DNA from: Oligoflexales bacterium
GTDB taxonomy: Bacteria; Bdellovibrionota_B; Oligoflexia; Oligoflexales; RGVZ01
Length of the DNA stretch: 41,214 nt
Direction: 5' to 3'
Assembly: GCA_947468665.1 (NCBI GenBank)
Contig: CANILH010000022.1
Span: 1-41,214 of the forward strand
Shown piece after piece: positions 1 to 41,214 of the stretch (positions are counted from its first letter, which is position 1; each line of letters opens with the position of its first letter). Under the pieces are notes generated by a model that worked only from the letters and a program-made list of their open reading frames with translations, was not told the DNA's origin and did no database searches. The translations under genes and the position numbers were made by a program.

Positions 1-385
1 ACGGAAGGACGGAGAACACGGAAAGGGGACGGGGAGAGGTGGAATTGGGAGTGTTATCCAATTAATTTTTCCGCGCCCTCCGCCCCTCCGAGCTTCCGTG
101 TAAAAATTCGGGTTCAAATTCGTGTTCAAGTTCGGGCTCAAGTTCGGGCTCAGATTCTGGTTTAAATACTTACACGGAAGCACGGAAGGACAGAGAACAC
201 GGAAGGGGGACGAGGAGATGTGGAATTGGGAGTGTTATCCAATTAATTTTTCCGTGCCCTCCGCCCCTCCGTGTTTCCGTGTAAAAATTCGGGTCCAAGT
301 TAGGGTTCAAATTGGTGTACAAGTTCGTGTTCAAACTCTGGTGTAAATTCAGGTTTAAATACTTACACGGAAGCGGCAGAGGGAC
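1..385. repeat. Tandem intergenic repeat, period 181, with inverted ends and 12-bp minisatellites
   Basis: Two copies of one unit are visible, offset by 181 bases (AATTGG at 43-48 and again at 224-229); the left copy is cut by the window edge and a third partial left end lies at about 361-385. Each unit has outer inverted ends built from ACACGGAAG-type blocks (second copy, left about 169-205, right about 248-284) and an inner inverted repeat AATTGG/CCAATT (224-229 and 239-244). After the right arm of each unit comes a run of degenerate 12-bp repeats of the type TTCGGGTTCAAA: five in 107-166 and six in 288-359. Most arm mismatches are purine transitions, so a transcript could fold through G-U pairs. 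An open frame runs through part of it but only follows the 12-bp period, so I do not call a gene. Confidence 0.85.
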
Positions 386-481
386 ATGGTGGTGTCACGA
401 AACTTGACACTTTGTATGCCTTCCTGTTGCGGCATAGATAAATTATCCAATAGTTTCGGGCGAGTGCATTCCTGGCGGTGT

Positions 482-498
482 TGGCCTTGGTCTTGCTT
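482..498 (+). promoter_or_regulatory. Possible sigma-54-type -24/-12 promoter
   Basis: The segment carries GG at 483-484 and GC at 495-496 separated by exactly ten bases, with TTGGCC and CTTGCT around them, resembling the TGGCAC-N5-TTGC consensus. It lies about 95 bases upstream of the start at 591. A single match of this quality can arise by chance, so this is only a candidate. Confidence 0.2.
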
Positions 499-590
499 TT
501 CAAGTCCCAGAGTCATCATCTCTTGTGGGGTGGGGGCTGAGAGTTGTAACTGTCGCCGTTGAAATTCCTGTCGCTGTTGTGGAGCTTCTC

Positions 591-1244
591 ATGAAAATTG
601 TATCGATTTCCCGTCTCTTGGGTGGTGTCGCCGCCGGTGTCTTTATCTCATTTGGTATCGCCGCGCTTGTGGTTGCTAAAGGTGTCTCTGACTCTGGTGA
701 GAGAGCCAGGGAGTTAGCCCACACTAATGAAACCTTATCTGATATCCGGGTTCCGGATGGGATTCCCGCTTTGACTCAGTCGTCGATCAAAATCGCACTG
801 ATTGCGTACGACATCAAAATGCCCAAAAATATCAAAGGACCATTTCTGGATACCAAAATTCAGGATCGTGGCCTTACCATTCGTCACGGTGTTGGCAGTG
901 ATCCCTTGGTTTTTATCGGCCCAGAGGCATTCACCAGCTGGGGGCTTCTTGGAAGTACCCTCGCTCACGAGATTGAGGTTCACTGCCGCCAAAACTTTCT
1001 GGCTATACACCTTCAGAACATCTCTGGATTTGACGGCACGGGAATGGCGGAGCGCGAGGCATATCGTTACGAGCTAGCCAACAGCACCCGTTTCGGCCTG
1101 GCACAATATGACCAGGATCTGATCCGCAGCACCATGAGCTATTTTTATCCTGTGCAGGAAAATCGCTTGGTCGAGCAGTTTTATCCCGTGCGATCCTGGA
1201 TGGGAAAACTCGCGGCCAATGGATTTTCTGCCCGCCTGTTTTGA
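591..1244 (+). CDS. Hypothetical membrane-anchored protein with zincin-like HExxxH motif
   Basis: 217 residues. I start it at ATG 591 rather than the upstream in-frame start at 525, because GGAG sits about seven bases before 591 and the protein then begins with a hydrophobic segment (residues 9-30) that can serve as signal anchor. The centre contains STLAHEIEVHCRQ (His126, Glu127, His131) followed by MAEREAYRYEL (from residue 152). This arrangement resembles zinc metallopeptidase-like proteins, where a helix carries HE and a later Glu completes the site. However the spacing is HExxxH, not the classical HExxH, so catalysis is uncertain. The gene stands alone between the repeat array and fliD. 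No specific family or substrate is recognised. Confidence 0.75.
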   Translation: MKIVSISRLLGGVAAGVFISFGIAALVVAKGVSDSGERARELAHTNETLSDIRVPDGIPALTQSSIKIALIAYDIKMPKNIKGPFLDTKIQDRGLTIRHGVGSDPLVFIGPEAFTSWGLLGSTLAHEIEVHCRQNFLAIHLQNISGFDGTGMAEREAYRYELANSTRFGLAQYDQDLIRSTMSYFYPVQENRLVEQFYPVRSWMGKLAANGFSARLF

Positions 1245-1300
1245 TTCAGGGAATTACTATCCTTTCGGTCTTTACCAAGTCCGTTCATTCATAAAAATCA

Positions 1301-1332
1301 AAAATCCTCCGATCCAGAGATCGGAGGATTTT
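1301..1332 (+). promoter_or_regulatory. Perfect 14-bp hairpin enclosing the fliD ribosome binding site
   Basis: AAAATCCTCCGATC (1301-1314) and GATCGGAGGATTTT (1319-1332) form a perfect 14-bp stem with a CAGA loop. The 3' arm contains GGAGG (1323-1327), nine bases before the fliD ATG at 1337. The hairpin resembles a Rho-independent terminator for the upstream gene (A-tract before, T-tract closing the stem), yet it also fully pairs the Shine-Dalgarno of the next gene. It may act as a terminator, as a translational switch or thermometer, or both. Confidence 0.75.
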
Positions 1333-1336
1333 CATT

Positions 1337-2683
1337 ATGCGCGTCAATGCCTTAAATTCCATGGCTGGAATGGTGGGACCGTCAGGTCCGTCAGCAGGGC
1401 CGTCGTCTATGGTCGATCAGATCGTCGATGCCGAGTCCGCTCCTATCGCTTCGTCTAAACAACGGCGTGAGCAGTCCGTTGGTAAGAAAAGCGAATTTCA
1501 AAATCTTGGCTCACTTCTGACAAAATTGCAGTCTACCGCCGACGGTATGAAAATGCCGTCGAGCTTTCGCAAATTATTAGTGGAGTCATCACATCCGGAC
1601 ATTATCGCCGGGACAGTATCCAATACTGCCGAGGTTGGCAGCTATGAGCTTGAGGTGGCGGGCCTGGCTCGTTCAGACAAGCAGCTGGCGTTTGGATTTC
1701 CTGATAAAGATCAGACGTCCGTTGGATTTGGTTATATGCGGGTCGGAGTGGGTGGTCTGGCCAAAGACGTTGTGATTGATCCAGGTTCTACGCTTAAAGA
1801 CGTGGCCGCACGAATTAATGAGGACGTTTCGGGTGTAAGGGCCAGCATCATAAACACCGGCTCCAAAAACGATCCATTCCGCCTGATGGTGGCGAGTATT
1901 GAGTCTGGTGAGGAGGCGGTCGTTGAGATTGATCCCGACACGACCTTTACGGAATTCAAGAATCAGGTCAAAGGTCAGGATCTGAATGTTAAATTTGAGG
2001 GTGTAGATGTCAAACGACCGGATAACGCGCTGAACGACCTGATTGATGGCGTGAATCTTAAGGCGTCCAAGGCGGCCCCAGGCACTAACGTTACGATCAA
2101 TGTGCGTCACGACGTTGATAAAACAGCCGATGGTGTCCGTGAGTTCGTGAAGAACTTTAACGAGATTCAATCGTTTGGACGCAAGCAGTCTCAGGTGGAT
2201 CCGGCGACGGGTCGCGCTGGTCAGCTTTCCGGCGATAGTTCGATGTCACAGGTCACGAGGTCTCTCCAGTCTTCTATGTCGGGACTGCCGATCTCAGCCG
2301 CGGGGCTCTCGACAAACCCCAAGACAGGTGAGCTTCAACTTGACGAAAACAAGCTTAAAGAAGCGCTGACAGGTGATTTTGACGGTATCGCGAAGATATT
2401 CGCGTCATCAGAATCCGGCCCGGGGCTTGCGGCCCGTATGAGTGACGCTATAAAGTCACTTCAGGACAGGACGAGCGGAGCCGTGGCGACCCGGATGAAG
2501 GGTATTGACCAGCGGATTAAAGCCCAGGATCAGGACATTGCTCATAAGGAAGAACGCATGACCCAGCGTCGCGCCCAACTGCAAAAAACCTTCGCATCTC
2601 TTGACACGAAAATGGCGACCTTGAATTCCCAGGGGCAGTTTTTGTCCGGGCGTATGGGCTCTGATGGTGGTGGAAAAGCTTGA
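1337..2683 (+). CDS. fliD: Flagellar hook-associated protein 2 (filament cap)
   Basis: 448 residues, at the short end for FliD. FliD forms the pentameric cap at the filament tip and guides flagellin assembly outside the cell; it is exported by the flagellar type III system, so no signal peptide is expected and none is seen. The N-terminal part has the typical MVDQIVDAESAPI segment (about residues 25-37) followed by LGSLLTKLQ and the GSYELEVAGLA block of the FliD N-domain. The C-terminal part has the FNEIQSFGRKQSQVD region (about 275-290) and a charged coiled coil ending in TKMATLNSQGQFL. The start ATG 1337 has GGAGG nine bases upstream, but this lies inside a strong hairpin. No fliS or flagellin gene follows, so the cap gene is separated from its usual partners. 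Confidence 0.9.
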   Translation: MRVNALNSMAGMVGPSGPSAGPSSMVDQIVDAESAPIASSKQRREQSVGKKSEFQNLGSLLTKLQSTADGMKMPSSFRKLLVESSHPDIIAGTVSNTAEVGSYELEVAGLARSDKQLAFGFPDKDQTSVGFGYMRVGVGGLAKDVVIDPGSTLKDVAARINEDVSGVRASIINTGSKNDPFRLMVASIESGEEAVVEIDPDTTFTEFKNQVKGQDLNVKFEGVDVKRPDNALNDLIDGVNLKASKAAPGTNVTINVRHDVDKTADGVREFVKNFNEIQSFGRKQSQVDPATGRAGQLSGDSSMSQVTRSLQSSMSGLPISAAGLSTNPKTGELQLDENKLKEALTGDFDGIAKIFASSESGPGLAARMSDAIKSLQDRTSGAVATRMKGIDQRIKAQDQDIAHKEERMTQRRAQLQKTFASLDTKMATLNSQGQFLSGRMGSDGGGKA

Positions 2684-3064
2684 GCACGAAGGCTGACCAG
2701 GTGAAAGTGGTGTATATACCGGGTGTCTCAGCCATGCCGAGACCGCCGATACCTGTTGCGTCTCACCTGTCATTCAGACCAGTCATTGAGTTTGTTGCCG
2801 GTTTCAGGAATTACTTCCAGGATCCGTGCCATACGACCCTTGTCCGACGTCACAAAAATACCAGATCTCGGCGTCAAAATTGGCGTATTCAGTCGCTCAA
2901 GCGAAACCAACGGTGATCGGGTCTATCGATTTGATCATAACGAGTTGGCCTCGATAATGCCAGCCGTTGGGCTTCTTAAACGTTTAGAAGCGGCGAGTCA
3001 TCGCGATGCCCGCAAGCCATTCGCGAAATCAAAAATAAACAAATCCGACGGATTTTATGACTAG
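2680..3064 (+). pseudogene. Possible small gene after fliD, apparently frameshifted
   Basis: Two overlapping plus-strand frames read like one protein of about 128 residues. The first half runs from TTG 2680 (or GTG 2701) and includes VKVVYIPGVSAMPRPPIPV; the second half, in the +1 frame, contains VKIGVFSRSSETNGDRVYRF and ELASIMPAVGLLKRLEAA and ends at 3064. The join would lie at the run of five A around 2866-2870, where one extra A explains the change of frame. The reading overlaps the fliD stop by four bases, as in coupled genes, and ends overlapping the convergent cyclase gene by four bases. No family is recognised. It may be a real gene with a sequencing or slippage error, a decayed gene, or non-coding sequence. 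Confidence 0.35.
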
Positions 3065-4338
3065 CAATCGAGTCGTGGCCATATAAAGCACTGAGTTTCG
3101 TCAGCGGGCGCGCCCTCTGCCGCGGAATCCTCAATTGCCCAGCGGGTGCAACTCGCCTTTCCACCATAAATCAGCGACGCGAAGTTGGCGTTCATAGCCA
3201 GACGATCGCTATTGCTATACTTCTGCCGCAGGCCTTTGGCTACTTCCTGGAGTTTTCGCGCGAACGCGGGCGGGCGGCCAAACGCGGTGGCCTTTGCCAC
3301 CCCTTCCTGGCCAAAAATGCCAACAGACGCAAGACCCGCGGTCAGTCCAATATCAATGCCGGGAGGGTAACCATGCGACTCGAAGTATTTTTGACGATAT
3401 TCGAGAACCTCAGCCGCGAATTCAAACGAGCTTTTAACCAGATTCGCGTCGTGGGCCGTGTCATTGGCGAATGCCACAACAAATAATTCGTCGGCAATCC
3501 AGTCAACGAAAAATCTACCGTCGGGGAATTTCCGGTTAAGCATTTTGACAATTTCCGTGTAGTAGGAAACTAGACCTTGCCCGAGCTCGGCCGTGCCGAT
3601 TGACTCGGTTAATTTTTGGAAGCCTCTCCAGTCGGAACAGATGCAGACACAAAATCTCGTCGTGGGCGCGAATACCTCGTCGCTACTGCGTTCAGTCCTC
3701 GCCGCCTCCATCAGTACCTGGCGGGGGATGTAACGGGACTGCTCCCGGTAACGGTTTGTCGCGGCGGCTTTTACCATTCTCTGTGTGTAGATTCGGTAGT
3801 TTTGCCCCACCCCGAGAACCGTGAATGTCAGGATATAACCAAGGGTCGGGTCCGGGTAGTGGCTCAGAATGGGTAACATTGTCCCCAACGCGACCACGGC
3901 GACGATGTTGTGCCAACGGGATCTTAAGGGCAGGTAAGCGCTGCCCAGAAGAATCATAACAATCCATGTGCCGGCGTAAGGGACGGACGTATTTTTGTTG
4001 TAAACCTCGAATGCGCCCCCGACCGCCCACGCTAGCAAACCGGTCATTAGAGACCAAAATACGGTATATTGCAAAACTTTGAGTCGCGGTGACCTGATAA
4101 GGATTACCAAGGCGAGAATAGCCTGAGCAACGTGAAATGTTCCGGTGGCTATCGCTTCTGGCAGGGCGATGACCCCGATTTGTTTCATGACCAGGACAGG
4201 AATTGGACCTAAGAGAGACAAAAAAAGGTAAGTCCGGCCGACGTTTATTTCTCTCAACTCAAGTATTGCCAGGGCGTAGTCCCGCTCCTCATCGCTTTCA
4301 AATGTCGGCTCGCGCCACAAAATATCACCAATAATCAT
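3061..4338 (-). CDS. Membrane protein with divergent class III nucleotide cyclase domain (paralogue 1)
   Basis: 425 residues. Start chosen at ATG 4338, where GGAGG lies about eight bases upstream; the open frame extends further but has no better start. Residues 9-20 (REPTFESDEERD) are shared with the upstream paralogue, then six hydrophobic segments (about 33-50, 62-82, 90-112, 122-138, 145-160, 165-180), a SRYIPRQVL linker (201-209), and a cyclase homology domain from about 225. Both metal-binding Asp positions are kept (Asp236 in SDWRGF, Asp283 in WIADELF). The purine-recognition pair, Lys and Asp/Thr in adenylate cyclases, appears swapped to Asp279 and Lys349, and the transition-state Asn is replaced (Ala358). 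The product nucleotide is therefore uncertain; activity may be altered or lost. It lies 20 bases downstream of its paralogue, presumably in one transcript. Confidence 0.85.
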   Translation of the reverse strand: MIIGDILWREPTFESDEERDYALAILELREINVGRTYLFLSLLGPIPVLVMKQIGVIALPEAIATGTFHVAQAILALVILIRSPRLKVLQYTVFWSLMTGLLAWAVGGAFEVYNKNTSVPYAGTWIVMILLGSAYLPLRSRWHNIVAVVALGTMLPILSHYPDPTLGYILTFTVLGVGQNYRIYTQRMVKAAATNRYREQSRYIPRQVLMEAARTERSSDEVFAPTTRFCVCICSDWRGFQKLTESIGTAELGQGLVSYYTEIVKMLNRKFPDGRFFVDWIADELFVVAFANDTAHDANLVKSSFEFAAEVLEYRQKYFESHGYPPGIDIGLTAGLASVGIFGQEGVAKATAFGRPPAFARKLQEVAKGLRQKYSNSDRLAMNANFASLIYGGKASCTRWAIEDSAAEGAPADETQCFIWPRLDC

Positions 4339-4358
4339 GGGCGGAACCTCCTTTCCTC

Positions 4359-5699
4359 TCAGGCAGCTGGAGTGTTTTGTGGCGTGGTCGTTGACGCGCT
4401 GGTTGACTCGGATCGTCTTTCCGGAAGCAGCGCGGAGAGACGGGGCCAAAAATATATTTTCTCGTTGGAGATGTCTTTAGTGCCTTTGCTGATTTCAGCC
4501 GAGACTCGGGACAAATCAATGCCACCACTTGCGAGTACATGGGCGAACTCATCTGTCATGACGATGCGATTGTAACTGCCGTGTTCACGTCGAAGCTTGT
4601 GGCATATGGAGTGCATGCGTCTTGCCAGTCCGGGAGCGGATCCAAACGCTGTCGCCTTCGCGATGCCGCCAGTGCCGAAAATCCCGACCGCGGCGATGCC
4701 GTCTGACATGCCGATGTCGATGCCGCTGGAAATTCGGTTCTTGCTGACAAACCCCTGGTGGTGCCTGAATATTTTGCGCGCGGCCTCAAACCCCTCGTTC
4801 ATCAAATGTACATTGCGATATTGGTCCTCAGCGAAGATCACAACGAACAACTCGTCAGCGATCCAGTCGATAAAGAAATTACCCTCCGGGAATTGCTCAA
4901 TGAGGATTTTCATAATCTGACCGTAGTAATCGGTCATGCGGACGCCAAGGGAAATCATAGTCTCGTCCGAGATTAGTGATTTGAAATGACTCCAGTCAGA
5001 GCAGATGCATACGCAGTATCTGTCAGACGGGCTGAATACATCGGTGATCTTTACATCGGCCAGGGCGGCTTTTGTAAGGACCTGCCGTGGTATGTATCTG
5101 GACTTTTCGCGGAAAGCGTTGATCGCGTCGCGTTTAACCATGCGGTGAGTGATGATCTGGATGTTTTGCGCGGCTACAGTTCCAATGGTCGTCAGGACGG
5201 CGGCGAGAATGGGTTTTTCGGAATACATGCATGCCCATAAAAAGCTCGGAATTATAATAACGCTGAGTTTTTGATGCTGCCAGGAACGCATCGGGAAGAA
5301 CAGCATTCCGAAAACGATGGATAAAATCCATGTCCGGATCAGAGCGGGGCTGATCAGGCCTCCAGTAGCCTCAATCATAGCGCTGATTGTCCAAAACACC
5401 TGCGCCATGACCAGCATATAATAAGTGCTTAGGACAAGAGTCTTAGTGCGGACCTTTGATAGGAGCAGAAATAACGCCGTCAGTGCCTGGATGATCCCGT
5501 ACGCTGTAATGACCTTGTAAGCGGGATCGGTGATTTTGCCGGAGAGACCAAGCAGAAGTACCGGAATCCACGCGAACACGCGAAACATTAGAAATATGCG
5601 CGCGATAACGAGCTCGCGCCGCTCCAGAATCGCGACGACATAGTCGCGTTCTCCGTCGCTTTGAAATGTTGGTTCATAAAGAATCCGGAAGTATTTCAT
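4359..5699 (-). CDS. Membrane protein with divergent class III nucleotide cyclase domain (paralogue 2)
   Basis: 446 residues, same architecture as its downstream neighbour: N-terminal EPTFQSDGERDY (9-20), six hydrophobic helices between about 31 and 182, the identical SRYIPRQVL linker (200-208), and a C-terminal cyclase domain. Metal Asp residues are present (Asp235 in SDWSHF, Asp282 in WIADELF). Asp278 replaces the adenine-contacting Lys and IAKATAFG places a Lys where Asp/Thr is usual, exactly as in the paralogue. A Ser/Thr/Pro-rich tail follows residue 425. The start ATG 5699 has GGGGAG before it. The two genes probably arose by tandem duplication. Sharing the swap argues that it is a conserved property rather than random decay. 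They could form a heterodimer, because class III active sites sit at the dimer interface. Confidence 0.85.
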   Translation of the reverse strand: MKYFRILYEPTFQSDGERDYVVAILERRELVIARIFLMFRVFAWIPVLLLGLSGKITDPAYKVITAYGIIQALTALFLLLSKVRTKTLVLSTYYMLVMAQVFWTISAMIEATGGLISPALIRTWILSIVFGMLFFPMRSWQHQKLSVIIIPSFLWACMYSEKPILAAVLTTIGTVAAQNIQIITHRMVKRDAINAFREKSRYIPRQVLTKAALADVKITDVFSPSDRYCVCICSDWSHFKSLISDETMISLGVRMTDYYGQIMKILIEQFPEGNFFIDWIADELFVVIFAEDQYRNVHLMNEGFEAARKIFRHHQGFVSKNRISSGIDIGMSDGIAAVGIFGTGGIAKATAFGSAPGLARRMHSICHKLRREHGSYNRIVMTDEFAHVLASGGIDLSRVSAEISKGTKDISNEKIYFWPRLSALLPERRSESTSASTTTPQNTPAA

Positions 5700-5743
5700 C
5701 TGCTCCCCGCGTAATTGGCCCCAAACCGGTCGGCGATATTTAG

Positions 5744-5770
5744 GTATCGGCAGTCTCTGGTCATGGTAAA
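5744..5770 (-). promoter_or_regulatory. Candidate sigma-28-type promoter for the paired cyclases
   Basis: On the minus strand GCCGATAC (5751-5744) matches seven of eight positions of the flagellar sigma-28 -10 element GCCGATAA and is preceded by TTTA (5770-5767) at the typical 15-base spacing; this -35 is a poor match to TAAA. It lies about 45 bases upstream of the start at 5699. Confidence 0.35.
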
Positions 5771-5916
5771 GAACCCAGGAATCCGCCGTGTTCCAAAATT
5801 GTCTGATGGGGTTGAACTTATTAGGGGCTAGGGTGTTAGTTCGTGGATGTCCAAATTGGCGAATCGAGGTCCCGGGACACTGAGGAGAGTGATTTTCGCG
5901 AGCTTATTTCAGATTG

Positions 5917-6633
5917 TCAGGGCATATCAAACCACAAGAGACTCACGGCGTCCTTTGCCTTGATCGTGACCGACGACTCGCCAGACACCGCGACGCCATC
6001 GCCAGCCGCGCACTGAACGGGTGATTGTCCTGATGTTTGAATTTCCATTTTTCCCTCGGCGATCTGAAGCCAGCCTTTGCGATCTGGTTTCAGCGATATC
6101 GTGATCGTTTGTCCCGCGGCCAGATCCCCATGCCATAAAGTCAAATCCTGGCCAATGGCGCAACTACTGTGACGACCATCCGGCGAGGCCAGGAGTCGCA
6201 TTTGGTTTGGCTGTGTGGAAAGTGCCCGCCAGTTGATTTGATCCCAGGACGGTGCCCGGTCTTTCTCGGACGGCATGATCCAGATCTGGAGCATGTGAGT
6301 TGGTGTTTTTGTGTCAGGATTAAACTCTGAGTGCGTGATCCCGCTGCCGGCAGTCATGCGCTGGATCTCTCCCGGGCGCAGAATGCCAGTGTTGCCGAGG
6401 CTATCCTGATGCCTGAGCGCGCCACTGATGACGAAACTTATGATTTCCATGTCGCGGTGCTGGTGCATGCCAAATCCCATGCCGGGAGCGATGATGTCCT
6501 CGTTGATAACCCGGAGAACACTCCAATGCATGTGAGCGGGATCCCGGTATTGATCAAATGAGAACGTAAACCAACTCTGAAGCCAGTCCATCTGACCTCG
6601 CCCGCGGTCATCTGACTTACGAAGTTTTAGCAT
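5917..6633 (-). CDS. Pirin family protein (bicupin, YhhW-like)
   Basis: 238 residues, normal length for bacterial pirins. The N-terminal cupin shows the metal ligands: MHQHRDMEI gives two His, and GSGITHSEFN gives the third His and the Glu. Bacterial pirins of the YhhW/YhaK type are cytoplasmic bicupins; some have quercetin 2,3-dioxygenase activity and others act as redox-responsive partners of enzymes or regulators, so the biological role cannot be fixed here. The ATG at 6633 lies 20 bases after the stop of the REC-histidine kinase on the same strand, suggesting co-transcription. No odd features apart from that pairing. Confidence 0.9.
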   Translation of the reverse strand: MLKLRKSDDRGRGQMDWLQSWFTFSFDQYRDPAHMHWSVLRVINEDIIAPGMGFGMHQHRDMEIISFVISGALRHQDSLGNTGILRPGEIQRMTAGSGITHSEFNPDTKTPTHMLQIWIMPSEKDRAPSWDQINWRALSTQPNQMRLLASPDGRHSSCAIGQDLTLWHGDLAAGQTITISLKPDRKGWLQIAEGKMEIQTSGQSPVQCAAGDGVAVSGESSVTIKAKDAVSLLWFDMP

Positions 6634-6653
6634 ATAGGCGGTTTCCTGTGAAA

Positions 6654-7856
6654 TCAGTCAATGAGATAATCGCTGATATTAAAAGAGTCTTTTACCGGCG
6701 CGGCAGAGTGTTTCAGCTCAATAAAGGCCGTAGCGCCCATGCCTGCTCCCTTGCTCTCAAGCGCGATGCGACCACCCATGGCGCACGCGAGTCTTGAGCA
6801 AAGCCAGAGGCCAAGCCCTTTGCCGCCGCGAATGGCCTTCGTGGTTTTAAATGCCTCGAAGTCAGTTCTGACTTCTTGTTTAATCAGGCCGATTCCGTTG
6901 TCTTCGACGCGGATTTGAATTTTGTCTTTAGCGCCCTCTGTGACGCGAATGGATATGCGGCCTTGTGTCGCGAGACCTTTTTCATTGATTGCGTCCAACG
7001 CATTCAGGAAAAAATTGACAAGGATTTGTTTGACCCGCGTAGGATCCGCCAGCACACATTGGCTGGCATCACCTCGCGTGAACTCAAGCGCGACGCTCCC
7101 GATTTTTAGGCGCGTAATATTCACGACCTCATCAATCAACGCGTTGACGTCGCATGGTGTTGTGCGAATTTGCTCGGCGCTGATGTGAGTGTTGAGATCC
7201 CGGCTGATTTTTGTCAGCAGTGCGGTCATCTGTGATAACGAGGAAAGCGCCTGGTGCCCTGTGGTTCCTGGTTTCATATCCTGTCCGCGCTCTGCCGCGG
7301 CCAGAGCCTGATCTCCCGTGATTCTTATCAGAGTCACAATATTTCGGATCTCGTGGTTGGCCGCCGCGAGAACGCGCCCGGTCATGGCCATGTCCTGTGA
7401 CGACTCAAGAGTATCTCGCAGTGCGCGAAATTGTTTGTAATGCGTCAGGGCGTTACGAATCCGCAGAATAAGTTCTTGGTTATTGATGGGCCGCACAATA
7501 TAATCAACCGCTCCAAGCGATAATCCTTTGATGCGATTTTCGTCTTCAGGCAGCGCTGCCGTGATGAGAAGCACAGGAATGTGGTCCTGGTGGTTCTCGG
7601 GATGACGCATCCACTCAAGTAGATCAAAGCCCGTCTCAACCGGCATGCTGATATCAGAAAGTACAAGGTCTACGGACGCGGTAGGATTGAGGAGTATTTT
7701 CTTGGATTCAGCGACAGATGCCGCCGTGCGCACGATAAATGACGCGGACTCAAGGATAGCCCGCAACAGCGGAAGATTGTCCTCGTTGTCATCGGCAACA
7801 AGGACCGTATGCCGTGCCTCCGCAGAAAACGATATTTCGGAACCTGACGCCACCAT
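6654..7856 (-). CDS. Soluble hybrid: receiver domain followed by histidine kinase
   Basis: 400 residues with no membrane segment. Residues about 16-135 are a receiver domain: acidic pair Asp22/Asp23, phospho-acceptor Asp68 in VLSDISMP, Thr99. The conserved Lys of the KP motif is Arg122 (IVRPIN). A short linker leads to an H-box ANHEIRN (His168), and the ATPase domain shows the N-box NFFLNALDAI, DNGIGL and GGKGLGLWL. REC-kinase proteins of this order usually take phosphate from another kinase and feed it into a second signalling step. The Lys-to-Arg change may alter dephosphorylation kinetics or output switching. It is the first gene of a pair with the pirin. No cognate output regulator is adjacent. 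Confidence 0.9.
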   Translation of the reverse strand: MVASGSEISFSAEARHTVLVADDNEDNLPLLRAILESASFIVRTAASVAESKKILLNPTASVDLVLSDISMPVETGFDLLEWMRHPENHQDHIPVLLITAALPEDENRIKGLSLGAVDYIVRPINNQELILRIRNALTHYKQFRALRDTLESSQDMAMTGRVLAAANHEIRNIVTLIRITGDQALAAAERGQDMKPGTTGHQALSSLSQMTALLTKISRDLNTHISAEQIRTTPCDVNALIDEVVNITRLKIGSVALEFTRGDASQCVLADPTRVKQILVNFFLNALDAINEKGLATQGRISIRVTEGAKDKIQIRVEDNGIGLIKQEVRTDFEAFKTTKAIRGGKGLGLWLCSRLACAMGGRIALESKGAGMGATAFIELKHSAAPVKDSFNISDYLID

Positions 7857-8071
7857 AAGTCTCTAATAATTCTCCAAACTTTGACCTAAAAGAGAGTTTT
7901 CAGATCAGCTAGGCTACTCCTAAATAGGGTCATCTCGCAACATAATTGGCCGCCCAATCTATAGAATACATTAAAAGACATTGACTTTTAAAATAACAGT
8001 GTTAAAGGAGTGTTGTAATTATTAATTACTAGAAAAATATTAAGATGACCGGTCACACACCAGGGGGCTTT

Positions 8072-9202
8072 ATGCGGTTTCATAGGGGCGTTTTATGTAC
8101 GGCAATGTTTGTCTTGGCGAGCTGCGGCGCAAAGCCAGGCGCGCCGTCCAAGTTAACAGAGCGCTGGGACACCGCTAATGACCCCATTCATCTGTTGCCG
8201 GCTGACTATGTTTATCTTTTGAGTAGCTTGCCTCTTGAGGGTTCCGTTGAGAGGAAGCCGTGGTCTGACACTTATTGGCCAAGCGCTGATGGTGGACTGG
8301 CCGCTCGCTGGCAAGAGGGGATTAGCGGTCATCAAGTGACTCCAGTCACACCGTCACAGGCCGTGAATATGTCTCCCGCTCAATTGTCACTTTTATCTCC
8401 CGCTGAAAAATTCGATATTTTTGTTGGTGATGAGTCCATGAGTCTGTTTCAGAGTGAGCGCCAGCGCACCCATCCTACAGACGAGAGTTGGTTTGGTATT
8501 TGCCACGGATGGGCTCCAGCCGCGTTGCTTTTCGCTGAGCCTAAGGCCGTTGTCGTGACAAGTCCTTCCGGGCTCGCCATTCCCTTTGGCGCCTCCGATG
8601 TTAAAGCGCTCCTGAGTCTTTACACTGGTCAGTTCGCCCAAACTGACACGAAAATCCTGGCTTCCCGCTGCAATTTAGATATCTCCAATGATCCACAGGC
8701 GGCGATGAGCCCCGAGTGCCGCGATACGAATGCCGGCGCATTTCACCTGGTTTTAGCGAAATTGCTTGGTATCAAAAAACAAGGTTTCGTCGCGGATGTC
8801 ACCCGTGACCGCGCAGTCTGGAATCAACCTGTAAGCAGCTTTCGCTCGACAATTATCAGCGATCAGCTGGGACGTTCACCAGGCGCGGCGATTCGCACAG
8901 TGCGGGAAGTCGTTGTTCAGACAGAGATGTTCTACGGTGTTGAGGTGCAGGCGCAATGGAATTCCGGCGTCGCGATGACGCGCAGCAAAACTTACAATTA
9001 CCGACTTGAGATCGGTGTTCTTGGTGAGATCGTTGGCGGTGAGTGGCTTGATGACGAGCGCCCTGATTTTCTTTGGTCGAAGTCTTTGCCTGAATTTGTT
9101 GATAGCTCGCCAGAAGCTCATTCGGGTCACATTCAGTGGAGTCAGCTGAAAACAATCTATGACGCCGCTGTAGCCGCTGAGGCTGATGCTCCAAAACCTT
9201 GA
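8072..9202 (+). CDS. Transglutaminase-elicitor-like lipoprotein
   Basis: 376 residues. I start at ATG 8072, where AGGGGG precedes it closely and a lipoprotein signal with lipobox LASC (Cys18) follows at once. The mature protein matches the TGase_elicitor family first known from Phytophthora cell-wall transglutaminases (GP42): SDTYWPSADGGLAARWQ (about 65-81), WFGICHGWAPA with the probable nucleophile Cys144, NAGAFHLVLAKLLG with His225, and VADVTRDRAVWNQPVSSF (from about 240). This suggests a Ca2+-dependent protein cross-linking or related Cys-His-Asp enzyme tethered to the outer membrane. Assignment of the His and Asp is by pattern, not structure. It stands between two divergently placed kinases and ends six bases from the convergent globin kinase. 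Substrates are unknown; envelope or prey/host proteins are possible. Confidence 0.8.
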   Translation: MRFHRGVLCTAMFVLASCGAKPGAPSKLTERWDTANDPIHLLPADYVYLLSSLPLEGSVERKPWSDTYWPSADGGLAARWQEGISGHQVTPVTPSQAVNMSPAQLSLLSPAEKFDIFVGDESMSLFQSERQRTHPTDESWFGICHGWAPAALLFAEPKAVVVTSPSGLAIPFGASDVKALLSLYTGQFAQTDTKILASRCNLDISNDPQAAMSPECRDTNAGAFHLVLAKLLGIKKQGFVADVTRDRAVWNQPVSSFRSTIISDQLGRSPGAAIRTVREVVVQTEMFYGVEVQAQWNSGVAMTRSKTYNYRLEIGVLGEIVGGEWLDDERPDFLWSKSLPEFVDSSPEAHSGHIQWSQLKTIYDAAVAAEADAPKP

Positions 9203-9208
9203 TTGGGA

Positions 9209-10399
9209 TTAAATCGGGATCGAGACTTTAAAAATAGTTCCACAGGGGAGGTTAGGCTCAATGCTTATCGCTCCCCTCATTGACTCTACAAGGGTCTTGA
9301 CGAGTGCCAGCCCGAGTCCGCTGCCGGGCTTTTTCGCCGTTTCGGCCTGTATCCGGTAAAATTCCACGAATACTTTCTCATGCTGGTTTTCGGGTATCCC
9401 CGGTCCGGTGTCACTGACCACAAAGGTGACCACACTCTCTGCCTGATTGAAATCAAGACTGACCTTGCCGTCATCGGTAAATTTACAGGCGTTGCTGACG
9501 ATGTTCAAAATGACTTGACGAAGTTTTGAGAAGTCCATTGAGATGACTGGGCTTGGTTTTTCGCTGTAGCGCCGATCAACAGTTACCGGCTTGCCAGCCA
9601 AAAGCCCCTCGGCGCTGGTCGCCATATCATCCATCAATGCTTTGATGGTGCCTGTGGTTTGCTGGGACTGCCACCCGCCACTGCCGACTCTTCCGATCTC
9701 AATAAGGGCATTGATCATTCCAAGGAGGTTCTCAGCGTTTCGGTGTAGCACCTGAAGATGCTGTCTTGTCTGGGGAGAGATTTCCTTCGAGGTATCCAGC
9801 ACGAGATCCGTGTAGCCCAGGATAGACGACAAGGGAGTTCTCAGCTCATGGGACACCGTCGCGAGAAATAAGCTTTTGGCCTTGCGGGCACTTTCCGCCG
9901 CCTGCATCTGTTCGCGGAGTTTACCGGTATAAGCGTCAACGTAAGCGTCAACGGCCAAAAGCTGGTCGTATTTAATAAGGTCACCAATGGCTCTTTCGAT
10001 GCGGCGCCAGTCTCGCAGGGGTTTGTCCAGGTAATGGGGTTCCAGTTGATCGAATAGTAACCTCTCCAGATGGCCGAACATCCCGAGATACCACATTAAC
10101 GGCAGCCCGACGCGGTCATGGGTGAGACCAACCTGAATGCGACGGGTGTCATAACCGGTATCGTAATTGCCCGAGAAGAGTGAGGTGAGGTAGACCTTGA
10201 ATGTTTGCTTCAGGCGGTCCGTGGTGGTGTGCCTGGATATGATATCTCTGAGGGGAGCGTGCTTGGTCATGTGGGCGTAAAACGCGTCAATGACCTGGTC
10301 AAGGTGGGGGCTGATAAGGATTCCAGCCTCACGAACCAGGCGAACGTCGTCCTCGTTGAAGCCAATCAGGCTCATTCGCTCTTGCGGTGAGTGGTTCAA
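9209..10399 (-). CDS. Globin-coupled sensor histidine kinase
   Basis: 396 residues, cytoplasmic. The N-terminal 155 residues form a sensor globin (protoglobin-type): Tyr41 in DAFYAHM as likely distal residue and His94 in VGLTHDRVGLPLMWYLG as proximal haem ligand. A short linker leads to the dimerisation domain with H-box SHELRTPL (His184) and an ATPase domain with NIVSNACKF, DTGPGIP and GSGLGLAL. Globin-coupled sensors bind haem and respond to O2 or other gases; here the output is phosphotransfer. The start is a TTG at 10399 with GAGGGGG at good distance; ATG 10375 is an alternative that loses eight residues. No response regulator is adjacent. Confidence 0.9.
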   Translation of the reverse strand: MNHSPQERMSLIGFNEDDVRLVREAGILISPHLDQVIDAFYAHMTKHAPLRDIISRHTTTDRLKQTFKVYLTSLFSGNYDTGYDTRRIQVGLTHDRVGLPLMWYLGMFGHLERLLFDQLEPHYLDKPLRDWRRIERAIGDLIKYDQLLAVDAYVDAYTGKLREQMQAAESARKAKSLFLATVSHELRTPLSSILGYTDLVLDTSKEISPQTRQHLQVLHRNAENLLGMINALIEIGRVGSGGWQSQQTTGTIKALMDDMATSAEGLLAGKPVTVDRRYSEKPSPVISMDFSKLRQVILNIVSNACKFTDDGKVSLDFNQAESVVTFVVSDTGPGIPENQHEKVFVEFYRIQAETAKKPGSGLGLALVKTLVESMRGAISIEPNLPCGTIFKVSIPI

Positions 10400-10498
10400 A
10401 AATTTCGCCCCCTCTATCGGTTCATTGTGTTATGGAAGGACGTCCACGTCAATGGTAACGTCGTAAGCGTCGGTAAAGTAATATAAGGCATTCGATCA

Positions 10499-11155
10499 AT
10501 GAAAAATTCATCAGATGAGTCTTTGATGCAGTCCAGGCGTGAATTCACGTCCGGCGTATTATTGGAAGCCGTTATTCCAGGAGATCCACTTGATCTCCTT
10601 CTTGACTGGTACAAGGCGGCTGTTGATCGGAACGTCCCGGACGCGAACGCCATGAGCCTGTCGACGATTGATCTGGATGGCTATCCTGTCAGCCGGATTG
10701 TGTTGCTGCGGGATGCCGCCAAAGACGGTTTAAGTTTTTTTACAAATTATCAGAGCCGCAAGGGTCTTGAGATCGCGGCCAATCCAAAAGCCGGGGCACA
10801 GTTTTTCTGGCAGCCGCTCGAGCGCCAGGTGAGGGTACGCGGGCGTATTGTAAAAGTCCCGGAGGCAGAGTCAGACGCCTATTTCGCGTCGAGACCCCGT
10901 GAAAGCCAGATCGGTGCCTGGGCATCCCGTCAGAGTGAGGTTATAGCATCAAGGGACGTATTGGAACAGGCCGTCGAGACCTATAAAGAGACGTTCAAGT
11001 CCATGGACGCAGTCCCACGCCCACCTCATTGGGGTGGTTACCGGTTGGTTCCGGATATCTATGAGTTCTGGCAGGGGCGTCCAAGCCGGCTTCATGATCG
11101 CCTCCGGGCCACGCTTAAAAATGGTGCGTGGTGTTGGGAACGTCTGTCACCTTGA
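10499..11155 (+). CDS. pdxH: Pyridoxamine 5'-phosphate oxidase
   Basis: 218 residues, the usual length. PdxH oxidises pyridoxamine or pyridoxine 5'-phosphate to pyridoxal 5'-phosphate with FMN and O2 in the cytoplasm. Family signatures are visible: DPLDLLLDWYKAA near residue 30, AMSLSTIDLDGYPVSRIVLL with the FMN-contacting region, FFTNYQSRKGLEI, FFWQPLERQVRVRGRI, the SRPRESQIGAWAS block (about 133-145), and the C-terminal PxxWGGYRLVP and FWQGRPSRLHDR substrate-binding motifs. The ATG 10499 has a weak AAGG upstream. It stands as a single gene, divergent from the globin kinase. Confidence 0.95.
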   Translation: MKNSSDESLMQSRREFTSGVLLEAVIPGDPLDLLLDWYKAAVDRNVPDANAMSLSTIDLDGYPVSRIVLLRDAAKDGLSFFTNYQSRKGLEIAANPKAGAQFFWQPLERQVRVRGRIVKVPEAESDAYFASRPRESQIGAWASRQSEVIASRDVLEQAVETYKETFKSMDAVPRPPHWGGYRLVPDIYEFWQGRPSRLHDRLRATLKNGAWCWERLSP

Positions 11156-11173
11156 CTGATTTGGTTAGATCAT

Positions 11174-11216
11174 CAAAAAAGTAAAAAGGGTTTTGATCCT
11201 TGCGGATCAAAACCCT
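11174..11216 (-). terminator. Rho-independent terminator for the 11250-12383 gene
   Basis: AGGGTTTTGATCC (11187-11199) pairs perfectly with GGATCAAAACCCT (11204-11216) around a TTGC loop. On the minus strand the stem is followed by TTTTTAC and TTTTTT, so it terminates the leftward lipoprotein gene; on the plus strand it lacks a U-tract after the stem but may still slow pdxH transcripts. Confidence 0.8.
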
Positions 11217-11249
11217 AAACCAAACACAGTCTTTGGAGGGGACCGGGTA

Positions 11250-12383
11250 TTACTTCATTTGACTTGGGCTAGTTTTGCCTTGAACAGGGGTCTGAGTTGG
11301 TGACTGAGTCGGCTTGTTGCCATCGTCTTTGCCGGTGTCGTCTGTGGCTTTGGGGGCATCAGCGATGCTTTCTTTGTCTTCAGATTTCTTGTCATCAGAG
11401 CTGATCGACTTTCCTTTACATTGGGTTCCGGCTTTCAGGTCGATGACGGAGTCGAAGCGGGATTCTTTGTCTGTTCCTGCGTTGAGGACATCAGTGAAGT
11501 CATATTTCATCGAGTCACTTGCATTGTCCTTAACGATGATCTCGCGGGTGTAGCTTGGTGTCTCGCCTTTCACGCCCATGGACATCATAACATCATGGAT
11601 GTGGTTTTTTCCTTCTTTAACGCGGGATACCGTTACTGATCCTGCCGCCTCGCTAGGCTGCCCGTCTTTTTCGTACGCGAGATCGATCATTGCTGCGAAA
11701 GTGCCAATCATGTCAGATCCAAGAGCGCGTTCGAAGTTAAGCGACAGTATCTCTACGTCATCTCTGTGTTTAGTCGCGTCGTCGATCTGTTCACCGTCGA
11801 TAGGTTTTAGTTTAAGTTTTACGTTTCCTTTGGTTGTCTTGATGCCGTCCACTTCGGTGACTTCGCTTGTTCCCACTATATCAACGCCGAGTTCCATAGT
11901 GATGAACTGAACAACCGCTTGCATTTCTTTGGCGAGGCCGGCGTTGAGTTTAGCGACGTCTGTCTCACTTAGTTTAGCGAGTACGACGGTTTTGAGGATC
12001 ATGCCAAGCATCTCGTTGTGGTCGTCAGCATTAAGGCTGAGTCCGCTGGAGCGACAATCTTTCGAGGCATCGGTGTAGAAACTGTCGGTTATCACAACTG
12101 GCTTGCCAGCTTTCGTAATCATGAACTCACGGTATTTACGTACAGAACTCCTGAAGGATCCTACGTAGTCGTGTTGCGCCATTTCCTTCATGATGAGGTC
12201 AGACGCTGTGGTGCGGAGGCCGTCGAGTTGTTTCAGGAAATCCTGGGAGACCGTTAGATCCGCGCTGCTTGAGTTAGCGGAACTGAGGTTACTGTTTTTC
12301 GCCTCTTTTTTCACTTGTACGTGAATGGCGCAGCTTGCAGCGAATGTTGCGGTGATCAGGGTCGCGATAAGTCCGGATTTCAT
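11250..12383 (-). CDS. Hypothetical lipoprotein
   Basis: 377 residues. The start at ATG 12383 is preceded by AAAGGAG at eight bases and begins a signal peptide ending in a lipobox-like AASC (Cys at about residue 18); the longer open frame upstream lacks such support. A Ser/Asn-rich stretch follows the Cys, then a mixed alpha/beta body (about 45-320) with one further Cys pair candidate, and a low-complexity Lys/Asp/Pro/Thr/Gln tail (about 325-377). No domain is recognised. It is followed by a strong terminator and is divergent from the CHASE2 cyclase gene. Confidence 0.85.
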   Translation of the reverse strand: MKSGLIATLITATFAASCAIHVQVKKEAKNSNLSSANSSSADLTVSQDFLKQLDGLRTTASDLIMKEMAQHDYVGSFRSSVRKYREFMITKAGKPVVITDSFYTDASKDCRSSGLSLNADDHNEMLGMILKTVVLAKLSETDVAKLNAGLAKEMQAVVQFITMELGVDIVGTSEVTEVDGIKTTKGNVKLKLKPIDGEQIDDATKHRDDVEILSLNFERALGSDMIGTFAAMIDLAYEKDGQPSEAAGSVTVSRVKEGKNHIHDVMMSMGVKGETPSYTREIIVKDNASDSMKYDFTDVLNAGTDKESRFDSVIDLKAGTQCKGKSISSDDKKSEDKESIADAPKATDDTGKDDGNKPTQSPTQTPVQGKTSPSQMK

Positions 12384-12545
12384 GTGGTACTCCTTTGGGC
12401 CTCGTGGGCTGTGTTGTTGGTAATGGATATGATGCAAGGACCTTGCCAACCTCGACTGAGGTGGGGTTGGTAATATAATTATCCATAATATCAGCATGTT
12501 GAGCACCTGCGCAGGCAGCGCTTAACATTGGCTAATGTCATGAAT

Positions 12546-12562
12546 TTTGACAGTTTGTCAAA
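12546..12562. promoter_or_regulatory. Operator-like palindrome TTTGACA-N3-TGTCAAA
   Basis: A perfect 7-bp inverted repeat (12546-12552 and 12556-12562) lies in the divergent intergenic region between the lipoprotein (12383) and the CHASE2 cyclase (12645). The spacing suits a dimeric DNA-binding protein; the left arm also contains a -35-like TTGACA. Function is inferred from symmetry and position only. Confidence 0.4.
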
Positions 12563-12590
12563 GGCGTCTGGTCATGGCTTTCCTGAAGAG

Positions 12591-12598
12591 GCCGATAA
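12591..12598 (+). promoter_or_regulatory. Candidate sigma-28 -10 element upstream of the CHASE2 cyclase
   Basis: GCCGATAA matches the flagellar sigma-28 -10 consensus at all eight positions and lies 46 bases upstream of the ATG at 12645. The element 15 bases upstream, TCAT (12572-12575), is a poor -35, so the promoter is only a candidate. Confidence 0.35.
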
Positions 12599-12644
12599 GT
12601 CTCGGTAGTACCGGGAGAAAAGTCTAATAAACCAGGTGGCTGGA

Positions 12645-15062
12645 ATGAGCGCCGAACAGCAAAATCACAACATAGATATAGATGGCAGCGGACAGCGGCA
12701 TTGGCTGAAGGCTTACGGCCTTCGGGTGAGTACGACCGTCATGGTCGCCGTCGCCTGGGCCGCTATTTTTCTTGTCGTCGCTTTCCTTGACAGCGGATCA
12801 TACATAGATGCAACCCTTGCGGACCCCTTGAACTTTAAAATCCGGGATGCCCTGGGGCGCGGGCCGAGCCAGGATAAGCGCCTGAAAATTTACGCGATCG
12901 ATGACCGTACTTTCGCCATGCTTGGTACCCCAATGCCGGGTATTGAGCTGTGGGCTGACATACTTGATTCTATCGCTTCAAAAAAACCAAAGTTGATCGC
13001 CGTTGACGCCATGTTCAGCGCGCGTCCTGAAGACATGTCCGACCGGGCCCGGCGGATTCTCACGAAGGTGCAAAACTCCGGAGTGCCGGTTGTCACGGGA
13101 GCCTTTGTCTCAAAGGACGAGCTGCAGTTTAAGCACCCGCTGCTCGTTGAGGGCCCAAGATACGAGTTGGGCTCCTATCTTCCCTCTGGCCTGGGGAATC
13201 TTCCCAAAGCGCGCCCTGAGGTTCCCCCATGGCCTGAACGAATTGGCTGGCACGCTTATGGGCCGACCGTGGCATTGCAGTCCACATTCAGAACGGTCGG
13301 CCACTTTCAACTGTTTGATCAAAATAAGGCAGAGCCATTTATCATGGTGGGACACGACAGGGTCATTCCGCACATTTCGATGTACGCGGCCGACTCGCTT
13401 CAGTTTCGTGAGCGGAATCTTATTGTCAATGACCATCGTGTGGCAATGGATCGTCACGGGGCCATACCTGTTAATTTTATAAATAAGTCGCGTTTGAACA
13501 TCCACTCAATGATGCAGATGATTGTTGACGCGAAGGATGGGTATATGGCGGAAACGGTGGAGGCGGGAGACGTTGTGTTAATTCTGCCTCTTTACTTCAC
13601 CGGTAACGTCGATCTTCGCCCGAGTCCCTACGGTTGGATCCCTGGTGGCCTTTATCTTGCGGCTATGTTTAACAGCGTACTCACCGGCGAGTGGCTGCAG
13701 CCTGTTCTTGAGGAAAACGTCCTGATCATCTTGCTGTCATTGGGAAGCGCGTTTGCGGCCTACGCGCTGTCGTCTGGATATTTCTGGCTTGTGTGGCTGA
13801 TGACCATGGTTGGTTTTTTCGGTGTCGCGCAGGCATTTTTCGCTTATGGCGGACTGGTTGTTCCCTACGTTCTGCCTCTCATCGCGGGTACGTTTGCCGG
13901 CGCCCATATCTTCGCGCTCAAAGTGCGCAGCGCCGAGATGAAGGCAGGCGCTCTTCGCGCCGCTCTTGATGGTGCTGTGTCTCCAGCCCAAATGGAGGCT
14001 ATTTCCCGAAGGCCAGACCAGATAAACCTGGAGCCCCGGGAGCGTATTGTGACTCTGATGTTTATCGATATAGTGGGCTTCTCGTTGTCATCTGAGAACA
14101 TGCTGCCGAGACTCGCGTTTAACAGTCTGAAACATCTTATGGCTATAATGTCTGACGTGATTCACTCCTACGATGGAGTTATCGATAAGACCCTCGGTGA
14201 CGGGCTTTTGTGCTATTTCGGCTACAGGTTTGACACCGATTTGACCGACGCGAATCACCCTGAGAAGGCCCTGCGTTGCGCTATGGCGATTCAGGATCTG
14301 ATGCTTACGGATGGTCGCGAGGCTGTCAGGCTGGGATCACCTATTTATCCACTGCGTATCGGTATTAATACCGCGTCCTGCTATCTGGGCGACTTGGGAT
14401 CCGGTAAACGAATCGAGTTTACTGTGGTGGGTAACGGCGTGAACTATGCCAAACGTCTTGAGGCGGCGTGTCCTATGTATAATGTCATGATCGGCTCAAC
14501 GACATTTGACCTGGTTAAGGGAATAGACTTTGGAAATGATGTGTTTACCCGCAAAATGATTAAGATAAAGCATCACAAGGATCTTATGGACGCATATGAG
14601 GTTAACGCCCTCAAGTCCAGGCAGTCCGAACGTGAAGAGGTCATGGACGCGTTCCGTCTGAGCAATAGTCTGCACCGCGATTCTGACCGAATGACTGTCA
14701 AAGACTCAGAGAGCATCGTCATCAAATGCCCTTACGGCAACGGGCATATTTTGAATTTCAATGGCACAGGTATCAGCGCATTGTTCAAAACGGAGATCTC
14801 ACGGGGCAGCTCTATTGAGATAAGTTTTGAGAGTCGGGTACCTGGGTTGGCTGAGGCACTCAAAAAAATTGGTATGGAAAAAATCGAGGGCGAGGTTCGC
14901 TGGAGCTATACGACGTCATCGGGTGTCGCTCACGGAATTCTGTTCCGTGGGATTTCAGTCGGGCAGCAGACGGAGTTTGCGAGACTTATGACGGAGTTTG
15001 CCTTTATTGAGTCGAGTAACGCTGGAGGTGAAGATGATGGTGATTCATCTCAGTCAGCGTAG
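12645..15062 (+). CDS. CHASE2-type adenylate cyclase with C-terminal PilZ-like domain
   Basis: 805 residues from ATG 12645 (AGGTGG at six bases); GTG 12636 is an alternative. Order: one N-terminal membrane helix (about 27-48), a periplasmic CHASE2 sensor region (about 60-330), three membrane helices (about 355-430), then a class III cyclase domain. The catalytic set looks complete: metal Asp in LMFIDIVGFS, Lys and Asp in DKTLGDGLL, Glu in IEFTVVGNGVNYAKRLEAA with the following Asn and Arg, which favours ATP as substrate. After about residue 680 a beta-rich stretch (VIKCPYGNGHILNFNGTGIS to GVAHGILFRGIS) resembles PilZ, but the RxxxR and DxSxxG ligand motifs are degenerate, so c-di-GMP binding is doubtful. 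It overlaps the next lipoprotein gene by 29 bases, implying coupling. Confidence 0.9.
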   Translation: MSAEQQNHNIDIDGSGQRHWLKAYGLRVSTTVMVAVAWAAIFLVVAFLDSGSYIDATLADPLNFKIRDALGRGPSQDKRLKIYAIDDRTFAMLGTPMPGIELWADILDSIASKKPKLIAVDAMFSARPEDMSDRARRILTKVQNSGVPVVTGAFVSKDELQFKHPLLVEGPRYELGSYLPSGLGNLPKARPEVPPWPERIGWHAYGPTVALQSTFRTVGHFQLFDQNKAEPFIMVGHDRVIPHISMYAADSLQFRERNLIVNDHRVAMDRHGAIPVNFINKSRLNIHSMMQMIVDAKDGYMAETVEAGDVVLILPLYFTGNVDLRPSPYGWIPGGLYLAAMFNSVLTGEWLQPVLEENVLIILLSLGSAFAAYALSSGYFWLVWLMTMVGFFGVAQAFFAYGGLVVPYVLPLIAGTFAGAHIFALKVRSAEMKAGALRAALDGAVSPAQMEAISRRPDQINLEPRERIVTLMFIDIVGFSLSSENMLPRLAFNSLKHLMAIMSDVIHSYDGVIDKTLGDGLLCYFGYRFDTDLTDANHPEKALRCAMAIQDLMLTDGREAVRLGSPIYPLRIGINTASCYLGDLGSGKRIEFTVVGNGVNYAKRLEAACPMYNVMIGSTTFDLVKGIDFGNDVFTRKMIKIKHHKDLMDAYEVNALKSRQSEREEVMDAFRLSNSLHRDSDRMTVKDSESIVIKCPYGNGHILNFNGTGISALFKTEISRGSSIEISFESRVPGLAEALKKIGMEKIEGEVRWSYTTSSGVAHGILFRGISVGQQTEFARLMTEFAFIESSNAGGEDDGDSSQSA

Positions 15063-15606
15063 TTGCCGTTGGTTACTAGGTGGTCTTGCGCTGCTTGTCA
15101 TAAGCGGTTGCGGGAGCAAGCGACGAAGGGACGACAAGTTGGATCCGGTTGTATCTCAATCATCTTCTAGGCTGGACTGGCTTTGGTATGATCCTGCGCG
15201 TTTGAGCGCTCAAGGCGCCGGGGGTGGGCAGTGGTCGCTAGAGCTTAATCGTGACGACGAGCTCTCTAAAATCGCCGTTGGGTTCGGGCTTGAGCGTCCT
15301 CAAAAAATGGACCTCGGCGTTTACGGGAAAATCGGCAAACGTACCGTATTTGTTGCGCCACGGGCAGCAATCGCTGATTACGACAGATTATATTGGGTTA
15401 TGGTCCGGGTTCTCAGTGAGAAGTACGGTTGTTTTATTAGGAGTAAGGTCTCAACCGCGAAAACTGTGCGGTTTGAGTGCCGGGATCGCCGGACAGTGGT
15501 CCTGGACCGTGATATCGCAGGCTCATTCGCGAAATTTTCCGGTCGGCAATTTGATTTGTTGGGGCGTGAGATCGTGATTAAGCCACGTCCTGTAGCGTCG
15601 CGCTGA
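15034..15606 (+). CDS. Small hypothetical lipoprotein overlapping the cyclase gene
   Basis: 190 residues. Start at ATG 15034 (second ATG at 15037), with GGAGGTG just upstream; this lies inside the end of the cyclase gene. A signal peptide (about residues 12-27) ends in lipobox VISGC, followed by the charged KRRRDD. The mature part contains a mixed alpha/beta segment (VMVRVLSEKYGCFIRSKV and VVLDRDIAGSFAKFSG) without a recognisable family. The 29-base overlap and shared strand place it in one operon with the CHASE2 cyclase, so it could be an envelope partner of that sensor; this is inference from position. Confidence 0.85.
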   Translation: MMVIHLSQRSCRWLLGGLALLVISGCGSKRRRDDKLDPVVSQSSSRLDWLWYDPARLSAQGAGGGQWSLELNRDDELSKIAVGFGLERPQKMDLGVYGKIGKRTVFVAPRAAIADYDRLYWVMVRVLSEKYGCFIRSKVSTAKTVRFECRDRRTVVLDRDIAGSFAKFSGRQFDLLGREIVIKPRPVASR

Positions 15607-15670
15607 ATTCTGAACACGGCAGCCAGTGTCATTGGATGGATTTTGAAATAAATAATATTTTTGGGGTGAA

Positions 15671-16464
15671 ATGATGCGCAGTTTTTTGAAGTTTTTTGTG
15701 GTGATTGGATTAGTGATCGCACCTTTTTGTGTGGAGGCCGCGTCGGTTAAGACATCAGTAATTGAATACAAAATTGGTTCAGAAACATTCGAGGGACTGA
15801 TGACGTCTCCGGTGGTTTTATCAAAGGTAAAAATGCCTTCTATTCTCCTCGTTCACAACTGGATGGGTGTCACTGACGAGACAAAACATCAGGCCGAGCG
15901 TATCGCGGAGCAGGGCTATAACGTTCTCTCGGTGGATGTTTATGGCAAAGGTATCAGGCCAAATCTCCCCAGGAAGCAGGTCAGCTGGCGGGCAAATATA
16001 AGTCTGACCGTAAACGTCTTCGGGAGCGTCTTGTGGGTGCTCTTAAAAAGCTAACGTCTATGGACGGTGTTGACGCTGGTAAAATCATCGCAGCTGGATA
16101 CTGCTTTGGCGGGACAAGTGTTATTGAACTAGCCCGGTCTGGGGCGGACGTCAAGGGTGTCGTTAGTTTTCACGGCGGCCTCGATAGCCCAACGCCTACC
16201 GATGGAGCAAAAATAAAATCCAAAGTCCTGATCCTCAGCGGCGCTGATGATCCGTTCCAAAAGGCGGAAGACTTGGCGGCATTTGAAAAGGAAATGCGCG
16301 ACAACAAAATCGACTGGCAGATGGTCAGCTTCGGCGGCGCGGTTCACAGCTTCACTGATAAGGGTGCCGGGTCTGATAACAGTAAGGGCGCCGCATATAA
16401 CGCGGCCGCGGACCGGCGGTCTTTTGAGATGTTCAAGCTCTTCGCCCGGGAAAACTTTAAATGA
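15671..16464 (+). pseudogene. Secreted dienelactone hydrolase family protein, frameshifted
   Basis: Two frames together give one dienelactone hydrolase-like alpha/beta hydrolase of about 264 residues with an N-terminal signal peptide (MMRSFLKFFVVIGLVIAPF). The first frame runs to VDVYGKGIRPNLP; sense continues in the next frame with QEAGQLAGKYKSDRKRLRER, then GALKKLTSMDGVD. The break lies near 15957-15972 and is explained by loss of one base after GIRP, restoring a KSPQEAG-type sequence. Catalytic features survive: Cys in AGYCFGG, Asp in GADDPF, His in AVHSFTD. The second part could start at 16033 but would lack the nucleophile-side Glu region. Either a recent inactivating mutation or a sequencing error. 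It lies between an envelope operon and a lipase. Confidence 0.85.
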
Positions 16465-16486
16465 CTTCAAAAACTTTAAATGACTT
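16451..16486. repeat. 17-bp direct duplication at the end of the hydrolase gene
   Basis: AAAACTTTAAATGACTT occurs at 16451-16467 and again at 16470-16486, period 19. The stop codon of the hydrolase is within the first copy and an equivalent one in the second, so the duplication does not change the product. It looks like replication slippage. Confidence 0.8.
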
Positions 16487-16630
16487 AATTTGCATTGGCA
16501 TTGTAAAAATACCTGTAAATATTGCGTTTTTTACTGTTCATTCAGTTTTATGGAGGATGTCTCCGATAGGTTAGGGTAGCTGGCAGCGGGAAGTGCCAAA
16601 TCGATCCCAATTGTGCTATCGGAGGTCGTG

Positions 16631-17566
16631 ATGAGTAGAGTTCTTGTCTTCGCTTTGCTTCTTTCTGCGTGCAGCAATGGCGGCTCGCAAAACGAAGGGC
16701 GGCGAGCTGCCAGTCACACATCAGACAATTCAAAAGTCAAAATTCCCGACTCAGACAATAGTAGCCCCCCAGCCGTCGTTTGCTCGAAATATCCCCTGGT
16801 TTTCTTACATGGATTTATGGGTGGAAAAAAGGGTTCGTTCGCGGGGGCTCAAAAGTACTTTGAGGGCCTAGGCTGTAAGGTTGTAATGACTGAGGTTGCG
16901 GCGGTAAACGGAGTGGATGTGCGCGGCGGTCAAATTGCCAGCCAATTAAAAAGTATTCTTGGCCAATACGGAGCTCAGAAGGTCAATATCATCGCGCATT
17001 CTCAGGGTGGACTAGACGCGCGCTATGCTATTTCAATCCTTAAAATGGGTTCATCGGTCGCCTCGCTGACTACGTTGTCAACACCTCACTTAGGATCGCC
17101 AGTCGCTGATGTGGCACTGCGTGGCAGTACCGATCCATTTTCCAAATCTATGATCGACGCGTTGTTGAATCTAATGACAGGAGAGGTGAGCTCCCAGGGA
17201 ATCGCCAGTAATGACACCCGGGCAGCGTTTACCGCCCTTTCAACGTCCTATATGAGAAGCTTTAATGAAAAAACTCCAAATGACCCTGGTGTTTACTATC
17301 AATCATGGGGCGCCAGAACAGGATCGGGCACCGGGGACAAGACGAAGACGATACTTGCTTTGACACAGGGATATATATACGCCAAGTCGGGCGAAAATGA
17401 CGGCATGGTGGCTGTTTCCAGCGCGAAGTGGGGCGAATACAAAGGTACTTTGGAGGCGGATCATCTGGATCTCGGCGGTTTAACCGTGGACGACTCGGCG
17501 ACGAAATTTGATCACCTTAAATTCCTGGATACTGTGGTCAGTGACCTCAAGACAAAAGGATATTAA
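16631..17566 (+). CDS. Lipase-like alpha/beta hydrolase, lipoprotein
   Basis: 311 residues. Start at ATG 16631, with GGAGG six bases upstream; the signal peptide ends in lipobox LLLSAC (Cys14). After a polar linker the domain resembles bacterial family I triacylglycerol lipases: oxyanion strand YPLVFLHGFMGGKKG (about 60-74), nucleophile in IAHSQGGLDARYA, acidic residue in SGENDGMVAVSS and His in EADHLDLGG. Substrates would be lipids or other esters outside the cytoplasm. Two genes for secreted hydrolases are adjacent here (this and the broken hydrolase). A TCCGATAG element at 16562-16569, about 60 bases upstream, weakly resembles a sigma-28 -10. Confidence 0.88.
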   Translation: MSRVLVFALLLSACSNGGSQNEGRRAASHTSDNSKVKIPDSDNSSPPAVVCSKYPLVFLHGFMGGKKGSFAGAQKYFEGLGCKVVMTEVAAVNGVDVRGGQIASQLKSILGQYGAQKVNIIAHSQGGLDARYAISILKMGSSVASLTTLSTPHLGSPVADVALRGSTDPFSKSMIDALLNLMTGEVSSQGIASNDTRAAFTALSTSYMRSFNEKTPNDPGVYYQSWGARTGSGTGDKTKTILALTQGYIYAKSGENDGMVAVSSAKWGEYKGTLEADHLDLGGLTVDDSATKFDHLKFLDTVVSDLKTKGY

Positions 17567-17587
17567 TCAAGAGCCCGTGCGGTATGG

Positions 17588-17854
17588 TTGCTGGCTTTTC
17601 CATGCTCCACGCTGAGGGCAGACTGGTATGGGTATGGCGATTATTCATCCTCACAGGTCACAGATCCAGTGGGACCTAGTTCGGGCTCCAACCTTGTCGA
17701 TAGCGGCGGCGGTTGGGTCGGCACGGCGCAGGGCTGTCGCTCTGCGATTCGCGATAGGCTCTATTCGCCTGGCGGCGGCAACTACGACCTGGGGTTCCGC
17801 CTTCTGAGGAGTCAAGCACTTTTAGCTCCTATACAAACTAATTTAATAAGTTAA
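17588..17854 (+). pseudogene. C-terminal remnant of a formylglycine-generating-enzyme (FGE-sulfatase) domain protein
   Basis: Only the last 80 or so residues of an FGE-sulfatase/SUMF1-type C-lectin-fold domain remain: RADWYGYGDYSSSQVTDPVG, PSSGSNLVDSGGGW, AQGCRSAIRDRLYSPGG and NYDLGFRLLRS. There is no start codon context, no upstream half, and the tail after LLRSQ looks random, so I call it a remnant. Codons between 17714 and 17788 are notable: at the sites where related proteins have Asn (AAC/AAT), this copy has GTC, GGC, GGC, ATT, GAT, CTC, AAC, TAC and GAC, all ending in C or T. That is the footprint expected from adenine-directed mutagenesis by a diversity-generating retroelement. No reverse transcriptase or template repeat is visible in this window. 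Confidence 0.7.
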
Positions 17855-17972
17855 ATGGTTGCTATAACAGCTATACATTGATTAGTCACGTCTTTTTGGG
17901 ATGTTACAGGTGCTGTAAACGCTCATCATGGACCATCAGTACGCTTAATGTGACTGGAAGAGATCGATTTTC

Positions 17973-18476
17973 CTATACTCTCATGCGTTTGATTAATTCA
18001 TCTTTGGCAAGGGCCTGTTCGCGCGCTTTGCCGACCCGTAGGCAATCAATCAGGGAAAGAAATTCATACAAATGAATGTCCGTTAAAGCGGCCTGAGGTG
18101 CCGTAGGATATAGAGGAGCAACGCTTTGCCCTCTTATTTTTCCTTTGGCATCAGGCCAGACGTAGGCATCACCCACTTTTCCAATAATCAATTCATTCAT
18201 AGGTTTTGCGGAATGGGCCGTGGGTATGCCCCGGGTTTGGGCTCCCAGCTCCGCGGGAAAAGCGTACTTTAACCCATGGATAATAAATTCTTCCATTTCC
18301 GCTACCCTTGGACGCTCCTGAGCGGTATCGAACAGCGACGCTTTTGCTAAACGTTTTATGGCGGCGTGAGTTTCAGACTGGCTTAGAAAAACGGAATCGG
18401 CAATGGACGCGAAGGTCCATCTTCCCTTGTTCCAGATTTGCAGTTTTATGAGGACAATGATGTCTTGTGGTTTCAT
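17973..18476 (-). CDS. MarR-like winged-helix DNA-binding protein (orphan)
   Basis: 167 residues. The N-terminal region (about 1-50, KPQDIIVLIKLQIWNKGRW, then SQSETHAAIKRLAKASLF) reads as a winged helix-turn-helix. The C-terminal part has LKYAFPAELGAQTRGIPTAHSA and APLYPTAPQAAL, which I associate with a conserved family of MarR-like regulators often found beside a second gene in toxin-antitoxin-like or defence-like pairs. No partner gene lies on either side. The ATG 18476 has no Shine-Dalgarno; a near-consensus promoter ends two bases before it, so the mRNA is probably leaderless. Overlapping palindromes upstream suggest autoregulation. It lies in a stretch of gene remnants. Confidence 0.75.
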   Translation of the reverse strand: MKPQDIIVLIKLQIWNKGRWTFASIADSVFLSQSETHAAIKRLAKASLFDTAQERPRVAEMEEFIIHGLKYAFPAELGAQTRGIPTAHSAKPMNELIIGKVGDAYVWPDAKGKIRGQSVAPLYPTAPQAALTDIHLYEFLSLIDCLRVGKAREQALAKDELIKRMRV

Positions 18477-18484
18477 AGTAATTC

Positions 18485-18513
18485 ATTATAGCACTATATT
18501 CGTGATTTGCGAA
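18485..18513 (-). promoter_or_regulatory. Promoter giving a probably leaderless mRNA for the MarR-like gene
   Basis: On the minus strand TTCGCA (18513-18508), a 17-base spacer, then a perfect TATAAT (18490-18485). The expected start of transcription falls at about 18478, within two or three bases of the ATG at 18476. Confidence 0.65.
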
Positions 18514-18525
18514 GGATAATTCGGT

Positions 18526-18542
18526 ATTCGCGAATCGCGATT
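18526..18542. promoter_or_regulatory. Two overlapping 10-bp palindromes, likely operator
   Basis: ATTCGCGAAT (18526-18535) and AATCGCGATT (18533-18542) are perfect palindromes overlapping by three bases, just upstream of the -35 of the MarR-like gene. A related half-site, TTGCGAA, overlaps the -35 itself at 18507-18513. This suits binding by the regulator to its own promoter. Confidence 0.5.
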
Positions 18543-18923
18543 AACCACCCTGATATTCTATATAATTTAATAAAAACGGTATTTTAGCCAGTTAGGGTGG
18601 AGGTAAGATACCGGAGCCCACGCTGTCGCGATCAAGAATTTCCACAAGGTTGCCACCGGCAAGACCTTTTGGTTATGAGTCAAAGACCGTGCCGGGCTGG
18701 GACGAAGTGCATCAATTATGGCTGGAAAAAGGCCGCGACTATTGAGCGGCGATGGTTAATATTAAGAATATTTGCCTCTCATAGAGGGGATGCGCTTGCC
18801 CTCAAATTAGTCGCTACATTCATGTCGCATGCAGCGCACAAATAACAGGCTCTACCTTCGACGCAAGCGACCATGGTTGATGCCAATGCGGCGGGTAGAC
18901 ATGGGGCAATCTAGCTTAGATTC
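18543..18923 (+). other. Region without an intact gene; fragments of decayed coding sequence
   Basis: No complete gene is supported. In the plus strand between about 18620 and 18750, coding-like peptides appear in two frames: AVAIKNFHKVATGKTFW and then FGYESKTVPGWDEVHQLWLE, which would join with one frameshift near 18665. No start, stop or family can be assigned. The remainder shows nothing I can interpret. Confidence 0.3.
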
Positions 18924-19367
18924 CTATGCCTTAATCCAGCCCAAGAATTTGCAGAGCGCGACGAGTCTTGGGCGCAGCACCTGCTCACCCACCAAGAGTC
19001 CCAACATGCTCGCGTTGCCGAAGGTGGAGCGCACGGCAATGGCCTCATCAATGGTCAGGCGAACTGGTGGGCACGGACTCGTATTTAAAGATAAAGGGAT
19101 TAGTGGCATAGAGGTCAATGGCGCAGAACACCAAACTCACCACAAGGGTAAACCAGTAGGGGGAGCTGATGGTGTGTTTGTTGACGCGCCGAAAGATCAA
19201 ATCCGCTACCGAAAAGACGACACATGCCAAAATTGCTATCTTCAAATCCACCAAGTGTTCAGCCACAACAAACACGATTATCGGCGCGAAATTATCGTAG
19301 ACGAAGTGTAGGAGGTCTTTGAGCTTCGATGATGTTGTGTGACCTTGCTCGTTTGAGTAAAGTTCAT
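18924..19367 (-). pseudogene. Broken gene resembling septation protein A (IspZ/YciB family) membrane protein
   Basis: Joining three minus-strand frames gives about 148 residues of a small multi-helix inner-membrane protein. The N-terminal part would start at ATG 19367 (MNFTQTSKV), then a change of frame gives LLHFVYDNFAPIIVFVVAEH, LKIAILACVVFSVADLIFRR and SSPYWFTLVVSLVFCAIDLY, ending TNPFIFKYESVPTS. After a second frame change near 19050 it continues with TIDEAIAVRSTFGNASMLGL and ends CKFLGWIKA at 18924. The alternation of hydrophobic helices and the position of FxFK resemble the septation protein A family, but this is recognition by pattern only. At least two frame disruptions and no usable ribosome binding site argue that it is not functional. 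Confidence 0.5.
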
Positions 19368-19416
19368 GGTTGTTTCTATGGCCGAGGATAGCTAAATTTG
19401 GCGGTACTCCCGCGAT

Positions 19417-20046
19417 TCAATGCTCAACCGGCCGCCGCAAAATTGCCCGCACGGGACTGGCGTCAAAGCCCTCAAGCCTGAGGGGCAGTGCGAGCAACTC
19501 ATAGCGGCCGTCCGGTACGTCGTTTAAAACGATGCCCTCGATATTTGCCATTTTAAACTGAAATAACTGCTGGTGCGACGGAAGATCCTTTGAGCTGAAG
19601 GGATCTACTGACGGCGTATCGATGCCGATAAGTTTTACCCCCGCTCGTCCCATAAGAGCGACGGCGTCGGGATGAAACGCGGCGAAGTCCTCGTTGAAGG
19701 CATCTGGATTGGGAAAGGAATTGGTCCGGAAGAGAATCCGCTTTGCGCCTGTTGAGACGGCGTGGGCGCAGTCCGCGGCCTCAATCAGTTTCTTTCCCGC
19801 GACTGTGTGGACATAGCAGTCACCCATGTAGACGCTGAGATCCGCGTCCTCCATGGTCACGCCGTCTTTGTGGTAGTGTCTCGGCGCGTCCGTGTGGGCG
19901 CCCAGGTGTACTGTAGCGCGCAGTGTTGAGAGATCAATGTTGCTGCCCGTCGCGATATCGCAGAGTACTTCGCGGGTGAGGCGGGTGTCGCCAGGCCAGA
20001 CCGCGAGGCGGGTTGAGATGACAGGTGAGATGTCCCAAATCATCAT
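19417..20046 (-). CDS. kynB: Cyclase-family hydrolase, kynurenine formamidase-like
   Basis: 209 residues, typical for KynB. The metal-binding signature HLGAHTDAPRHY is intact (His47, His51, Asp53, His57), and the C-terminal half has the GVKLIGIDTPSVDPF motif. Bacterial KynB hydrolyses N-formylkynurenine to kynurenine and formate in tryptophan breakdown. Other members of the cyclase superfamily act on isatin or polyketide substrates, so the exact substrate is inferred. The gene overlaps the upstream amidohydrolase by four bases (ATGA), indicating translational coupling. No kynA or kynU is present here, so a full kynurenine pathway is not shown. Confidence 0.85.
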   Translation of the reverse strand: MMIWDISPVISTRLAVWPGDTRLTREVLCDIATGSNIDLSTLRATVHLGAHTDAPRHYHKDGVTMEDADLSVYMGDCYVHTVAGKKLIEAADCAHAVSTGAKRILFRTNSFPNPDAFNEDFAAFHPDAVALMGRAGVKLIGIDTPSVDPFSSKDLPSHQQLFQFKMANIEGIVLNDVPDGRYELLALPLRLEGFDASPVRAILRRPVEH

Positions 20047-21404
20047 GAATGACCCGATTTTTGGATGCGGTGACGGATTTCGGCGACGGCCGCGAGGTAC
20101 TCGTCTTTAAGTTTGCCTTCGTTTAGGCTTGGAAGTGTTCGATTCCAAAGCGCCCAGTTGCCGTTGACCATCACATGGGTGACATCACGGGCACCCATTG
20201 AGTAAATGACATTCGCCAGTTTGTTATCCGCAGGCTCGGAGCTTAGAGAGGTTTTAAGGAAAACCATATCGGCCTGTTTTCCGGCCTCAAGAGTGCCCAG
20301 TTCTTTTTCAACTCCGAGAACCTTCGCCGGGATGGTTGTGGCCATGGCGAGAAGGTGATCCGGGCTGATTTTCGCCGCGTCAACGCCATGAGTTCTCGCC
20401 AGTACGGACGCGATCTTGAGCTCGCCGAGGGAGTCGGCGGCGTCATTACTCGCCGCGCAGTCCGTGCCAATGGCAAGCGGAATATCCATCTCGTGAAATG
20501 ATTTTATTTTGGCAAGGCGGTCATACATGACAGTTGAGGTTGGGCAGTAGCCAATGGTGGCGCCGGAGTCTTTGATGGTTTTAATGTCATCGTCTGTGGC
20601 ACTAGTTAAATGGACTACCAAAGACCGCGGGCCAAGGGCGCCCGCTTTTTTGGCGGCAGCCACCGGCGTCATGTTGTCCCGGGCTTTGACGCGGTTCAGC
20701 TCGCCGTCAGTTTGCGAAAGGTGCATATGCAGTGTCAGATTATTTGCTTTCGCGTAGTCCGCGCACTCTTTTAAAAGCCCCGGCGATACGGTGTCAGCCG
20801 CGTGTGGCGCTATGACGTGTTTGATGAGGGGGCCGAATTTTGTTTTCTCAATCAGGTCTTTTGCCCGTTGCCAGCTTTCGCGGCCCGGGAACGCGCCGCC
20901 AAGATCGGCCACCGTCTCGCCAATCCATCCGCGAACTCCGAACGTTTCAAAGGCACGACCTATTCCCTCGCTGAAATAATAGTGGTCAACGAACGATGTC
21001 ACTCCGGCTCTCAGCCCATCAAAAATATAAGAGTAGGAGAGTGGTTTTAGTAGTTCAGGTGTGAGGCTTTTTTCCGCCGGAAAGAGAAACGATTCTATCA
21101 TGTCGGTTTTGCCGTGACCGAGGCCGCGGAAAAATCCCATGGCAACGTGAGTGTGGGTATTAAACAACCCCGGCATCACGATATAACCGGTTGCGTCAAG
21201 AACGCGGATGCCAGGAATTTTTGTTTTAGCTTGAGAAATAATTTGCTGCGCGGAACCGGTCGCGGAGATTTTTCCAGCGCGGATAAATATCGCCCCGTTT
21301 TCGAGGACGGGCAAAAACGCCCCGGTGATGACGGTTGCGTTCGCGATGACGAGGTCTTCAGACGGGGAGGGGACTGCGTCATTTAATGATAGCTGCCTGG
21401 TCAC
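20043..21404 (-). CDS. Amidohydrolase, TrzA/AtzA-MtaD type (probable deaminase)
   Basis: 453 residues, normal for the family. The start is a GTG at 21404 with GAGGA upstream. Metal ligands are in place: FNTHTHVAMG (His84, His86), a His in HMHLSQTDGE, and the Asp in IGTDCAASNDAADSLGEL; IAPHAADTVSPGLL supplies another active-site His. Close relatives are 5'-methylthioadenosine/S-adenosylhomocysteine deaminases and chlorohydrolases or guanine deaminase-like enzymes; the N-terminal beta domain (VIANATVITG) and C-terminal EAGKQADMVFL are standard. The specific substrate cannot be fixed from sequence. It is the first gene of a pair with the kynB-like gene, suggesting a small catabolic operon. Confidence 0.85.
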   Translation of the reverse strand: MTRQLSLNDAVPSPSEDLVIANATVITGAFLPVLENGAIFIRAGKISATGSAQQIISQAKTKIPGIRVLDATGYIVMPGLFNTHTHVAMGFFRGLGHGKTDMIESFLFPAEKSLTPELLKPLSYSYIFDGLRAGVTSFVDHYYFSEGIGRAFETFGVRGWIGETVADLGGAFPGRESWQRAKDLIEKTKFGPLIKHVIAPHAADTVSPGLLKECADYAKANNLTLHMHLSQTDGELNRVKARDNMTPVAAAKKAGALGPRSLVVHLTSATDDDIKTIKDSGATIGYCPTSTVMYDRLAKIKSFHEMDIPLAIGTDCAASNDAADSLGELKIASVLARTHGVDAAKISPDHLLAMATTIPAKVLGVEKELGTLEAGKQADMVFLKTSLSSEPADNKLANVIYSMGARDVTHVMVNGNWALWNRTLPSLNEGKLKDEYLAAVAEIRHRIQKSGHS

Positions 21405-21427
21405 TATATATCCTCATTGAGGCAGAA

Positions 21428-21457
21428 AAGCGGCCGCGTCTATCGACACGGCCGCTT
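21428..21457 (-). terminator. Terminator hairpin after rpmG
   Basis: AAGCGGCCGCGTC (21428-21440) and GACACGGCCGCTT (21445-21457) form a 13-bp stem with one mismatch and a TATC loop. On the minus strand it is followed by a short TTTTC tract, so it probably ends the rpmG transcript before the amidohydrolase gene. Confidence 0.65.
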
Positions 21458-21514
21458 CCCAGGTTCTTGATTCTACTTTAAACTTCTTGCCCGCGGGTGC
21501 TCTGGCCGGCCAAA

Positions 21515-21679
21515 TTACTTGATTTTGGCTTCTTTGAACACTACGTGCTTGCGCAGTCTTGGATCGTATTTTTTGAGCTCGAGCTTGTCTTTGCCCTTCT
21601 TTTTGTTGGTTGTGTAGAAGTAGCCGGTGCCAGCTGTCGAAACAAGGCGGATAAGTTCGCGCGTGCCTGCTTTTGCCAT
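21515..21679 (-). CDS. rpmG: Large ribosomal subunit protein bL33
   Basis: 54 residues: [20 protein letters not shown], then FYTTNKKK and a basic C-terminus [16 protein letters not shown]. This matches bL33 of the 50S subunit. The start at ATG 21679 has AGGAG seven bases upstream; a longer open frame upstream is not used. The protein lacks the CxxC pairs found in zinc-binding L33 forms, so it is of the Cys-free type, which does not depend on zinc. It stands alone with its own terminator; tRNA-Trp, secE and nusG, frequent neighbours, are not present. Confidence 0.95.
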
Positions 21680-21904
21680 GATTGAGTCTCCTAAAACGAC
21701 TTGACGTTCCCGCAAATTGCGAAGCGGAGTTGTAACAGAAATAAATCTCATCTGTCTAGGATTTTTACCAGGAGCTGGTCCATTTCTATTGAATTCAGCG
21801 TCGTGGTTTCCCCGGGGCGGGCCGACAGTAATAAATGTTGAAGGTTTGGCCCCAAAAAGATTAGTATTAACAATCAATTAGTTGCTATTGGGGGAGGGTT
21901 AGAA

Positions 21905-23422
21905 TTGGCAGTTTTGAGGCGGATATTGCTTCTTTGCGTCATGTGGTGTCTGGCGGAGGGCGTTGTCGTCGCGAACCCCATGGCCCTCAGGCGTTCGGTG
22001 TTTCGCATTGAGACTACCGGCCAGGACCGCAATTTTGTCAACCCATGGCGGCTCCGCTCTCCCGATATGTTTTCCGGGACCGGATTTTATATTGGCGATG
22101 GTCGGATTTTGACCAATGCCCATGTTGTGGCCAACGCCAGCTCGATTACGATTCAGCGGGACGGTGATTCCCGGCATATGCCGGCGTTTGTGCAATTCAT
22201 CGGTCACGACGTGGATCTTGCCATTCTTGGCGTGGCGGATCCAAACTACCTTAAAAATATCGAACCCTTAGTATTAGGCTCTGTGCCGCACCTTCGGTCT
22301 CCGGTGACGACTGTTGGTTACCCCATGGGCGGCGATCAGGTTTCCATGACCGACGGTGTGGTTAACCGCATCAGTTACCGGACATATGTACATTCGGACG
22401 CCGACGATCATCTTTTGGTGCAGGTGGACTCAGCTATCAACCCGGGCAATAGCGGTGGGCCTGTGTTTCAGGGGCGCAATGTCATCGGAGTTGCCTTTCA
22501 AGCCCTGACCCGGGTTCAGGGCGCGGGATTTATTATTCCGGTTCCTGTGGTGCAGAGGTTCTTGACAGATTGTGAGGACGGCAAATATGACGGTGTTCCT
22601 GGCTGGGGGGTTGTGACACAGGACTTTGTTTTAAATAACCCGTCCTCTGCCAGTTTCTATCAGGTTCCGGCCGGGGAACGCCGCGGTGTGGTTGTCTCCA
22701 GGGTGTTCTCATGGTCGCCCGCTGTCGGAGTGATTCAACGTGGAGATGTTTTGATGTCGATTTCCGGCAAAGATATCGGAGTTGACGGCAAAGTGGCATT
22801 TGAGGGTGAGCGTGTTGACTTTGAGGCGCTGTATGATCTCCGTCTTATTGGCGACAGGGTTCGCTTCGAACTGCTTCGGGAGGGGGTGCTTCGGGAGGTA
22901 ACGCTGCAGACCGGTCATGGCAAGCCGCACCAATATTCTGGTCTGATCTACTCAAAGCGGCCAAGGTTTACCGTATTCAGCGGCATCGTTTTCACAGCGC
23001 TGACACGCTCAGTCATGGAGCTTTGGGGTGACTCGTGGGAAAAACGCGCTCCGTTGCTGCTGCGATATCTTCTGCAAAATCCTTTTGACGTGCCAAGCGT
23101 CGAAGATCGCGAGGAACTTGTGATTGTGAGTGACATCCTCACTAACAAGGCAAATAGTTTTCTTCAGGTTCAAAGTCCTGTCGTTGATAAGGTAAATGGT
23201 AAGACCGTAACATCCGTCAAAATGCTGCACGAGACGCTTATGTCCCTGAAGGAAGAGACGCTACGGATTGATTTTATGTTTGATGAGGATCCCTGGATTC
23301 TTGATGCCGCAGCTCTTAAGGCCGCTCACGAGGAGACCAATCGCCGCTACGGTGTCGCCCCCGCGTTCTGGCTGGAGCCATATTCTGTTGATGGCGCGAT
23401 TACGAAAGGGGGCGTAAAATGA
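21905..23422 (+). CDS. HtrA/Deg-like serine protease with PDZ domain
   Basis: 505 residues. The start is probably TTG 21905, with GGGAGGG about eight bases upstream, followed by a signal peptide (about 5-23). The trypsin-like domain has the triad His73 (LTNAHVV), Asp104 (DVDLAILG) and Ser183 (NPGNSGGPVF). A PDZ domain follows (about 240-320: GVVVSRVFSWSPA, then VIQRGDVLMSISGKDIG), and a further C-terminal region (about 330-490) resembles the second PDZ-like part of plant and bacterial Deg proteases. It should act in the periplasm on misfolded proteins. It overlaps the next gene by four bases (ATGA); that gene encodes a paralogue that has lost the triad. The pair precedes secDF. Confidence 0.88.
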   Translation: MAVLRRILLLCVMWCLAEGVVVANPMALRRSVFRIETTGQDRNFVNPWRLRSPDMFSGTGFYIGDGRILTNAHVVANASSITIQRDGDSRHMPAFVQFIGHDVDLAILGVADPNYLKNIEPLVLGSVPHLRSPVTTVGYPMGGDQVSMTDGVVNRISYRTYVHSDADDHLLVQVDSAINPGNSGGPVFQGRNVIGVAFQALTRVQGAGFIIPVPVVQRFLTDCEDGKYDGVPGWGVVTQDFVLNNPSSASFYQVPAGERRGVVVSRVFSWSPAVGVIQRGDVLMSISGKDIGVDGKVAFEGERVDFEALYDLRLIGDRVRFELLREGVLREVTLQTGHGKPHQYSGLIYSKRPRFTVFSGIVFTALTRSVMELWGDSWEKRAPLLLRYLLQNPFDVPSVEDREELVIVSDILTNKANSFLQVQSPVVDKVNGKTVTSVKMLHETLMSLKEETLRIDFMFDEDPWILDAAALKAAHEETNRRYGVAPAFWLEPYSVDGAITKGGVK

Positions 23423-24912
23423 CGTCCCGTTTTATATTCTTAATTCCAGTGTTTCTTTTGCTGGTCTCGGCCCAGGCTGTTTTCGCGGCGGAGGAAGCCC
23501 GTGACGCGTCGGAGTTTGAGCGAAGTATTCTGCATTTGACAGTGACCAGGTCAGCTCCCGATCCAGAGTCGCCATGGGCCCTGCAAAACACCGATTTGAG
23601 TGGTTATGCGGGAGTCGTGGTCGGTGAGAACCGCGTGCTGACGCTTGCGTCACTGGTATCCCGGGCTGTCTATATTCAAGCGCAGAAAGTTGATGATGTT
23701 GAGAAGATACCCATGCGTGTTGTTTTCGCGGACTATGAGGCGAATCTCGCGGTGCTGGCTCCTGTTGACGGCAGACATCTGACCGGTGTGAAAATCATGC
23801 CAGTTGGTCCTGATCTCCCCGTGGGGAGTGATGTGTGGCTGGTGGCGATTGAGAGCGAGCGCCAGTTGCAGCGAGTTTCGCTCCGGGCTATGGAAGTGGG
23901 TATTCGCGAGGCCGTGATCGGCGGCATGACAGTTCCTATTTATAGTCTTTCCGGGCAATCCAGATCAGCCTGCAAAGCTGATCCAATTATTCGCAGGGGT
24001 GTCCTGGTGGGTATTTGTGTCGGAATATCCGAGTCACAGCCACAAGCGTTGACGTCCGGGGTGATCAGTCACTTTCTTGGCGATAAGTTGTCGGCGAACT
24101 TATATCGGGGCTTCGGATCATTTGGTGTGACGCTTTCTCCGGTTCGGAGTCCTTGGCACCGTAGGCTTCTTGGGATTTCCGCGGGTAAGGGCGCCCTCCG
24201 CGTCTCAGGAGTTAATGAGACAAGTCCTTTTACCGACTGCTTAAAAGTTGACGATATTGTCACTGGTCTTGATCAGGTGGCCGTTGATCATCGTGGGTTC
24301 TATCAGCATCCTCAATGGGGCGCGGTTCCTATCCGCCACTATGTGATCGCGAAGTACGCGGGTGAGCACATGACGTTCCACTATACGCGCGCGGGTAAAT
24401 TCCTTAACTGCTCCCGTGTTTTGCGCCGTTTTTCCAGCATGGACAACACGGTGCCGGGCCCAACCAATGAAGGTGGTGTGCCTCACTTGATTTTCGGTGG
24501 CTTGATGTTTCAGGAATTGAGCGCTGATTTTCTGTCTGCGTTTGGCCGGGATTGGCCACGGAACTCCCCGCCGGCTTTGGCGTTTATTTATAATTATATG
24601 AACCGTCCGAGTCTTGCCCGCCGTCGAAATCTTGTGCTGGCAAGTGTTTTGGGAGATGAGTTCAATGCCGGTTACGAGAAATTAAGCAATCTTGTTCTCA
24701 AGGCGGTTAATGGTCGTCAGGCGTCCTCCATGGAGGAGCTCAAAATTCATTTGAGGTTGCCGGGAATACAGCGGGATGGAATTGAGTACGCGGTGTTTGA
24801 TTTCATGAACGGGAGCCTGGTAGCTTTGCCGTATAAAGGTTTGCCTGAGGCGCAACGTCGCATTGCCAAAGCTTATGCGGTGACTGATGCCTCAAGTTTC
24901 TTCACCAGGTAA
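23419..24912 (+). CDS. Catalytically inactive paralogue of the HtrA-like protease
   Basis: 497 residues with a signal peptide (about 1-24) and the same overall layout as the upstream protease, but none of the triad is kept: the TNAHVV position reads TLASLV (Ser78 for His), DLAILG reads NLAVLA (Asn109 for Asp), and the nucleophile loop reads SACKADPII (Lys186 region for Ser). The PDZ-like region survives (VSGVNETSPFTDCLKVDDIV, about 256-275). Four Cys residues may form disulfides (for example Cys185, Cys200). The 4-base overlap with the active protease implies coupled translation in similar amounts, as for a complex. It could be a regulatory or scaffolding subunit or a substrate adaptor. The lack of frameshifts and full length argue it is a maintained pseudoenzyme, not a pseudogene. 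Confidence 0.8.
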   Translation: MTSRFIFLIPVFLLLVSAQAVFAAEEARDASEFERSILHLTVTRSAPDPESPWALQNTDLSGYAGVVVGENRVLTLASLVSRAVYIQAQKVDDVEKIPMRVVFADYEANLAVLAPVDGRHLTGVKIMPVGPDLPVGSDVWLVAIESERQLQRVSLRAMEVGIREAVIGGMTVPIYSLSGQSRSACKADPIIRRGVLVGICVGISESQPQALTSGVISHFLGDKLSANLYRGFGSFGVTLSPVRSPWHRRLLGISAGKGALRVSGVNETSPFTDCLKVDDIVTGLDQVAVDHRGFYQHPQWGAVPIRHYVIAKYAGEHMTFHYTRAGKFLNCSRVLRRFSSMDNTVPGPTNEGGVPHLIFGGLMFQELSADFLSAFGRDWPRNSPPALAFIYNYMNRPSLARRRNLVLASVLGDEFNAGYEKLSNLVLKAVNGRQASSMEELKIHLRLPGIQRDGIEYAVFDFMNGSLVALPYKGLPEAQRRIAKAYAVTDASSFFTR

Positions 24913-24924
24913 CATTTAATGTAG

Positions 24925-24951
24925 CTGACACTATAACCACCGCGGTGTCAG
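24925..24951 (+). terminator. Weak hairpin after the protease pair
   Basis: CTGACAC (24925-24931) pairs with GTGTCAG (24945-24951) across a 13-base loop. It lies just after the stop at 24912 and before secDF. There is no clear U-tract, so termination is only a possibility. Confidence 0.3.
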
Positions 24952-25083
24952 GGTTTGAGGCCAACAATGTTGAGTTTCTAGCTTGTTCGTTGTGCGAAGG
25001 AAAAGCGTGTGCTAGTGTCTAAAGCTCCTTAATCATTGATTATCGAATTTATGTCGTGAATTTTTTTGTAGAGGTCATGTCCT

Positions 25084-27825
25084 ATGAAGTCATTGCGCTG
25101 GCGTTTGATGTTAATCGCGGGTCTTGCGTTGTTCTCGGTATACGTATTGATACCGACCGGTATTTATATGTCTCAGCCCGCTGAGCTCCGCAATGATCAG
25201 GAACACATGAGCAAGGTTCTTCCAGGATGGCTCCCGAAGGGTCACTTAAATCTTGGTCTTGACCTTCAAGGCGGTGTGCAGCTTGTTCTGGGTGTGAACC
25301 TCACTGAGGCCGTTGAGAACAGATTGGCTCGTATTGGGACAGATATCGGCCATTGGGTTGAGGACAAAAGCAAACCTGTCGGCGTCAAAACAGCCTATGT
25401 CGTAAAAGGCGAGACAAAACTTCGCGTTGAAACGAATCCGGGCGCGGACGTCGCTGCTATCACCAAGGCCATAGGTAAAGATTATCCATCCATCCAAAGT
25501 GTTTCCGCTCAGGGAACATTTATTGAGTTCGTATTCCGTGGCGACCAGATCCAAACAATCAAAAATGGCGCTCTTGAGCAGGCAGAGCGGGTTGTTCGTA
25601 GCCGTGTTGATAAATGGGGTGTGACTGAGCCTGTTATCAACCGCCGCTCAGACGGCTCGATCATTGCCCAGTTGCCTGGTTTCAAAGATCCCGAAAAGGC
25701 AAAAGAGCTGCTCGGTCGCACGGCGCAGCTGAAGTTTAAAATCGTTGATGACGAGTTTCGGGGGCTGGAAAGCCTAAACGGTAAACTTCCTCCGGACGTA
25801 ATGCTGGACCGGGCAGGCGGCATAGCTCTCGTCAGTGAGAGCCGTGACAAGATTTTTGAGGTGACCAAAGGTCTGATCCCAGCCGATCATGAGATCCTGG
25901 TCGGGCGAGAGATTCTCGCCGGAGGCAAACAGCGTTTCCGTTCTTATATCGTTCACGCTGCTACTGAAATTACGGGTGATGACGTACTGGACGCGACTAC
26001 AACCGTAAACGAGAGCGGCATGGATCAACAGCCAGTTGTCTCGCTGCGCTTTACAGCCATCGGTGGGAAACGCTTTGAGGAAGTCACCGGTGCCAACATC
26101 AAAAAACGCATGGCGATCGTCCTAGATGACATCGTGGAGAGCGCGCCTGTAATTAACGGTAAGATCGGCGGCGGTAGCGCCATGATCACCCTGGGTGGTG
26201 GCCGTGACTACCAGACTAAAATCCAGGAGGCCCAGGGTCTATCGATGGTATTGAAGTCCGGTGCCTTGCCGGCGACCATCACAATTCTTGAGCAACGCCA
26301 GGTCGGCGCGAGCCTTGGTCCTGAGCTCGGCAAACGCGGTCTTATGGGCGTTATGGTTGGGTTGTTCTGTGTGTTTACGTTCATGATTCTTTACTACAAA
26401 CGCCCGGGTGTGATCGCGACGTTGGCTTTGATGCTTAACGGTCTGTTTCTGCTGGCGTGTATGTCGATGTTCGGCTTTGCCCTTACACTGCCAGGCATCG
26501 CCGGGTTTGTTCTGTCCCTGGGTATGGCGGTTGATGCCAACGTTCTTATCAATGAGCGTATCCGTGACGAGCTTCGTGCCGGTCGCGCGCCTCGCGCCGC
26601 TCTCGATACTGGCTTTAAACGAGTGTTCTGGACTGTAATTGACTCTCACGTGACAGCACTTCTCGCGGCGTTTATTTTGCTCGGCACAAACACCTCCGGT
26701 CCAATCCGTGGCTTCGCCGTGACACTGGCTATCGGCCTCGTGTTGTCGCTTTGGACGTCGCTGTATTGCTCGCATGTATTCTTTGACTGGGCGATGTCAC
26801 GTCAGACCGACTCCAACCAGATCCTTAAATGGCTCGGCGGTGAGAAGGCCAAGAAAGTTCATCATTTTAACTTTGACTTCCTTAAGTTTGACGTTCCCGT
26901 GACTATTGCCGCGGTTGTTCTCTCGGTTACGGTAATTGGAGTGGCAGCCAGCAAGGGCTTTAACTGGTCCATTGATTTCATCGGCGGTACAGAGGTGGAA
27001 GTCTCCTTCAACCAGACAGTCACCTCAGATGAACTCAGAGCCGCGGCCCTTAAGGCTGATATTCATGATCTGACAATTCAGGGCCTTAAAGGCGGAGAGC
27101 GGGATTACCTTCTGCGATTCGAGGAAGCTAAAACCCACCAGGGCGCGTTGACCTCGGCTGAGAACGATGCAGCTCACGCCTCTGGCGGCGCCAAGGTGAA
27201 TCGTCTTCAGGACGCTATTCGCCAGGATCTTGCAGCAAAAGGGCCAAATATTACCCGTGTCGATTACGTTGGTCCGCAGATTGGAAACGAAATGCGTAAT
27301 CAGGGCTTTATCTCAATGGCCTACGCGATTCTCGGTATCATGATTTATCTCGCGTTCCGATTCGATTTCCGCTTTGGATCCGGAGCTGTACTAAAGTTAA
27401 TTCCGGATACCTGCGCGATGCTGGCGTTTTATATTATTTTCTGGAGGTCTTTCGACCTAACCGCCATTGCCGCCTTGCTGACCGGAATTGGTTACTCCGT
27501 TAATGACGTGATCGTTGTCTTTGACCGAATCCGTGAGCGTATGCATAATGACCCAGACAAACCATTTGCAGAGCAGATCAATACATCGCTTAACGAAACT
27601 TTGACCCGTACCATCAATACATCCCTTGTTACGAACCTGTCATTGGTTGGTATCATTGTGTTCGGGCCTGACAGCATCCGTAACTTTGCGATTGCCATGT
27701 CGGTCGGTATTGTCGCGGCGACACTGACCACAAACTTTGTGGGTAGTTCTTATCTGCTCTGGATTGACAAGTACCTGCATAGCCGCAAAAAAGGCAGTAT
27801 TACTGCCAGGATGCAGACGAATTAA
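25084..27825 (+). CDS. secDF: Protein translocase subunit SecDF (fused SecD-SecF)
   Basis: 913 residues. SecD and SecF are joined in one chain, as in Bacillus and some deltaproteobacteria-like lineages, whereas many Gram-negatives have separate genes. It pulls exported proteins out of SecYEG on the periplasmic side using the proton gradient. SecD part (about 1-560): first helix (about 7-28), LGLDLQGGVQLVLGV, the periplasmic P1 domain with VVRSRVDKWGVTEPVINR, and five helices including GFVLSLGMAVDANVLINERI. SecF part (about 600-913): helix, FNWSIDFIGGTEVEVSF, GYSVNDVIVVFDRIRERM and TRTINTSLVTNLSL. yajC is not present. It follows the protease pair by 171 bases on the same strand; the promoter is not clear. 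It ends six bases from a convergent gene. Confidence 0.97.
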   Translation: MKSLRWRLMLIAGLALFSVYVLIPTGIYMSQPAELRNDQEHMSKVLPGWLPKGHLNLGLDLQGGVQLVLGVNLTEAVENRLARIGTDIGHWVEDKSKPVGVKTAYVVKGETKLRVETNPGADVAAITKAIGKDYPSIQSVSAQGTFIEFVFRGDQIQTIKNGALEQAERVVRSRVDKWGVTEPVINRRSDGSIIAQLPGFKDPEKAKELLGRTAQLKFKIVDDEFRGLESLNGKLPPDVMLDRAGGIALVSESRDKIFEVTKGLIPADHEILVGREILAGGKQRFRSYIVHAATEITGDDVLDATTTVNESGMDQQPVVSLRFTAIGGKRFEEVTGANIKKRMAIVLDDIVESAPVINGKIGGGSAMITLGGGRDYQTKIQEAQGLSMVLKSGALPATITILEQRQVGASLGPELGKRGLMGVMVGLFCVFTFMILYYKRPGVIATLALMLNGLFLLACMSMFGFALTLPGIAGFVLSLGMAVDANVLINERIRDELRAGRAPRAALDTGFKRVFWTVIDSHVTALLAAFILLGTNTSGPIRGFAVTLAIGLVLSLWTSLYCSHVFFDWAMSRQTDSNQILKWLGGEKAKKVHHFNFDFLKFDVPVTIAAVVLSVTVIGVAASKGFNWSIDFIGGTEVEVSFNQTVTSDELRAAALKADIHDLTIQGLKGGERDYLLRFEEAKTHQGALTSAENDAAHASGGAKVNRLQDAIRQDLAAKGPNITRVDYVGPQIGNEMRNQGFISMAYAILGIMIYLAFRFDFRFGSGAVLKLIPDTCAMLAFYIIFWRSFDLTAIAALLTGIGYSVNDVIVVFDRIRERMHNDPDKPFAEQINTSLNETLTRTINTSLVTNLSLVGIIVFGPDSIRNFAIAMSVGIVAATLTTNFVGSSYLLWIDKYLHSRKKGSITARMQTN

Positions 27826-27831
27826 ATTTAC

Positions 27832-30294
27832 TCAGGCGGACTTCCTGTTATGGGAGTCCGTCAAATATATTGACCTGTATTCCTGCCAGCGGTTTTTGAG
27901 TGACTGGTTCCATGCGTCGGAATTTCCCGGCGTTTTGAGGATCGCGTCGAGGTATTGAATGATCTCGTCACTCATTTGTACCGGAATTCCAGTTGTCTGA
28001 GCCACGAAGGCAAATGCGTCCACCGCGAGGCTCAGAGACTCAGCGCCCGCTTTAGCAAGCAGCATGGCTTCGGTGATTTTAACCAGTATTTTTGTGTCCG
28101 GGTTTAATTCGTCGCTCACGCCTCTGCGAATGAGGGAGACCATAGTGTCAATTAACTTCCCCTGTACAAGTGATGTTTTCATAATGCTCTTGTTTCGCAG
28201 GGCATCACCGAGAATTTCTCTTACGGTTTTCGCGTCCTCCGCTGTATGCCTTTGGTAGTCAAGATTCCCCAGGAGAACCCAGGCCTCCTCGAAGCGGGCG
28301 CTGTGGGGGTCCAGGGCGTTGGCCCGAAGGTTCGTTAGATCTCTGAGCTGAGTTTTATATAGTTGCGCCTGATTGAGAATCTGACTTGGGTAGCCTATCG
28401 TTGTTACCGCGGTTCTCAGGGTTTTCAGGATTAACTCAAAGCCGGGGGCTTTCTGTGATGGGCCCGCGTTCTGAGCAGCTTCCGACAGGTAGATTTTCAG
28501 GAGTAGCTTGAGCGCCTGGTCTTTTTCTTTAAAACCGCGCCACGTATAACTCGCGATGGATTCAATGATGCGAAGTTTTTCTGAGGGTGTTTTTGAGTTT
28601 TGGTTCTGCAGAGACATGATGCTAAGAAGGCGCTGTGCCTCGGCGCCGGGCTCAAAGTCGATGACTTTCGCCCGTGTATCATCGAGGCCATAGTAGCGTT
28701 GAAGGCGTGGGATCAGATGCTCAAATTTGATTGAGAACACCAATAGATCGTTCTCGGATGTCACCTTGATCGTATGCGGCTCCATAATCGTAGTCAGGTT
28801 CGGGGCTTCCTGGAGTAGCCTGTCATGGGCATCTTTGCCAACCCAGATAAAGTTGCCGATGCTGTGAGTGCGGCGCATAAAATCCAGGATGGCGATTCGC
28901 GCCTCAGGGCTGATTGGCTCAAGATGGATGCCGTAGCGGGAAGATTTCTGTGTGCTGACGATGCTTTGATCAACCCAGTTGTAGTCAAAGTGAAAGAACC
29001 ACTGGGTTTTTGTGAGAATCGGCAAAAGACTTTCCAGATTGATGATATCGGCGAGGCCCTGATTTACAAGCGGCAGCAAGGACACGAGTCCTGAGATTCG
29101 ACGCTCAACAAGGGCGCCGGCGTCGAGATAGAGGGTCGCGCAGAGGTTGAGCGCGTCAACGCATGGACGGATGCTGTGCTCCGGATCAATCGACCCGAGT
29201 ATTTTCTGCGATATGGAATTAACCGACAGTGTTTTGTCTTTCATGATCTGGTTGACGAGTGCGGCGATCTCCTCATTGCGGATGCGGGCTAGCGTTGCAG
29301 GGATTTTTTTGCCGATGGTGGATTCTGGATCATGATCGATGGTAAATGTTGTGGTTCTTAGTCCAACAGTGGCCGCCCAGTTGTCCTTGCCCTGATTGTG
29401 ACGGGTCAGGAGATTTCTCGCGCTCTGAACCGTTAATCTCGAGAATGCCTGCAGCCTCTCCTGGTCAGTGCCAACCTGGTCCAGGCGAGTCCACGCGTCC
29501 ACCAGAGAGGGCAGATAAAGAAACGGCGCGCTGATGGCTAACACCAGTGGGTAGGTTGTCTCTTGATATTTGATGATGGCCGCGATTGAGAGGATGCTTC
29601 CCATTTGTATTAAGGCTGTCAGAAATGAAGATGTCCATTCTGAGACTCGTTTGTTCTCATTGTCAATCCTCAGGCGTATGCTGTTCATAACGCTGTTTTG
29701 GTCTAGTCGAAACCGTGGATGCAGAGCGAACCATCCCAAAGTAAAGCTAAGGCCAACAATGTGGACCGCTGCCTGCCAGACCCCACAGGCAATGAGGAGG
29801 TTCTCAGTTGGCCAAAAATTTCGGACAGGGTATGCCAGGAACCCAAAGCCCGCTACCGCTGCGGTCGCGATCCATGGCACTTTGGCAGAAAATTTCGAGG
29901 GTATTTTGATTCCGTTGATAGCGATTGAGAAGCTTAGCCACGTTGCCCAGGACTGCAACGTGACGGTTGCGGTATAGAATACCGGGGTGTCTATCCTATG
30001 AGCGTTGTAGAGCAAAACGGCCATAATCTGCACTAGCGATAGCTCTGAAATCAGGGATCTTGGATCGCTGAACGGGTTCATTTTCTTCATGAACAGGCCG
30101 TGGTGAAACGCCGCGTAAAATGACGCTGGAATAGCAGTGCCAAAAGCGAGGGCGATAATTAAGGCGATTGACTCGTTTACGGGCGAGGGCAGGATTGCCG
30201 CGTTGTTTATGACGACATATGTGACAGAAACACTGGCGCAGATAGCCACAAGCAAAGTTATAATCGAGGGTGAGAGCAGCTCCTTCGCGCGCAT
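27832..30294 (-). CDS. Unknown membrane protein with large C-terminal helical region
   Basis: 820 residues. The start at ATG 30294 has AAAGGAG at eight bases, and this Shine-Dalgarno overlaps the stop codon of the upstream histidine kinase (30299), so the two are translationally coupled. About seven hydrophobic helices lie in residues 8-275 (for example ITLLVAICASVSVTYVVI and LIIALAFGTAIPASFYAAF). The remaining 540 residues are soluble, rich in Leu and Lys, and largely alpha-helical in appearance; NPDTKILVKITEAMLLAKAG and similar stretches near the C-terminus hint at helical repeats. No catalytic motif or family is recognised. Coupling to a PAS kinase suggests a sensor or effector in the same signalling unit. 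Confidence 0.85.
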   Translation of the reverse strand: MRAKELLSPSIITLLVAICASVSVTYVVINNAAILPSPVNESIALIIALAFGTAIPASFYAAFHHGLFMKKMNPFSDPRSLISELSLVQIMAVLLYNAHRIDTPVFYTATVTLQSWATWLSFSIAINGIKIPSKFSAKVPWIATAAVAGFGFLAYPVRNFWPTENLLIACGVWQAAVHIVGLSFTLGWFALHPRFRLDQNSVMNSIRLRIDNENKRVSEWTSSFLTALIQMGSILSIAAIIKYQETTYPLVLAISAPFLYLPSLVDAWTRLDQVGTDQERLQAFSRLTVQSARNLLTRHNQGKDNWAATVGLRTTTFTIDHDPESTIGKKIPATLARIRNEEIAALVNQIMKDKTLSVNSISQKILGSIDPEHSIRPCVDALNLCATLYLDAGALVERRISGLVSLLPLVNQGLADIINLESLLPILTKTQWFFHFDYNWVDQSIVSTQKSSRYGIHLEPISPEARIAILDFMRRTHSIGNFIWVGKDAHDRLLQEAPNLTTIMEPHTIKVTSENDLLVFSIKFEHLIPRLQRYYGLDDTRAKVIDFEPGAEAQRLLSIMSLQNQNSKTPSEKLRIIESIASYTWRGFKEKDQALKLLLKIYLSEAAQNAGPSQKAPGFELILKTLRTAVTTIGYPSQILNQAQLYKTQLRDLTNLRANALDPHSARFEEAWVLLGNLDYQRHTAEDAKTVREILGDALRNKSIMKTSLVQGKLIDTMVSLIRRGVSDELNPDTKILVKITEAMLLAKAGAESLSLAVDAFAFVAQTTGIPVQMSDEIIQYLDAILKTPGNSDAWNQSLKNRWQEYRSIYLTDSHNRKSA
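27837..27860 (+). terminator. Terminator-like hairpin between convergent secDF and the 820-residue gene
   Basis: CGGACTTCC (27837-27845) and GGGAGTCCG (27852-27860) pair with one G-T wobble around a six-base loop. It begins 12 bases after the secDF stop and lies inside the last codons of the convergent gene. There is no T-run after it, so it may need Rho or act only as a 3'-end stabiliser. Confidence 0.35.
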
Positions 30295-30298
30295 GGAC

Positions 30299-31444
30299 TT
30301 ACTCCTTTCCAGATTTGTTGTGTGTCAGCGGGATACTCAAGGTGAACGTAGTCCCTTTGTTTTTTATGCTTGATACATCGATGTTGCCGCCGATGTCCTG
30401 GACGATGCCGTGCACGATCGAAAGTCCCAGGCCCGTGCCCTGGCCAGGCTGCTTGGTTGTGAAAAACGGCTCAAATACTTTATCGATATGATCCGAGTCG
30501 ATGCCAACTCCAGTGTCTGATATTTTTGTGACGAGTCGCTCGAATTTTCCAGCTTTTACATTGCTGGTCGTAATGGTCAGTACTCCGTCGTCCGGCATCG
30601 CTTGAAAGGCGTTGGCACAAATGTTGACAAACACCTGGGTAAGGCGGTTGATATCAGTGGTCAGCGTGTGTTTTTCGGCATCAAGTCGCAGTTCGATATC
30701 GCAGCGATCGTTCTGATTGTGGGCGAGCTTTGCGTATTTTAAAGCGTTCGCGATAAGTGCGTGGGCGTCGCAACTCTCGAATTTTGGTTTGAGCGGCCGT
30801 TGACGTGAATAGTCCAGAAGGTTCTCCACGATGGTTTTGCAGCGTTTGGCGGCACCCTCTATTTCTACGACGTCCTGATAATGCTGGTTGTCTGGATTCA
30901 TTTCCCGGAGCAGCATTTGTGAGAACACCAGAATTCCGCCCAGGGGGTTATTGATTTCATGGGCGAACCCTCCCGCCAGCTGTCCGATGGAAGCGAGTTT
31001 CTCGTTCTGAGCAACCTGATTTTGTAGTTTTTTGGCGTCAGTGCGGTCGCGGTAAATTTGGACCACTCTCTCGTGGCCACTGACATTTTTGAGCCGTCTC
31101 GTGGCGGCCTCATACCAGTGGTCGTTTCGCTCGTTATGGATCTCATAACCAGGAAGCGTCTTTCCTGCCTTTGCGTCGCGCATTTTGCAGTTGTCACAGG
31201 GCGTGTCCCGGCCGGCGAATATCTCGAAGCATCGTTTGCCGACAAGGTTTTTGACATTAACCTGGGCAATGTCAGCCATCGCGACATTTGCCTTTGTGAT
31301 GATGTAGTCGTCGGTCAGCATAAGAAATGGATCAGGGATTGCGTCAATTGTCTCGACCCATTGCCGCTTCAATTCCTCTACAAAGGCTAGAGTCTCCTTA
31401 GGACTCTCGCCGGAGTTAGGCTTTATTTTTATTTTGGCGGCCAC
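30299..31444 (-). CDS. PAS-domain sensor histidine kinase (NtrB-like, soluble)
   Basis: 381 residues from a GTG at 31444 with GGGAGA nine bases upstream. A PAS domain (about 28-135) includes GKRCFEIFAGRDTPCDNC, whose Cys72, Cys83 and Cys86 form the cysteine cluster common in one PAS subgroup and could bind a metal or sense redox state. The dimerisation domain has H-box GGFAHEINNPLGGI (His162), followed by the ATPase motifs NICANAFQAM, DTGVGID, FFTTKQPGQGTGLGLSIV. There are no membrane helices. The downstream 820-residue membrane protein is translationally coupled and may bring it to the membrane. No response regulator is adjacent. A sigma-28-like promoter lies about 40 bases upstream. Confidence 0.92.
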   Translation of the reverse strand: MAAKIKIKPNSGESPKETLAFVEELKRQWVETIDAIPDPFLMLTDDYIITKANVAMADIAQVNVKNLVGKRCFEIFAGRDTPCDNCKMRDAKAGKTLPGYEIHNERNDHWYEAATRRLKNVSGHERVVQIYRDRTDAKKLQNQVAQNEKLASIGQLAGGFAHEINNPLGGILVFSQMLLREMNPDNQHYQDVVEIEGAAKRCKTIVENLLDYSRQRPLKPKFESCDAHALIANALKYAKLAHNQNDRCDIELRLDAEKHTLTTDINRLTQVFVNICANAFQAMPDDGVLTITTSNVKAGKFERLVTKISDTGVGIDSDHIDKVFEPFFTTKQPGQGTGLGLSIVHGIVQDIGGNIDVSSIKNKGTTFTLSIPLTHNKSGKE

Positions 31445-31482
31445 GTAGGGTCTCCCAGTAAAATGGAAATCTTCTCAGTCAG

Positions 31483-31509
31483 TTATCGGTATATCAGGGA
31501 ATCTCATTA
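31483..31509 (-). promoter_or_regulatory. Candidate sigma-28 promoter for the PAS kinase operon
   Basis: On the minus strand TAAT (31509-31506), a 15-base spacer, then ACCGATAA (31490-31483), which matches the flagellar consensus TAAA-N15-GCCGATAA at three of four and seven of eight positions. It lies 38 bases upstream of the GTG start. Confidence 0.45.
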
Positions 31510-31578
31510 GGTGATCACCAGGATGGGCATAGCTCCTTTTTTTATATATTCCGAAAATGGACGTCGTTTGCCAATGCG

Positions 31579-31613
31579 ATCAGGGGTTTGCCGCGTCGCG
31601 ACAAACCCCTGAT
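31579..31613 (-). terminator. Hairpin downstream of lon
   Basis: ATCAGGGGTTTG (31579-31590) pairs perfectly with CAAACCCCTGAT (31602-31613) around an 11-base loop, 25 bases after the lon stop. No U-tract follows on the minus strand, so it is a terminator-like or 3'-protective stem. Confidence 0.6.
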
Positions 31614-31638
31614 ATTTGCTGAATGGCAGTGTTAAGTG

Positions 31639-34158
31639 CTAGTGGTGAATGTGGGCGTCGCCTGCGGCAATCTCACTTTCGGTGATTCGTTTAAGCTTCT
31701 CGAAGAGGGCGTCCTGATGATCTTTTTCCTCTTTCTTGAAGTCTTCCCACGCCAACGCGTGCATTAATACGGCATCCATGTGATCTACTGCAACAATCTT
31801 AATATCCTTGAGGATGTTTTTGGGGATCTCGAGCAGATCTTTCTCATTCTCGCGGGGGATAATGATTTTGGTGATTCCGCCTCTGTGAGCCGCCAGGATT
31901 TTCTCCTTGAGGCCGCCAATTGGAAGTGCTCGTCCGCGAAGCGTAATCTCGCCAGTCATCGCCACGTCCTTGCTGACCGGGCGCTTGGTGAAGGCGCTGG
32001 TCAGGGCGGTTGCCATGCAAAGTCCGGCTGACGGGCCGTCTTTGGGGATAGCGCCCTCAGGAACGTGAATATGGATGTCGACTTTGTCGTAGAATCCTTC
32101 CTCAAGCTCAAGGAACGCCGCTCTTGAGCGTACGTAGCTCATGGCTGCCTGAGCCGATTCCTGCATGACATCGCCAAGTTTTCCGGTGATGGTTAACTTG
32201 CCTTTGCCGGGGACAGTCGTGACCTCAACGACCAGAAGATCGCCGCCGGCCTCAGTCCACGCGAGGCCGGTACAGATACCGATCTCGTTGGCACTGTTTT
32301 GCATCCCGACGCGTTGTCTGCGGGGGCCTAGGAACTTGTTAACTGACTTCTCTGTAACTGCTTCAGTGACGTCGAGTTTCAGGCGGATAGCGGTGCCATC
32401 GGGGTTGGTCGTTTCCTCTTTTTTGCCCTTGCTCTCGGATTCCTCCGCGTGCTTCGTCAGGTGCTTGTGGGCGATCTTCCGGCAAACACTTCCGATCTCA
32501 CGCTCAAGACCTCTGACGCCCGCCTCGCGGGTGTAGTAGGTGATGATCTCGCGGAGTGCTTTGGGCTGAAACGTGATGTTGCATCCCTCCAAGCCGTTGT
32601 CTTTGATTTCTTTGGGTACAAGGTACTGCTGAGAAATAGAGAGTTTTTCCTCTTCCGTATAACCGGACAGCTGAATGATCTCCATGCGGTCAAGCAGTGG
32701 GCGGGGGATCGTATGCAGGTTATTCGCGGTCGCCACAAACAAGCAGCGCGACAGGTCATAATCTAGATCGAGGTAATGATCCACGAAGTTGCAATTTTGC
32801 TCTGGGTCAAGAACCTCGAGCATCGCGCTCGACGGGTCGCCGCGGAAGTCCTGGCTCATTTTGTCAACTTCATCAAGGAGCACAACAGGGTTTGATTTAC
32901 CGGCCTTTTTCAGTCCCATGATGATTTTTCCGGGCATGGAGCCAATATAAGTACGGCGATGACCCCTGATCTCAGCCTCATCACGCACGCCGCCAAGGGA
33001 AATGCGGACGAATGGACGTCCGGTACTTTCAGCGATGCTGCGGGCGAGGGAGGTTTTACCAACGCCTGGAGGGCCGGCAAGGCAAAGGATAGGGCCTTTG
33101 GCATGATCACTCAGGGCGCGGACGGATAGATACTCAAGGATACGGTCTTTGACTTTTTCAAGTCCGTAGTGATCGCGGTTGAGAATCTCGGAGGCTACTT
33201 TGATGTTGTTTTTCTCCTGAGCATACTCGCCCCAGGGTAGCGAGAGAACCGTCTCAACATAGTTGCGGACGACGGTCGCTTCGGCACTCATCGGTGACAT
33301 GAGTTTGAGTTTGCGTATTTCTTTGGTTAGTTTCTCGCGTGCCTCCGCTGAAAGAGCCTTTTTCTTGATGTTTGCTTCAATTTCCTGAAGCTCCGCGCGA
33401 GAGTCGTCTTTATCGCCGAGTTCTTTCTGAATGGCAGCCATTTGCTCGTTCAGGTAGTACTCTTTCTGGGTTTTTTCCATCTGGCGTTTTACGCGCGCGC
33501 GGATTTTTTTCTCGACACGCATGATCTCAATCTCAGATTGGATGTATCCGTAGAGCTCCTCAAGGCGGGCTCTCGGATCAGTCTGCTCAAGAAGTCTCTG
33601 TTTATCCTGAAGTTTAAGATTCGAGATTTGCCCAACGAGCGTATCCGCCAGTTTTGACTCATCCTCAATACCGGTGATGCTTAACACCATTTCCTGCGGG
33701 ATATTTTTGTTCAGGCGGACGTAGTTGCCGAAGGCCATTTTTACTGTGCGGACAATCGCCTCGTTCTCAACTGTGGCGTTGACTTTTTCCTCAAGGTCTT
33801 CCGTTTCGACGTAGAAGAAATCATCGGACTGAAGGAACTCAGTAATCCGGGCTCGTCGTTGTCCTTCAACCAGGACTTTTACTGTTCCATCGGGAAGTCT
33901 AAGCAATTGAATAATTGTTGAGACAGTTCCGACTTTAAAGATGTCGTCAGCAGTTGGGTCGTTTGTTTTCGCTTTCATCTGGGCGGCAAGGAAAATTTCT
34001 TTGTTGCCGCTCATTGCCTGCTCGAGAGCGAGGATGGATTTATCGCGTCCAACAAATAGCGGCGCTACTGTCGACGGAAAGACGAGAATGTCTCTCAGTG
34101 GCAGCAGTGGAATACGCTTGCGACGACTATTAGGATCTTGCGGCGTGTTATCGGACAT
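31639..34158 (-). CDS. lon: ATP-dependent protease La (Lon)
   Basis: 839 residues, a little longer than the 784 of E. coli Lon. Lon is a cytoplasmic hexameric AAA+ serine protease that removes misfolded and regulatory proteins. Order: N-terminal substrate-binding LON domain (about 14-215, [20 protein letters not shown]), coiled coil ([20 protein letters not shown]), AAA+ module with Walker [12 protein letters not shown] and Walker [11 protein letters not shown], and C-terminal protease domain with Ser in PKDGPSAGL and the Lys in [14 protein letters not shown]. The tail is extended and ends in HIHH, which could bind metal but may be neutral. ATG 34158 has GGGAGG seven bases upstream. It follows clpX on the same strand but has its own candidate promoter. 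Confidence 0.98.
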
Positions 34159-34238
34159 GCTGAACCTCCCTGATAACGTTAACTAACCTCGCGGATACCA
34201 TCACTTCCTTGTGCGGCTATCACTCAACGCTGAAACGA

Positions 34239-34266
34239 CTAATACTTTAATTGGCTCTATGGTCAA
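34239..34266 (-). promoter_or_regulatory. Candidate housekeeping promoter of lon
   Basis: On the minus strand TTGACC (34266-34261), a 16-base spacer, and TATTAG (34244-34239). Transcription would begin about 75 bases upstream of the lon start. The match is moderate; no heat-shock-type element was clear. Confidence 0.4.
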
Positions 34267-34370
34267 TTTTAGCAGGATCTCATGGCTACTTAAAAGGTAA
34301 AGGTTCTGCCTATGAGAGAATTTCATTATTCTGTACAAATAATATGCAGAATTACAGCTAACTGCCAAAA

Positions 34371-34400
34371 TGAAAGGCGGGTACTAGACCCGCCTTTTCA
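34371..34400 (-). terminator. Terminator after clpX (possibly bidirectional)
   Basis: AAAGGCGGGT (34373-34382) pairs with ACCCGCCTTT (34388-34397) around a five-base loop. On the minus strand the stem is followed by TTTCATTTT, giving a reasonable U-rich end 40 bases after the clpX stop; the plus strand also has TTTTCATATTTT. Confidence 0.75.
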
Positions 34401-34439
34401 TATTTTGTCCCGTTGTTGAGACAAGGGAGAATTCTGTGA

Positions 34440-35723
34440 TTATTTCTTGCCGCCGGCCTCAACTTTTGTTGCTTCCTGCTCGGGCTTGTAAACAAGGATT
34501 GGCTCGCCTTTTTTGAGGATAGTCTCTTCTGTGATAATGACTTCTTTAAGGCCAACGGTGCCGGGAATCTCATACATCATCTCGAGCATCGAGCCCTCGA
34601 GAATCGCGCGAAGACCGCGTGCACCTGTTTTGCGCTCAATAGCTTCTTTCACGACCGCTCTCATGGCACCATCGGTAAATTTAAGCTCCACACCTTCAAA
34701 GGCGAATAGCTTGCGGAACTGCTTGATAATCGCGTTTTTAGGCTCGCTAAGTACGTTGAGCAGAGTGGTCTCGTCAAGCTCCTGCAGCGCTACCACGACC
34801 GGCAAACGACCGAGAAATTCCGGAATCATCCCGAATTTCATCAAGTCCTCGGTGCGTACCTGAGACAGCAGTCTTGTGACGTCTTTCTTCACTTTTGACT
34901 GGATCGTCGCCCCAAAGCCCAGGGAGCTTGTATCGATACGGGCTGCTACGATGTCCTCAAGACCTGCGAACGCGCCGCCACAGATAAACAAGATATGCGA
35001 TGTATCCACCTGCAGGAATTCCTGCTGAGGGTGCTTACGGCCGCCGCGTGGTGGGACGTTGGCAATGGTTCCTTCGATGATTTTGAGGAGCGCCTGCTGA
35101 ACACCCTCACCGGAAACGTCACGGGTTATTGATGTGTTCTCACCTTTGCGGGCGATTTTATCGATTTCATCCACGTACGCGATTCCGCGCTGGGCAAGCT
35201 CAACATCATAATCGGCGCTTTGAAGGAGTGCGAGAATGATGTTCTCGACATCCTCGCCAACGTAGCCCGCCTCGGTCAAGTTTGTAGCGTCACTGATCGT
35301 GAATGGGACGTTCAGAATGCGCGCGAGTGTCTGCGCTAGCAGAGTCTTACCACAGCCGGTTGGACCAACGAGAAGAATGTTGGACTTCTGAAGCTCAACC
35401 TCCTCAAGTCCGGGGATCGACACTTTATTCTTGGCCGCGTCAAGACGCTTATAGTGATTGTGAACAGCCACAGACAAAGTCTTTTTGGCCTGATCTTGGC
35501 CGATGATGTAATCATCAAGGATTTTCTTGATGTCCTTCGGATTGGGAATCTTGGTGCTTGGCGTCGCGATCTGTTCGTCTTTAGCCGCTTCCTCGATTAA
35601 AATCTGATTACAGAGGGCGATACACTCGTCGCAGATGTAAACGTTCTGGCCCGCGATGAGTTTTTTGACATCCCGCTCGCTTTTGGCGCAAAAACTACAG
35701 CTGTGTTTTGATCCTTCTGCCAT
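34440..35723 (-). CDS. clpX: ATP-dependent Clp protease ATP-binding subunit ClpX
   Basis: 427 residues, standard length. ClpX is the hexameric AAA+ unfoldase that feeds tagged or specific substrates to ClpP. The N-terminal zinc-binding domain has Cys9, Cys12, Cys31 and Cys34. The AAA+ domain shows Walker [13 protein letters not shown], Walker [11 protein letters not shown], the pore-loop region [11 protein letters not shown], and sensor-2 [10 protein letters not shown]. The LGFGA loop corresponds to the ClpP-docking IGF loop. It lies 69 bases after clpP on the same strand, in the common clpP-clpX-lon order, and has its own terminator before lon. Confidence 0.98.
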
Positions 35724-35792
35724 GTGCCCTGTCTCCTTTATTTTGTTCCCGCCTCAGGCGATGACCCTCGGCGTACTCAAGCTGTGCGTGAA

Positions 35793-36398
35793 TTACTTGT
35801 CGTCTGTCCGATTGCTCCGGCCGCCAGTGACAACCTCGTCGATCAGACCATATGCCTTAGCCTCTTCCGCGGACATGAAGAAGTCGCGATCGATATCATC
35901 GAGAATCTTCGCGGGCGGTTTACCGGTCAGGTCGCTCAAAATACCGGTCATTTTTGTTTTGAGTTTGATGATCTCCTCAGCCTGAATCGCGATATCGGTC
36001 GCCTGACCGGTCGCTCCGCCAAGAGGCTGGTGAATCATGATGCGGCTGTTTGGCAGGGCGTAACGCTTGCCCTTTGCGCCTGCGGCGAGAAGCCATGCTC
36101 CCATCGATGCGCACTGCCCGATGCAGTACGTGCGGACATCGCAGCGAATCATGCGCATGGTGTCAAAAATAGCGAGTCCCGCCGTGACGCTCCCACCTGG
36201 AGAGTTGATATAAAAGTGAATGTCTTTATCGGGATCGGCGCTTTCAAGAAAAAGCATCTGCGCGATGATGATGTTCGCTATCTCATCATAAACAGGACTG
36301 CCCATAAAAATGATGCGGTCTTTGAGTAAGCGGGAGTAGATGTCGTAGGAGCGTTCTCCACGAGCTGTTTGTTCGACGACAATAGGTACCATAGGCAT
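35793..36398 (-). CDS. clpP: ATP-dependent Clp protease proteolytic subunit
   Basis: 201 residues when started at ATG 36398 ([20 protein letters not shown]), the usual beginning of the family; the open frame extends eight codons to a TTG that I do not use. Ribosome binding is by GGAAGG at a rather long distance. The catalytic triad is Ser98 ([10 protein letters not shown]), His123 ([10 protein letters not shown]) and Asp172 ([11 protein letters not shown]). ClpP forms the double-heptamer chamber that degrades proteins unfolded by ClpX or ClpA. The tig gene that often precedes clpP is not in the 314 bases upstream; instead a divergent lipoprotein gene follows. Confidence 0.98.
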
Positions 36399-36712
36399 GT
36401 GCTGTTGTTCCTTCCCTGTCAATGACCGTTCATCGGCCGTTCCCGCGTAGCCCTTATGGCTCCTCTTGCGAAGTTGCGGGATTCTTTAGGTTAAATCCAA
36501 TTTAAATCCCCCGCAAGTGCGACTTGGCACTCCCGCTGTCAGACTTATCGGGTGAACCCCGTCCGGCATTAGTTTGAGGCTTATAAAAGTTTTTTTTGAA
36601 AAGACTAAGTCATTACAATTTTAGGGTTTTTATGCTATTGTTAAACTCTAGTCGGTGGCTGGCCGGCGGCGGGTCTGGCATCTGCGGGTAAGAAAGTGAT
36701 TGGAGGTTAGAG
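36399..36712. other. Divergent intergenic region between clpP and a lipoprotein gene
   Basis: 314 bases without a gene. It holds a candidate sigma-28-like element for the minus strand (36545-36571), an interrupted inverted repeat AGTGC/GCACT near 36516-36532, and A/T-rich sequence around 36580-36650 that probably contains the rightward promoter. I see no clear CIRCE element despite one TTGGCACTC-like half-site near 36525. Confidence 0.5.
36545..36571 (-). promoter_or_regulatory. Candidate sigma-28-like promoter upstream of clpP
   Basis: On the minus strand TAAT (36571-36568), a 15-base spacer, and CCCGATAA (36552-36545), matching TAAA-N15-GCCGATAA at three of four and seven of eight positions. 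It lies about 147 bases upstream of the clpP start, so a long leader would result; a second promoter nearer the gene is likely. Confidence 0.3.
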
Positions 36713-37471
36713 ATGATTTTTCACAAGCAAAACTTAACGGTCGTTTTTATTATACTGGCAGGATGCGCCTCTTGCCGGACAACCTCTCCAGAGGGGGCGT
36801 CGCTTCGCGAGGATGCTCCTGCTCCCGGCCCCGCCCTTGGGCAGGTTATTCTTCCGGCCTACCAGGCCCCGGTTGGTTTGAAGCCTCAGATCCTTCAGTG
36901 GGTCGTTATTAATCCAACCTCTCCCTCAGCCGCAAATGGTGAGTTTGACTGGAATGTTGACCTGAGATCCGGAATGGAAATTTGGTGTGAGCGTCTATGC
37001 TCGGAGTTTAGTTTGCAATCGGATCTGGTAGCAACTCCTCAGGGCGCGGTACAACGTCTGGTGGCCGTTAAGAAATCTATTCTTGGAAACACAAATCCCG
37101 GGATGCTTAACCTTCAGAAAAACATTCGCGGCAAGCTTGCTGACGCCAAGCATATTGTAATCGAGAACGTCGGCTTCAAGGGTAACAGCGTTGTTCTCGA
37201 CGACGTTATATCCGGTGATAAAACAAATTTTTACGCTGTGCCGATGAAGCTTTCCGTCGCGGTCGCAGACGGGCCGCTGATAGGCGAGTTCATGGATAAG
37301 AAGGCTGTCATTAAACTGGCTGTGGGCGCCGAGAAACCAGAAGTGGTTCAGGGCGCTGAGCCGGTTAAAGCGTTTGTCATGGGTACGCTGATCAAGGCGG
37401 CTCCCGGTGATGCGCCAGCGACAGATGTATTTGTAGCTTCTAAAGTCATCGCTCCCTGGAATGAAAATTGA
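36713..37471 (+). CDS. Hypothetical lipoprotein
   Basis: 252 residues. The start ATG 36713 has GGAGG about seven bases upstream. Signal peptide with lipobox ILAGC (Cys at about residue 18), two further Cys close behind (CASC). A Pro-rich linker (about 28-55) is followed by a predicted beta-rich body with a Cys pair in WCERLCSEF (about 92-100). No family is recognised. It is a single gene, divergent from clpP and convergent with the small membrane protein gene 19 bases downstream. Confidence 0.85.
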   Translation: MIFHKQNLTVVFIILAGCASCRTTSPEGASLREDAPAPGPALGQVILPAYQAPVGLKPQILQWVVINPTSPSAANGEFDWNVDLRSGMEIWCERLCSEFSLQSDLVATPQGAVQRLVAVKKSILGNTNPGMLNLQKNIRGKLADAKHIVIENVGFKGNSVVLDDVISGDKTNFYAVPMKLSVAVADGPLIGEFMDKKAVIKLAVGAEKPEVVQGAEPVKAFVMGTLIKAAPGDAPATDVFVASKVIAPWNEN

Positions 37472-37490
37472 TCGTATACTGACAGCACGC

Positions 37491-37847
37491 TTAGATCTCA
37501 AAATATAAACGCGCAATGGCAGCAGTCATAAATAATATGATTGAGGCGTAGGATAAGGCGTTGATCTGCCGGTAGGTTGGGTGGTATCCGGATATCCGGT
37601 GAACCATCTGTCCAATAAATGTGTTTTCCGGGTGCTGATCCTTCGAGCTGAATCCATGTCTTAGACGACGCTCCCATGCCGTCATCACGCATTGATTGTC
37701 GTTGAGCAGCCACTGAACCAAAATAAGAATGAGTAGCGCGATATAAGATCTCAGCCACGCTGGGTCAGGAATAAGCCATCCAAAAACGGCTGTGGATATA
37801 ATCCCAACATGCAGCAACCGGGTGAGATCCGCGAATTTCGTCCTCAT
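37491..37847 (-). CDS. Small integral membrane protein of unknown function
   Basis: 118 residues from ATG 37847, where GGAGG is eight bases upstream; a longer frame to 37883 lacks such a site. Three hydrophobic helices are visible: about 11-28 (LLHVGIISTAVFGWLIP), 33-50 (YIALLILILVQWLL) and 98-115. Between them lies a polar loop with NDNQCVMTAWERRLR and HPENTFIGQMVHRISGYHP. The pattern recalls small DUF2784-like proteins, but I cannot confirm this. Confidence 0.75.
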   Translation of the reverse strand: MRTKFADLTRLLHVGIISTAVFGWLIPDPAWLRSYIALLILILVQWLLNDNQCVMTAWERRLRHGFSSKDQHPENTFIGQMVHRISGYHPTYRQINALSYASIILFMTAAIARLYFEI

Positions 37848-37955
37848 ATCGGCATCCTCCCGCCGTAAGCCCCTCGAATCCAAGACACTAAAGTTTTAAT
37901 GGCTCCGTGAAAGCCTAACCATTACCGAATATTATGCCATACAAAACGGAAAGCT

Positions 37956-37982
37956 TAAGTTTTCCGGGGAGCCTGCCGATAG
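37956..37982 (+). promoter_or_regulatory. Candidate sigma-28 promoter of the secreted-protein operon
   Basis: TAAG (37956-37959; wider context TTAAGTTTT), a 15-base spacer, then GCCGATAG (37975-37982). This matches the flagellar sigma-28 consensus TAAAGTTT-N11-GCCGATAA well at both elements and is 61 bases upstream of the first gene of the operon (38044). Confidence 0.55.
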
Positions 37983-38043
37983 GTTTCTCGCTTTTTCAGT
38001 CTATCTTATTTTTAGGTCCATTTCTTTTTGGAGGACGGCTTCC

Positions 38044-39354
38044 ATGGGTAACATGCGCAAAAACGTTATTATAGCGGCCTTGCTCGCGTTGGCGGGAATT
38101 TCCGTTCAACCGACTGCGGTGTTCGCCGGGAAAATCACGCCAATTCCCGCCCCGCCACCGCCACCACCACCACCAAGACCGTCGCCAGTACCGGTGCCAC
38201 CACCGGCTCCACCACCGGCTCCACCACCGGCTCCAGTACCGCCACCTCCACCAGCACCTCCCAGGACTGGCGAGATGGAGTTCACGATTACGCCGTTCGC
38301 CAATATGGAACACGGAATGCATGTGTTTGAGCCTGGATACCGTGCCGTATGTTCGGACGGTCAGGGTGTTGTATCTACCGCTAAGCTTTCAATCGACGCT
38401 GCCATTAACGGCGAGTCAACAGATGGTAAGGGCGCATATCAGGGCCTGATTGTGCGTCCTGAGGCTCAGTATATCCGCCCAGGCGCGACGTCTGGCAACT
38501 GTGAGTTATCAATATGCATGGATGACAATGTTGATCAGCCACAAGCCAAAGCCAATTGTCGAGAGGTCAGCAGCGCCGTTGAGGGTGACTCAGAGCGCGC
38601 ACTTTCCTACCACGGTCAGGCGAATTATCAGGTTAATGGTTCCAAGGTCAGTGTGCAGTCTGGCGCACCTGGACTTTCAGCGTGGCACCCCGCTTACTCC
38701 TTCGCGGCTCCCGCTAAAGCGTTTAAAGACTTTCAGTCGCCACTTGTTCTTGATCTTAACGGTGACGCAAAACTCGCTCTGACCGATGTCTGGGATGAGT
38801 CGAACAATAAGAAGAATCTCGTGCGCTTTGATATGGCTCTTGAGGGCCGTGCCTTCGTGACGGGATGGGTCAAGGGATCCGACGGGTTTCTCGCTTATGA
38901 TCGTAACGGTAATGGCAAAATTGACGATGCGTCGGAGCTCTTTGGCGAATATACGAGCGCTGACGTGCTTGGACCAAAGACCTTCAAGAATGGTTTTGAT
39001 GCGCTCGCTGTTTTTGACATGAATCATGATGGTGTGATTGACGCGAAAGATAAAGATTTCGATAAACTCGTTGTATGGACGGATCTGAATCAAAACGGCG
39101 TTACGGATAAGGGTGAGTTAAAATCATTGGCGTCACTTGATATCGCGTCAATAAATCTGTCGCACAAGGATCTTAAGGACGCCAAAGGCGCATACCCGGT
39201 GAACGCGGGTAATGAGGTGCGTTTAAGCGGGGTATTTACGAAAACTGACGGCAAGACGTATCAGATCGCTGATGTCTGGTTCAAACAACGCCGCAGCGCG
39301 GATCAGGCTACAGCGATGGTTCGCTGGCTCATGACACCGCCAACCAGTAAGTAA
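38044..39354 (+). CDS. Secreted proline-rich protein with EF-hand-like calcium-binding module
   Basis: 436 residues. ATG 38044 has GGAGGA upstream; ATG 38053 is an alternative. A signal peptide (about 5-28, cleavage likely after VFA) is followed by a proline-rich stretch (about 32-75) of PPPAP repeats, likely a rigid spacer. From about 235 the protein matches the module found in FrpC/RTX-type secreted proteins: LVLDLNGDAKL, FVTGWVKGSDGFLAYDRNGN, NGKIDDASELFG, then FDMNHDGVIDAKD and DLNQNGVTDKGEL, three EF-hand-like DxNxNG/DxNxDG loops that should bind Ca2+. In FrpC this module starts with an Asp-Pro autocleavage site; here it is Ser-Pro (QSPLVLDLNGD), so self-processing is not expected. First gene of a four-gene operon. 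No RTX nonapeptides are seen. Confidence 0.85.
   Translation: MGNMRKNVIIAALLALAGISVQPTAVFAGKITPIPAPPPPPPPPRPSPVPVPPPAPPPAPPPAPVPPPPPAPPRTGEMEFTITPFANMEHGMHVFEPGYRAVCSDGQGVVSTAKLSIDAAINGESTDGKGAYQGLIVRPEAQYIRPGATSGNCELSICMDDNVDQPQAKANCREVSSAVEGDSERALSYHGQANYQVNGSKVSVQSGAPGLSAWHPAYSFAAPAKAFKDFQSPLVLDLNGDAKLALTDVWDESNNKKNLVRFDMALEGRAFVTGWVKGSDGFLAYDRNGNGKIDDASELFGEYTSADVLGPKTFKNGFDALAVFDMNHDGVIDAKDKDFDKLVVWTDLNQNGVTDKGELKSLASLDIASINLSHKDLKDAKGAYPVNAGNEVRLSGVFTKTDGKTYQIADVWFKQRRSADQATAMVRWLMTPPTSK
38197..38232 (+). repeat. Three perfect 12-bp repeats in the proline-rich coding segment
   Basis: CCACCACCGGCT is repeated exactly three times (38197-38208, 38209-38220, 38221-38232), encoding PPPA units. 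Because the unit is a multiple of three, slippage would change spacer length without breaking the frame. Confidence 0.9.
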
Positions 39355-39369
39355 CCGGAGGACGCAACA

Positions 39370-40269
39370 ATGAAAATGTCAAAAAGCATCCATAATAAGT
39401 TACTTCTCGGCGCGACAATTATCGGCGCGGGAATGTTCTCACTGTCCTGCCAGAAAAAATTGGCAGGTAAGCGCGGATCCTCCTCTCTCGCGAGTCTTAA
39501 CACCACGGTAAAGGGTGAGATCGCTGAAGGTTCTGATCCGGCGAGACTTTGCTCATATATCAAAGACAAGGGGTATTTCCCGAGTAACAGCTATGCAGCA
39601 AACACCAAAGTTTTGTTCTCATCGTCTTACGAGGTGGTTGATAACAGCGCGGGTCAGGGTTATGGAGTTATCGGTTCTGATGGGTATTTTGAACAGCAGG
39701 GTAACACCACTACACAGCTGCTTCTTTGTCCCGGCGCGCCGAAGAATGGCCAGGGACGATGCCTGTGGAAGTTCAATGGTAGTGATGGCTACGCGCAGCT
39801 CGCTTACGATGTCGTCTGCAACAAACGCTCTCGGAACGGCGGCCAGGTTCACCCAGGCTATACCCGGCAGTCCGCCAAGCTCGTAAGCTACGTCGGCAAC
39901 ACGGCCGGTCAGTCCGTGAGCGGTGGGGACGCGGTTGAGGTTGTGATGGAAGGGCGTGACTCAAAAGCCCGTATTGTTTTCGCCAAGGGCACTGGTCTTG
40001 TGGCCACTTTGTTTCAGGAATCCCTGCAGCCAGCGGGTACCTCTGAGGTATTCATTGGAGCCGGTGGCTCATTCTCAGGTGGCGGCGATAACCAGGGTAG
40101 TCAGAATAACGGTTTCGGCAGCGGTCAGAACGGCAGTCAAAACGGGAGTCAAAACGGCAATTCCGGAGGGTCTCAAAATAACGGCTCAGGTTCCGGTCCG
40201 GATTCTGGCTCCGGCCAGGATTTTGAAAGTGACGGGAACGCGGATTCAAATTACTTGAAAATGAAGTGA
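39370..40269 (+). CDS. Hypothetical lipoprotein with Ser/Asn/Gly/Gln-rich tail
   Basis: 299 residues. It starts 15 bases after the previous gene with GGAGGA before the ATG. Signal peptide with lipobox SLSC (Cys at about residue 27). A globular part (about 55-230) has four or more Cys (for example in PARLCSYI, LLLCPGAP, GRCLWKF, DVVCNKR) that may form disulfides. The C-terminal 65 residues are low-complexity (QNGSQNGSQNGNSGGSQNNG), a flexible linker-like tail. No family is recognised. Second gene of the operon. Confidence 0.85.
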   Translation: MKMSKSIHNKLLLGATIIGAGMFSLSCQKKLAGKRGSSSLASLNTTVKGEIAEGSDPARLCSYIKDKGYFPSNSYAANTKVLFSSSYEVVDNSAGQGYGVIGSDGYFEQQGNTTTQLLLCPGAPKNGQGRCLWKFNGSDGYAQLAYDVVCNKRSRNGGQVHPGYTRQSAKLVSYVGNTAGQSVSGGDAVEVVMEGRDSKARIVFAKGTGLVATLFQESLQPAGTSEVFIGAGGSFSGGGDNQGSQNNGFGSGQNGSQNGSQNGNSGGSQNNGSGSGPDSGSGQDFESDGNADSNYLKMK

Positions 40270-40283
40270 GGGAGTCATAGCGA

Positions 40284-40901
40284 ATGCGTGTTTGGTTAAA
40301 TAAATCACAGATTTTCGCGATGGGCTTGGTCATGGTTTCATGCGCTCCGCAGAAGTTCGCTGGCGGAGGCACGAGAGGGGCAGCGCTGAAGAAAAATCCG
40401 CCGCCGGAGCCGGTACATTGTACCGAGGCTCAACTGACTTCGGTTTTCACGTCGCAGACGTATGTGGATCAAAGGAGCGCGAATGACTTCGTCGCGGTGA
40501 CCTTGAAATTCACTCCCTGCGCCTATCAGAAGACTGTGACATCGCTTCCCGTGACGTTTGACATCGACGCGGACATGAATTTCGGGACATCAACATCCAG
40601 ACAGATCGCGTACCAGATGTCAGTGCCGGGCGCTTCACCCGTTTCCGGGCAAATGACATTTACTATGGGGTCTGACCTTTTTGGCAACACCGGTGATGAT
40701 TACGGTCATTTCGAGTCCAGCTCACCGCTGATGGTCAGTCCGCAATTGGCGTCGGTGGATCTGAAGCTAATTCTTAATAACGTAAAAATTGTCGGTGTTC
40801 GCGACGGCTCACCGGCGACAGGAGTGTTTAAAGTTCCACTCCACGTCAAAGTCGGTGAGGCGCCGGCGATCACGACGCAGATTTCCTTCAGCCCGCGCTG
40901 A
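40284..40901 (+). CDS. Hypothetical lipoprotein
   Basis: 205 residues, 14 bases after the previous gene, with a GGGAG ribosome binding site. Signal peptide with lipobox MVSC (Cys at about residue 20), a short Gly/Pro linker, then a mainly beta-rich body (FVAVTLKFTPC, VTFDIDADMNFG, SVDLKLILNNVKIVGV) that could be an immunoglobulin-like sandwich; one Cys pair (HCTEAQ and TPCAYQ) may form a disulfide. No family is recognised. Third gene of the operon. Confidence 0.82.
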   Translation: MRVWLNKSQIFAMGLVMVSCAPQKFAGGGTRGAALKKNPPPEPVHCTEAQLTSVFTSQTYVDQRSANDFVAVTLKFTPCAYQKTVTSLPVTFDIDADMNFGTSTSRQIAYQMSVPGASPVSGQMTFTMGSDLFGNTGDDYGHFESSSPLMVSPQLASVDLKLILNNVKIVGVRDGSPATGVFKVPLHVKVGEAPAITTQISFSPR

Positions 40902-40938
40902 TATTTTTAATTGCCGTCGTTGGCCTGTGGAGGTTCTT

Positions 40939-41103
40939 ATGATTCGTCTCAGGGACGTTGGGTTTTGCACCGTTTTTACTTTAACATTTACCTTCGCCCT
41001 CGCGTCTTGCGTAAAAGGCACCAAGCAAGCCAGCCGCGTCAAGATTGACAATGGAGTTTTTGTGCTTGAGTCTGGGACTTATATCCTACATTCCGCGGTC
41101 TAA
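40939..41103 (+). CDS. Very small lipoprotein
   Basis: 54 residues from ATG 40939, with GGAGG six bases upstream. A signal peptide ends in lipobox ALASC (Cys24), leaving a mature peptide of about 31 residues (KGTKQASRVKIDNGVFVLES and a short tail). It follows the previous gene by 37 bases and is the last gene of the operon seen here. Such small lipoproteins are often envelope or complex-stabilising factors; no specific role can be assigned. Confidence 0.75.
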   Translation: MIRLRDVGFCTVFTLTFTFALASCVKGTKQASRVKIDNGVFVLESGTYILHSAV

Positions 41104-41214
41104 CCGTGTAAATTTTTGCCTGCAAGTATACGTATAGATTGCCATTTTTTATTTCTCACGCCTTCCAAGGTGCATTTTTTAGCGACTTTGTTAGCAATTT
41201 GTCGATCTGCATCT

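Follow-up and report, generated by a model that had tools for sequence, protein, structure and literature searches.

Tandem membrane proteins with divergent class III cyclase domains and a putative guanylyl-cyclase-like pocket in an Oligoflexales bacterium

To our knowledge, only a small number of guanylyl cyclases from bacteria have been characterised, and in the literature searched no cGMP signalling is described for Bdellovibrionota. The two proteins analysed here, A and B, resemble in architecture Rv1625c (Cya) of Mycobacterium tuberculosis and the mammalian membrane adenylyl cyclases (PDB 7yzk, 6r3q and 8sl4), each half of which carries six membrane helices, an extended sixth helix and one class III domain. 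In the composition of the pocket, the comparison leads to guanylyl cyclases such as Cya2 of Synechocystis (2w01), CYG12 (3et6) and GC-A. Guanylyl cyclases have Glu in place of the Lys that contacts adenine, and the partner residue is Cys, Ser, Thr, His, Ala or Gly (PMC4215837); the Glu contact is dominant and the partner residue variable (PMC7384201; PMC4215837). An attempt to make Rv1625c use GTP (K296E/F363R/D365C) addressed the same three positions that are of interest in A and B, and in the crystal of the F363R variant, which has an activity lowered about 3000-fold, the carbonyl of Lys296 is contacted by Arg363 (PMC4174876). Ma1120 naturally lacks the transition-state Asn and is inactivated when it is restored (PMC4215837), and XC_0250 is a bacterial guanylate cyclase without both Asn and Arg (PMC3770947).

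The tandem locus and its membrane architecture

Both genes lie on the minus strand of a contig of 41,214 nucleotides, which is the whole stretch of DNA analysed (the window) and belongs to a 2.6-Mb draft genome of 95 contigs. Gene B (P0001, 446 aa; 4359..5699), the upstream member, is an open reading frame that starts at position 5699 and encodes a six-helix membrane region and a divergent class III cyclase domain. Its 3' end is separated by 20 bases from the start of its paralogue, gene A (P0002, 425 aa; 3061..4338), which begins with an ATG at 4338 preceded by the ribosome site AAAGGAGG; a preliminary description of the locus had placed the pair at 3061-5699, where both reading frames were confirmed. 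A and B are 38% identical from end to end, and a third paralogue on another contig (C3:76541-77758) is 27% identical to B. Upstream of B and on the same strand as the pair follow genes for a pirin (5917-6633) and a response-regulator/kinase (6654-7856), and a FliD gene lies on the other flank on the opposite strand. No cNMP-binding domain is found among these neighbours, and hence no PycTM or PycTIR adjoins the pair. At the loci of relatives that were inspected the neighbours vary, and no conserved operon partner emerged. A phage origin was rejected, with no relatives found in IMG/VR, as was a plasmid origin, the plasmid matches being class III domains of the ordinary kind from Rhizobium, which retain Asn and Thr.

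Pfam and NCBIfam gave no meaningful match for A or B, PF00211 matched neither protein, and single-sequence matches in the PDB were weak for A (E 0.08-0.4), with nothing relevant for B. The class III catalytic fold is apparent from profile–profile comparison (hhalign) with 25 ordinary class III domains, with a probability of 98.8% and an E value of 8.7e-17, and from Foldseek, in which the cyclase domain alone matched CyaB, CyaC and Cya2 with prob 1.00 and a TM by target of about 0.7-0.8. In the AlphaFold models of A (pLDDT 85.6) and B (pLDDT 78), six N-terminal helices of membrane length are followed, from the long sixth helix through a linker, by the cyclase domain. The six membrane helices per copy of the preliminary description are therefore seen in the models; a simple hydropathy scan alone gives five clear peaks each in A and B, and six in the other members scanned.

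Six helices and a helical linker make up the Rv1625c type of layout, and the full-length Foldseek matches of A and B were to AC5, AC8, AC9 and Rv1625c (7yzk), with more than 420 columns for AC5, AC9 and Rv1625c and E values of B against these three of 1e-9 to 1e-8. As the global TM of the full-length matches was low and their rmsd large, the orientation of the domains probably differs from that in membrane adenylyl cyclases and Rv1625c. A and B also differ from these proteins in lacking the adenine-contacting Lys and the transition-state Asn, at an identity of about 10-15%, and from the mammalian enzymes in being the products of two separate genes rather than a single fused chain; their membrane domain is of another type than that of the receptor guanylyl cyclases. 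The segment SRYIPRQVL, which lies after the sixth helix and before the cyclase domain (residues 200-208 of B; 5076..5102, minus strand), had been described as identical in A and B, which sequence comparison confirmed. We rejected it as a family motif, as only its Pro is conserved across the family.

Catalytic positions, putative base-reading pocket and family survey

The motifs were assigned by profile–profile alignment to the 25 ordinary class III domains and by alignments to CyaC, CyaB and Cya2; all codons given here are on the minus strand. Both metal-binding Asp residues are kept in each copy, namely D235 (in CSDW; 4995..4997) and D282 (4854..4856) of B and D236 (3631..3633) and D283 (3490..3492) of A. 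At the position of the adenine-contacting Lys, which is that of the guanine-contacting Glu, both proteins have Asp: D278 of B (in DWIADE; 4866..4868), four residues before D282, and D279 of A (3502..3504). The transition-state Asn is replaced by Gly in B (G357) and by Ala in A (A358). On all three points the alignments agree with the preliminary description. A further substitution was absent from it: the transition-state Arg is kept in B (R361; 4617..4619), and A has Lys in its place (K362; 3253..3255).

The central claim of that description, a charge-swapped purine-recognition pair in which the Lys of KATAFG occupies the position of the purine partner, is contradicted by the alignments. The partner position, which holds Asp in mammalian adenylyl cyclases and Thr in CyaC, is an ordinary Thr in both copies (T350 of B, 4650..4652, three residues before the conserved Gly353; T351 of A, 3286..3288), opposite the partner Thr of CyaC and CyaB. 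The KATAFG Lys (K348 of B, 4656..4658; K349 of A, 3292..3294) lies two residues upstream of this Thr and five before the conserved Gly. Since the alignments through this stretch are ungapped, and a shift by two residues would throw the conserved Gly and Arg out of register, the Lys is not the partner residue. The correction matters, as the claimed charge swap comes down to an alignment that was off by two.

What stands of the claim is that the Asp and the Lys are unusual for adenylyl cyclases. Of the 25 ordinary cyclases, which come from related bacteria, 24 have Lys at the adenine position, and none has a basic residue five before Gly, where E, S, N, D, C, A or T is found; both halves of AC5 have Gln there. 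Guanylyl cyclases carry a basic residue at this place, Arg in GC-A (KMPRYCLFG) and CYG12 (MPRFCLFG) and Lys in Cya2 (RTKYGVVG). On the basis of these alignments, D/K/T of the window pair, which corresponds to E/R/C in GC-A, reads as a guanylyl-cyclase-like triad of an acid, a basic and a small polar residue and not as a novel charge swap. The pair has in common with these three the class III fold, a basic residue five before Gly and a small residue at the partner position; at the adenine-Lys position it has an acid, but Asp where Cya2 has Glu. It differs from all three in the loss of Asn, in Trp residues after the first metal-binding Asp and between D278 and D282, and in having Asp for Glu, with N, S or T in some relatives. 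Asp, which is shorter than Glu, occurs at the guanine-Glu position in none of the guanylyl cyclases compared. D278 and K348 may lie close together in space.

We surveyed 58 genomes of the organism's own phylum group, 369 genomes of a second Bdellovibrionota set, 245 of a Marinimicrobia set and GTDB contigs, and found about 20 members, mostly in Bdellovibrionota and most of them single genes; a genome of the same genus (G004) carries a gene of the same family. In a phylogenetic tree, 16 relatives form a clade with 100/100 support, apart from the ordinary cyclases encoded in these genomes. At an E value of 0.01, 11 of 13 members go undetected by Pfam, and PF00211 matches two of the 13 (best E value 1.3e-5). 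This supports the view that A and B belong to a distinct, unannotated family, found mainly in Bdellovibrionota, much as the preliminary description had held; of the unusual substrate that it had attached to the subfamily, a specificity for a nucleotide other than ATP is plausible.

Residues were counted over 20 members, the twentieth of which (L086) was read by eye. The first metal-binding Asp is kept in 18 and the second in 19, and the partner position is Thr in 17. The adenine position is never Lys: 13 members have Asp, three Asn, two Ser, one Thr and one Glu (an acid in 14/20). Five before Gly, the residue is basic in 19/20 (Lys in 18, Arg in one). The transition-state Arg is present in 16/20 and the transition-state Asn in none. 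W236, W279 and the usual Glu that follows D282 (B numbering) are further signatures of the family. DWIADE with an invariant Asp is confined to the subclade of the window (7/7), and in relatives outside it the Lys is nearly always retained, with the Asp in some giving way to N, S, T or E.

Tandem copies and possible composite sites

Tandem copies occur in three genomes, that of the window (G000), G013, in which the two genes overlap by 14 bases, and G005, in which they share one base. In the window and in G013, the copies are sisters within each pair (95/90 and 97/96) and the pairs fall into different subclades, which indicates that the two duplications were separate. In G013, one copy (T1) keeps both metal-binding Asp residues and has lost the Lys, the Thr (to Ser) and the Arg; the other (T2) has lost the first metal-binding Asp and keeps the Lys, Thr and Arg, so that a complete site is obtained only with the metal residues of T1 and the base residues of T2. 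In the window, the metal residues of A and the base residues of B make up the full consensus site, and the reverse site departs from it by the Lys that A carries instead of Arg, the one asymmetry of this kind in the pair. In the G005 pair most catalytic residues are gone, with metal ligands lost from one partner as in G013, and no intact composite site can be formed, which suggests that some members of the family may be inactive.

The complementary lesions of the G013 pair recall the way in which C1 and C2 divide the site between them in animal adenylyl cyclases (PMC4174876). They are suggestive of pairing of this type, as judged from the sequences of one clear pair with a rough chance estimate of several percent, and mildly favour a catalytic site that is under selection. 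If tandem copies do pair, they would provide a bacterial example of the change from a homodimer with two active sites to a heterodimer with one, the step behind the membrane adenylyl cyclases of animals. A more far-reaching scenario, in which split membrane guanylyl cyclases that are obligate heterodimers, with twelve helices and a C1/C2-like layout, arose on at least two occasions, each time through a tandem duplication with complementary losses, is speculative and in our estimate quite unlikely.

Proposed function and competing explanations

Based on the pocket, the models and the gene arrangement, we propose that A and B are dimeric membrane class III cyclases with a guanylyl-cyclase-like pocket that would convert GTP to cGMP, an explanation to which we assign a probability of roughly 0.4. 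In this hypothetical scheme, each protein would be one half of the enzyme, with six membrane helices joined by a helical linker to a single cyclase domain; A and B would form head-to-tail dimers, for which an A:B pair is the most likely, as the two genes lie side by side in the same orientation; the two metal-binding Asp residues would come from one protomer, and the residues that read the base and hold the phosphates from the other; and the twelve membrane helices would act as a sensor controlling the synthesis of a cyclic nucleotide, most likely cGMP. The pocket has no adenine-reading Lys and carries an acid, a basic residue and Thr at the places of the Glu/Arg/Cys triad, and GTP is therefore the predicted substrate and cGMP the predicted product. 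Several observations sit uneasily with this proposal: six of the 20 relatives have N, S or T and not an acid at the guanine-Glu position, the Asp of A and B has no counterpart in the guanylyl cyclases compared, the basic residue introduced by F363R cost Rv1625c most of its activity, neither composite site of G005 is intact, and pairing is not obligatory for a family whose genes mostly stand alone.

The absence of the transition-state Asn throughout the family and the Lys for Arg in A could instead mark A and B as pseudo-cyclases, that is, membrane receptors that bind a nucleotide or merely dimerise, without catalysis, and signal via another partner. The erosion of the G005 pair and the strong sequence drift, by which most members escape Pfam, would fit this reading. 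Nevertheless, we hold it to be unlikely: nearly all members keep both metal-binding Asp residues, which is hard to understand without metal-dependent NTP chemistry or NTP binding, and the loss of Asn is no strong argument against activity, since Ma1120 is active without it and XC_0250 without both Asn and Arg. Like A and B, the latter has a class III domain, of bacterial origin, in which transition-state residues are replaced, and it is active on GTP (PMC3770947), but it is a TPR-containing fusion in which both residues are substituted. An active cyclase with another or a relaxed base preference, using ATP despite the missing Lys, both ATP and GTP, or a pyrimidine NTP like PycC of the Pycsar systems, is likewise improbable in our view. 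It would accommodate the variation between D, N, S, T and E four residues before the second metal-binding Asp, and the K101E/D157T double mutant of Ma1120 still prefers ATP (PMC4215837); the basic residue five before Gly, however, fits guanylyl cyclases. PycC has a class III fold and is also altered in base recognition, EaPycC having R142 four residues before the metal-binding D146 (PMC11224242; PycC residues were compared by the numbering of that paper only). A and B differ from PycC in their six-helix membrane domain and in having no effector gene beside them, and the PycC structures 7R65 and 6YII are absent from the top 50 fold matches of either protein. The PADLOC PycC model matched the pair at 2e-8 and 2.5e-6 and ordinary cyclases down to 8e-37, with matches below 1e-15, on ordinary cyclases, in 54 of the 58 genomes; because ordinary cyclases of the same genomes score far better, the match to the pair is unspecific, and we rejected an assignment as Pycsar cyclases.

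That Asp and Lys form a genuine charge-swapped purine pair for a novel substrate, as first described, is very improbable. Asp and Lys are both specific to the family, and the equivalent residues adjoin in the Rv1625c-F363R crystal (PMC4174876), but the ungapped alignments place Thr at the partner position, a slip would misplace the Gly and Arg anchors, and in relatives the Asp varies while the Lys stays. A different question is whether A and B form separate homodimers, the tandem being a duplication without functional pairing, which is compatible with either reading of the substrate. That both copies retain all metal residues and that most relatives are single genes speaks for such homodimers; we nonetheless regard them as possible rather than probable, given the tight co-orientation of A and B and the second, independent tandem pair in G013, in which the complementary lesions would kill each homodimer.

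The family is new to the libraries searched, and what it would offer is a pocket of a known type in a split layout. A membrane group with a guanylyl-cyclase-like triad that escapes both Pfam and NCBIfam would be a pointer to cGMP signalling in Bdellovibrionota. The genome of the window also encodes ordinary cyclases, one of them within the window at 12636-15062, and two cyclic-nucleotide-binding proteins, both on other contigs.

Tandem cyclase pair in a related genome

A tandem pair of the same cyclase family in a relative's genome (G005; locus L045, 4782–7405, on contig C148) was compared residue by residue. Its first copy, T1, has both metal-binding Asp replaced (by K and H), and its second, T2, has lost the partner Thr and the transition-state Arg, so that both composite sites, each combining the metal Asp of one partner with the base and transition-state residues of the other, are defective and no intact one is left. 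Judged from these residues, this may be a pseudo-cyclase pair.

Specificity of the PADLOC PycC model

In 54 of the 58 genomes of the phylum group, the PADLOC model for the Pycsar pyrimidine cyclase PycC (PDLC00734) picked up class III cyclases of the ordinary kind (E < 1e-15); PADLOC PycC matches by themselves should therefore not be used to call Pycsar. Such matches were seen across loci L065–L076.

Other genes of the window

The window that holds the A/B pair also encodes an ordinary CHASE2-class III cyclase (12636–15062, +) with the usual Lys/Thr/Asn/Arg set. Two tandem DegP/HtrA-like genes (21905–23422 and 23419–24912, both +) overlap by 4 bases, and their products share 22% identity in an alignment that spans the second one. 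In the first product, a trypsin domain is present and the motifs AHVV and GNSGGP are found. Both motifs are absent from the second, for which the Pfam search gave no trypsin match, so that it looks protease-dead from its sequence. The 820-aa ORF at 27832–30294 (−) had no Pfam match at E 0.001. At 15671–16464 (+), a dienelactone hydrolase profile is divided between two overlapping frames (15671–16054, profile positions 10–61; 16033–16464, positions 84–210), which suggests a frameshift or an assembly error. Judging by its domain content, the protoglobin–histidine kinase fusion at 9209–10399 (−) is likely an oxygen or gas sensor.
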